Origin: Antedon mediterranea | Taxonomy: Eukaryota; Echinodermata; Crinoidea; Comatulida; Antedonidae | Assembly: GCF_964355755.1 (NCBI RefSeq) | Contig: NC_092678.1 | Span: forward strand, 4,560,922 to 4,624,921 | Direction of reading: 5' to 3' | Length of the DNA stretch: 64,000 nt | Shown: positions 1-64,000 of the stretch, in pieces | How positions within the stretch are numbered: position 1 is the stretch's first letter | How the letters are laid out: every line of letters starts with the position of its first letter | Position numbers and translations under genes: made by a program | The notes under the pieces: model-generated | Database searches by the model: none | What the model was told of the DNA's origin: nothing | The model's input: only the letters and a program-made list of their open reading frames with translations

Positions 1-543
1 TCGTACAGTAATTGTAGTTAATAATTCAATCTTAAACGTAATTTCATATTTATTTTTTATTGATTTAAAAGTTAATAATATTTTTAATAAATCCCATGTT
101 ATGCACTTTATCCGTCACCGTTTTAAGTGATTGCGGTTTGGAGAATGTGAAAAAAACAATTGGATTTATCTTTTTTGGTCATACCAAACATTTACAGTTA
201 AATAAATGAATGCATTGACGATCGAAAGAAATGTATTTGATTTAAAATTAAAACATAATATGAATGAATATACAAAACATTACAAATATTACGTACATAA
301 TGATTAAGTACATTTCAAGAATATTTTAGTTTTCTATATGAACTACCCCCTCTACAGTTTAATTATAATTTTGAAGTAAAGCAAACAAGAAAAGTACGAA
401 TTGCTGTCACTATTCACATTTAATGGGGGTTTTCCAGGTTTGACGACAAAGAGTGACAGTCGTGAATCATTCCCAGGATCCACAATGAGTTGGTGATGAT
501 TTAAAGTTTAGTTCGTCCAAAATGTGTTAATCTTGTTATTGAG
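1..543. other. No gene seen
   Basis: AT-rich DNA without a convincing open frame. A polypyrimidine AG near 435-438 could be a splice acceptor feeding the ORF at 544, but an in-frame TAA at 502 separates the two. Confidence 0.5.
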
Positions 544-831
544 ATGTTCAGTATGTGTGAAAACGCGAATTGCAACATTTTGCCCGGGCGCTTATTTTTA
601 GAAATTAAATCAATCAAATCGAGAGGTCAGAAAATCTATCTGAGTTTTCCAAGTACAGTATATCCAGAAAACTTCTATTGTATCGATCAGGTATTAATTC
701 AATTCAATGAAAAATATAGATATATAAATACAATAAAAGGAAGAGAAGAAGTACACAGCATTATCAAAATTTACAAATTATGGGGAGAGGACCAAAAACT
801 ATCTGTTGAGATAGTGCCTCTCTTCATTTAA
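544..831 (+). CDS. Short unassigned ORF (95 aa), possible terminal exon
   Basis: I do not recognise this protein. The frame is open from just after a TAA at 502 and runs through an ATG at 544 to TAA at 829. Composition is ordinary for a globular protein: mixed charged and hydrophobic residues, Cys near residues 5, 10 and 46, and short alternating hydrophobic stretches (LFLEIKS, KIYLSF, LSVEIV) suggesting beta strands. There is no signal peptide or membrane segment. It could be a single-exon gene, the last exon of a gene starting left of the window, or chance. Codon content is less AT-biased than the flanks, which mildly favours coding. No AATAAA lies close behind the stop. Confidence 0.25.
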   Translation: MFSMCENANCNILPGRLFLEIKSIKSRGQKIYLSFPSTVYPENFYCIDQVLIQFNEKYRYINTIKGREEVHSIIKIYKLWGEDQKLSVEIVPLFI

Positions 832-2924
832 AATACATTCTGGAATCTAACAACATATACTGTAATTATATCGTACTGCATTCATTGCATATAAGCTAGA
901 ATTGGTCTAATTTGATTTGATTATTAAATTTACAATTTGGCTCAATATTTACAGCACTGTTAGTTGGATCTGTGGTTGGGGAATTTCCGGGTTCCAATTG
1001 TAGAACCTTTCGAATTGCTTCACTCGTAAAACATTTTGTTCACAAATATATATATATATATATTCTGAATTAATGGTAATTTTTATTTGAGCATCATAAG
1101 CTAATTGTAATTATTTCACTTAACCTACCCTCTGATTAATATTGGAACGATCCATATATTAGTGGTCTAGTTAAAAGCAGAAAAAAAAAACCCTCTGTTT
1201 CCAAATCTAATCGAACTATAGTCCTGCTATAAAAACGTAAAATATTAGCATTTTTTAATCATGTTTACTTGTTGTTTTATTGAATGATAACAATCTTTGC
1301 TTAATTAACACCACTTTTGTAATGGTAGCTTCCAGTTTGTCAATAAAACTTCAAGATATTGAGTAAAAGTCATGTATTGAATCACCTTTTCGCTAAGGTA
1401 CGTCCTGCACCGTAATAATTTATTCATGATCATTGCTCCAAAATTAATAATAATTTTAATGAATTAAATACTATCGTACAGTATTTCTATATTCTATAAT
1501 AATAATTATCGAAATTTCAGCCACTTACGTTAAATTTTCTTTATATAATTATTTATGCTATTGACCACTAACTTTATCCGCGATACTGTTTATTACGTAA
1601 TTATTATCCGTGTAATATTCCAAAATAATAATTGAGTGTTAGCCCTCGTCTTCTCCATCTATTTGATTCGAGGGAGGATCAGAACGTACTGTATGTAAAA
1701 CAATGTAAATATAATCGTATTAGTACGATTCATGTTTTGCTTTTTTGGGGATGTAGCCTATTCTTTATTGAGGTTTGTTTTACGTACGTACCCTTCTAAA
1801 TTATTTTACATTAAAGTGAAGCGATTTTCTGAAAAAAAAAATTATAGGTCTATAATAATATTTTTAATTGATTGCTTTTTATTGATAATTGATATTAACT
1901 AAAACCCATATTTGTGATCATAAAACAAATTAAACATTTCAAATAAGAATAAGACTTTTAAAGTCACTTTAGGCCTACTAGGAAGAACAGAAATCGGTCG
2001 ATGAGTAATTCTTTTCCCCCCATTTTTAAATAATGGGATACTCCACGTGCTATTTTTGTGGGCAGAATAGATTTTTGCATGCAATAATACATTATACCAT
2101 ATGTAACAAAACGGGTAAGTAAATAAACAATCTATCTTAGCAGTTGGAAAAACCATCGCCACCACCATTGTTACCATTGTTCATTTATCTAAAACGAAAC
2201 CAAACAACATCATCTTTCTCTCTATCTCTATGGGAAAGCCACAGTGTCTATAAATACCGATAGTGGACAGCATTAGAGCAATAATTACATTTTGAGAATT
2301 TCCATTCAAACTCTTTATACATTTTGTGTGCCTATAATAACACATATCATCATATTGAAAAAGGTATAAAGATTTCATTTTTACTATTTTTCAATAATAA
2401 ATATGTCGGTAATTTTAACCACATTTTGCAATTTGAGTACAAAGGCAGCGATGTTTCCTTTTCATAGGTTTATTTTATAAAGAAATGACACATTCAGTCT
2501 CATATTTATACATTTTTGGTCATTTCCTTCACGTATAGTCTTGTTTTTTAAAAAAACAGGACAAGGACTGAAATAAATAAAATCATTTAATTGGTTTATG
2601 TTTGATTTAGACAGTGGTTCTGTATAGGCCTGAGAATTAGTAACAGCATTATTACAGTATAATATATCATACATTGATAAAGTAGCCACAAAGGTCAACT
2701 ATGAAAGTACTGTAATATCCAAGGTAAAAAATAGTATATGTAATAACAATTATTGTGGATCGGAGTTTTTTAAAGAATTAGTTTGTTTTAATGGCATTTA
2801 AAGCATTATTTGGTTGGTCTAAAAAAGCTTCCTCGTTAAAAATAATCATATCAAATCAAAGCGTTACTACACTGAACCCTAAGAGTAAAAGCTCAGACCA
2901 TCATTTTTACATTTCTACACAGCT
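832..2924. other. Gene-free AT-rich DNA
   Basis: No ORF here has protein-like composition. The stretch holds short A/T runs, a TA dinucleotide run near 1046-1060, and scattered TACTGTA words. Confidence 0.5.
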
Positions 2925-2998
2925 CACTATGTTGGTCGGTCGGTAAACACTAACCTGAGCACGCGACTGCAGCCATATATGGTCTTGTTTATGTTGTG
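2925..2998 (-). repeat. Dispersed repeat, copy A (pair with 14525-14613)
   Basis: The block around GTTGGTCGGTCGGTAAACAC reappears, reverse-complemented and diverged, at 14525-14613 between lectin copies 1 and 2. Similarity runs about 75-85 bp and includes GAGCACG, the ACTGCAGCCAT region and the AGCYCACTATGTTGG end. It is probably a fragment of a dispersed mobile repeat; the family is not identified. Confidence 0.6.
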
Positions 2999-3756
2999 GA
3001 ATAGACTTCTAAAATAAAATAAAAAATTGCTTATTGTTATTTTAAACTGATTACTATATTATATTATCGGGTTGTTTTTAGTATGCAAATAATTATTAAT
3101 ATATACATTTACTCATTGTTTATTGTTGTTATTGTTTATCATTCCAAATGATGACATACTAATGACTGGAATATAATCGAAGCCGCATCGGAAAACAGCT
3201 GCTGTCATATCGCATGCTATTTTTATCACAAAACTTCCCATCCAGGGTCTAAATTGCTTCATCGCAGCTCTTAATACAACATTTGGAAATTATGATTTTG
3301 AAATCGTGCTAATTTGAGTTTCACAATGGGAAGGAATTTTTTCATTTATCATTATTTTTATTATAATTTTGAGTCATTTTTTATCTGAACCGTGTCGTCA
3401 GTATTTCTTAGCCCCATCTAGAAGCCCCATCTTTTAGTTGGTATGCAAAAGTAATCTTAAAAAGAGCCTATCTCGAAATCAAGCTCACTACTGGGCTTTT
3501 TTTTTCAAGATAGAAACTATTTGAATATCAAAGGATTGGACCCTATATTTTTAAAACTACACAAGTCAGATTTTTACAATTCTTTTTTTAAATTTTAATA
3601 TTGATACAAAATATTAACAGGCAATGTATGCTATTAACTTCTGATGTTGCTGCAATGATTAAACAAAAAGTCGAGCGGCGTTTTTTGTAACTTGTAAGAA
3701 ATATTTCTTGTTTAAATTTGTTTATTTCAGTACATTTTCCAATAGTAAAAGGAAAA

Positions 3757-3809
3757 TTTATAGCCTAAATTAAACAAAATTAGTAATTATGTTTAATTTA
3801 GGCTATAAA
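3757..3809. repeat. Perfect 20-bp hairpin, 13-nt loop
   Basis: The left arm TTTATAGCCTAAATTAAACA (3757-3776) is exactly complementary to 3790-3809. It lies about 310 bp upstream of the UBAN-gene ATG. It could be a tiny MITE relic, a small-RNA hairpin or a cruciform site. Confidence 0.8.
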
Positions 3810-3970
3810 TGCTCTAACGTGTTGGCAGTACTATTACAGTATTAATTGCTCTCGGGTTTTCCAGAACCACATTATCTATTGTATTTACAAGACAAATAGG
3901 CGGCGTTCCATACGGTACATGTACAACTGTAATTTCCAATCTAACTATTTTTAGTTTACCTCGCTAGGCA

Positions 3971-3976
3971 TATATA
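3971..3976 (+). promoter_or_regulatory. Possible TATA box of the UBAN gene
   Basis: TATATA occurs about 150 bp before the ATG at 4123. Position and strand fit a core promoter, but TATA words are common in this AT-rich DNA and no transcription start is visible. Confidence 0.2.
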
Positions 3977-4122
3977 GGCCTAATACAGAAGCTTCCTCAC
4001 TTTACTCATAGCAAGTAACCCACGAGTGCAGGCAAACGGTGAAATCCCTAAATAACTTCAAAGGGTAATACCGCTTGGTGTGAGTAGAATCAAGTTGTAC
4101 ACATTTTGTTAAAATAAAATTA

Positions 4123-4563
4123 ATGATGTCATTCAATCCAAAACATGATAGCGCTTATAATAGCTCTGGTGCGGACGGGGCGCGGGTCGTTCATGGTCTG
4201 GTGAAAACTGAAGAAATTCCTCGTCGGGCAGCAGAGAAGGTTAGGCCTAGCACAGATGATACCCAATTGTTACGGGACGAAATAGTTTTATTAAAAAAAG
4301 ATTTAAAATGTGTACACCTTCTAGAACAGTTGTTAAAAGACCGCGATAAATCATTGAACCATTTAGAGAAGACGGTAAAAAGCTATAAAATGTGTATTGA
4401 ACATTTACAATGGCGGTTACATAAACACAACTTGGACTCATCTGTTGATTTAAAAGAACACGAGATATTCGAGCCTGGCCACGATAAACAGATATTAAAA
4501 TCTTTGTTGGACGACGCTATACGATATAAAAGACTACTTGATGAAAATTACAGCTCCGAAGAG
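4123..4563 (+). CDS. UBAN-domain coiled-coil protein, exon 1 (residues 1-147)
   Basis: First coding exon of the NEMO/optineurin/ABIN-like gene completed at 5540-6889. Two tandem ATGs open it; the first is used here because the frame upstream is not protein-like. It ends in GAG followed by donor GTAAGA at 4564, phase 0. The 147 residues start with a polar, probably disordered segment of about 50 residues. They continue as a heptad-rich coiled coil (LLRDEIVLLKKDLKCVHLLE, then LLKDRDKSLNHLEKTV). Reading on past the donor gives a low-complexity tail and an early stop, supporting the splice. Intron 1 (4564-5539) is 976 bp. Confidence 0.75.
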
Positions 4564-5539
4564 GTAAGATTTATTATAAAAAATTATATTGTAATATTAT
4601 TTTTTAATTTGATTCATGTTTTTATTCCAGCAGATTTTACCTCTCCCTCCCCAAATGTTACCTCTCCCTCCCCATGTTATTTATACTTTTATATCTATGC
4701 AGTAGTATCCATTTATAAATCTATGTTAAATGTACGCTAATAATGCCATATGCTTACTATGAAACTTAACATAACATATATATATATATAAAAATGATTT
4801 TGTTTATTCTCGTCCATGTTATATTGCCAAATAAAATTGTTACTAAAGACGTAGGCCTATATAAATCTTTTTTAATTATTATTAGTTTTCAAGAACATCT
4901 CCCTGTTAATATGCAAAGTCATAAACCAAATTGACACGTGGGCGACCCCTTTCTTTTCAATTCGATTCAAACTCCAACAGCTTATAAAATTCTTTTGTTT
5001 GCACAATTTAATTGTTCTCATTTGTACAGTTCAGTGTACACTGTCACAGCCCCTTTAAAAACCGGTTGAAACTGGAATCTTGTAAATTCCATTCTGCTAT
5101 TTTTGGTTAGCTCTGTATGTATGATGACTATAATCAATCCACATATTAAAGGGATCAACTCAACAGTGTTGTTACTTAAATTGTGAATTATATAATCAGT
5201 ACCAGTGTATTGTATGGTTTAATCAGACAACTCCCTGGTTTAATAACCACTGATACTGTATAACAGTTTGCTATTTGTATTCAGCATTCTATACTCTAAG
5301 TGTTAATTCAATACAGTAACAGTTTGATGAAAATGATCAAATACAGGTCAAAATATTGAATCACACTGCTTTATTATAATTCTGTACTTTTATCATCACA
5401 ATTTCAACATATTGTATGAATGTAAAAGTGTATAGAATATTTCTTTTTATTTAGTATTTATCAGTAATGACAACAATACTGATAATGATTTGAAGTATTT
5501 AATCTTTGAAATTATTACATTCATTTTTTTTGTGTTCAG

Positions 5540-6889
5540 GTTGCCGAAGCAAAGGAGACCATATCTGCTCTTGAGGAAGAAGTTAGTAAGCTGTCTAGAC
5601 AACTGAAACTAAAAGAAACAGAACTCAGTGATGTTTTAACTCAAATGAGATCTTCAGACAATGAGAAAGATATAATAATTAGTAAGTTACAATGTCAGTT
5701 ACAAGATTGTCGTACACAGCGTTCCGATGAGGACGCTGTTCGTGGCATGTTGAGTTCCGAATTAAGAAAATTGAAATCAAATACAGAAAAATTAGTTGAA
5801 GAGAAAAAGAAAATAACAAAGGAACTGAAAGAATATGCGCAAAGAGAGAAGATATGGGCAAAAGAAAGAAAAATGTTTATTGACCACGTCAAAATTCTTA
5901 ATCCAGAATCAAATTTGAGTTTAGAAGATGAGTGTAAAACACTTCAAGAACAGGTGCGAAATTTAAGCCGCGAAAATGCAGATTTAAGTAAACAATTGAA
6001 AGATGTCATTAGCATGAACACTCGCTGGCAGAAATACTCCGATCAAAGAGAAGCACACGTTGTACAGTTGACACAAAAATTAAAAATATCTGAAAATAAG
6101 GTTTTAGAGAAGTATTGCCAAGATCTTGTTGAAAAAGTCGCTGAACTTGAGAGGGCGCAAAAAGAGAAAGAAACCCAACGAAAAAAAGAAATTGACGCTG
6201 CTGTTCTTAGTTTAGAAACCGATTTAGGAAAAGCATGTGACCTAAATAGCAGACTTCACGAGAGGATAGCAACGCTAGAAAAACAGGTTAAGGAGAAGCA
6301 GGCATCTGATGAACAATGTGAACAAATTATGCTTTTAGAACACCAGGTTAGTTCAATAACTGAAGATTTCAAATTGGAAAGAGCAGATCGTGCACAGATT
6401 CAAGGAAGGTATCAAGAGTTACTACAAAAGAATGGAAAACTCTCACAAATGATTGTTGAAAAGAATCAAGTAATTCTTCGATATCAAGAAAAAGAACAAC
6501 AACACCAAAAATATCAACAATATCAACAAGCATTTAAACATTTTCCTCAAACGTGTGGGTTTGGAGAAGCCGCAAAATTGTCACAAAGTTACTTGCCTGA
6601 AATGGTGGAAGCTGATGGAGTTGATTGTCCCGATTCTAGTCCAAAAACCATAGATCCAATTAAAAATAAACAATCTACTTCTAAAACTGAAGCTTTTGGT
6701 GAATTAGTAGGAAACCAAGTTGATGAGGAAGCAGCAGATGGTAGTTTGGTGGAGGAGGGGGATGATGAATTATTGCGCTGTCCTTGTTGTTTGAAAGAGT
6801 TTAAGGTCATGGAACATGCTCAGTTAGTTGATCATTTAGATACCTGTGATGGCCAAGTTTATGATGATGATGATATAGAAATTGGTTGA
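5540..6889 (+). CDS. UBAN-domain coiled-coil protein, exon 2: ubiquitin-binding motif and C-terminal zinc finger
   Basis: Acceptor TGTGTTCAG ends at 5539; the exon continues in phase 0 for 449 residues to TGA at 6887, making a 596-residue protein with exon 1. Residues about 148-480 are near-continuous coiled coil. Residues 423-431 read DFKLERADR, matching the UBAN/CoZi signature of NEMO, optineurin and ABIN/TNIP proteins, where it binds linear or K63 ubiquitin chains. After a Gln-rich and acidic linker, residues 561-583 form a C-x2-C-x14-H-x3-C zinc finger placed as in NEMO and optineurin. The length is close to human optineurin (577) and TNIP1 (636). Inferred role: cytosolic ubiquitin-sensing adaptor in NF-kappaB, TBK1 or selective-autophagy signalling. 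Which of the three subfamilies it belongs to cannot be settled by eye; UBAN plus terminal finger favours NEMO/optineurin, while the ERxDR form resembles ABIN. Confidence 0.75.
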   Translation, partial: VAEAKETISALEEEVSKLSRQLKLKETELSDVLTQMRSSDNEKDIIISKLQCQLQDCRTQRSDEDAVRGMLSSELRKLKSNTEKLVEEKKKITKELKEYAQREKIWAKERKMFIDHVKILNPESNLSLEDECKTLQEQVRNLSRENADLSKQLKDVISMNTRWQKYSDQREAHVVQLTQKLKISENKVLEKYCQDLVEKVAELERAQKEKETQRKKEIDAAVLSLETDLGKACDLNSRLHERIATLEKQVKEKQASDEQCEQIMLLEHQVSSITEDFKLERADRAQIQGRYQELLQKNGKLSQMIVEKNQVILRYQEKEQQHQKYQQYQQAFKHFPQTCGFGEAAKLSQSYLPEMVEADGVDCPDSSPKTIDPIKNKQSTSKTEAFGELVGNQVDEEAADGSLVEEGDDELLRCPCCLKEFKVMEHAQLVDHLDTCDGQVYDDDDIEIG

Positions 6890-7411
6890 TAACTTTGATT
6901 AACAAAATTGACCGCAAGTACAGTATTACAAATTAAAAAGTTATACCGGTACACTTTCCTAAGCAACCACCTTAAAAATGCAATCTGCAAAATTGAAATT
7001 AATACAAAATTTAAACTTTTAGTATTAAAATAACTTATAATTTTAAAACAAAAACAAAACTAAGTTCAAAGCAATTAAAATTCATAATTCCAGTAAAAAT
7101 GAAACTGTTTGTAATACTAATTACTTTCACTATGCAATACCGTATTTTATACTTTTCAAACTTGGTGCTATTTCCATCACAGGTAACTGGATGTCTTCAC
7201 TAATATTATGTGCAATATGTTTCATCATCAGTATTAAAGAACTTAACGGGTACAGTGGCTTTTTCACCATCCTTCATTACTGCCATTTTGTTAAAAGAAG
7301 GTGCTTTTTATTTATTGTTGTTAAAGAAATGTAAATAGTTAAAGAAGAGTACTCTGTAGAGAATGAGCTGTTTGTTTGTTTTAAAATAGTTGTTTTCTTG
7401 TTATAAATAAT

Positions 7412-7421
7412 AATAAATAAA
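7412..7421 (+). terminator. Poly(A) signals of the UBAN gene
   Basis: Two overlapping AATAAA hexamers (7412-7417 and 7416-7421) lie about 520 bp after the stop and are followed by a T/G-rich stretch near 7468-7500, as expected of a cleavage site. Confidence 0.5.
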
Positions 7422-7563
7422 AGGAATATTATAAAACAAATTAAAATAAAATCATTTTTATCATATATATTGTTTTTGTTTCTTTTAAATGTACTTTTGT
7501 TACATAGCTATTTCGTGTGAATTCGGTAACTACCGTGCGATTACCAATAACACCACAATTCAG

Positions 7564-7609
7564 ACCAATCACAAGCGATGGATTATCCAACCTGTCGCTT
7601 GTCATTGGT
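7564..7609. repeat. Inverted repeat with outward CCAAT boxes
   Basis: ACCAATCACAAGCGA (7564-7578) pairs with 7595-7609 at 14 of 15 positions. It places a CCAAT box on each strand just beyond the UBAN gene 3' end. It may be a promoter-like element or a MITE remnant. Confidence 0.5.
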
Positions 7610-8350
7610 TAATTTTGAAAAACTGTATTTTAATTACTTAACGGGACGCGGCAATAACTAATGTACTTTAATTTACCAGCTTTTTATTACACCAATTGAA
7701 AACTAACTTCATCATAACGCCATTCTTTCGTTATTATACTGTAATACAACAACCAATTGAATACACAGTTTTACAATACTGTAGTATGATTTTATGTTTA
7801 TAATACGAGAAGCCCGGTACGGTGACGGGAATGTCCCACATTTAATTGAAAAGATAACTGGCGAATAGAACGCTGGCACACACGAGGAAATAACTGTATC
7901 AACGCTTTATTTGGTCGTACAGCATTCAATCGTACCGGAGTTTTATGTATCGGGAAATTACTTTTATAAATTTCCTAACAATTCAACACGTAATGAGTGT
8001 ATAAATGACCATACCCGACAGTCGAACACACACCAACTAATATTCTTAATCTAATATGCGGATATAACGAGGAGGGAAAACTCTACCATTTATACTTTTT
8101 TCTTCAAATTTCCACGTTTTTTGAATGTTTATTTTTCATTTCTTTTGGTTTTGATCTATTTGTCATCTACTTGTGATACATGTGACATTCCTAGTGACAC
8201 CATTATTTGTATTCCTTTTTCACATCCGTTTAAAATGTCACTATATTTCATTTGTCATTATTTTTGGTCACATTTATTACCAAGAATGTTTACTCATTTT
8301 CTAATTTTTCTCCAATCCCTTTTCACGTTCCTATTGCATGCATCTTTCAG

Positions 8351-8466
8351 ATATTATGGTTCCGTCTACCAAATCCTCCAGGAATTATCCAAATCCAGGA
8401 TTTTAATCGAAATCAAATCGGAACCATGTTCGTCACACCCAAAAAGAACGTTCTTACTTCACGAAG
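8351..8466 (+). CDS. Candidate orphan exon (weak)
   Basis: A 116-nt segment lies between a fair acceptor (ATCTTTCAG, ending 8350) and a good donor (GTATGT at 8467). One frame is open and protein-like, with Pro, Asn, Gln and Ile spread evenly. No domain is recognisable and no partner exon was found, so it may be chance. A longer open frame from 8121 crosses the region in another frame and begins with a hydrophobic stretch, but its composition looks like translated AT-rich DNA. Confidence 0.15.
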
Positions 8467-11037
8467 GTATGTTTTATACACTATTTATCTACAGTAAATA
8501 CAAATTAGCATTACAGTACTTTAAATCGAATGGAAAAGACATTGGCAGCAGTAGGCCTTTGGTCTAATAAATTACACTTTTACATGATTTACATTTTGTA
8601 CAATGGTGGAAATTACCAAACATCAAAATAGCTTGTGTAACGTTTATTGGAAATTACAACGGATACCGAAATATCCGGCAGTTAAGTGTTTTTCAAGGAT
8701 GATCTCGAACAATGCACAATGGCTTTTATTCTAATTGCTTATAACTTATTATTTTTTATTTACAGTATTATGTATTTTTTTGCGCATTAATACGTGTTAA
8801 ATCGTGTGCGGTCAAAGTCTGTATTTCAAAAATAGAATATGGAATTTTTGTGTTTTTGTACAATAACATATGAAAACGTGATTATTGCATTCTATAGAGT
8901 TTGCGCAGTTCGTGTGTTTAATTTGTTCATGGGGAAAACCTAGAGGGTGGTAGGATTCGAACCAAGGATTGTTGTTTGGGTTTGTTGTTCTTTATGGCTA
9001 TAATGGGTATTGACAATATGTACTGTGTGACAATGGTAGATCGCGCTCGCGCACGTACCTCCTAACAATAGTGTTGGGGCAGAGTAAAGAGAGAAAAAGA
9101 AGTCAACTATAGGTCGATTTGTAGTAGCGCGCGGATAAAAATTGAGTACATTAATTTACATTAGTGTATACTACCACCAAAATATTGTACTCAACCGTAT
9201 GTTGGTGGGTGCTTTTGGCAACATCCTTTGACGGGTCCCGCGGCGCTAACTTTCTATTTATTGCCTGGGGTGGATGATGACAACCTTCACGTGGTCCACC
9301 CTGTTCTTACTAATGTCATCAGCCTCTTGGCCTAACATTGTTTTAGCTTTTAGTTTAGTTTTTAGCAGACGATCATTGTACATATAACTTATATACTTTA
9401 TATGCTTTTATTCTTTATAGTATAATCAGTTAGTGTTAAGCCAACCAAATAAGACTGCAAGCAAGTACATACAGTATATGTATTCTGGGTCGGGGAATTT
9501 TGAGATGATTTATCTTGCTCCTATTGGTCTTTGGTCGGTCATACCACTTCAACCAACGATAATTATTGTTATTGATTATCGCGTTAGTAACGCACTCGTG
9601 AGAGGTCGCATGATTGTTATGTGGGTGATAGTACAGCGTTGCATCACAACCGTTTTAAATTTGTCATATGTTTATAATCCGTGTATCATACGGGATAAGG
9701 GTTTAACCCAATACTGGGTTTAGCCCAGTACTCCCTTTTTTTTTACACAATTGTTACCGGGTTATTGAACTTAAAACGAGGATATTTGACCCCATTTGAC
9801 GCACAATTATTATACCGCTCGCGGAGAGACGCTTCTGCGTTTAGACAAAATATCCACCTTGATGTTATTTTAATTTTTCTTTAATCTTTTTCTTTCTTCG
9901 CAACAAAACGCCTTCGTAACACCTACATGAAAGTACGTATTTTAAAACAGACATCCGTAACGTCGCTGACGAAGGCCTGTGACTTATGCGTCATAAACAC
10001 GTGGGCTCTACATATTTTGCTCATCCTTTGGGATCGTTGTTATTTTAAAATTCATGTTAAAAATCAAATTTAGAAAAAAGATATAGTTCTATTATATCTC
10101 TATGGCAAAAACCTTTGTTGTTTTTCTTGGACACGACGTCCAGTGTTTAATTGGACCATAGAGATATTAATATCTCTATGATTGGACCGAAATTCTTGAA
10201 GGAAATAAATTTGATTATTAAAGTCTTGCATGCGAAATTAATTAGGATTAATTTAGAATTGGTGTTGATAAATTATCATCACGTTTTTCACGATTCATTA
10301 CATAAATGATCCGGATTTCAGACCAGCAGAATTACCACATGTTTATCTGCTCGACTTTATGCACAATATGTTGGAGTGTCCTCCAGATAACAGCTGATTA
10401 AAAAGTTGGTTTTGGATTTTCCCAAGTACATCTATATTGTGGTGGTGCTTTAAACTATGAAGTCTTTAGTTACAACAATGCTTTTAATAATAACGTCTCA
10501 TGAGTTGCAGTGCTATAGTGCAACGTTTATAGAACAATATTCCCTCCTTTTATGAGTAAAAGGCCTGCCGCCGTGCGTAAATCTAGGCTACTACTCTACT
10601 TTATAGTTGCAATACACTAGGAAATGGACTAGACTCTATAATGAAAGAGTTAAATTGTAATTTAACTCTTCCCTGATAATAGGCCTCTCTTTTTACAGTA
10701 CTTAGTCTTTTCATACCTATTTGCAATAAAAAATCTCGTTATGCAATTTTGTTATTTCGTGTTGATTGAACCATTGACTAGCTTATAATATAATCTCCGA
10801 CATTCCGCGTTGAACAATGTTTGGCATGTAATACCCATATTTCAAAATTTGGATTTTTTGTGCATTTATAAATAACGAATAGGATAGATAATGATATGTA
10901 TTATCTAAGACAACTTATTTGTTCAAATATAGAGAATTTATTATTATCCCTGTGATGTTTATACTGTATATTTAATTTTCTATTTTTAGACCAATGAAAT
11001 TTCCGTCATGGTATTTTGTGTAATATTTAATAATACG
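8467..11037. other. Gene-free interval
   Basis: No convincing ORF. It contains a GC-richer patch near 9180-9310, two overlapping short hairpins at 9705-9730, a short palindrome of ATATCTCTATGG-type sequence near 10140-10185, and a 26-bp palindrome at 10645-10670. Confidence 0.45.
10645..10670. repeat. 26-bp palindrome
   Basis: AAGAGTTAAATT, two central bases, then its exact reverse complement. No flanking duplication was noticed. Confidence 0.8.
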
Positions 11038-11181
11038 CGATTATGACCGTTGGGGGAGACAAATCTTCCGCTCGTATGGTACGCTGATAATGCATTTAAT
11101 TAACGATCTTTGATGTTTAAAACGAATGGACAAAACGAAAAAAAATAAAAAATTCACAAGTACATGTCACTTCAATCAACT

Positions 11182-11187
11182 TTTATT
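11182..11187 (-). terminator. Possible poly(A) signal, lectin copy 1
   Basis: AATAAA on the minus strand, within a block conserved in all three units (14242-14247 for copy 2, 17428-17433 for copy 3), about 1 kb past the PAN exon of copies 2 and 3. Conservation of the block supports it only weakly, because the whole unit is duplicated. Confidence 0.3.
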
Positions 11188-11585
11188 AATATGAAAAATA
11201 ATGAACAATGACATGGTAACAATAGTGTTATTGGTCGTGCCTTTGATAGTAACACAATAGGCAAAGCCATTTTAATTAATTAAAATTTTTTTCTGGATTT
11301 GTCAAAACAGTTATTTCTTTTTATTTCTGAAGACACAAGTTCCATGTATAACCGTATGAAAATATATTAGCAATAGTCGATTTTCATTCTACTTTACAAT
11401 ATTATAAAGAAAATGTCAGAAAATGTGATATATAAAATACATTAAATTAGTTAAATATTCAAAACTGTTTTCTTTAAAAGAAATAGTATTGTAGGTATGT
11501 AGGTAACATTTGCTGTTAAGGATAGGAGAGCATTATAGCTAATAACCGACACATTTCTGATATTTTTCACCATACACTCTCACAC

Positions 11586-12039
11586 AAAATTTCGTCCCTC
11601 ACTTATTACCAGTAACTCTATACTATACATTGGCCCCAAATTATAGGAACAACTACCAATTCAGCTGAAATCTAAGATTTCCGTAGCCAGTTTTAAAATC
11701 ACCTATAAGCAATCACTAATTAACAACTACATTTCCTAATTTATTTATTTTTTAATCTGTTTTGTTGATTTTACAGTAAATAACCATGTATTAGTTAGTT
11801 TTAACCTTTTTGGCATATTTATTTATTTATAACATTCAATGTTTTTTATATATTTTTTCCTCATAATATTTTAGATTTATTAGTTTTCTTGTCATGTCGA
11901 CAACTGTTCACGTGGTCAATGCTTAAAGTAATTTTTACTTATTTTGATCTATTTTCACACATTGTCTTCTTTTTTTTTTCTTTCTTATAGTTCATTGGTC
12001 AATGTGTGGAAAATAAATAAATGAAACAAACAAACAAAC
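11586..12039 (+). mobile_element. 5'-truncated non-LTR retrotransposon (LINE) 3' end
   Basis: The plus-strand frame around 11630-11735 has the form YIGPKL, one stop, then PIQLKSKISVASFK. This resembles the extreme C-terminus of CR1/L2/Jockey-type reverse transcriptases (GPxLWNxLPxxIKxxxSxxxFK). It ends in an AAAC-rich tail. The paralogous flank near 14640-14670 lacks it: CACTCACAC joins TAAGAAAG directly there, while here CTCTCACAC and TGAGAAAG are split by about 454 bp. So the insertion followed the duplication. Confidence 0.65.
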
Positions 12040-12388
12040 TGAGAAAGTCACATGTATGTGTATCCATCACTTACTGATAAGCAATCATAATTTGATAATT
12101 TAAACTTTGAAAATTGCGGTTACGGTTAAAGAGTTCATCTGAAATGCGCTTCAGAACGCTAAAAACCATTATACAATATTCTAATTACAAAATAAATGGC
12201 AATAATAACATTTTAAGAAATGCTGCAAGTGTCTAAAAAATCGAAATATCTTCGCCAATACAACGTACTGTACCTAGTCTAGATAGCACGTGTTCCAGAA
12301 GGGCCTACATTTTAAAGTAATGTTCTGCTTACATGCGATAGCTAATCTTCTTATAGTCGTTTATTTCATTTGTTCTAAGCTGACATCC

Positions 12389-13669
12389 TCAAACAGAATC
12401 TACGTGAAATCTCTGACAATCATTCTTCCTGAAGCACTGCAGGGCACACCGTATAGGAGACATCTTCACCCCAGCAGTAACATCACCAGGCAACGATGTC
12501 ACAAATACCGAATCTTGGAGAAAAGAAGATGAAAATTAATAGATTATTATAAACGAAAAGATAGAGTCCTAAGGAATCGTCTTGTTATCTATCTAGATAT
12601 GATAAATTATCTCCACCACAACATGAAATGTTGGATAAAAGCCTGCTTGAGGCTAATTAAACTTTATCGAACATATTCACATATTATGTATCCATCGTTA
12701 CTTTGAGCAAATGGTTTCAGGTCGTCTATATCCTTCACAGATGCCGCCGTGGTCGATATAATTCGTATCCCAGCATCATCATCATCAGATCTCGAAGGAT
12801 TATCGTTTGTCCATGGTGTCATCTTGGTGTCCAGTGTAACATCACCAGGCAACGATGTCACAACTACCAAATCTTGAAAAAAGACGAAAATTAATAGATT
12901 ACTATAAATGAAAAGATAGAATTGTAAGGAATCGTCTTGTTAACCAGATATGTTAAGTTATCTCCACTAAAACAATAAATGTTAGATATAAGCCTGCTTG
13001 AGGCTAATTCAACTTTATCAAACATACCATATTCACAGATGTATCCATCGTTACTTTGAGCAAATGGCTTCAGGGGGTTTATATCCCTCAGAGTTGCCGA
13101 GTCTGACATGATTCGTGTCCCAGCAGCATCATCATCAGATTTCGAAGGATTACCATTTGCCCATGGTGTCATCTGGGTGTCCAGTGTAGTACCATCTCCC
13201 TCACATTTCCAGTTAGCATCAACATCACTTCTCAAACCAGCTTGACGCGATAGCCCAATTCCGAACTTTCCGCTACAACTCGTTTTAAGACGATCCAGAA
13301 CAAACTGCAACTCATCAGACGTGGTGATGCACATGAAATAACCACTAGATGCCTTGCAGATGTCTTTGAGATCCTGCCATGTCTCTGTTGACGCGCTGTT
13401 TAAACGATTTACTTTGTACACGGATGAATTGTAGTGGAAATATGTACATTCTGTAAAAACAAATGAATCCAGAAGAAATATTAGAGGAAACGAAATAATA
13501 ATTTCGATGAGAGAATGAGAAAACAAAATATATATATTTTTAAAAGAAACTAGCGATCTTCTATCAACATTTAAGTAGAAAAATAATATATTTTACCATT
13601 CTCTTCTCCTTTAATAATACTCATTCGCGAAGTGACGAAAAGTAAACAGATAAAATAAAACATTTTCAT
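12389..13669 (-). pseudogene. Lectin copy 1: CTLD plus PAN-like gene with nonsense codon
   Basis: Exons on the minus strand are 13597-13669 (signal peptide beginning MKMFYFICLLF), 13028-13450 (C-type lectin-like domain) and 12389-12513 (start of the PAN-like exon). All splice sites are GT-AG and phase 1, as in the intact copies. The lectin domain is open: WQDLKDIC, then TSDELQFVLDRL, FGIGL, TPWANGNPS and NDGYICEY. The PAN-like exon, however, meets TGA at 12389-12391 where copies 2 and 3 read Ala. The downstream part is still present to 12329, where the family stop (TAA) lies. Splicing as in the paralogs gives a truncated protein lacking the second half of the PAN-like domain. A chimeric exon at 12664-12872 offers an alternative ending. 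The upstream CCAAT box of the family is changed here. Either a dying gene or one with a changed C-terminus. Confidence 0.7.
12664..12872 (-). pseudogene. Chimeric exon: PAN-exon 5' end fused to lectin-exon 3' half
   Basis: It starts with the PAN-exon acceptor (TTTTTTCAAG) and about 13 PAN-exon codons (VTSLPGDVT). It then switches to the second half of the lectin exon (LDTKMTPW to NDGYIICEY). The junction lies in similar sequence present in both parents (GATGTTAC versus GATGGTAC). Phase matches lectin exon 2, so splicing 13028 to 12872 reads 69 residues in frame to a TAA at 12664. The original donor after CEYG is damaged (about 5 bp lost). It carries a one-codon insertion (extra Ile before CEY). 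Confidence 0.7.
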
Positions 13670-13773
13670 CAAATTGATATCGTAGAAGATGATGTCAAAC
13701 CAACAGACAGCAGCCCAATGTCGAATGATATAATAATAAATGAACATACATACAACTAACGCAAATAATTTGA

Positions 13774-13778
13774 CCATT
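13774..13778 (-). promoter_or_regulatory. Altered CCAAT box, lectin copy 1
   Basis: Minus strand reads AATGG where copies 2 and 3 read ATTGG (inverted CCAAT) in the same GCTTGTGATTGGTCAAATTA context, about 105 bp before the start codon. Confidence 0.45.
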
Positions 13779-14524
13779 CACAAGCTACAGTTATAATCTT
13801 TTTATTCTTTGCTTCAGTGTTCCACCCTCCTATTTTAATATTGTTTTAATAGTGCTATTGGTCGTGCCAGTGATATATTAACAATAAGCAAATAAATTTT
13901 AATTTTATTTTATTTTTCCATGTAGCAAATTTCTGAAGGGTTTTTTTTGTTGTAAAAAACAGTAATTTAAATATTTATTTCTAAAGAAACATAGAAAACA
14001 TTGTAAGACAGCTTTGCAGTCCATATTCATTAACAGTTACGCTTAAGTTGAGTAAAAAAGATGAACAGGCCACATCTTACGATATTCGTTTTTTTTGTTT
14101 GTGATTTTGACCATAATGAGTATCTTCAAATAGTCCGCTCGTATGGTACGCTGATAATGCATTTATTTAACAATCTTTGATGTTAAAACGAATGGACACA
14201 ACGAAAAAAAAACAATAATTCACAAGTCACTTCAATCAACTTTTATTAATATAAAAATAATGAACAATGATATGGTAACAATAGTATTACTGGTAGTGCC
14301 TTTGATAGTAATACAATAGGCCAAGAAATATTAATCAATTTTATTTTTTTTTTGGATTTGTGAAAAACAGTAATTTAAATATTTCTAAAGTCACTTTAGT
14401 AATATTATCAAATAATTGATTTTCATTCTATATGCAATATTATACAACAGTATTAATGTATTCATTGTCAGAAAATGTGATAAAATATATTTAATTACTT
14501 AGATATTAAAAATTGTTTTCTTTA

Positions 14525-14613
14525 AAAACAAGGCCATATACATGGCTACAGTCCCGTGCTCAAGTTAGTGTTTATTGACCGACCAACCGACCAACATAGT
14601 GGGCTGTAGTAAA
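14525..14613 (+). repeat. Dispersed repeat, copy B (pair with 2925-2998)
   Basis: Reverse-complement partner of the block at 2925-2998. It contains GTGTTTATTGACCGACCAAC and sits in the rearranged stretch between lectin copies 1 and 2. Confidence 0.6.
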
Positions 14614-15644
14614 AATAGTATTGTAGGTAACATTTTCCCCATACACACTCACACTAAGAAAGTATATGTATGTGTATCCATCACCCAGTAAAATGATAAG
14701 CAATCATAATTTGATAATTTAAATTTTAAAAATTGCGTTGACCGTTAAAATGTTCATCTGTAATGTGCTTTTGTGGTTTGTCTTTTCTCGTTGTTAGTCA
14801 TATGCAATTTGACCGTGAGGCCACGAGACTAGACATGTTCGTTATATGATATTTTTATGTTGTTTTTTTTAATAAAAAAGATTACCCACCTACAAAATGA
14901 ATCATCCGAATAATATCTGCTTGTTACATAAATTAAACTTTTAAAAATGTTAAAATAAAATAGAGGGGGTATTTTCACTTTGTAGATCAATATGTAGTAC
15001 CTCGATGACGTACCACCTGTACACGATTATGACCGTTGGGGGAGACAAATCTTCCGCCTATATTCCAGGTACAGTATTAAAATATGGATATATGATCAAT
15101 AATCGATTTTCATTCTACATACAATAATTATAATACAATATTAAATAATGTATTCATTTTCAGAAAATGTAGTGTATAGAATACATTAAATTACTTAGAT
15201 ATTCAAAACGTATTGTTTTCATCAAGAAATAGCATTGTAGGTACGAGAAAATTGCTGTAAAGGATAGGAAAGCTAGATACCTATTAACCGACACATTTCT
15301 GAAATTCACCAAGTACACTGATAAGTCAATCATAATTTGATAATTTAAAATAAAAAAATTCCGCTTGAGGTAAAAGCTATTATACAACATTCTAATTAGA
15401 AAAATGTTTTGACAATAATGACATTTTAAGAAATGCTGCAAGTTTAAAAAAAACGAACAAACAAATAACAAAAAATCGAAATATCTTCGCCAATGCAACT
15501 TACTATACCTAGTCTGCACGATGGCACTGTTCCAGAAGGGCCTACATTATTAAGCAAATTAAACGCCACTACAACGTACCAGACTTATACGCGATGACAG
15601 TGCTCAGAAACGGTTATCAAAGCCGGTACTCAGTGATGTTCTGC

Positions 15645-16849
15645 TTACATGCGATAGCTAATCTTCTTATAGTCGTTTATTTCATTTGTTCTAAGCTGAC
15701 ATCCTGCAGCAGTATCCACGTGAAATCTCTGACAATCATTCTTCCTGAAGCACTGCAGGGCACACCGTATAGGAGACATCTTCACCCCAGCAGTAACATC
15801 ACCAGGCAACGATGTCACAAATAGGCCTACCAAATCTTGAAAAAAAAAAATGAAAATTAATAGATGATATTGTTCGGCGTAACAACGAAACATATATGCA
15901 GAAATTTTTTTTTTTTTATCAAACTGAAGTTTATTTTAATTGTGTTAATAATGCTCTCGGAAGTTCGGCAACATTATTCACGATATCACCTTAAACACCG
16001 TGTCAATTAAGGACTTGGAAAAACTATCGTAAAAGCAGCAGCTAATATAAACTACTTAAAAAAGAATAGATTAATATAAATGAAAAGAAATAATCGTGAG
16101 GAATCGTCTTGTTATCCATCTAGATGTGATCAAGTTATCTCCACTACAACAAGAAATGTTGGATATAAGCCTGGTTGAGACTAATTCAACTTTATTAAAC
16201 TTTATTATCTGAACAAATTTTGAAACGTAAAGAAAGAAAAAAAATAAACATACCATATTCACAGATGTATCCATCGTTCCATGTAGAAAATTGTGGAGTC
16301 CGGGACTTTGCATCCCTCAGAGTTGCCGTGTCCGACATGATTCGGGTCCCGGCATCAATATCTTCAGATTTCGAAGGATTATTTTTTTCCCATGGTGTCA
16401 TCTGGGTGTCCAGTGTAGTACCATCTCCCTTACATTTCCAGTTCACATCAACGTCACTTCTCAAACCAGCTTGACGATATAGTCCAATTCCGAACCTATA
16501 GCCGCTACAACTCGATTTATTAAGACGATCCACAACAAACTGCAACTCATCAGACGTGGTGATGCACATGAGATAACCCCCAGATGCCTTGCAGATGTCT
16601 TTGAGATCCTGCCATGTCTCTGTTGATGAGTTGGTGAAACGATTTACTTTGTACACGGATGATTTGTACTGGAAATATGAACATTCTGTAAAAAAAAATG
16701 AATTCAGAAGAAATTTTTCCCCACGAAACTAACAGTCTCTCTATAAACATTTTAACAGCAAAATAATATATTTTACCATTCTCTTCTCCTTTAATAATAC
16801 TTATTCGTGACGTGAAGAAAAGTAAACAGATAAAATAAAACATTTTCAT
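15645..16849 (-). CDS. Lectin copy 2: secreted C-type-lectin/PAN-like protein (231 aa)
   Basis: Minus-strand join of 16777-16849, 16254-16685 and 15645-15835; phase-1 GT-AG introns; 696 nt ending TAA. Exon 1 is a signal peptide (MKMFYFICLLFFTSRISI, then KGEEN). Exon 2 encodes a C-type lectin-like domain: WQDLKDICKASGGYLMCI, TSDELQFVVDRL, FGIGL, VNWKC, TPWEKNNPS and NDGYICEY. The NPS in the long loop is where calcium-binding lectins have EPN or QPD, so sugar binding is uncertain. The usual inner cysteine pair is missing. Exon 3 is a 63-residue Cys-rich piece (RCALQCFRKNDCQRF, then GCQL) resembling PAN/apple domains. Probable secreted recognition protein; ligand unknown. The first ATG of the signal peptide is chosen because all three copies share it; ATG at the third codon is possible. 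Confidence 0.8.
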
Positions 16850-16957
16850 CAAAATGATACCGTAGAAGATTATGGCAAACCAACAGACAGCAGCCCAATG
16901 TCAAATGATATAGTAATAAATGTAAGAACGTACACACAACTAACGCAAATAATTTGA

Positions 16958-16962
16958 CCAAT
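16958..16962 (-). promoter_or_regulatory. CCAAT box, lectin copy 2
   Basis: Inverted CCAAT (ATTGG on the coding strand) about 110 bp before the start codon, in a block conserved in copy 3 and followed by ATTTGCGT-like sequence. No strong TATA box is seen between it and the ATG. Confidence 0.4.
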
Positions 16963-18397
16963 CACAAGCTGCTAGTTTCATTCTTTGCAGCAGTGTTCCA
17001 CCCTCCTGTTTTCCCATGTGTTTTTGTGGTTTGTCTTTTCTCGTTTTTAATCATATGCAATTTGACCGCGAGGCCACGAGACTAGATGTGTTCGTTATAT
17101 GAGATTTTTATATTGTTTTTTTTTAATAAAAAGATTACCCACCTAAAATGAATCATCCGAATTATCTGCTTGTTACGTAAAATAAACTTTTATAAATTAA
17201 AAATGTTAAATTCACTTTGTAGATCATATTGTAATTCAGTACCTCGATGACGTACCACTTGTACGCGATTATGACCGTTGGGGGAGACAAATCTTCCGCC
17301 TATATTCTTTCTCGTAATGCATTTATTAAACGACCTTTGATGTTAAAACGAATGGACACCTGTTCATTTTTCAGATAACGAAAAAAACTAACATTATTAA
17401 TTCAAAGTGCATGTCACTTCAATCAACTTTTATTAATATAAAAAATAATGAACAATGATATGGTAATACTAGTTGTAACTAAATAGGCCAAACAATGTTA
17501 ATTTTAAATGCAGCAAATTTCTGAATGTAAAGTTTTGTCAAAACAGTAATTTAAATATTTATTTTAAAAAATAGAATACATTGTAAGAAAACGTTGCGGT
17601 GCATATTCATTAACAGTTAGACTTAAGTTGAGTACGGTGAACAGGCAGCCACATCTTACGATATTCAGTTATTTCTGACCATATATGAGCAGCCTTGATA
17701 TGAGTATACTAAAACGGTTTTAAGCTTTTACTTTTAAAAAGAACTTTTCAAAAATAGCAGGTGGTCAGTGGCCACAATCAATGAAAGAGAAACCACTTAA
17801 CCTAAGATGAACTTGACATTCCAGGTACAGTATTAACATATGGATATATGATCAATAATCGATTGTCATTCTACATACAATTATAAAACAGTAATAATGT
17901 ATTCCTTGTCAGAATAGTAGTGTATAGAATACATAAAATTATTTATATATTCAAAACGTATTGTTTTCATCAAGAAATAGCATTGTAAGTACGGTAACAA
18001 TTGCTAAGGATAAGAAAGCTAGCACTATAGCTATAGCAACCGACACATTTCTGAAATTCACCAAGTACACTGATAAGTCAATCATAATTTGATAATTTAA
18101 AATTAAAAAATTCCGCTTGAGCTAAAAGCCATTACACAACATTCTAATTAGAAAATTAAATGACAATGATGACATTTTAAGAAATGCTGAAAGTTTTAAA
18201 AAACGAACAAACCAATAACAAAAAATCGAAATATCTTCGCCAATACAACGTACTATACCTAGTCTGCACGATGGCACTGTTCCAGAAGGGCCTACATTAT
18301 TAAGCAAATTAAACGCCACTACAACGTACCAGACCTATGCACGATGACAGTGCTCAGAAACGGTTTTTATCAAAGCCGGTACTCAGTAATGTTCTGC

Positions 18398-19432
18398 TTA
18401 CATACGATAGCTAATCTTCTTATAGTCGTTTATTTCATTTGTTCTGAGCTGACATCCTGCAGCAGTATCCACGTGAAATCTCTGACAATCATTCTTTCTG
18501 AAGCACTGCAGGGCACACCGTATAGGAGACATCTTCACCCCAGCAGTAACATCACCAGGCAACGATGTCACAAATAGGCCTACCAAATCTTGGAAAAAAA
18601 AAATGAAAATTAATAGATTAATGTAAATGAAAAGATAGAATCGTAAGGAATCGTCTTGTTACCCATCTAGATATGATAAGTTATCTCAACTACAACATGA
18701 AATGTTTGATATAAGCCTGCTTGAGGCTAATTGATCTTTTAATCGAACTTTATATTTAACTTTTATTTAGATTCTGAAACTTAAAAACAGAAATAAAAAT
18801 CAACATACCATATTCACAGATGTATCCATCGTTCCTATCAGAAAATGGACCTATGACTTTTATGTCTCTCAGATATCCCGTGTCCGACATAATTCGTATC
18901 CCAGCATCATCACCATCAGATCTCGAAGGATTTTCATTTGCCCATGGTGTGATCTTGGTGTCCAGTGTAGTACTATCTCCTTCACATTTCCAGTTAGCAT
19001 CAACGTCTCGTCTCAAACCAGCTTGACGTGATAGTCCAATTCCGAATCTATAGCCGCTACAACTCGATTTATTAAGACGATCCACAACAAACTGCAACTC
19101 ATCAGAAGTGGTGATGCACATGAGATAACCACCAGATGCCTTGCAGATGTCTTTGAGATCATGCCATGTCTCTGTTGATGACGAATTGGTAAAACGATTT
19201 ACTTTGTACACGGATGATTTGTACTGGAAATATGAACATTCTGTAAAAAAAAAAAAGAATAAATCCAGAAGAAATATTAGAGGAAACGAAATATCATTTT
19301 TTTTAAAAGAAACTAGCGATCTTGTATCAGTATTTAAGCAGCAAAGTAATATATTTTACCATTGTCTTCTCCTTTAGTAATACTCATTCGCAACGTGAAG
19401 AAAAGTAAACAGATAAAATAAAACATTTTCAT
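18398..19432 (-). CDS. Lectin copy 3: secreted C-type-lectin/PAN-like protein (231 aa)
   Basis: Minus-strand join of 19360-19432, 18809-19240 and 18398-18588; same phases and lengths as copy 2, stop TAA. The signal peptide is MKMFYFICLLFFTLRMSI. The lectin exon has WHDLKDIC, TSDELQFVVDRL, FGIGL, ANWKCEGD, TPWANENPS and NDGYICEY. The first half of the domain is nearly identical to copy 2. The long-loop region between about SDT and NDGY differs strongly. The 63-residue PAN-like exon is identical in protein to that of copy 2, indicating recent duplication or gene conversion. As in copy 2, the inner C-type-lectin disulfide cysteines are absent, and extra Cys (LMC, SSC, WKC) may pair instead. Role inferred: secreted pattern-recognition or adhesion lectin. 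Confidence 0.8.
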
Positions 19433-19534
19433 CAAATTGATACCGTAGAAGATGATGAAAAACCAACAGACAGCAGCCCAATGTCTATGAATATAATAAT
19501 GCAAGAACGTACACACAACTAACTAATAATTTGA

Positions 19535-19539
19535 CCAAT
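19535..19539 (-). promoter_or_regulatory. CCAAT box, lectin copy 3
   Basis: ATTGG on the coding strand about 105 bp before the start codon; same context as copy 2. Confidence 0.4.
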
Positions 19540-20049
19540 CACAAGCTACAATTTGCATTCTTTGTGGCTGTGTTCCACCCTCCTGTTTTTCCCCTGTGCT
19601 TTTTTTTTTTTTTTGGTAATCATGTGCAATTTGACCGTGAGGCCACGAGGTATGTTTGCTATATGATATCTTTATATTGTTTTTTAATAAAAATCAAAAT
19701 TACCCACCTAAAAATTGAATTATCCGAATTATTTGCTTGTTACGTAAATTGAAAATAAATACAAAAAAGTTATAAAACACTTTGTAGGAAAAACTGCTGA
19801 GGGGGTAATTTCAAATTTTAATAAGTACCCCCTCTATAGTCTAGAGAGATAATTAAAAAACAGTAGAGAATTAGAAAACCAAAAAGTGGACACATTTTAC
19901 GCACGGTCAATCATCAAAAGTGAGTGTTTTGAATCAGAGATGAGGAATAATAACATGAAACTTGGAAAATAATATATATTTGTTGGAATTAAAAATAGAA
20001 TTGTGAAGGTAAGGTCTACCAAAAATAGGGGTGCTTGTCAGTACTTTTA

Positions 20050-20260
20050 GTCTTAATAGAGTAGGCCTACTAGGCTAGGCCTAGCCTACCTACCTAGGCC
20101 TACAGACAGGTTTTTCATTAAAAACAAGAGGCCTGGGCCCTAGAGGCCCTAGCGTACTACTACAGGAAGGAAGGCCTACCCTGGGTAGTACTAGGCCCAG
20201 GGCTTGATAGGCATATGTAGTAGTAGATGGTGTAGGTAGGGCACCCCTCTCTGTAGCCTG
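20050..20260. repeat. AGGCCT/CCTAGG-rich low-complexity patch
   Basis: Dense runs of TAGGCCTA, GGCCTAGCC and CCTAGGC words, locally GC-rich in an AT-rich window. The word AGGCCT recurs singly throughout the window. No coding signal. Confidence 0.55.
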
Positions 20261-20413
20261 AGAAAGATGACTTATATTTGTTGACAATTAGTAATGAATA
20301 GGCCCACTAATTAATTATTGATTCTTCTGAGCATCACCACCATCCTATGTTAAGTGTACCCAGTTTTTAAACATTTACTGTATTTTAATAAAGTAAAAAT
20401 TAACAAATAGGCC

Positions 20414-22838
20414 GGGTGTGTCGAAAGCAAAGACCTCGAAAGCGAAGATCGAAGACCGAAGACCTCGAAAGCGAAGACCCTACGAAATGGTAGTGTGCAC
20501 AAAATCCGACCAAAATCATACAAAATCGTGATAACACCTTGAATTTACAGATCCTGAAAAAATATTTCAATTTTAATCGTTATATTATAAAAAATCATGA
20601 CTTTATCTATGAACAAGCTCACATGTTTTCGCCAATGGAGTTAATATGTGATATAGTTTTACGAACAAACACATCGCGCTATTTGCAAGGCGACGGACGC
20701 ACAAGAAGGACCTCGCACATGAAATGTCACTTGTTCCGATAACAATTTAAAATCATAGCCAATTGTTTATGAGTATAGAAATAAACTACAGTAAGAAATT
20801 GTAAGAAATAAAGGATGGCGGTAGGCCCGGTATTTAGGTTTATTTTAGAGCCTATAGGCCTATAAAAAGTGTCCGTATCATAGATTTTACACTGCTTTTA
20901 AATGTTAGGTACAGAGATCTTTTTTGCATTTAAATATGTTGCTATGTGTTTTTTATCTATAATATTTGCCTATTGTTTATTATCTAAATGTATGAATAAA
21001 TACAATAAGATATTCATTTTCCCTGTATTGTATTTGAACTTTTACATTTTCCCATTGTAACTATTGCTATTTTACTTAATCGCCAGTTTCAAAATGTTTT
21101 CTAATGTATTCATAATAGACAAATAATAGGGCCTATACCGGTATCAGAATATTTAGTGTGGTTGGAGAAGCGACAGATGATGTAAAGAAAAATGTAAATT
21201 TTTTTTGGTTAATGAAATATTTATTTTCCTTTTAAGGAAAATAAATATTTCATTAACCAACGTATGAACCACTAAACAAAAAAAGTTCTGCCGCAACGTA
21301 TCGTTGGCGCGCGCAACAGAAAATCTATCTATCTATCTTCTTTTTTTTTTCTTTTTTTTTTTAAATTTTATTTTCTATATTTCATAAAACAGTATACATT
21401 ACATAACTTGGTTACATTACAAAGTAATACAAAATAATAATAAAGTAACCTTTTCAAGTTACAAAACATATATGGCTATTTTTATACATAAATATCAATA
21501 GTCTAGCTATTTTTAAAAACAATGTACTTTTCAATTTCTTTATACCTCTCATATACCGATTTAAAGTGATTTATATGAGGTTTTTGTTCGTTAACTTTAC
21601 AGATGATATGTCGCAGGAAACGACCGATTTATAACCAAAATTTGCAGAACGCTGATGCCTATATCGTTCGTTCTTTTTACTTCTTGTCAAATCATAATTT
21701 GAATATATTCTGCCAAATTTGGCCCGGGAAATATCTTAAGAGCTGGAATTAGTTTCCAGATCGACGCAAAGTGCGCCTTAAGAACAAACTTGCGTGTCAT
21801 CATAAGTGGGAACCGACTGCTTTACGTTCATCATGATTCTCGATCGTAAGAGGGGATGCAAAAATAGATAGAAGAGTATTTTCTTATGTTGCGCGCGCGT
21901 CAATACGATACGTTGCGGTAGGATGTTTTCGTTTAGTAGTTCATACGTTGGTTAATGAAATATTTATTTTACATTTTTCTTCTTTACATAGTACTGTCGC
22001 TTCGCCAACCACACTAACCGATACTGATAATATTATTTGTCCATTATGAATACATTAGAAAAACATTTTTAAACTGGCGAATAATTAAATCAGTAATACT
22101 GTAGTATTGGCTACAATGGGGAAAATGTACAAGTTTAAAATACTATACAGAATAACTAAAGGAAAATAAATATCTTATTGTATTTATTCATACATTTAGA
22201 CAATAGGCAAATATTATAGATAATAAACATACATCAATATATATAATATTTAAATGCAAAAAAAAGGATCTCTAAGTTGTATTCACGCGTACGTATAACA
22301 TTTTTAAAAACAAGTGTAAAATCTATGATACGGACACTTTTTATAGGCCTATAGGCTCTAAAATTTGGCTAAATAAGCATATGGCCATCCTTTAATTCTT
22401 ACAATTACATACTTTAATTTATTTACTTTACTGTAGTTTATTTCTATACTTTTCTATACAGTTGGCTATGGCTTTAAATTGTAGGCGACGTGTGCTACAA
22501 TACAAAGTTATCGGAAAAAGTGACATTTAATATTGCATTCAATTCGAGGTGCTTCTTGTGTATCCGTCGCCTTGCAAATAGCGCGATGTGTTTGTTCGTA
22601 AAACTATATCACATATTAACTCCATTGGCGAAAACACGTGAGCTTGTTCATAGATAAAGTCATGTTTTTTTGATAACATAACGATTAAAATCGAAATATT
22701 TTTTTAGAATCTGTAAATTCAAGGTGTTATCATCGATTTTGGTCGGATTTTGTGCACACTACCATTTCGTAGGGTCTTCGCTTTCGAGGTCTTCGGTCTT
22801 CGATCTTCGCTTTCGAGGTCTTCGCTTTCGACACACCC
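20414..22838. mobile_element. Foldback DNA transposon, 2.4 kb, 10-bp target duplication (MULE-like?)
   Basis: The two arms (about 20414-21340 and 21850-22838) are long inverted repeats with high identity. Both start GGGTGTGTCGAAAGC, with nested GCGAAGACC-type subterminal repeats. The 10-bp word CAAATAGGCC flanks the element at 20404-20413 and 22839-22848. Long terminal inverted repeats plus a 9-11 bp duplication are typical of Mutator-like elements, so that class is inferred. The central 510 bp contains no intact transposase; a minus-strand frame of about 50 codons near 21580-21740 has some protein-like character but is unrecognised. Probably non-autonomous. Confidence 0.8.
21207..21258. repeat. 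52-bp near-perfect palindrome inside the left foldback arm
   Basis: A 25-bp stem (GGTTAATGAAATATTTATTT then TCCTT) with a 2-nt loop. The right arm has only a single copy of the sequence (near 21950-21975), so the left arm carries an extra local inversion-duplication. Confidence 0.8.
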
Positions 22839-22848
22839 CAAATAGGCC

Positions 22849-24992
22849 CCCAGTAGGCCTATTATAAATAAATATTTAATTCATCCATTTTAATATTCTG
22901 CCTAAAATTAAAATTGGACAAGATAAAGAAAAGAAGGACCAGCAGCAGGAGACAGAGTTTAGGATCAATCCCAGAGTTATATTATTTTAATTATTATTAT
23001 TATCTGCGTGTCTGATTCATCTGTACATTGCATTTTAATTCACGGAGGAAATCGCATTTAATGACAAAGATGATGGAGCATTAGGTGAGAGAAGATGATG
23101 AGGTTCTAGTGATCCATTCACTTCACACATTGCTGCTGTCATTGCTTCCAAGCGAACCTGTCACCTCAGGTTTTTATCTGTACTATTTTTGATATGAATT
23201 AGTACCCGTGGATCATTATATAGCACACAAGTTATTACAATTATAACTACAATGTATATTTTACCTTTTAATTTGGCAACCATTTTGAAAAAGGATACAA
23301 AATCAATCATTCTCCCCAAAAAATAATTTTAAAGTTTTACTGTACTTTACCTTTGAAATATAATGGCTATACATTTTTAAATAGTCAAGCCACAGATCAC
23401 ATTGGAGGAGATAGAAATTTGAATATAATAAATGGATTATTTGTTTTTATACAGTAGGAAATCATACTTTTCTCATTCGTTCCATTCGTTGTAAAAATAA
23501 CAATAATCTTTTCTATTTTGTTTTATTGCTACAAAGTTCTTTACAGTCCTTGATTATGGTCTAATGAATTTTCAACAGGTTCAATAGGAATGTACTCTCA
23601 AAATTGTAAAATGTCACATAATTTGTCAAAAAATCCCAAAATATTGATAAAAGGTGTCCCTTTGTGCCCTTTGTATACCTCCATGGTAGCTTGACTTCCG
23701 TAGGTGTTTTTTGTTTGAGGTGCAGTAAACCACAATATCTTTTCCAGACAGAACCCCATCAAGGTAAACAATGTATTTACAGTTGAGGTACTTGGGTATT
23801 TTTTCCTTAAATTTCACTTGTATTATATTGCAGGAAGAGAATTTTTATGAAAGAAAACTATTGCTTATTTGTTCTAAAGATGATTTTTTTTAAAGCTAAA
23901 TAAAAGAGCAATTCTTGTCGATCTCTGTTTTAAAAATTGAGCGTTTCATTACTACTGTACTATCATTTTAGTGCTTGATGGTGTATTGGTGCCATCTTTG
24001 TTTAAAGATATCGTTAATAGTAATAGATAATGACATCTGATCTCATTACCATATAGTTTTAATTAATGTTATACAATTACAAGTAGTCTGCAACCAATGG
24101 TATCATGATTCATTTTATATACTACCCATATATTTTCACATACCTGTACTGTAGTACTACTTAGTGTAATGTTGATCATCAGATTCCTTTAAAACATTTT
24201 CTGTGAACACAAAAGCTATATTAAACCCTGATATTTTCAGGTACTTTCAGCCTTGTAAAAGTGTATTAACCTTTCAAAGTTCATAATAAACTAAAATATC
24301 CGCATTTTATCTGCTGTATCACATGAGTGGTTTTCAACCATCCATTTTATATTCAACTAATAATCATTAAATCATGAAAAGAAATAATTCCTGCTTGTAC
24401 ATTAGCATGGAATAATTCCTGCTTGTACATTTAGGTAGTTTAGTGGTTAATTTTCATTTCAGCATACAGTGTTACACTGTGTATAAACCTTGAAATTTTG
24501 TCAAGCAAAAGCACACACTTTACCATTTTTTTGTGTAGATTTTAGTACAATTTACAATTTTGTTCTTGGAATTATAAATAAAGCATTCCAATTTTATTTA
24601 AAACATTTTATTTTACTATTTCATGTTTACACTACAGTATAATATTTATGATAAATATAAAAAAACCACCCTAAAATGATTTTATTTTAGAAAAATGCAT
24701 ATTTAATTACTTTGGTCTATATTGCAGTTTGCATTTAAATTTTGTTTAGAAAACTGAAATTTAATATGATTTAATAGTTAGAACTACAATTTGCTATGTG
24801 GTATCTGTGAGTCAGTCATCGTCAGCGTTCCACCATGTTGCTTTGTACAGTAGTATGCGGCCAGCTGCATTGTGTAATCAAATACGTTGTAAACCTGCTG
24901 TTATGTGATGCGTTGTGTCACACTCCTTCTAGAGCAACCATTGGTTTAAGGAGTTGAGGTATTGTTGCTGCCAATCATAAGGTTATCAGATC
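22849..24992. other. Gene-free interval
   Basis: AT-rich, with no supported gene. A minus-strand frame at 23626-23817 (63 codons) has fairly natural composition but no recognised domain, splice partners or start context. A 28-bp direct duplication (AATAATTCCTGCTTGTACAT) lies at 24383-24433. Confidence 0.4.
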
Positions 24993-25202
24993 ATTTATCA
25001 AAATGGTTTTCATATCAAAATTTAATCAAGAGTTTATCAAAATGTCATCAACAGTTTATCAAAATTTCATCAAGAGTTTATCAAAATTTCATCAAGAATT
25101 TCATGAGTTTATCAAAATTTCATCAAGAGTTTATCAAAATTTCAAGAGTTTATCAAAATGTCATCAAGAGTTTATCAAAATTTCATCAAGCTCTTTATCA
25201 AT
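24993..25202. repeat. 22-bp minisatellite
   Basis: About nine imperfect tandem copies of a unit reading AGTTTATCAAAATTTCATCA plus AG. The unit is not a multiple of three, and the open frames across it are by-products of the repeat. Confidence 0.85.
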
Positions 25203-26216
25203 AACCAGCATTGTCTATTTTTCAATGGTCAATTCTTCAATTGGTCTTGTCGGTACTTTGATGTACAGTTTCAACATAAGGTCAGGTAAATATTAGGAGT
25301 TTATTTACTGTGAAATTTACAAGATAAATCCACTCAAGCAGAAAATACTGTGTTTACCTGTACTTATAAATAGTCAACAATTCATATTTTTAATTTGTTT
25401 TAAAATTAGGAAGTTTTGATCATCTTTTCCCAAATGATCTATAACATTAGCGTTACATACACACAAGTACAAATCATGGAGAAATTTTTGTCCATCTTTT
25501 GAATCATTCTAACATCAATGAATAAAAACCTAAATGACATCACTCTAATGGTATAGTATCTCCTGTATCTATATTTAATTGCTGACTCATCATCTTAAAA
25601 GATGTTTTAAAGTCTTTATTTATTACTGCTCTTGTCAAGTTGTGACAAATTGAGCTATCATGTTTATTTTCAACATCAACCATTTACTGTGACCTCGTTT
25701 GGCAGTGTTCATCATCAATTTTCAGATTGGGGAGTTAGTTTTCTTTTCTGTGTGCTGTTTTGTCCCTAATCCCATCTCTATCTTAACCAGAGTGTACAGT
25801 AACAGTTCTAACTTCTACTCTTGAGTACTGTTGTGCTGACAAATATCACAATAATTGGATGAGAGTACAAAATGGCAACCGGCAAATACTCAGAGATTCT
25901 TTTTCTATAAAATGTTGTTAAATTCCAGAAACAAAAGGGTATACCTCAATGACTTCTGTTGACACTACCACTAGTCATAGCATTGGAATGTAGGTTAAAG
26001 TACATACTGGTTACTCTGTACCTATGTTTAACAACAGCTTGCTTGTCTTTCATTTACAGTATCATATCATCTAGCAATTGAAACAATATTTTGTCAGAAA
26101 AGACTGAAACAATGTTTCAATTCTATCCAATTAAAATTCAAACTATTGTATATGAATCTGTCTGGCATTTTCTCATCTAAGTCCACCCAGCTTTCAATTT
26201 ACACCATCTACTGTAT
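25203..26216. other. Nothing recognised
   Basis: AT-rich interval between the minisatellite and the 4.5 kb transposon, with no convincing ORF or repeat. Confidence 0.4.
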
Positions 26217-26374
26217 TAGAGCAGGAGCCCAGAGGGGTCAACCTAGCTGGAAAGTTAACCAATTTCTATGCATGTGGCAATTATCTACGTACATATCAAT
26301 GTATGGAAATGACAGTCTGGCGCGTTTCTTTTGGTGGGTGTGGCTAGGAGGGACATTGTAAAGGGTAAAAAAAA

Positions 26375-27420
26375 TGAGCTAGATCAGCTGAAAAGTTAAC
26401 CCCATGAAATATTTTGCAAATAGTTTGACATAGAGTGAAATATAAGGAATGGCCATTGCCAGACGATTTTAGTGGTGGGGGGTGCCTGCCAGACCCCTAT
26501 TTCTGGGGGGTCAAAAATGAGCTAGATCAGCTTAAAAGTTAACCCTTTGAAACTGGTGGGAAAATGTTCAATAAACTCATAATTATCATGAATGACCATT
26601 GCCAGACATTTTCAGTGGTGGATTGTGCCCGCCAGACCCCGTCAAACACCCAACCCCCCAAAAATTGAGCTAGATCAGCTGAAAAGTTAACCCCATGAAA
26701 TATTTTGCAAATTGTTTGACATAGAGTGAAATATAATGAATGAATATCGCCAGACGATTTTAGTGGTGGGGGGTGCCTGCCAGACCCCCATTTCTGGGGG
26801 ACCAAAAATGAGCTAGATCGGCTTAAAAGTTAACCCTCTGAAACTGGTGGGAAAATGTTCAATAAACTCATAACTATCATGAATGACCATTGCCAGACAT
26901 TTTCAGTGGTGGATTGTGCCCGCCAGACCCCGTCAAACACCCCACCCCCAAAAAATTGAGCTAGATCAGCTGAAAAGTTAACCCCGTGAAATATTTTGCA
27001 AATTGTTTGACATAGAGTGAAATATAATGAATGGACATTGCCAGACGATTTTAGTGGTGGGGGTGCCTGCCAGACCCCATTTCTGTAGGGCCAAAAATGA
27101 GCTAGATCAGCTTAAAAGTTAACCCTCTAAAACTGGTGGGAGAATGTTCAATGTACTCATAACTATTATGAATGACCATTGCCAGACATTTTCAGTGGTG
27201 TATTGTGCCCGCCAGACCCCGTCAAACACCCCCACTCCCAAAAATGAGCTAGATCAGCTGAAAAGCTAACCTTTTAAAACATGCTGTAAAATGTTCAGCA
27301 TGATCCCTAGTATAATAAATGACCATTTAAAGTGGTGGGTTGTGTCCGCCAGACACCCATTAAACACCCATTAAACACCCACCCACCCCTCCCCCCCCCC
27401 CCCCCCCCCAAAAAATGAAC
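26375..27420 (+). repeat. Left-arm ~145-bp tandem repeats of the transposon
   Basis: Successive GAGCTAGATCAG starts fall near 26377, 26520, 26667, 26810, 26957, 27098 and 27246, so adjacent units are about 145 bp and alternate A/B types, a 290-bp higher-order period. Units next to the core are more diverged. Confidence 0.8.
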
Positions 27421-27970
27421 TAGATCAACTCAAAACCTAAACTTATAAAACAAAATATATGGAGCAATTAAGTACACTAAAAAACAGCATGAATGACTAA
27501 AATGAGAACTACATCAAATATCAAACACCCGACATTTTAGCATATGATACTTTATATAGTACCTTATTCTATCTACAGTAGTTTTCATTAGTTACAACAA
27601 AAAACAGTCTTATTTAATAAGCTATGACTTTAGTCTTGGCCAGTTTCCTTGGCAATAGCCATAGTCTGGATCATTTTCTCTCTCTAACCACATCATTGTT
27701 TGTTGGGGATTTTGATATAGGATCCATGTAGCAAATGCACTGAACTGGTAAATGATTATTGATATACTTGCTCATGAATCCGGCATGTAGGGGTGTATCT
27801 CCATCATTCAGTTTCCAACCCAATACATATCCAATGCCTTCAGTGGTATTTGGTATTCCATTGGTTTGTCAGTGATTGTACTACATTCTCTAACATTTGT
27901 AGTTGATGTGGCATTGGAACTTATAAACAAAGCTTTATTTATACCTATCCTAAAAGGTGGTATTTCTCTT

Positions 27971-29445
27971 TCAACTCCAACAAATTTCCGCCTGTTTACC
28001 ATCCCGAAATTCAATAGTATTCCTATTGAGCAGTTGGTCGTCATGCAATATATTCTGATATGTATGTCCAACTGTAGCGTGTAGAGTTTCTTTACCATCA
28101 AGTGTTTCTACATTTGTATCATTATTCTCCCATACACATGCAGTTGCCAAGGTTGGGTCAAGCCGGATACCATCTGGGGCGTCGCGTTCATCATCTTGAA
28201 CTGAATAAGCAAACTCAGTCTCAAGGCCTTTGCTTTCACTACTAATACAATGTCAAAATTTGCATAGCCAGTTTTGATCCTGTCAGAGATGTAAAACATA
28301 AACCAACGACAGTGTGTTTCCATGGTTTCACAGTTCCACGAGATACATTATAGATGGCATCAGATGCAATGGAAATAACCTTTCTATCAAACTTGTCTTT
28401 GTCTGCATCATTGGCATTTTGGTCGATGCCACCAAGAAGACTCCTAAAGAATAATTCTAACTGTGATGGTATCTTGGCAGCACACTCTTTTAAGTTTTGA
28501 ACTGTAGCAGGTCTTTGTCTGTGGGAGCTGCATAATTATAGATCTAAGATGAAGAGCAGCCCATTTTATTTTATTATCCTGTACATATTGTTCAGAATTA
28601 TCATAAAGTCGAGCAGTGGCTTCTTCTCCTAGAAGAAGTGATCTATAAATGAAGTTACCTCTTCGTCTGTCTGCAGGTTTTACTTTGATTTCATCTTAAA
28701 ATTTTTATTGAATTTTCTTTGTAAGATTTTGGGACGAATATGAGTTGATATCAGTTTGATTTCCTCCATTATTGACAAATTCGATTTTGTAAAAGCTTAG
28801 CAAATCAGAGACAAGTATAGCTCGTTGTTTTCCCAATACTTAATAATAATTCAATATGTTTCAGTAGGGATGAAAATGCCCTTTTGTGACTTCCATAAGA
28901 TGTGTTACTTCAATAAGATGAATGCTCTTCTGTTGAACCATCATGTTTATCAGTTTCTAGAAGAACCGAACTCGGCAGATCAACGCCACACCGAATTAGA
29001 CTATTGATACGTTGGTTTTTTGAAAATTTTACCCGCTGGGAAAGTGACTTGCACCCAGAAACAGTTGCTATCTTAAGCCTTTTCTCTTCTTTCTCATTTT
29101 TTCGGCCTTTTCCACAAAATATGCAAGTTCCCTTTAACATGCCACACTCATCTGATTTCTGAAGGACACTACTTTGTTGTGTTTCACGGCAGTGTAATAC
29201 CTATGACATAAAGGGTGATAGCTGATTGAATTTTTAGGTTGTTTCATAAGAAAAACCTTGTTTGTTGTATCAGCATGTTTGTCAGACTTCATTTTCTTAC
29301 GTAGGCCTAATGCAGCAGCATTCTTTACAGTTGACCATATCATTTCACTGAACGCTCTTAACATACAATCGTTGTCCGCCGTTACCGTTTGGCAGATGTA
29401 GCACTTTGAAATATGATGTAGCCTACCACTCTCTATCATAATCAA
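27971..29445 (-). pseudogene. Decayed transposon-encoded protein
   Basis: Minus-strand fragments occur in a consistent order. 29134-29445 has CYICQ and YHPLCHRYY, a zinc-finger-like Cys/His pattern. 28910-29185 (shifted frame) has SDECGMLKGTCIFCGKGRK. 28242-28496 has QLELFFRSLLGGID, then ASDAIYNVSRGTVKPWKH. 27971-28138 has WENNDTNVETLDGKETLHAT. Frameshifts and stops separate them, so it is not functional. Motif order and wording recall large uncharacterised Cys-rich proteins that are multiplied in cnidarian, mollusc and echinoderm genomes and suspected to be transposon-derived. This is recalled family knowledge, not a search result. Its place between the inverted ends suggests it was the element's own protein. 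Confidence 0.55.
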
Positions 29446-29779
29446 AATGCATTTAATAAAATAAGCCTTTGTTTTGAAATGTTGATGATAATCAACAACA
29501 TTATTCTCTAGGGAACCATTATAGAAGATAAGTCAGTTTCTAAATATGTCCTTTAACTGCATAAACCAATTGACTAATTGATTTACTTTTTTCCGCACCA
29601 CAAAAAGACAAAGAAGTCTTACCTACCTATTTTACACTATGTTGAACTTATACCATAGTGGCACATTTGTGAAGTAGGCCTAGGTAAGGGGTTGGATGGA
29701 TGGGGTGGTTCTATAATGAGCAAATAAAAATGTCTGGTAATGACAATTCATATCCTTGACAGTATACTACACATTTTCC

Positions 29780-30560
29780 CACCAGTTTTACAGTGGTTAA
29801 CCCTTGGCCTAATCTGGGTCATTTTTGGGGGTTGGGTGTTTGAGGGGGCCTGGTGGACACAACCCACCACTTAAAATGTCTGGCAATGGTCATTTATTAT
29901 ACTAGGGATCATGCTGAACATTCTACAGCATGTTTTAAAAGGTTAGCTTTTCAGCTGATCTAGCTCATTTTTGGGAGTGGGGGTGTTTGACGGGGTCTGG
30001 CGGGCACAATCCACCACTGAAAATGTCTGGCAATGGTCATTCATAATAGTTATGAGTACATTGAACATTTTCCCACCAGTTTTAGAGGGTTAACTTTTAA
30101 GCTGATCTAGTTCATTTTTGGCCCTCCAGAAATGGGGGTCTGGCAGGCACCCCCCACCACTAAAATCGTCTGGCAATGTCCATTCATTATATTTCACTGT
30201 ATGTCAAACAATTTGCAAAATATTTCATGGGGTTAACTTTTCAGCTGATCTAGCTCAATTTTTTGTGGGTGGGGTGTTTGACGGTGTCTGCCGGGCACAA
30301 TCCACCACTGAAAATGTCTGGCAATGGTCATTCATGATAGTTATGAGTTTATTGAACATTTTCCCACCAGTTTTAGAGGGTTAACTTTTAAGCTGATCTA
30401 GCTCATTTTTGGCCCTCCAGAAATGGGGGTCTGGCAGGCACCCCCCACCACTAAAATCGTCTGGCAATAGCCATTCCTTATATTTCACTCTATGTCAAAC
30501 AATTTGCAAAATATTTCATGAGGTTAACTTTTCAGCTGATCTAGCTCATTTTTTTTTACC
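29780..30560 (-). repeat. Right-arm ~145-bp tandem repeats of the transposon
   Basis: Inverted counterparts of the left-arm units, again alternating A/B types. They meet the unique terminal segment (about 30560-30705) that matches 26219-26370 in reverse. Confidence 0.8.
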
Positions 30561-30707
30561 CTTTACAGTGTCCCTCCTAGCCACACCCACCAAAAGAAAC
30601 GCGCCAGACTGTCATTTCCATAAATTGATATGTACGTAGATAATTGCCACATGCATAGAAATTGGTTAACTTTCCAGCTAGGTTGACCCCTCTGGGCTCC
30701 TGGTCTA

Positions 30708-33111
30708 TATCTCCACTTTTATTTTATGAAAGGTTTTGACTAGATATTGAATTGTGAGGAGTTTGACTTGATTGAAAACTAGAGCATAAACAAAAATGAA
30801 TTACTGGAACCTAGCTGCTAGTCGGAAGTTCATTAACGTACTGTACAGTAATACGGATAATGCACTGAGTACACTAATTAACAGGACTGTCACTAAAGTG
30901 TTCTTATTTACAAACTAACACTCAGTGTGTGTCTTTTATCCTGTGTACCTGAAGTACACACACTACTTTCAAGTGTTGCAGTAGTATACAGTGTACAAGT
31001 TAGCAAAATATTGTCATAGCAATGGTTTACACCACTGACTGGACTGAGTGCTGATCGTCATAGCCTTGCTACAGTGTTTATTTCAATCAAGCTACAGTAA
31101 TTGTTTGCATATTTTATGAAGATCATTATGTGCAATATTCCCAAAGGAAATTGTAACAAGTTAATTTACCAGATATTGCAATAATTCAACTGTAATTTCC
31201 AGTGGCTTCTCACTCTACTTGTTTTGACGTTATAAATTATATTTTAGGATGGACTATTTATTGTTGAACCACAATTCTAAGGTAGTTCATTTAGATTTAG
31301 ACCTGAAACTCAAACAAACCATACTATTTTTTAGCAAAAGGTCTCAAATTCTTTTTTACAATTAAAAACACATCCAGAATTTCAGATGTTCCAGAAAACA
31401 GTCATCTAGTTTTGCCACATTGGGAGGGAATTTAATTATTCTGTTCGCTTTTTTTTCATTTTGTATTGAAATTATAATTTGGTATTTTCTATTACCTTGC
31501 AATTTAATGCATGATTTATGTTTTAGAATTCAAAGGTGATTTATAAATAAATTTAAGGCGAGAAGAAAAATTCAAATAACATTTTGCACAGAGCAGAAAT
31601 TCATTTCATGCCTTTCTGTGGACAATTGACAGGTTAAATTTCTAATGATTCAGTGATAGAGTTATTGTTCACTATCCATGCATGTAATAGATAATCCGTT
31701 ATAAATTAATACATTTAACACGGATATCATCAACAATACAGCCAACAATAACCTACTATAATAACCAGTATTCAACGTAAATATCCGTGAAATTCAAAGT
31801 GGTATTGTTTGATTTTCGCAAAAATAGGAAAGATGTGTCGGTGTTTAATTTGTCTAAATTTTAAACAATATTAATACATGTATAAATATAGTTGCATACA
31901 GTACTCTTTCCTCTCTATCTTTTGTATAATTTATTTTTAAGATGCATACCCTTCCCTCACTATCGTCCAGAAAACTGGAAAACTGCATGCAAACATATTT
32001 GTTTGAAAACATTTTGTCCACAGTAGCTATTGGCAGCACTATTGCTTTCAATTTGCATTTCTACCGTATTATTTTTACCCAAAGATTTAACTTTTTTATT
32101 CATTTCATACGTTCATCTTTTTATTTCGGAATACCATGATTACATAATTAATATATCCATCAAAAGAAAGAAGCTTACCGTACAGTAATCTAAGAAATCA
32201 CTGTACATATTTATACAAACAGAAAAGAGAGTTGAGGTTGTACAGGATGTGCAAAATGTGATCAAATAGAGATAACAGAGAATAGAGAACATAAAAATTG
32301 GAATTTTAAATTATGAGAAGAAGGTTTTTAAAGAATATGAATTATATTATTATCTGTACAGTATTTAAGTATTAAACTTGCTCCAAATAATTAGAGAGAA
32401 GTCATGATTCAACGTTTTGATCTTATTTGATCATCATCATCATCATCAGGAATGAATGATGTAATAGAAGTTGATGTTTTTAGAGGTTGGTTAATTATCT
32501 CAGTATTATCTAAGTGCTCTATTTGACTTTTATACTGTATTCCACTTCACTAATATGTATTAAAAAAGAGTTAATAGTGTTCCTGATAGTAAAATTGCCG
32601 AAAGATATTTGAATACGTGAAGATCTTATCTTGAAGACTCTTTTCCTGTAGTTTTGCTTGCGAGGGCGTGTAGTAGACAGTGAAGCATTCACAAATCGTT
32701 ATCATTTCAACTGGAAACTTGTGAATTTACATTTATTATTTTAGGAAATTAATCATATTCATGATGTACGATATCTCCAGATTAGATATTGTAAAAATTA
32801 AATGTGAAATTGTTGATGTGTTAATAAACATTGAGCACTGAAATGTTCAAAATATTATTTTAAACTTATAAATAGACACTTGGGATTAATTGTTATTTCC
32901 TTTTTTGAAATGGTTCGACTATCTATTGCCGCACCTACTGTAGCACAGTGCAATGGTTCGACTGTCTTTCGCCGCATCTACTAATGGTACACTTACAGTG
33001 CATTGACTTTCACTGTTTGATTATTGTTCGAAGAATAGAAACTTTGTTATTGGAAGCAAAATAATTATATATTTCTCGTCGATCAATCAGTTTTTCCCTC
33101 AGGCATTAAGA
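30708..33111. other. Gene-free interval
   Basis: No supported gene. A short ATC microsatellite lies near 32430-32447. A 43-bp imperfect direct duplication (AATGGTTCGACTRTCT) lies at 32909-32994. Confidence 0.4.
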
Positions 33112-33327
33112 GAATGGGGTATTGCTAAACACCGCAAACCCCCGCAAACCTCCAAAAAAACATAGCAAACCCCATCGAACCAACATGAAAGTGATTGAAT
33201 CATGTAGTGTACAACCCACTGGGTATATCCATGTAAAAAAAAAATTAAATTTCTACTGTTAACAATTTATTTTTGGGGTAAAACATCATTTTTTGGTCAA
33301 AAATGATTGTTTAGCAATACCCCATTC
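33112..33327. mobile_element. 216-bp MITE with 20-bp inverted ends
   Basis: The left end GAATGGGGTATTGCTAAACA is the exact reverse complement of the right end. The interior contains CGCAAACCTCCAAAAAAACA and TTTTGGTCAAAAATGATTG. No clear target duplication, because a second copy abuts it. Confidence 0.75.
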
Positions 33328-33975
33328 GGGTATTGCTAAACACCGCAAACCCCCGCAAACCTCCAAAAAAACATAGCAAACCCCACCGAACCAACATAAA
33401 AGTGATTGAATCATGTAGTGTACAACCCACTGCTGGGTATATCAATGTAAAAAAAAAATTAAATTTCTACTGTTAACTTATTTTTGGGGTAAAACATCAT
33501 TTTTTGGTCAAAAATGATTGTTAAACCCCGCAAACCTCCAAAAAACCATAGCAAACCCCACCGAACCAACATTAAAGTGATTGAATAATGTAGTGTACGA
33601 CCCACTCGGTATATAAATATTAAATTTCTACTGTTAACTACTTTTTTGCGGATAAAACATAATTTTTTGGTTAAAAATTAGCAATCATTTTTGACCAAAA
33701 AATGATGTTTTACCCCAAAAATAAATAGTTAACAGTAGAAATTTAATATTTTTTTTACATGGATATACCCAGTGGGTTGTACACTACATGATTCAATCAC
33801 TTTTATGTTGGTTCGGTGGGGTTTGCTATATTTTTTTGGAGGTTTGCGGGGTTTAGCAATCATTTTTGACCAAAAAATGATGTTTTACCCCAAAAATAAA
33901 TTGTTAACAGTAGAAATTTAATTTTTTTTTTACATGGATATACCCAGTGGGTTGTACACTACATGATTCAATCAC
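33328..33975. repeat. Concatenated MITE copies in both orientations
   Basis: A second, direct copy (about 33328-33515) and a truncated third direct copy (about 33520-33685) follow. Two inverted copies (about 33688-33860 and 33861-33975) come next. The whole forms a larger palindrome centred near 33685. The terminal GGGGTATTG is lost at the internal junctions. Confidence 0.7.
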
Positions 33976-35026
33976 TTTCATTGGGTATATCAATATCAGA
34001 GAATGCACAGTTTTGTCATACTTTCTTATTTAAATATTTTGTGATGGATGACTATATCTTAGGCCAAATGTCCAAGATTATTGTTGACCATGTAGAAGAT
34101 TACCTGTTAGCATTACATAACCACACAAATCCTGTCAAAACCTCACTTATAAATCATCTTATACACTTTTATGACGTCAATATAGTCTCTCATTCCCATT
34201 TAAAACTAATATTATTTCCAATTACAACCAATACAGTTTAGTATAGTAAATCTCAAGGTGACTATCGTTACTAATAGATGATAAACTTTTATTTCATGTA
34301 GTGTATTATGCCAAGTTGCTTTTTTGTCAAATCATCCTATAGGCCGAGTTTGAACTGTTTGCTATATTAATTAATTTCGGCCTATTCTTCATAAAAAATG
34401 TCCAAACATTCAGTATTTTTTTATGTGAAGCAGAATATCTTTCTGACATGACAGTCAGGCGCTCATGTGAATGTCGTGTTGTTGATTTGGTCATAATTAT
34501 TGTGTTTTTCCTACAGTAGGGTTTCCGTAATTTTAGGCTAAATCATAGTTTTGCGCAGTTTGAATATATTTCCGTAGTATTATCTCAGATTTTCATAAAT
34601 TCATTGGGCATCATCAGTGGCTATTGCGGACGCTCCGTACTACTTGACCCTGCCATATTACATCGTATGTTTACTACGCCCACTTTAACCAGTGTACTCA
34701 ATTTTGCAATATTAAACCTGGTAGATTATCTGTCTCTGGTTGTCATTAATTTTGCTCATTCTCGTGGAAACATTTGATTCAATTAAATTATCCAAGAACA
34801 AGCTTTCACTGTTGCTGCTCTGTCAATGTCATTATGGACATATCATGATATTCAATTAAAGCTCATTGTGTTTTTGAAGAGAAAAATATCTTGTGGCAGT
34901 AATGACTAGGTATTACAGTATTATAAGATACTAACTAACAGTATCTACTACAGTACCTTTGTAGATGTAGAGTTGGCTACTGTTAGTATTTTGTTGGTTT
35001 ATCATGCTTCTATTCCCATTACAGTA
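33976..35026. other. Nothing recognised
   Basis: The open frame to 34241 begins inside the last MITE copy and has no recognisable domain. The rest is AT-rich. Confidence 0.35.
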
Positions 35027-35029
35027 TAA

Positions 35030-35214
35030 AGGGCCTTTCACACCTGTTCCGGCACGGTTCCGGTCCGGCGAATCGAACGCCAATGTTTCGTTTTAACGAC
35101 GCTCCACGCGGCCAAGCACCAATCGATATGCGCGTAGCCGCGTAAAAACGAAACATTGACGTTCGATTGGATTCGCCGGACCGGAACCGTGCCGGAGCAG
35201 GTGTGAAAGGCCCT
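35030..35214. mobile_element. 185-bp GC-rich MITE, PIF/Harbinger-like
   Basis: Ends AGGGCCTTTCACACCTG and its reverse complement, with near-complete hairpin potential (GTTCCGGCACGGTTCCGG pairs with the right half). TAA flanks both sides (35027-35029 and 35215-35217), a 3-bp TWA duplication typical of PIF/Harbinger. It contains CpG-rich sequence in an AT-rich setting. Confidence 0.75.
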
Positions 35215-35261
35215 TAAAAAGGACAAATCTATACTATTAGTACACAATTTCTATTGAAGAC

Positions 35262-35580
35262 AAATTATAATAATTTATATTGTAAAAAGAACAATCTTTT
35301 GAAATTGTTGGCTGCTACTGTACAATAGTGTAAAATACAATAATATTGCGAATAATAAATTATCATTACCGGTCTATTTTTGAAGAAGGTACACTTTTAT
35401 CTCAATTATGAAAGATCAGACAAATTGTAATTGCTCATTTATATTGTAAGAAGAATAATCTTTTGAAATGTACAATACAATTGACTAATATTTAAGAAAT
35501 TATCATTATTGTACCTGTACTATTTTTAAATTTTTTTATCTCAATTATGAAAGATCAAATAATATTTACCAAACTATTTT
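35262..35580. repeat. ~160-bp imperfect tandem duplication
   Basis: The series TTTATATTGTAARAAGAAYA, ATCTTTTGAAAT, TTATCATT and TTTTATCTCAATTATGAAAG occurs twice in the same order, near 35272-35417 and 35439-35555. Confidence 0.65.
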
Positions 35581-35639
35581 GGCATTACAATTACAGAGTG
35601 CATTATCCGGCAAATTCGGGCAATATGAGATGTTTGACA

Positions 35640-35935
35640 GTGGAACCGTAATCACGTAGCCATAACATCGGCAGGGGTTCGAGGCTCACTCACTCCATGG
35701 TTCTGGTGGTAGAACGAGTCTTCTCGGATAAGGACTATAAACCGTAGGTCCAGTGTACACAACTTGCTCGTGTGCACTTTAAAGAACCTAGTACATCTTT
35801 CGAGACGAGTAGGGGGTTACCCCGGTGTATTAGTACATCACAGCCACTGATCACCAACTGGGCCCTCTGGGAGATCAGGCTTTGATTGAAGAGGCCACCC
35901 AGTATAAAGATAAAAAAAAAACAAACAAACAAACA
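35640..35935 (+). mobile_element. tRNA-derived SINE (approximate ends)
   Basis: The head has a B-box-like GGGGTTCGAGGC. The body has GGATAAGGACTATAAACCG, GTCCAGTGTACAC and GTGCACTTTAAAGAACCTAG, resembling the conserved central domain shared by many invertebrate SINEs (GGATGAGACGTTAAACCG with GCACGTTAAAGAACC). The tail is A-rich, then (ACAA)n. The head and the 5' boundary are not exact. Family placement is from memory. Confidence 0.6.
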
Positions 35936-36320
35936 TAAACACCATTAGCTTAAAAACATTCTCTAGACAAAGAGCTTTGATAAGATGAAACTACTATAAA
36001 TTTAAAATCATTGAGTATTTGTACGTCAATTGATTTATAAATGAAAAGAAAATAAGTCAAGAATTGAAAGACTCGCAACCATAAACAAACTTCAACTTTA
36101 ATAGAAAGTTCACTGCTACTATTAATAACAATAAGATTTATTTCTATTGTTCTGTTTTTATGTGATTACGGAAATGGCACATTGTTTCAGTGTTAAGACT
36201 GCAGGTGGGTACGCGTGCTTAGACAAAACCAGCTGAAACTATCAAATTAATCTACAGAGTTAAACTGCGTGCCATACAAGCGACATGTAGCGATTGGTAC
36301 AAGCCTTTTTTAAAGGCAGA

Positions 36321-36452
36321 ATGAAGACTTTGGATTTTGATACGTTTGATTTTCCCGATTTGACTCGTAAACATGGATTACGTAGACACGTTAGTTTTTC
36401 GGAAGTTGAACAGCGGTGTATAAATACGTACTTAAATCAAGTCGCTTTCGAG
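36321..36452 (+). CDS. FRMD4-like gene, exon 1 (residues 1-44)
   Basis: ATG at 36321; the frame is open only a short way upstream without another ATG. Ends GAG with donor GTATGT at 36453, phase 0. The 44 residues (starting MKTLDFDTFDFPDL) are polar and aromatic, precede the FERM domain and have no recognised motif. Support comes mainly from the clean splice to exon 2 after a 268-bp intron. Confidence 0.55.
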
Positions 36453-36720
36453 GTATGTTTTCTGTCGGTTCAATAGGTACTGATCTAGCCAGTGAAGGAA
36501 TGGTTTTACTTACTGTACATAATGTGCTGCTGCTGTTTACTAAGTACATGCTGTACTACTACTATTAATTTATTCACAAACGTTTTCTAATCTATACACT
36601 ATATTTCATTTCTACGTTATGAATCAAAATGTATTGACTAACATCCAAATGTGAATATTACTGATAATATTTAAATTTGTTATTGATTGCTTCTCTTACT
36701 GTATTTCATTTTTAATTTAG

Positions 36721-36786
36721 ATGGCTGATGTTCGTCGGATTAAGGTCATCACCCTTGACGACCGTACGTTGGAATTTCAACTTCAG
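36721..36786 (+). CDS. FRMD4-like gene, exon 2 (start of FERM F1 lobe)
   Basis: Acceptor TTTAATTTAG ends at 36720; donor GTTAGC at 36787; phase 0 on both sides. Encodes MADVRRIKVITLDDRTLEFQ plus LQ, matching the first F1 beta hairpin of FRMD4A/B (human form RRCQVHLLDDRKLELLVQ). The exon begins exactly with ATG, so a transcript starting near here could also initiate at this codon. Confidence 0.8.
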
Positions 36787-36941
36787 GTTAGCTTAATCAT
36801 ACTTATTACTAGATTTTGTTTGTTATGTACACACTATGATTTGATTATTTTTTAATTTATCAAATTTACTTTCAAATATTTTTATGTTTAGTTTCCAGTA
36901 TAGTGCATGAGCCATCAGTAAACTTTTTAAGTATATGAATA

Positions 36942-37449
36942 CAGTAGAACCTCCATTTTACGTACGGTACGAGACCGAAAGGCGTACGTAAAACACAGGA
37001 TTTGTAAAATCAAGGTTGACCCTAAATATGTAGAGATCATAGCTACTGTATAAAGGCTACCGACCGTGTTTGCCTACTTTACTGTACTACAGCATGCAGG
37101 TGGTCACTAGCTACTGTATAGGCCTGGCCAGGCTAGCAGGCCTAGTAAGATGTGAGGTCTAACTAAAAAAGTACAGTATATAAAGGCTGTGCGATGTTTA
37201 AATAAAGTGTAAATTAAAATATCAATGTTCTTGTATTTTCTATCAATAAAAACAGTCGCTGCTGTAGGGGAATGCACGTGTGTAGCTTGTCTCACACAGC
37301 AGAATTCCTCACACAGCCTTTTTTATTATGCTTTGTTGTTGTTAAATTGCGCCCTCAATGTAAGAAAATGATGACGTCATCGGTTATTTTAAGCGTACGT
37401 AAAATCCAGGGAACGTAAAATCAAGGTACGTAAAACACAGGTTCTACAG
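36942..37449. mobile_element. ~510-bp Tc1/mariner/pogo-type MITE in FRMD4 intron 2
   Basis: Ends CAGTAGAACCT and (reverse complement) CTGTAGAACCT, flanked by TA on each side. Subterminal repeats TACGTAAAACACAGG and ACGTAAAATCAAGG occur inverted. It contains a full CRE palindrome, TGACGTCA, near 37374. No transposase frame. Confidence 0.7.
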
Positions 37450-37750
37450 TAATGTACTGTATTTGTTATATAAACCAGTTTCGCGTCAACATCATATTGC
37501 TCCTACTCTCTGTGGTCTAATTTATTGATAATTATCATGCATTTGTTAAGCCAATAATCCTATAATCCCATTTTGTGTTAATCCCATAAAAGGCCCATGC
37601 TATGCTATTTCAAACATCTCCCTATTAATGATGACCTATGCTTATCTAACATCTGCCTATCTAAATCGCTTTTTGTTCTGCGATATTTAATTTTTTACAG
37701 TTCACTATTTTGATATCAAGACACGACAAACTGTAGGAGCAAGGACTTAA

Positions 37751-37861
37751 GCACTGTCTACACTAGTTTGAAGTGTGATGTGCCCAAATATGACATCATC
37801 ATGTCGATATATGGGCATATAACATTTTTTGTCACATCAAGTTTGATAGTGTAGATAGAGC
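37751..37861. mobile_element. 111-bp MITE with TTAA duplication (piggyBac-like)
   Basis: TTAA flanks (37747-37750 and 37862-37865). The ends GCACTGTCTACACTA and, in reverse, GCTCTATCTACACTATCAAA form the inverted repeat. A related copy is at 61701-61851. Confidence 0.7.
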
Positions 37862-37865
37862 TTAA

Positions 37866-39492
37866 GTCAGGAAATTAGTATTTTTTTTCAACATTTTAGT
37901 TATAAAATGCTATTTTTAAATAAAATTTAAAGGAAATTGAGGTTTAAATTTAAAAAAACCATGAATAAAATTGGATTACTAACGTTAGTTCCTGTAGGTT
38001 CTAAATATTTTCTTGTAAAAACGATGGAAATAAGTAGCGCATTGCGTACACAACTCTATGAAGTAATGTTATTATCAATTCAACGTTTCTGTATGTAATG
38101 ATATGATTATGAATATTGTGAGTGAAATATGTTAAGTTTCATGAAATATTAAACAAAGAAATAGAACATAAAACTGTAAACACAGAATTTAAATTGGTCA
38201 TGATAATATACATCTGCACTGTACTGTTCAACATCATTGACAAAAGAATACTATAAATAGGTCATCATTCAAAGAATAGAAAAAATACAAAAGCAATCAA
38301 CTAGATGGCAAACAGAACACCGTATAATGAGAGCAAATCTAGTTATTCTCCTTGGCTCGTAATGAATGCACAAAGAGGATTGTAGCTGTGAATTTTATTA
38401 AATTGTATGCCAAACAATTACCACCAGTATTCTTTATAAAATAATTCTCTCCTTGATTTGAGAAGAGCCTTGATTTGTGTAGTGCTGAGTTGTGCCAAGG
38501 ATTTTTTAGTTAAAATGTTTACCAATAATTAAAGTATGTTGTTTGTCTTTAGGCTGAATTCAGTACTAATACAGTTAGCACCAGTCAGTAGTAGTGGACC
38601 ACAGTATAATCCAGATCAGGGGCTGACTGTTTAGATCGACATATTTAATACATTAGTAAGGTTTTAATATGGTTTTAATGCCTGTCACCTTGCCTAGGTT
38701 GTGGTTATATTACATGCTTTTGTTTCACAATGGAAAAAATGTTTATTTATTGTACATTGTACAATGTCTTCAGATCTTGAACTTAAGTATTAGCTTGATT
38801 AAAACAATGAAATTAGTGTTAAAAAGTAGAATAAGCATTTGCTATTTTAATCTATAAAATTGCTTGCTTAGTTCACTGTACATTGCTTTCCAATGATGTA
38901 ATTCATTGATCTCTTCAAACGAAATATATTCAACCGTGTTCGTTAATCATAGAAAAACTTATGTGTACACAGTAATGTGTCAGAATTGGACAGCAAGTGG
39001 GTTGCGTTAATGGGTTCAATCAAGGTTGTTGACCTGATAGTAGTGTTTATTCAGGTGATTCAAATCAATATATTTTAACAATTATAATCTTTAATTTATG
39101 TTTAATTTATGTTTTAAAATTTTTGTAGATTTAATTTTTTTCATTTATATTTAAAGAAGGTGCATGTCAATTGGTATCACAAAATTTTTTGGCTGAATAG
39201 CATTTTGTTTCCTTTTCCTTTACAGTTACAGTAAAGGAAAAATGACAAAGTCAGCACTGTGGTCATGTTACTGTACAAGTGTTGTCAAAACAATATACCT
39301 GTAGATTATCTGATAAAAATTCTAGAAAGTAGGAAACCTTTTGCCATTTTTCTCCTGTTTAGATACAGTTAGTAAATTTGTCTATTCACTGTGAATAGAG
39401 CTTATGAAATTATACAAAAAATCCCTTGTAATGTATGTAGAAGTTTCTATTAAAAAGTCAGTATTTAACAAATAACTAATGTTTGAGTACAG
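37866..39492. other. FRMD4 intron 2, unannotated part
   Basis: AT-rich; no additional exon with FERM similarity and no clear repeat. Confidence 0.45.
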
Positions 39493-39495
39493 TTA

Positions 39496-40330
39496 GGGCC
39501 TGTTTCTATAGAGCAGAGAATACGGTTTTGAATACCGTTCTTTTCAAGAACCGTTTTTTCTTGCCAGCAGAAATGGGTCCCCACAAAAAACCACAAAAAA
39601 GAACCGATCTTAAAAACGGTTTCAAAAACCCCAATTGATTGCGGTCTCGATCGCAAAGAACCGTTCTGAAACCGGTTTCCGCGGAGCAATTTTTAGCTGC
39701 AACACAATCGCGGTCTCAATTTGACCCCAAAAACTGAACTCTGCAGTCTGCTGCACTGGGATGATTGCGGTCATCTCGCAGTCAAACTCGCGCGATAGGA
39801 CCTAGGCCTAAGTCATTTTTATTTCTCTAGATAGTGAGTATTTTATTTAACTAAAAAATGTTGACCGATGCCATTACGAGGTTCGTAAAAAATATGTGAA
39901 GGAAAGAAGATGAGGGGACTTGTCGGGAGTCGGAAGAAAGACTCACGTATAGGCCTACATGTTTTTAAGAATATTGTAAAGCGTGTGAAAACTTGTCAAT
40001 ATCAGAGGGTGCGACGTACCTATACTTTAACCAAGGACCACAATAACGTTTCATGTAATAATTCCCCCTTCTATGATGAAATGGATGCTATTTCTTGGGG
40101 ATCGCGCTATGCGAAAAAAAGTAAACATGACCTCGATCAAATCGCGCTTCCGCCTAACGAACTGCATTGTGGCGTATATATAATGACGTCATTCATAACG
40201 AACGCACATGGACGGAACCGGTTTTATTGGAGTAAAAATTGAGCTGCAACGCGATCTTTATTTATAAACAACAGCCGAAACCGGTTTCCAAAAAACCGTT
40301 CTTTTTTTATTTTTCAATAGAAACAGGCCC
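39496..40330. mobile_element. 835-bp TTA-flanked element, type 1 (AACCGGTT subterminal motifs)
   Basis: Ends GGGCCTGTTTCTATAGA and TAGAAACAGGCCC are flanked by TTA (39493-39495 and 40331-40333), suggesting PIF/Harbinger or a relative. The outer about 200 bp of each side carry repeated ACCGTT, AACGGTT and AAACCGGTTT words. The central open frame (39910-40242) has no recognised domain, so the element is probably non-autonomous. Related to 42203-42928 and 59199-60071. Confidence 0.7.
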
Positions 40331-40333
40331 TTA

Positions 40334-42199
40334 GTAATACAGTAAGAGTAATAAATTCTGAAATGCCAGTTGTAAGAAACCATACCTATGAATGAAATGA
40401 CAAACTACCAATGTTTAATAAGTAAATAAAAGATAATTCGTTATGTAAAGTCTGGTAAAAACTTCAAAGGTTAATATCCTATAAAATATGTATTGTTTAC
40501 TCTATCTTCTCTAATAATTATCAGGTGATTTATTGATCACAAATACTATACATGATAATATGATTTTGGTTTAACACAATGAGTTTACCGGTTACTCTGA
40601 AGATATTAGTACTTCCTGTTTGCATGCTGTCAACAAAGGGTTTAGTATATTACATCCGGTAGCACTGCATATCATCAAAACCTGTTAAAGGAATACACCC
40701 CTATCCGTCAAAAATCGTCAGGTCCAAACCCAATCATAGGCAGAACCATAGGGCGGGCTTCCCCTTACTGTAAATTATGAAAATTGTTTAAAGAGTAGGT
40801 TATTGTTTTTTCTCATCCGGAAAAATATGTAATAATAATATGTCAAGATAAATCACAATGGTATTGGTATTTATAACTTATAAGCATTTGTATAGTGACT
40901 ACTGTGTATATAATGTTTCTATGCTAAAAGCAAGTAACATTTTTGTCGCATTTTGCTTATTGACCTTTGCGACCTCATCACTGTTGAACGTTTTATTGCT
41001 GCAGCATTTCAATTGAAATTGAGCTGAGTCAGCATTAAGCCCAATATTATCAGAATACAACGACGACGCAAGCTTGATGCATTGAAATGAGGAGTGTCTG
41101 TCTGATATAAACAATGTGATGTGAGAATATATTACACACTTGTTACTTAACGATCTTAAGTGTTCTTTCAACTCGTTATTTCAAACTTAGATTCCATTTG
41201 ATGCTCTAGCCATAAAGCACAAAACCATTTCCGCGGATAGGGCGGATTTATGAATGATACCGTTAATTGGCTAAAGTAGTTATATGGTTTTATGGTATAC
41301 AGTACATTATTGGAGAAATACAGTGACTAATCATGCTTTCATATTCTAACAAAGAAAGAGAATAACTATATTATACTATTACTAATCAATTTTTTAAACA
41401 GTTGTAAAAAATACTCTTTCAAAGAAAAATAAGAATTGCATTCCCCATTTAGTAAATTCTATTTCAGTTTCTGTAATGTTGAGGAATACAGTAATTTAAA
41501 ATGAGAAAAACAAACCAGATTTTCCCTGTTAATAGTGTATATTTCAGTTGTAATACCCATAAAGATAAATTATATCAGTTGTACAGTAACACTAGTAGTA
41601 GGCTGTCTGTTTTCTTAATTAAAGTTTAAACTGTTGGTTTATTGATTTTGAAAAGCTGTATAGAATCCAATGAAATCATAATGTTTGTAATATTTTCACA
41701 TTTCTATTTATAATATTAATACTGGTTCTTTTATAGCAATTTAAAAAAAGAATTTCCTAAAAAAAATGTTTTTTTGTTTATTTTCGGTACCTCCTTCCAT
41801 AATATTTAATTTCATTCTATTTTGTCTTGCTGTCTGAAAACAGTTGAACTCCTTTTATCAAGGATTTCTTTTCTGTGAGCTCTTATCAAGGATTGAAGTA
41901 ACACTCACCTTTTATCAGTATTCTGTGTTTTTTTAGCCATTACCTTTTGTTTGAGTTGTGGTCCACCCCAGGGTCATGCAGGGTACACTTCTTATACAAT
42001 CCTTGTGTAAATTAAACATAGTTGGCCTTTGTGTAAATATTTTGTTGATATTTTTAACCACCAACTAAATTCTCAAATTCCATTCAAAATATTTGACACT
42101 TTGTTTTGTCTGTAGCAAACATGTTTTACAATTTTGTTTTCGACTTCAGACAAATATAGCAAGTTACTCTGCAATTATTATCAATATTTTTCATGTTAT
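40334..42199. other. FRMD4 intron 2, unannotated part
   Basis: No exon or repeat recognised; several AT-rich minus-strand frames of under 90 codons lack any family features. Confidence 0.45.
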
Positions 42200-42202
42200 T
42201 TA

Positions 42203-42928
42203 GGGCCTGTTTCTGCTGCAACTGCTCAAAATACGGTATAAAAATACGGTATAAAATACGGTATTTTTTATACCGTATTTTTTAGTACCCCGTTTCTGCT
42301 AACAATACTTCTTGGGTGGTCGTGTTAAATTTCATCTTTTTTACCCAAATTGCCATTCATTTATTTGATCGGTAATTAAAAGTTGCAATAAAGGAGTTAT
42401 TGTATTTTGCAATGTTGTACTGCTTTCGCAGGCTCTTCAGCTTTCAGTTTACTTGCTTTGGAGACAAGTCTATTCCATACTCCTGCTTTATTTTTTTAGA
42501 ATTGTCTTTATAAATGTGGTTGTCCCTTTTATTACCTTTTAGTTGGCCAGACATTTTAGCTTCCCCACACACGTTTATTTAGTAAAACTGAGACGTCTTC
42601 GCTCCACATTTTTGCCGAATATATCTATACACGTGTGTAAAGCAGCTGACAGCGACAGAAAATAAAAACACGAATGTTGACCTTTTGTCATGTAAAAAAA
42701 AAATACGGTATTTTTTATTGGCAGCAGAAACGGGTACATAAAATACGGTATAAATTTGTAAATACCGTATTTTATCCACAAATTTTGTGGGGAAAATATG
42801 GTATACAAAATACGGTATATTTTTTATGAGCGCAGTTTCTGCTGCCAAAAATATACCGTATATATACGGTATTCAAAAAATACCGTATAATATACGGTAT
42901 TTTAATAGTTGGCAGCAGAAACAGGGCC
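42203..42928. mobile_element. 726-bp TTA-flanked element, type 2 (AATACGGTATT motifs)
   Basis: Ends GGGCCTGTTTCTGCTGC and GCAGCAGAAACAGGGCC, with TTA on both sides (42200-42202 and 42929-42931). Both subterminal regions contain many AAATACGGTAT and ATACCGTATTTT words, plus internal repeats of the end motif (CCCGTTTCTGC, GCAGCAGAAACGGG). The internal frames arise from these repeats. Non-autonomous. Confidence 0.75.
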
Positions 42929-43136
42929 TTAGAAATCTACAGTAAAAACATTAATTGAGTTTTAAATTTTGATCAAATCTGGGTTTACAGTCAGTTGAAA
43001 TTTCATTTAGTATATTTTTTGTTTATTCTTTTTCATTCATTTTCTTTTAAATTTTGGATAGTACATCCATATAAACATACAAAAAAAGAGAACAAATTTC
43101 ACCAGGAAATTAACAATAGTGCCATCTTCCACTTAA

Positions 43137-43475
43137 AGATGTACTGTATTGTCCCCCTGAAAAAATAATTCTTAAATATGTTTTTTTGTTGAATATGCCA
43201 TTTTAATGTAACATAATAGTTATCCACTTTGACAAAAAATTGGTTCGAAAAAAAATGTATTTACCTGAAAAAATGTAATTTAAAGCAAAAAATGGTCAAA
43301 TTGGCTGCCAGCCAATGGATTTTTGGTTGAATTTTACCATTTATTTTGTCATTTTATAAGTGAAAACGTGATTTTTTTCAATTTTTTTTCTATTGAAGTG
43401 ATTAACTAGATTAAAACTACAATAGTCTGATTTAATTAACCTTTATTTTTCATGTTTTTGGGGGACAATACATCT
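43137..43475. mobile_element. 339-bp MITE with TTAA duplication (piggyBac-like)
   Basis: TTAA at 43133-43136 and 43476-43479. The ends are AGATGTACTGTATTGTCCCC on the left and, in reverse, AGATGTATTGTCCCCC on the right; the left copy has a 4-bp TACTG-type expansion. Interior A/T-rich, no ORF. Confidence 0.75.
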
Positions 43476-43479
43476 TTAA

Positions 43480-45868
43480 ACAACCTAAAACATCCTAAAA
43501 TATCAATTTGCACCAACGCTGTTTGTATTAAGATCAAACTACACGTCATTCTTAACATGAATGATGTAAGTACTATATGTTGTTATTTCACATCCCATGT
43601 ATAAACACATCATGTTGTTATTAGGTAAAATGATATTGAATAATTGAGAACTTGTCATCAAAGAAATATTTAATGAAAGTGCTTTAACATCTGTAACAAC
43701 TTACAATGTTTTGTATGTTTACCATTGGTATATCATCACCATTTAATATCTATCACTAACACAGCACAGGGGTGCAAACTCTGTCAAAGACAAATTCCTC
43801 AAGATTTTATTATGAGGGCCAAGTCTAATTCTTTGGCTTAGCACTAACTAGTGTACTGTACTGTACCACACCGCTTCGCAACCTATGAATTCCCAAATAT
43901 GGTTAAAAAGGTTGCGGAACGCTGCTCTACCGTACCCTTAGAGTAGGACAACATTGTAATTACTGTTGGAAACATAGTTTTTCAATAGACAGTACGGTTT
44001 TGTAATGATTTATGTTCAAGTTGTAAGGTTTACTAACTGTACATAGCAACTTTGATTTAAGATGTATATTTACCATACATCAGATCATTACGTGTGTTAA
44101 GAAAATGCTCTTTTTACACATCTCTATGTAATGGCCCATCTGCCACTGAAATTCTTCAATTAATTTCTACTTCGTGATTGCCAATTTGTCACCAACCTTG
44201 TATTATCTTATAATTGCCTTTAGGTTTGTGATTTTATGATTAATTTATTCCTGCGACTTCGAGGTCAACCTTTTTGATATGATAAATAATGATATTGTTA
44301 AATAAATTATAAAAATGTAATGTAAGCATCAATTATTTGATTTTTACAGATTTCTGTCTGGTTTTAGCAATAAATAGAACTGCCAGAAGAACTAATTAGT
44401 ACTGTAACTTTTGACAATTACTGTATGTTAATTGTCAGGTATTCATTGTAACTTTGTCAGATGTTGGGTGTTTGTATTGAGCAGACAGCCTGATGTGTCT
44501 CCTGCTATCGTTTACTATACTGACAATGGCAGGCTCTAGACACGTGTCTAACTGGAATTTTAATCTTTGTTAGTTCATGCGTTCAAATTAAGTTTTATCA
44601 TTCGGTTTGCTGTGTATATTATTAGTGGGTCATTAAACTTGGTGAAATGATGTTTTTCTTTGGTAGTCATTTTTCGTATCACAATGTATAGTAATGCAGA
44701 TGGTTCATTCCTTAAACTGAGCATACTTTTTTAAACTTTTTAAAGAGAGCTGTATTTACAGAAACTGCTCGACCATAATTCTTTTCTATAATAAGAAAGA
44801 AATCCAATATACTGTAGACTAACACCTATTATTATTTTTGGAATGAGAATGCATTACCCCAGTGTATTTAATTAGTATGCGGTGTGGTTAAAATAACCTA
44901 GTGAAAAAATAGAAACTACCTAGAATTTTAGTTATTGATCGTATGGAGTCAGGCATTTTCAAGAATATTGGTATAATATTTCATAATACAAATGTGAAAA
45001 ATGTATCAAAATATTAGATTATACAACTGTTGTATAGTGACATGCTGGGCTGAACTTTGAAGAGAAGGCCTGAAGATATAAATTCAATTTCAAGTTGTTT
45101 GTCTTCTTTACTATAGTATCATCAGATTATTATTAAATATAGTTACCATTAATCATCGCCTTCCAAAATTCTTGAATTTCTACTCCTTGTGGACAAAATA
45201 AACCTACTTTTAAAGTATTCCACCCAGCCTAAAGCTTATTTTAAGACCATCAACCCAACCTAATTTTTACACAGCAACAACCATCTCATAAACACGGGGT
45301 TTTTCACCCACCCTTAAAATGTTGACACTCTAGACATGAACTCTAGCCACATCTACATCTGTCCACTTGCATTAATAGACTGCTTTGATTGAGCTTTTAC
45401 AGTCTATTTCGTGCCTGCTTACCTGGATAAACCGACAATATAGCCTCTCTCTCCGAAGAGAGGATACAATTTACGAAAAAGAAAAATCCGTATATATAAC
45501 ATAGCATGTTGCATGTGAAACAATCAGATTTTGCTACATTAGATTATCACAATACACTAATGACTACTTTACATATTATGTTATTGTTATGCTAGTTTTT
45601 GTTTCGATAAAGGATACCTAGATATTACATAATCTACTCATAAATAAACATACTAAATCTGAGGACTAAATGGTGAAATAATTGACTAAATATTATCAGT
45701 AGAACCCCTCCTATTCAGGAAACGCCCTTTTTAAAGTGACACCTTCTTGTAAAACAACAAGAAGAAATATATGTGTTTACACTAAAACTATTCATACGAC
45801 TTGTTGTTTTATTGTTTTGTTTTTAAAACTAAACATTTAATTTATGAAATATCGTTTTTCTTCTTCAG
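43480..45868. other. FRMD4 intron 2, 3' part
   Basis: No exon seen before the exon-3 acceptor at 45868. Contains a short dispersed repeat (45401-45480) and a TA-type MITE end fragment near 45701 (CAGTAGAACCCCTCC). Confidence 0.45.
45401..45480 (+). repeat. Short dispersed repeat, copy 1 of 2
   Basis: AGTCTATTTCGTGCCTGCTT then ACCTGGATAAACCGACAATA recurs at 57217-57290 in the same orientation with few changes, then a small hairpin (CTCTCTCCGAAGAGAG). Unknown family. Confidence 0.65.
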
Positions 45869-45963
45869 CCAAAACTTATGGTAAAAGATCTTCTGGATTT
45901 GGTTTCTTCACATTTCTTACTGAAGGAGAAGGGTTACTTTGGACTATCATTTAAAGATACCAA
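45869..45963 (+). CDS. FRMD4-like gene, exon 3 (F1 lobe)
   Basis: Acceptor TTCTTCAG ends at 45868; donor GTAAGT starts at 45964; enters in phase 0, leaves in phase 2. Encodes PKLMVKDLLDLVSSHFLLKE then KGYFGLSFKDT, the F1 alpha helix and LKEKxYFGL strand characteristic of FRMD4A/B (human PKLLAKELLDLVASHFNLKE). The donor is the first unit of the minisatellite that fills the following 1.27 kb. Confidence 0.85.
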
Positions 45964-47231
45964 GTAAGTATCTAGGAAAATAGTTAGTTTGGACTTTCAG
46001 CAAGTAAGTATGCTTTAGAAGAAGAATTAGTTTTGACTTTCAGCAAGTAAGTATACTGTAAAAGAAAAGTTAGTTTTGACTTTCAGCAAGTAAGTATACT
46101 GTAAAAGAAGAATTAGTTTGAACTTTCAGCAAGTAAGTATACTGTAAAAGAAGAATTAGTTTGAACTTTCAGCAAGTAAGTATACTGTAGAATAAGAGTT
46201 AGTTTGAACTTTCAGCAAGTAAGTATACTGTAGAATAAGAGTTAGTTTTGACTTTCAGCAAGTAAGTATACTGTAGAATAAGAGTTAGTTTGGACTTTCA
46301 GCAAGTAAGTATACTGTAAAAGAAGAATTAGTTTTGACTTTCAGCAAGTAAGTATACTGTAGAATAAGAGTTAGTTTGAACTTTCAGCAAGTAAGTATAC
46401 TGTAAAAGAAAAGTTAGTTTTGACTTTCAGCAAGTAAGTATACTGTAAAAGAAGAATTAGTTTTGACTTTCAGCAAGTAAGTATACTGTAGAATAAGAGT
46501 TAGTTTGAACTTTCAGCAAGTAAGTATACTGTAAAAGAAGAATTAGTTTGGACTTTCAGCAAGTAAGTATACTGTAAAAGAAGAATTAGTTTTGACTTTC
46601 AGCAAGTAAGTATACTGTAGAATAAGAGTTAGTTTGAACTTTCAGCAAGTAAGTATACTGTAAAAGAAAAGTTAGTTTTGACTTTCAGCAAGTAAGTATA
46701 CTGTAAAAGAAGAATTAGTTTTGACTTTCAGCAAGTAAGTATACTGTAAAAGAAGAATTAGTTTGAACTTTCAGCAAGTAAGTATACTGTAAAAGAAGAA
46801 TTAGTTTTGACTTTCAGCAAGTAAGTATACTGTAAAAGAAGAATTAGTTTTGACTTTCAGCAAGTAAGTATACTGTAGAATAAGAATTAGTTTTGACTTT
46901 CAGCAAGTAAGTATACTGTAGAATAAGAGTTAGTTTGAACTTTCAGCAAGTAAGTATACTGTAGAATAAGAGTTAGTTTTGACTTTCAGCAAGTAAGTAT
47001 ACTGTAAAAGAAGAGTTAGTTTGGACTTTCAGCAAGTAAGTATACTGTACAAGAAGAGTTAGTTTTGACTTTCAGCAAGTAAGTATACTGTAGAATAAGA
47101 GTTAGTTTTGACTTTCAGCAAGTAAGTATACTGTAGAATAAGAGTTAGTTTTGACTTTCAGCAAGTAAGTATGCTGTACAAGAAGAGTTAGTTTTGACTT
47201 TTAGCAAGTAAGTATGCTGTAGAATAAGACT
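45961..47231 (+). repeat. 43-bp minisatellite carrying splice-site sequences
   Basis: About 30 tandem units; CAAGTAAGTA occurs about 30 times between 45961 and 47210, spaced 43 bp on average. The consensus includes GAATTAGTTTTGACTTTCAG followed by CAAGTAAGTATACTGTA. It begins at the authentic exon-3 donor, and the end of exon 3 (TTTGGACTATC through CAAGTAAG) resembles the unit, so the array probably arose by duplication of the exon-intron junction. Variants differ at a few fixed places (AAAAGAAG versus GAATAAGAG; TTTGAAC, TTTGGAC and TTTTGAC) and appear shuffled. Confidence 0.9.
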
Positions 47232-48651
47232 TAGTTTGGACCCATGAAGTTTCAATACTACTACTCTACATTGCCAATGCTTTCAACATATTACATTTGT
47301 TAAATGTCTTTGATCTGTAAGGCTTGTAATCAGTTAAAAATGTTTTGGCATTAATAACTTTGTAAGATATTATTGAACATTACCAGCTTATCAAACACTT
47401 TTACAAGTACTTGAAGAGATAACAAAATAACTTATCAACTTTGATAATAGTCGGGTAAACAAAGCGAATTTTCCCATAGATTATTTGGTAAAAGGATTTT
47501 TAACCTATTCACATTACACTAATAAGATTTCAAACTTTTATAGGCCATTTTCAAGATTGTTTTCAATAATTCAATTTGAGCACATTTTGATTTGAAATCA
47601 AAAGAAAAAACACTTCGTAATCTTGTCCATTTTTTAGATTTATATTTTGACATAAAAATATTAAATTTAGATTTTTACAAATATCAGTAGAGTGAATACT
47701 ATCCTACAATCTTTGTCTAAATTTTTGAAATAATTTAAATTTAATATTAATATTATAACTAATAGTAGAAAACAGTAAAAAACAGTAGAAAAAGACTGAG
47801 TGAATATTTGAGTTGAAACTGTTAAGTACATAGAGCTTAAGAAGATTTAAACTGTTCTTAAGCTGTTTCCTTTTACTGGTACAATTAAGCTGTTCCTTTT
47901 TCTGGAAACGCTATCTGATTGGTTGAACTAATGATTTAATCCTTTGAATAACTATTAAAATAAATTTGTGAAGTTGTATTTCAGGATCTACTAACTGTAC
48001 TTTACTATGTTAAACTATTTGATTTTGGTAACGTAGTAGAACCCCATTAAGGACCCAAAAGTAACCCCTAATTAGGGGTGACCTTTGAAAAGGGATTGGC
48101 TGTACTGTTGAAACTATTGCCCCTCATTCTTTTCCCATAATAGTGTCCTAAAGGAGTGGTTCTTATTTTTAAAAAGAAAACAATGGAGTTGTTCTGAAAA
48201 CAATGAAGCGTATTTCAATGCAGAAATGCAGATATTTTTTATGTTGAACTTCAGCATTGTAACTAGGTTACAGAAATTTTATGAAGAACGCCCTCTCTTG
48301 GCCTAGGTGCTACTTTCACAATTTCTGAAGTGAGACCTCTATTGACAGGTACTATTAATTAATACAGTTGAAGTGAGACCTCTATTATGCAGAATACAGG
48401 TATTAATACAGTTGAAGTGAGCCCTCAGGCATTGCAACAGCTTGTATGCTAACGGTTTCCCTATTTTACTAACAATAATAGTAATCCTGCCATTGTATTC
48501 TTGATCATAAAGTGGTTAGAACACAATAGACATATGCGTCAGACTGGTACATTACCATATCAAAGCAGCGTCTACTACATCTCAATGATAACTTGTTGCT
48601 TACAGGTAAACCAAACATCAGCTAACTGACCCATAAATTTTCTCATTGTAG

Positions 48652-48829
48652 TTCAAATATCATTTGGTTTGATCCTGAGCGTAAAATCAACGATTACAAC
48701 ATCCCGAAGAAGCCTGAGACGGTAACGTTAAATTTTGGCGTGCGGTGCTATATTGAGAGTATAACACATCTTGTGGATAGTGGTACGATAGAGTTGTTTT
48801 ACCTTCAAGCCAAGCTAGCCGTCTTCAAG
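48652..48829 (+). CDS. FRMD4-like gene, exon 4 (end of F1 and start of F2)
   Basis: Acceptor CTCATTGTAG ends at 48651; donor GTGAGT at 48830; enters in phase 2, leaves in phase 0. Encodes SNIIWFDPERKINDYNIPKK, then TLNFGVRCYIES and GTIELFYLQAKLAVFK. These match FRMD4A/B (PKKSGPVVLYFCVRFYIES; ATIELFFLNAKSCIYK). Confidence 0.85.
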
Positions 48830-49100
48830 GTGAGTAATTTTGTTATATAATACATTGTATGCTTCTATTGATATTTTACTTTCTCGTACAAAGGTCAAAC
48901 AATGCACACAGAGAATGAGTGACCTTAAAGTTTGCAGTCTAGGACCTGCCTTGTTGTTAGCCTGGACTCTTCTGGGAGAATAAGTAACCCTAGTAGAATT
49001 TGCGTTTACCACGATATAGCACCGATGGGATTTTAGGTACATTCGATGTAACTTTAACTCTGATAGGTTTCAGAATGTAACACAAGAACTTCTCATATGT

Positions 49101-49228
49101 ATATTGGGTGTTTAATCGGTCTAAAAGCTAAACCCATCAGGGGTATATTCAGTGTTTAACCGGTGTTAAATCTAAACCCATCAGGGGTATATTCAGTGTT
49201 TAACCGGTGTAAAAGCTAAACCCATCAA
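49101..49228. repeat. ~44-bp tandem repeat, three copies (FRMD4 intron 4)
   Basis: Unit with ATATTCAGTGTTTAACCGGT and CTAAACCCATCAGGGG; the first copy is more diverged. Confidence 0.75.
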
Positions 49229-51552
49229 CCACAATGAAACTCTGATAGACAATACAACATGCAAACGTTGACATAAATAATAAAGTTGATAGAGGTAATT
49301 ATTATCACACAATGTACGGAATCAATCATCACTATCGTTTCCAACATTACTTCATCAAACTTTTTATTTACCTATCCATCTAGCTCAAAGTAAACTAATA
49401 TTGACTAAGCTGTTAAAGGGAAATGATCAAATATACGCTATGAATAGCTTGTATTGATTGGTTAGAGCTATTATGACATAATGCAAGTAACGTTTCTATG
49501 CAGAGTTTTTTAAGGCACCTATTCCTTGCCCACTTTCACTCACCGTTGAATCAACCATGTTGCTTTATTATAGTTATTGGTATAGATACCTAAGTATCCT
49601 TTCTCTTGTCCCCCTCCCTCACTCCATTATTAAATCTATCCTGGTGTTTTATAGAGGTGTCTTGCAATTTAATTTGATTGTCATTAAAATATATTAATTA
49701 ATTATGTTAGAATATTCGTAATAATTTATCATATAAATATCCAATTGACCTTAGAATATTACACTGCATCCTTGGATATTTGGTATTATTTCAATAGAAA
49801 TCCTTGATTTTTGGTTGAATTTGTAAAGACAGTTTTTAATGGTGAAAGCAGTCATCTTCAGGGTCTGTGTATACATAATCTTTCTCGCAATGACATCAAG
49901 GGATGGCCCTCGCTAATCCCACCATTGTTCATGCTGCTGTTTTGTTAGTGCGGTTTGTTCCCACAGCTTTCCACTTCTTTTCCTCTCCGAGGGTTTTAAA
50001 AAGCTTTGCTTATTAGATTGTTAGCGTGCTCTAGTACACTCGAAAGCACAATTAAAACTCTATTATAAAAAGTTATACAATTTCAGGACAATATGTATAG
50101 ATTTACAAAGTTGTAAAATTTCAATGAAATTTTTAATAAAAGAAAGATTGGAGTTTGATAAAAAGATTGTATTACACTACAAACTTAAGATCATTTGTAG
50201 CTTATTTTTTTTTTTTTTAACTAAATTATATTACCATAAACAGTAAGATATTATGAATTGAAATTTACCACTGAATTAAATATACAGAATGATCTCATTA
50301 TTAGAAAAAAAGCACCTGGGTCTGAAATGAAAACTTCATCATTTGACCCAATGTGTGGGTCAAAACCAAATTTATCTTATTATCTCAGCAGAATAAATTG
50401 TCATTTTCATTCAGTTCCCAAGTGTATCGCACATCTTATTCAAAGGTTTGTTGTCAGACCCAATTAATGTCATCAGTAGGTAAATAGGGTGTAATTGGCT
50501 TAAGTATACGCTCTGCTGAAATCTACCAGCAGTCAATCGCAAGGTAGACTCATTCTTTGTTAGCCCGACTTTAGTGACATGCACGATATAACCTGCTTTC
50601 CCTAAAACCCATGGATAATAAAATGTCTTTACTGTCATGCTCCATAAACTTATGTTTCGTATACTCTAGACGCTTAAATGATGTTCTGTTTTTGGATTAA
50701 AGACCGGTACTTTGCCGATATCAAAAGAACTGTATCTGTTCTTCATTCTCTTGAGCATTTAAATTGTTATCCATGTTTTGTAAAAATCATAAACTAGAGA
50801 AGTCACCATACTGTAGCTAAATATTTCAACCATTCTTTATTATTTCTTTTTGTCTCTATTTCTTTCTGATTGTAATAAAAAAAATCTATTGTGCACACTT
50901 TTAAAAGTTCCATGCATTTAATAAAATAATTTCTTCTTTATTTCTATGACTAGTGCAAATATTGTTGCTAGACATATTAAATTTTATTCTATGCTGAGAT
51001 TTTACCATATTACTAATTTCTTGGACTTGAAACCTACAGTTGTTCTAGCCTTGACCCTCTCTGCAATATTTTATGAGGAGAGTCAATTAAAAACATGGCA
51101 ACTATCTTGACAGCTTGGAGAATCCATTTAAAACACATTTTTAAATCATGGAAAATCTTTACTCTGAACTTGACCTTTGACATCTTCATGTGGTTCAATG
51201 AGAATGTGAAAATTTAGGTCTAAGAAAGTAGACATTCTGCTAATGTTGTCAGTTGGTAATTGATTTATAATATGAATGTAGCAAGCAGACAATATAAGGC
51301 AAACTATTTAATAGAGAAACATTGTTTCTGTCGCACAGTTTGTATCTTGTAAATTTAAACTGCCTGTGTTATTTTTGTTAAGGATTTGTGTGGTTCTTTT
51401 CAGTCATCATCCAATGTAAAAGTGATGGCTTGTAATCAATTGATGTCTGCAGCCTATATTTTTAATGTTGAAAAGTAACTTGGTAAACCAAATGTTGTAA
51501 TAACTATCATCTATAAGAATAACAAAACTCAGATATTGTATTGTTATTTCAG
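49229..51552. other. FRMD4 intron 4, remainder
   Basis: No other exon or repeat recognised; short frames near 50258-50638 lack family features. Confidence 0.45.
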
Positions 51553-51632
51553 GGTGATATAGAAGTGGACAGCGAAACAGCCTTTGAACTTGGTGCCTAC
51601 ACGCTTCAGGCTACTCACGGAGATTTTACAAC
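51553..51632 (+). CDS. FRMD4-like gene, exon 5 (F2 lobe)
   Basis: Acceptor TTGTTATTTCAG ends at 51552; donor GTAAGT at 51633; enters in phase 0, leaves in phase 2. Encodes GDIEVDSETAFELGAYTLQA then THGDFT, matching the F2 helix of FRMD4A/B (VDSEVVFELASYILQEAKGD). Confidence 0.85.
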
Positions 51633-52458
51633 GTAAGTCCTGCACCTTAAGTTTTACTACTACAGTTATTCTTATTGTACATTATAATATTCGATAGCTT
51701 TCTGAAATCAGACCTTGGCGCATTCTGGAAAGACTCTGTGACTACTTCACCAACCAATCACAAAGTTACATTTCCTTTAAATACTATTTTATGTTCAGGA
51801 TTTTTTTTTTAGGTTACAGCCTGTTCTTGTTGCTGGAGAGTCACCTGCATTTAAGATTGTATCATTTTGGTATTTTTCTTTCACTGTTACCCATTCAGGT
51901 TTGCAACACAATGGATCAGACTGACTGCTAATCATGCACTCTTCAATTTATTCAGTCTTCTGTACAATACCTCCTTTCATAATTTCCGATAACTCCAGCA
52001 TAGATGACTGTATAAACATTATAGTGTTAGAAATAAAAATAAATGCCATCTGAAAATAAATGTAGAACTTGACAATAAAGCTAGCTAGAAACTGTCTACA
52101 CAGAAGTGCCGTTTAAATTGCACAAATATACTATTGTTGCAACAAGACTATAGATTTATAATAATAAAATTTGAATACAAAAGGTCTATAAAGTATATTA
52201 TGCTAAATTGTATAGTTTTATTTACATACTAAATAAAACATTTTTTTTGTTTACATAAACTTCTTGAAAGGTTTAATGTTTTTTTATTGTATGTTTGGAA
52301 AAAAGATGAAAATGATCGAAACGTTGAATCTCTTGGAATGTGGAGTTCCATTCATACTATTTTTATGTTATTAGTGTTTTACCAATTTTTTTCTCCTGAA
52401 TATTAAACAAATGCTTTGTTAACTATTGAATTCTATGTTTGTATGTTGTTTTCTCCAG

Positions 52459-52608
52459 TGAAATAAAAGCACAAACACAGCTTAAGAAGTTACCAGTCTT
52501 ACCAACAAAAGCACTCCAAGAACATCCCTCCTTAAGTTACTGTGAAAACCGAGTTCTCTTTCATTACAGAAGGTTAGATGGTCTCAGTCGTGGACAAGCA
52601 ATAGTTTG
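52459..52608 (+). CDS. FRMD4-like gene, exon 6 (F2 lobe; gene continues beyond window)
   Basis: Acceptor GTTTTCTCCAG ends at 52458; donor GTAAGT at 52609; phase 2 on both sides. Encodes KKLPVLPTKALQEHPSLSYC, then ENRVLFHYRRLDGLSRGQAI. This is the diagnostic FRMD4A/B segment (LPALPTQALKEHPSLAYCED and GQTRGQAIV). The six exons total 701 nt, 233 residues. In vertebrates FRMD4A and FRMD4B are FERM scaffolds linking Par3 and cytohesin at epithelial junctions and promoting Arf6 activation; the same role is inferred here. The rest of F2, the F3 lobe and the cytohesin-binding coiled coil are not in the window, so intron 6 exceeds 11 kb. Confidence 0.85.
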
Positions 52609-54639
52609 GTAAGTACCAAGATTGTTTGCTTTCTGGCAAGCCTACTACTATAAAGATTTAGAATTTGACCAAGGTGTCTATCTTCCCATCCATTTTGAAA
52701 CCTGAAAGCGTGAACTAAGACATTCTTTTCTAAGAAAAGAATTATATATCCTCTGTTTGCTCCCTCTCCTTTTCCAACAACTTGGATCCGAGGATAATCA
52801 ACATTTAGAAAGTTCTAATAATACTGCTGACCTGCAGCACTAGGTGTAGGAGATAATTTCAGGAGATACATTGCTCGGAAGAAGGTGCTTTACCAAAGAA
52901 ACATTGTATTTGAACGGTAAATGGATTACACAAGAATCCAGAACCTGAAGTTAGATGAAAATTAAAGTTGAAATTTCGTAGAGGATGCAAATTGTTTTGA
53001 TTTTATCCGAACATTTTTGGTGATGTTCTTTATTCCACTATCAGTAGTGCTAGTATGTAGTTTAGATTCATAAATGTTGTACCTGAGATCATGTGGCAAG
53101 ACGCAGCAGACATTCATGAAATATACATTCCTATGCAAAATTATGTCATTTTAAAAGTCATTATTGAAATTGTAAACTGAAGTTTAAAGTGTTTGAAAAT
53201 GTCAGTTTTAATTTATGGCCAATATGCATCATGTAGAATAACTAGCAAACACTGCACTACATTTTGCAGATAAATATTACTAAAGTGAAAATAGATAACT
53301 CATGGTTTTTAATTTCCAACTGACCTTGTTTTGCGCAATTTACAGTTAGTTTTAAACCGATAACATTTTAATTTAGAAAGATATTATTTCCACAAATTTC
53401 AATAATTACCGTAACTATATCTGGGGTAATTCCAATTGAAATCGAAAAAAAAAATCCAAATTAAAATCGATACTCCATTCATTTTAAATCTACATACAGG
53501 TGTGTCAAATGTGATGTAGGAATATGTCTCGTATCTCAAATTTTGTTTAAATTGAACATGGTTTTGTAGTTGAGTACTTGCATTTCACTACAAATGATCT
53601 GGTTCAATTCTGGTTGTTGTGCAAGATTTTCCTAGCTTGCCAAGTCGTTGCTTGACAACCTGAATGTAGTATATTTAATTAAACCTCCACCTGATGTTAT
53701 AAATCTTTTTATTTCACTATCTTGTCCTGATCATCACACATTCTAAAATATAGATCAGAATTTGTATGACTGTAACAGATTGAGATATTTTCTCCATTTC
53801 ATCTGTTTTGGAATTCCTGCAGTTAATATGCTAGATTTGCAAGTTGAAGAATTTATGTAATTGCAAAGATCCTGTGCCATAAAATAAAGAATTTCTCTTA
53901 AAAGATATATTTGTAACTTGCATTTACGTAGATTGTTTCAAGCTGAAACTACAGGCTGAGTATTAGTGTGTGTAACTGGGACATTTAAATTTGGATGCTT
54001 TAGCCGTACTTCTTCATTAAAATTCAACAGCATTAAAAACAAACCTGATTTCTATAAATCAGGGTTAATTTGGAATTTTTATTTCTCAATAGCGCAATTG
54101 GCTAGTTAGATTTTACTGCATGATTTACAATTTCTAAATTATAGAAAAGAAAAGTCTGGTATTCTGAATGTGTTTTAAAATGGTAAAATAGAATTTTGGA
54201 CCATTTTGACTAAAAGTAAAGTATGGTTTGTAAAAGTTTTTAAAGATTTCTCTAGTATTTGGAGAGCCTGAGTTGACTGTACATAACAACAGATAACATC
54301 TGTTACTATTTCTGGTTGTTTTTTTAGGCATATAAAAAAGAAACAATTTTGTTATTGTTTTATGATCAAACGAAACCACAACATATTTGTTTGGTTAGTA
54401 ATTGTGTTGTTTAACTTATCTGGTTTTGATTAGTAGAACTGCCATTAGATTCTGACCCTACTTTGGGTGGCCATTTAATTTTTGTTTTGTTTGTAGCAAA
54501 TTTTGTAGTTTTTTCCATATACTGGTCATTGATAACATATTTAATTACATAATTATGATTGTTACTATATGTAAACTTACAGTATCTCATTATCATACTC
54601 ATCATCACCATCGTCTTTAACTATATCATCTTTATCTTC

Positions 54640-54800
54640 ATCACTGCTGTCATTCTTCAGTTATACCATCACAAACAGTATAATCACTAGATTCATTCAT
54701 CATTTTTACAATATTATCATCATTATCACAATATTATCATCATTATCACTGTTATCAGTATCATCTTATATTACATCATCATCGTATTACTATCATCAAC
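54640..54800. repeat. Imperfect ATC/ATT microsatellite
   Basis: Runs of ATCATC, ATTATC and CACAATATTATCATCATTAT, with a doubled CACAATATTATCATCATTAT near 54705-54746. Confidence 0.7.
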
Positions 54801-57216
54801 AAAGAAAAAGATATCAAGATGTTAATATCTTCTTCTTGGTATCATTCTGTATGTGAAGAAGCCTAGACATTATATCACATAGCGTTCAACCAAACCTTGT
54901 GGGTTTCAGAATTTCTAATTAATGGCAATTGAATGTAAGTATGAAACCAAATGTAATACCCTGGATAAAAAAGAGCTAAAATTAAGTGATCACCAACAAA
55001 GTTTAACCTTTTTCTTATGTAAATAGCTATAGGGAATATTTGAATCCCTGTTGTCTTTGAGTGCAATACTGAACATGATCCCTGAATTCAATTCATAAAT
55101 AAGTAGTCGAGAGAATCTAGTTGGATTTTATAAATGAATATGATGATAAGAGATGAGATAGATAACACAGTTTTGGAAACTTGACACTTTTTAGTATTCT
55201 CTTGAACTTTTATTTACCGATGACCTCGAAAAAGAAGAATGGATACTTTTTAAGTGGCAATCAATAGAAACCAGGTTTTACTTGTGAGTGCGATATTGTT
55301 TTCTTCTTTTCAAGTATTTCTTTTGTTTTATTATTCGCTTTAGTTGAATGTAATTCCTGTTTCTGAGAACGTTAGCCTCTATACTGTTGTCGACTTTAGC
55401 TAAAGCCGGCTAGTGTTGTTTTCTTCAGTAGCGGATTTAAATAAATATTTAATTTGTTCATTTGTAGTAATAATCTGCTGTAATCTGTTATCATTAGTGG
55501 AAAATTATGCTCACTACTTTAATTCTTAAGTCATTATCAAGTTGTTAGTAGAATTTGTACTAATTCTTGTCGTTACTGTAAACTTTTCATTCATTTTTTA
55601 AATGTTTTTGTTAAACTTAATGTGTGTTTCTCTTTGGTTTAGTTCTTCTTCATATTATTAATAATCGAAATAACAATACATATGAAACAACAAAACAAAT
55701 GCTGAGATGATTATAGGCGGAATTACTATCATATTAAGTCTACGTTGACTTACCTCATAGCCTATCATCAATGAATAGATTAATAGAAAAACGTAATACA
55801 TTGTAAGTTTAGTGATATTATTCAATAATTTATAATATATTTGAAGTAAAACGCACGGAATGCAGTTTCTAAAGAAAGTATAACTAATTTTATGTAATTT
55901 TAATTACGGTAATCAATTAATGTAATTGTTAATTGCCATACTATAATCTATTAAAATGTTCATTTAATGGGACATTTTTACAATTTAATATTTGTATTGG
56001 CCATTAAAAGTAAGTTTATAATTATTTAGACTTTAATAACATTCTGTTATTTTTATATCTTTGAATCTGCATAAGTCTTCAGTATAATATATTAAGCTAA
56101 TCTTATATTAAGAATCTCATAAACATACTTAAGTGCTAATGTTTAAGCATGTAATTTGTAACTTCTTTTGCTTATTTACATTGCACTAATACTAGATGCA
56201 AAGAATTAGATTTACTCAGTCTTCCAAAAGATTTCAAATTTATCATTTCTAATGCTAACTATCTTTGAAACTAATTTCACCGGCTTACCAGAAAGTGTTT
56301 CTTCTCAAACAGATTCTGGAAAAAAATCTATATTAAGCGGATTTTATTTTTGGCATTTATCCATCCCTTGGGGCAATGGCCTCCCAAAGCCGATCTTTGT
56401 CTGATGTACTGTACATGAATAACCCAAATAAACGTTGAATATTCAAGGCGAGTGTATTTAGGTTGAACACAGCTAGCATATACGGTAGATATAGATATTC
56501 CTGCAAGCTAATTAGTATGCATACTTTATCGTTTCAAATTTCACATTTGTAAAGAAAGTGGGCATGTTAGTTGTTATGGTGTTTTCAAGTATGTAAAATG
56601 GACTTTGTAAAGTGGTACGTATCACCTGTCTACGATGCATGTCCATCAAAAGAGATCGGGAAAAGCGATATCGAAAAGAAAAACACAGTTTAATATCTTT
56701 TTGACTACTTGTTCTACTACTAAAAATAAAAATACTTTATACTTACTGTACTGCAAATTAAATGTGCTTTACGTTTTAAAAATATGTTGATGCATATCTA
56801 ATGAGATAGAGGTCACAATAAGAAGATACCATCTGAGCATGAATTGTCAATTTAAATATTTTGAGGATCATAAAGGTCAAATTAGATATGTAAGTCGTTG
56901 ACCCAGTTCATCAATTTTAAATCTAAAAGATAAGATTACTTATTAATAGCAGATGTTGATTTCAAATCATTTTAAATTGCCTTAAAAATGACACCAATCA
57001 CAAATTTGTTTAAAAATACAGTAAATATGAAATTGTATCCAAGTTTAATTATTCACAATTTGTTTAATTAGCACAACTTGACTTGTAGGGAGAAGACACT
57101 AATGATAAGAATGGCAAATAATAATTTTGAAAGGTAAATATAAAAGAAGCAAAAAAAAAAACAAACATAAATCTATAACTAATGAAAAAAACTATTAAAC
57201 AGGAATGACAATGATT

Positions 57217-57290
57217 CAGTCTATTTCGTGCCTAGCTTACCTGGATAAACCAACAATAGCCTTTCTCCTTGAAGAGCAAGATATAACTCG
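57217..57290 (+). repeat. Short dispersed repeat, copy 2 of 2
   Basis: Partner of 45401-45480: CAGTCTATTTCGTGCCTAGC then TTACCTGGATAAACCAACAA; the hairpin segment is diverged. Confidence 0.65.
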
Positions 57291-58191
57291 AAAAGTAGAA
57301 GTTTTCATTGAATCCCCCTCTCCACAAATAATATAATCCATGACCTGTTTAATTCTTGTTTGCCAATTGTCTAATTATCATTATGAATTGTTGTGTTGAT
57401 AATTTGAAGTATCTTCAATTCTATTAGAACAAACCTAAAGGAAATTCCAAATACTCAATTTTTATAATTTTGTATAACATTAATACTGCCATATTTGGTA
57501 TAATAACATTTTATTTTTAATTCATAATTGTTTATAACCATTGGTAATTAAACGTTATTGAACCATAAACACAATTAAAATGCGAATTATTATTACACAA
57601 AAGTAAATATTTAAAATCATATTTATTATTTACTTAATATGCTGTGTGTCAGTCTGGAAAGTAGATATTTAAATATTTTATAAAATATGAGTCTTTGTCT
57701 CTCATTGAGACAATGACTTTACATTTAATGTTTAATTTATTGTATTTTTATTTTATTTCAACCACATCCAGCAGCGACATAAATATAGAATTAAAAGCAC
57801 ATTAAAATGCAAAACATGAAACATACAAAACTTAAATCGATTTAAGAACTTTAGACTTAAATTTGGACAAAGTGTAAAAAAAAAATTATTAATTTTATTT
57901 TTTATTTTATTTTGTTATGTTTATCATCTTCTTGCTCATACATTAAATATTAACTGCATCACGTCTGTGTTTAATTGATGATGACTATTTTTAGCCATGT
58001 TAATTCCTAGTTCTTTGTTTATGTAATTACTTTTCCATTTTGTGGTGTTCAGTGAAGTCTGCCCTCAAGGCCAAAATACAAGGAAAACAAGTAAAATTGT
58101 AGGAGAATGAGTCATAGCATAGTAACACACTGTGGACTGTGGTAGTGTAGTTGACCTGATGGATACATTTTGAAGGCAGGTAGTACCATTT

Positions 58192-58262
58192 GTGTTACCT
58201 GTGTACCAGTTACCTTTACCTGTGTACCAGTTGTTACCGTTACCTGTGTACCCTTTGTTACC
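58192..58262. repeat. Short tandem repeat with TTACCTGTGTACC
   Basis: Three irregular copies of TTACCTGTGTACCAGTT with GTTACC spacers. Confidence 0.7.
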
Positions 58263-58529
58263 AATCGGCCTATGTACAGGAAGTAGTTAAACGATAAGAA
58301 TCTAATCACTTGGAATTTAAATCGGATGTTTATCATAGGATTGTGTGGATTTCTTTCTGGAGTAAATATACTTTTACTATTTATTCAAGTATGTCATACC
58401 GTAATCATTTATCTAATAATATTTGTTGGTAACTTATTGAGTACAGACTATATCGGTAACATTAGGTGACATATTATAGTGTAGTTCTATCGTGGTGGTA
58501 TAAATTTTCAGTAAACCTTGTAGCTCTGT

Positions 58530-58577
58530 GTCACCATTTGGAGGTAAAAAATATATTTATTTTTACCTCCATGGTGT
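58530..58577. repeat. Imperfect hairpin, ~20-bp stem
   Basis: The TGTCACCATTTGGAGGTAAA arm pairs with TTTACCTCCATGGTGTCA with a 2-nt bulge and one mismatch; loop about 9 nt. Confidence 0.6.
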
Positions 58578-59198
58578 CACCTTCTAGTTACGATTGTGCC
58601 CAAATGCCAATGTGTACATTGGACCATGTTGCACAACAGTTTTCCTCGATTACGATGACAATTTTAAGAAAAAAAAAACTCACTAGGGTGAGCAGCTCTT
58701 GAGAAAGAAGAAATACAATCCTGCTGTCACATTTAAATTTTTTAATTTGAAATTAATTCATAATGTCTATCTAAGTTGAACGACCAGCCTTGGTAATTTT
58801 CTCACCTTTGGATACTTTTATTCGATTATGTATTGATTGCAGAATTTGCATTTAATGCTGTAAAATATTAAGATGCATCATTAATTATTTATGTACACAT
58901 TTTATTCTTTGTTGAAGTTCATCCGCCTCCTCTAGTTTAAATAATCTTGAGTGTAAAAGTTCATCAGCAGAGTTTTTCAAATTACAGTGTTTGATCAAAA
59001 TTGTCTTTAGGTTTTTTGTACTTCAATAACCAAGTTTTTGGCCTGTAAGATTAGAGAGCGTTCTGTTCATGTTACCTTTGATCTCTGGATTAATCCAGAG
59101 GAGTACAGACAAGTTATTCCAAAATACAGTTAGAATCCCTCCTTTCCGACACCCCTATTAAGAAGAAACCCATTTCAAGGCGACACTCTGTGTCCTAG

Positions 59199-60071
59199 GC
59201 CCCGTTTCTGCTGCCAAAAATATACCGTATATATACGGTATATTTTATATACGGTATATTTTTCGGCAGCAGAAATGGGTCTAATGGGTCTCATAAAAAA
59301 TATACCGTATATATATACGGTATATATACCGCATAAATATCCCCATCGTTTGTGGATATTATATGGTATATTCCAAAATATACCGTATATTTCGTACCCC
59401 GTTTCTGCTGCACTCAAAATATACCGTATATGTGACCCGGCCCATGACACGAGGTCAAAAACTAACAGAACGTGACGCGTTTGTTTGATTTTTCTGCTGC
59501 GTTACACACACGTGTATAATAAGCAAGCAACAGATCAAAATATCACTGTGGACTGAAGAAATAACTATTTTTGCAATTCAATTGTGGGGAGAAGCGAAAG
59601 TTAGGGGGAGACTACATGGCAACAGAAGAGATACCGAGATTTACAAAAGTATCTCAAACAAAATAAAAGCAGAATTTATGGTAGACTTAATAACGACAAA
59701 GTTATCGGCAAACGCCGTCGTCTTCTTTGCATAAATCTAGTCAATGCCCATTCTACATTTCTAGATTGTTTGTGCGATGTAAATTCGTTGCCACTTCTGA
59801 TCATTAGATTTAAAATAGAAAGCAATGCTACGACGTTTTGAGAAACCATCATTGTTTTGTTTTTGTCATGTAACCTCACTACACGAGACTCTAGGTCAAT
59901 CCATACTTCCGTCTCACAAAATGCATTTTGGGTATATGAAAGCCAACTTTTTTTACAGCCCACCCACGAAGTACAGTATGTGCAGCGGAAACGGTGCACG
60001 AATTTCATATACGGTATATTTATACGGTATATTTATACGGTATATTTGGGATTGGCAACAGAAACAGGGCC
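59199..60071. mobile_element. 873-bp CTA-flanked element, type 3 (TATACCGTATATATACGG motifs)
   Basis: Ends GGCCCCGTTTCTGCTGCC and GGCAACAGAAACAGGGCC are flanked by CTA (59196-59198 and 60072-60074). Subterminal regions are filled with ATATACCGTATATATACGGT palindromes and internal copies of the end motif (CCCCGTTTCTGCTGC, GGCAGCAGAAATGGG). The central minus-strand frame (59676-60008) is unrecognised. It sits next to a TA-type MITE end (CAGTTAGAATCCCTCC, 59126), so it may be nested in an older element. Confidence 0.75.
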
Positions 60072-60074
60072 CTA

Positions 60075-61696
60075 CAGGTGTCCCCAAAACAAAATAATAT
60101 TAAGAATGATGTACTCATATAGTAAATGATAACTTGTAATTACATATTAGAGTAAGGCAAACGATTACTGTCATTGCAATTTGTAGTAATTTAACTCAAT
60201 GACGTCAATTAATTACCTTGAGTGTTTTGAACTTATTTATGGACACATTTTTCAATTTGCAACGTTTTTTTGAATATTATTGATTAATTTTTTCTAGTAT
60301 CCAGATGTTTGAATTTGCTTAAAGCTAACTCAATATGAATAATTTCAAATGTACTGTATTTTAACAAAATTATAAATAGTATAATTAAATTTTTGACTGT
60401 TTAGTTATCTTTCGGTCTTTCAATTATTTTTTTTCGGTTTTTTTTTTCTTAATTCTTCCATATCGTTTTCTTCCCAATTTTCATGAACAAAAAATGAATT
60501 TTGAATTATCATAATAGCAAGAAGTAAAGAATATTTTAAGTCATATCGATACCACTGTGCTGCATACAACCTGTTGGTATTTATTCCTTTTTTTTCTAAA
60601 ATTAGTTTTTTTGTATTAAATGTGTAATACTTGCGTGCTTTGATATTTTATATCTGTCATACCTACAGTAACTATGACAAAAGAATATATAATTATAATT
60701 TTTGTCACAATGAAGGACAACCAAGCATTAATATTTTATGGTAAATTTTAAAATAGTTAAAATCAATATGTTTATGAGTTACCAATACACGTACTGTAGT
60801 AAGTTGTTATTATATTATCTTACTACAATACTCCCTTTGTGTACAGTAGTAGTATGGATGAGTTCTACTATCAACCACTATCATTGATTCCATTCAACTA
60901 GTTATTAAAAAAGAGATTATTTTATAGTTTTTGTCTATGAATAACAGTACTGTCAGTCTGTAGTTTTTGAATGGACGAGTAGAATTGAAAAGAAAAAAAT
61001 TAAAAAGATTTCCGTTCCATTTAAATACCACCATCAATATCAGCATTACCGGTACCTGTAATGTAATGGTTACTTTTTATGTGTACCTGAACCATTCGGT
61101 AACTTCTTTTAACATACGTACCTTCTACCATTGGCATAACAACAAATTTCTTGTCCAATATCACTTCCAATTTATCGGCATCAATGCTTTTGTTGATATC
61201 CTGTTTTTCCTTCATCCATATATCATTCATATTATATTATTTTGTCCTATTTTAACTATCCGTAAATCTTCTAAGAGCTTTAAATTAGTTTTTTTGTAGC
61301 ACAATTAAGTACACACTCTCTTATTATAATCACATAAATCTAAAGTAATGTAAAATCAAATTGAAATTCAGCATCTTCTTAAACATAATTTTATTCATAA
61401 AAACATTCACCAATAACAAAGACGTTTTTGTAATTCAGGTGATATTTGATGAATCATAATACTCACCTACTGTGAATCTTCTGGTGCCATGGCGATCATC
61501 ATAGTTTCTAATTACAATCGTTGCTAGGCGACAAATGCCAGAAGTTTAACAGACTTAAAGAAGACACATAAAGATGATGTTTTATTGAAAATTTCAGATA
61601 GATCTATAGAGCGTAAAGAAGACAGAAATTGTTGAAAGATTTGATATTTCTTAGGGCATGTATTAGGTTGCTTCAAAGTTTGGTGTAGACTCTTCT
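60075..61696. other. FRMD4 intron 6, continued
   Basis: No exon recognised; AT-rich frames such as 60967-61299 look like translated non-coding DNA. Confidence 0.45.
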
Positions 61697-61700
61697 TTAA

Positions 61701-61851
61701 GCCTTGTCTACACTATCAAACTAGTTTGTGATGTGCGCAAATATGGTGGTGATGTGCCTAAATATGGCAGTGATATGACATCCTCATGTCCATATATGGG
61801 CACATCACATGTTGTTGTCACATCAAGTTTGATAATTCATTGTAGACAGAG
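61701..61851. mobile_element. TTAA-type MITE, second copy
   Basis: Related to 37751-37861: GCCTTGTCTACACTATCAAA at the left, CACATCAAGTTTGATA and TGTAGACAGAG at the right, GATGTGCCYAAATATG repeated inside. TTAA is present on the left; the right flank has decayed to TTTT. Confidence 0.65.
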
Positions 61852-64000
61852 TTTTACTTACAATTAAAATCGAAAGTCTCTTAATATTTACCCTTTTATT
61901 ACAAAATTAAATATCTTATAAGCTATTTTTATAATGCATATTAATTATTTCCATGTGGATAATATTATTGTTGAATATTTTTGTTTCGGTAGAAACTTCC
62001 AAATGACTGACTCCACTGTAATCTTGCTACATGGGTGGTCACACAACAGGTTAATTGTTTTGCTTGTAACTGTAGATCACAAAACAATTTACAAATGTAC
62101 TAAAAGCGTCCAAAGTGCTTTTGACTTTTCACAACTTCGCAAATAAAGTATATTCAGCATGTAGTATAGCAATATGAAAAACAAACAAACAAAACTTTTT
62201 ATTTAAAGGAGAATTTGAGATCTGTTTTATTAATAATTAATGATAAAAGATAGAACAATATTTTATCAAGATATCATTATCAAGTTTATGATAGATACAG
62301 TTATCAAATTTCATAAATACTATAGATATTATTTTTAAATGATGAACTATTCCTTGTTCAGTCGTGTTTGATATAATATATAACTACTATGTATTTAAAA
62401 ATACTGTATCTTTTAAACTAAGGAATATTAATGGGTAACATGATCAGTAAGAATCAAATCACCTATTAAGTTTAAACGTGGAGATATTTTAGTGAACGTA
62501 AATGTAGAACACTAAACCTATTAAGAACATTTAAGATCCATTAGACCAAACTTGATGTTTACTGAGAAATCTGAGATGTTACTTTGCTCTTTCTTGGATT
62601 TTGATTGTCAAAATCCAGGTTTTTTAACACTATGTTTTTAACAAAACCTTTCTCTCATTCACTTCCTTTTCAATTGAGTATCCTTTTAGACCCTATTAGT
62701 GACATCACAACCCATTGTGCATTCTAATTGGTCAATATTCCAGGTGTATTATGACATCATAATCCTACCAATAGTCAGAAAACCACTCATGCAGAAAGTC
62801 TACTAAGCTTTGTCAATCATGATGCTGTTTGTTAGGGTGAAAGGTCGTTAGGAACAGTAGGCGTGCATTCCAAAGGTTTGAGTGTTTCTGAAGGGCGAAT
62901 GGTTGACTAGAGGGAAAAATCGGAAATAACTATCCATTGTACAAACCACACATGTAGGATATACTGTATTTGGAGAACAACCGGAATTCATATTTCCTTT
63001 AATGTTATTTACCTAGTATTTTGGAATTACTACTATACACTAGACTATAGTAACAGAATTATTAGCAATACAGTATACTGACTGTATTCCACCAAACTTG
63101 TGTCTTGCTTGGATCTTATTCTTGTATGTCATTGTTAGTCTTTTATGGAATAATACAAACAAACTGAAATTGATGCTTTAGTCCAAAAGGTTAGTAGTTG
63201 TCTAGTATATTGATGCTACGTTTGTGGTAAGTTAATTGATTGTATACCCATTGTATACCACAGAAAAATGAATTTATCTGGTGATTCCAAGTTTGGAAGT
63301 AAGCACTGTAAGTGTACTTGTTACTGACTTTAATACCTGTAGATGGACTATCCCCTGTAGATTTTATTATAAGTTTTGTATTGTTTCAAGTAAGTCTGTT
63401 TCGAATAATGTGCTTAATTTTGTTTGTACACCAGACTCCAAGGTCTAAACATGTTGAACACCTTTGTCCACATAGTAAAATGTTTACTTTTTTATCTTAT
63501 TCTGATCTCAAATCCATTTATGACTTATTGAAATCAAAAACGTTGTACTGTATTACATAGAACCATTGCCAGAAAGAGGGTTTGTAATGTGTTTTCTATA
63601 TTCCATTATTCACATGCAGTAAAAAGCATACATTATTTTGTTATTATATTTTTAGTGTACAGTATTATTGACTAACCTTTCACGCTTTCTTCTGTACTGT
63701 ACTGAAATTAATTATATACAGACAAACTATTATTAGCGGAAAAGCATGAAGTCTATGTGATGTTCTTGTGATTGTCTTAAAACCACTATTTTTAATGATA
63801 TACGGTGTTTGTCTAAGTACTTTATCTTCCTGTTGAGTCAATTTGTAATTATGCAGGTTTTTCTACTACCTGTGTAGTATGTCAGATTTGATAGTTTCCT
63901 TCTTTGGAATCTTACACCACCGCGTGGTGCTTAAAATATCCTGTAAGTGATGATCATGTTGTTTGTGTATTCTTATCAAATGAGCGCACTAAATTAAGCG
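61852..64000. other. FRMD4 intron 6, to window end
   Basis: No exon, repeat or ORF with family features recognised. The frame at 63312-63560 is hydrophobic but unsupported. Confidence 0.4.

Follow-up and report, generated by a model that had tools for sequence, protein, structure and literature searches.

Why does a coding exon run straight into thirty identical 5′ splice sites, and what would the spliceosome do with them? The question arises from a 64,000-nucleotide stretch of the genome of the crinoid Antedon mediterranea (the window, G+C 32%), in which a 43-bp minisatellite on the plus strand starts at the end of a FERM-domain exon. An earlier note, made from the letters of this DNA, had proposed an array of acceptor-plus-donor cassettes.

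A 43-bp array at the end of a FERM-domain exon

Counting the 11-mer CAAGTAAGTAT, which opens each unit, gave 30 copies from 45961 to 47205; their 29 intervals comprise one of 40 nt, the first, and 28 of 43 nt. TRF reports a 43-bp unit at 45982-47241 in 29.3 copies with 93% matches. Both results uphold the claim of an approximately 30-copy, 43-bp tandem array at an exon-intron junction. The end had been put at 47231, whereas TRF puts it at about 47241. A start at 45961 is right for the first CAAGTAAGTAT but not for the homology, which opens 43 bases earlier, in the exon at 45918. Elsewhere in the window, a related ~145/291-bp repeat forms arrays at 26370-27297 and 29771-30555, which run in opposite directions as judged by eye on the TRF consensus.

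The exons on either side of the array (Table 1), when joined, match FERM_N in Pfam (1.1e-11), and the 45963/48652 junction is ungapped in both alignments shown, one with a moesin/ezrin/radixin homolog and the other with a FERM/RhoGEF/pleckstrin-domain chain. The first donor had been called the true donor of FRMD4 exon 3. It is the donor of the FERM_N exon, but the labels "FRMD4" and "exon 3" come from the earlier reader, and the tools indicate a FERM-domain gene only; the name would be in keeping with FRMD4A. For a further exon near 52.5 kb, seen as an open frame, no Pfam family was matched. Reading past the first donor meets an in-frame stop at once (ACC AAG TAA).

Table 1. Features of the FERM-domain locus (window positions) and of related or comparable loci
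Feature	Location	Strand	Basis or remark
Coding exon, FERM-domain (FRMD4-like) gene; earlier reader's exon 3	45869..45963	+	FERM_N and ungapped junction
Exon tail, source of the repeat unit (authentic copy, unit 0)	45918..45963	+	Exon/unit match in register
Authentic donor GTAAGTAT	45964..45971	+	Sequence
30-unit array, 40 nt in the first unit and 43 nt thereafter	45961..47241	+	CAAGTAAGTAT count and TRF; last unit merges into unique sequence
Last unit and 3′ flank common to the second array	47205..47307	+	Aligns with L001 (reverse complement) 4076-4173; score 132, against at most 39 in 200 shuffles
Next coding exon (earlier reader's exon 4), acceptor ending at 48651	48652..48829	+	Sequence and alignments
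DHX8-like exon end and donor, 37-bp unit, ~22 copies, most of the intron filled	L004 1833-2773 (C1:17.776 Mb)		Alignment
TDP2-like exon end and donor, 31-bp unit, ~29 copies	L008 2048-2946 (C1:41.208 Mb)		Alignment
Abhydrolase-like exon end and donor, 49-bp unit, ~28 copies	L007 1626-3011 (C1:41.200 Mb)	reverse complement	Pfam
Homocysteine methyltransferase-like exon, three degenerate copies	L014		Pfam 1.6e-24, spans junction; copy/exon likeness by eye
37-bp donor array directly behind a TATA-like box, followed by a coding exon whose start resembles a signal peptide	L012 2897-3493 (C7:29.503 Mb)	reverse complement	Possible 5′UTR exon version (by eye)
32-bp donor-motif array right after an apparent retrotransposon reading-frame end	L011 2592-3616 (C3:18.962 Mb)	reverse complement	By eye

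The repeat unit reproduces the exon tail and its donor in degenerate form

In register with the donor, the exon stretch 45918-45949 (TACTGAAGG...ACTATCA) shares 23-26 of its 32 bases with each of the 28 full-length units. For the unit types, the best position elsewhere in the window reached 21/32 (62,645 positions on the plus strand and 62,613 on the minus strand), and the consensus score of 25 was not attained in any of 20,000 codon shuffles of the exon. A local alignment of the unit with the sequence that precedes the array likewise placed the match inside the exon and in register with the donor. The position scan and the codon shuffles decided the homology; a base-shuffle alignment test of unit against exon was unconvincing on its own (score 29, shuffle maximum 31). 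Because every full-length unit also holds a degenerate copy of the exon end, the claimed birth of the array at the exon-intron junction is supported, and the claim is sharpened in that the exon end itself is copied.

Between the 45918-45949 stretch and the donor, the exon carries 10 more bases than the unit (53 nt versus 43 nt), and the "acceptor" of the unit aligns with the exon sequence GGACTATCATTTAAAG minus 10 bases. Exon/unit identity is far lower than in the abhydrolase-like array described below, in which the first unit agrees at 40 of 40 positions. A three-unit periodicity is weak, with 7 of 25 matches at lag 3, a maximum equalled by 181 of 5000 shuffles.

These alignments bear directly on the proposal that each unit carries an acceptor-like site, three nucleotides and a donor, so that splicing might in principle include CAA microexons, and on a reading as recursive splicing through AG-CAA-GT cassettes. 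An acceptor-like stretch is indeed present in 29 copies, but its wording varies: it reads TTGACTTTCAG in only 16, and TGGACTTTCAG, TGAACTTTCAG and TTGACTTTTAG in four, eight and one of the other 13. No such stretch lies ahead of the authentic first donor. Units 1-29 all close with AG before the next CAA (28 CAG, one TAG). The stretches have 10-11 pyrimidines in the 15 nt before the AG, inside the range of 9-14 in 13 acceptors tabulated, and the pyrimidine tract alone therefore does not exclude acceptor use; yet the same AG aligns with exon sequence. Since each unit consists of exon tail and donor, the AG before CAA, or TTTCAG, is best read as a remnant of codons, which accounts for the AG as well. 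Microexon use would moreover require introns of 37 to 40 nt around a 3-nt exon, the FERM alignments shown would acquire a gap of one residue from the additional Asn, and the AG is gone in one of the seven full-length units of a second array. We regard microexons or recursive splicing at these cassettes as extremely doubtful.

Read on the minus strand, many of the units in 45961-47241 resemble an acceptor site, with CTAAC, a run of pyrimidines and ACAG; the purine-rich exon tail explains this antisense look.

A related array lies in an intron of a transporter gene

A related array with nine donors lies on the same chromosome at a distance of 17 Mb, in sense orientation and in the middle of an intron of an MFS-transporter gene. 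The exons joined across this intron match MFS_1 (2e-14), the first transporter exon matched no Pfam family, and the likeness to SLC16 was judged by eye. This array has an altered copy at its left edge and one 41-nt unit. It has in common with the FERM array the last unit and approximately 66 bp of 3′ flank beyond it; past 47307 and in the left flanks, local alignment gave nothing above shuffles. Because the unit holds conserved FERM coding sequence, we take the FERM gene as the likely source from which the second array was copied.

A mobile element or dispersed satellite with a 43-bp unit, landed by chance at a donor, would be the alternative, and a second array on the same chromosome with a common last unit and flank speaks for it. 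However, genome searches found, within their limits, no third locus with the 43-bp unit, the left flank is not common to the two arrays, and the unit matches a conserved coding exon that is presumably older. This alternative is very improbable. A dispersed transposon in particular was rejected: many copies with common ends would be expected of it, and the searches gave, within their limits, two loci that have only the right flank in common.

Exon-end arrays recur in the genome without exceeding controls

Loci were located through AGGTAAGT or AAGGTAAGT occurring twice within 20-50 bp, and 11 were taken from the matches listed, about the first 100 places, which lie on C1 only for AGGTAAGT and reach up to C7 for AAGGTAAGT. 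A single-pair match at C1:16.09 Mb and two short-unit repeats at C4:16.93 and 30.49 Mb fall outside these 11. Four of the 11 (L004, L007, L008, and L014) open at a coding exon with homology support and carry the exon tail in the unit (Table 1). As for the other seven, L012 likely starts at a 5′UTR exon (by eye), L005 is ambiguous, and L006, L009, L010, L011, and L013 have no visible exon, judged by eye from open frames only. The L011 array is perhaps a LINE tail expansion.

The DHX8-like exon aligns over 102 residues (6.7e-58), ungapped at the first-donor junction in the best alignment shown; the fragment matched no Pfam family, and its name rests on the protein alignment. DHX8 is a splicing helicase. 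The TDP2-like alignment (3.9e-35) has likewise no gap at this junction in the best alignment shown, with a sub-threshold Pfam match; this name, too, is taken from the protein alignment. For the abhydrolase-like exon, a Pfam match slightly below the cut-off (1.8e-5) spans the first-donor junction.

Pairs of AGGTAAGT gave 371 matches versus 1990 for the reversed pattern, and pairs of AAGGTAAGT gave 113 versus 1653; one composition-matched motif gave 665 and its reverse 421, much of it in GAT-rich repeats among the matches listed. These counts are of matches, not arrays, and single arrays weigh heavily in them. An excess of donor-motif arrays over control motifs was rejected, and we therefore claim recurrence rather than excess. 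A genome-wide class of AG-NNN-GTRAGT cassettes was rejected as well: 29 of its 31 matches lie within the FERM and transporter-intron arrays and two elsewhere, and the reversed pattern has 36.

Relation to described boundary repeats

Tandem duplications of exon-intron boundaries have been described in amphioxus as mirages, at Adh3 and the globins BflGb6 and BflGb9 (PMC3087553), with troponin C also named (PMC3902484); in the former, the units measure 10-72 bp at Adh3, 150-160 bp at BflGb6, and 157 bp at BflGb9. The term and the phenomenon are thus already in print, and the FERM array joins a described repeat type. It begins at the authentic boundary and lies within the intron, judging from sequence and the homology-based junction, and its unit holds both exon and intron sequence of that boundary, with CAAGTAAGTAT shared exactly. 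Like the amphioxus cases, it is a boundary tandem duplication with splice signals in many units and the authentic copy kept. Unlike them, it has 30 units that lack 10 exon nucleotides and differ from the exon at 6-9 of 32 positions, it has a related array in another gene, and it is known from sequence alone.

Other published repeats are similar in part. In lancelet PGBD5, with repeats of 60 and 108 bp, the first repeat abuts the splice site as it does here, but copy numbers are two to seven of 60 bp and three to six of 108 bp, depending on the assembly (PMC3902484). Human internal tandem repeats in segmental duplications include ~30-bp minisatellites at exon-intron boundaries; these average about four units and, unlike the FERM array, can form novel introns in recent paralogs (PMC2812944). 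A published duplication crossing an intron-exon boundary made a new intron, whereas none is indicated at the FERM array. That an array born from a splice junction is unusual, as the earlier note had it, is therefore only partly right, with mirages described in PMC3087553 and PMC3902484 and recurrence in the same genome. What is new here is the unit, identified from its alignment as a degenerate coding-exon tail plus donor. The literature searched, which covered few subscription titles, yielded no genome-wide survey of exon-end arrays and no copy in another gene.

The array donors are of medium strength and invariant

With the U1 5′ end ATACTTACCTG, read from one U1 gene of this genome (L002), the array donor has a U1 duplex energy of -8.7 kcal/mol, a medium strength. 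Five donors at homology-supported junctions range from -10.0 to -13.4 kcal/mol, although four of the five come from loci found with AGGTAAGT or AAGGTAAGT and are thus biased to strong sites. Two further donors, placed by eye, are stronger (-12.3 kcal/mol) and weaker (-5.0 kcal/mol) than the array donor. Ten donors were cut for this comparison and two (DHX8 next and SLC16 c), whose placement was wrong or unverified, left out. The U1 snRNA genes themselves form a tandem cluster at C5:15664856-15752909, with 42 scored matches and neighbours often ~1.70 or 1.86 kb apart.

Across the full-length units of the FERM array, the donor columns are invariant and 9 of the 32 other columns vary (chance 0.050 if columns are independent). 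After pooling with the second array, 0 of 15 variable columns fall in the donor (probability 0.0037 if columns are independent); the test left out two copies of the second array, the altered one at its left edge and the 41-nt unit, in which the 11th position is different. This suggests more conservation than a purely neutral array would have. Recent expansion, perhaps in blocks of three units, may account for the invariance. Among counted units of the DHX8-like (17/20), TDP2-like (27/28), and abhydrolase-like (7/17 of 49 nt) arrays, single units differ within GTAAGT.

Such invariance would suit a regulatory decoy, in which U1 snRNP on many of the 30 donors slows or diverts splicing and the copy number tunes productive FRMD4-like mRNA through stop-bearing wrong-donor transcripts. 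The donors are indeed identical and complementary to U1 at 10 of 11 bases (counted by eye), and an in-frame stop lies right behind the first. Their energy is, however, weaker than that of the five supported donors, biased as four of these are; the related array, with its nine donors, occupies the middle of an intron in an unrelated gene; and the amphioxus data suggest that mirages leave regular splicing undisturbed (PMC3087553, PMC3902484). We consider a decoy unlikely. Its stronger form, in which the 30 donors are kept identical as a copy-number-dependent brake on FRMD4-like mRNA by wrong-donor splicing and immediate stops, with the transporter-intron copy carrying the same brake, is quite improbable.

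Discussion

The exon origin of the unit, its register and copy number, and the related array in a second gene are established by the sequence. The array is most probably (about 0.8) a near-neutral exon-intron boundary minisatellite, or mirage, of a FERM-domain gene, removed with the intron that starts at the first donor. In this mechanism, the terminal ~46 nt of the exon would have been tandemly duplicated into the intron together with the donor, after which the unit would have lost 10 nt (from 53 to 43), diverged, and grown to 30 copies, possibly in part by three-unit blocks.

The spliceosome would take the exon-attached first donor and the acceptor at 48651, and the copies would leave with the intron. 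The simplest account is selection of the first donor together with its exon, with the remainder being intron, given the ungapped FERM, DHX8-like, and TDP2-like junctions and the Pfam matches spanning the abhydrolase-like and methyltransferase-like ones. A later donor would keep array sequence and meet the stop immediately, which should make such transcripts targets of NMD. Provided that the first donor wins, the array should be mostly neutral. From work by Eperon in 1993 on duplicated donors, winning of the first donor is reportedly not obvious.

Thirty identical 5′ splice sites behind one exon make a natural competition assay for donor choice, and because of the stop immediately past the first donor, blocking NMD would allow splicing errors to be counted. 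The DHX8-like, TDP2-like, and further exon ends in the same genome provide replicates of different age. The second array suggests that exon-end repeats need not stay in place; copies in the intron of another gene would distribute complete donor sites, which might serve as raw material for the gain of introns or exons.
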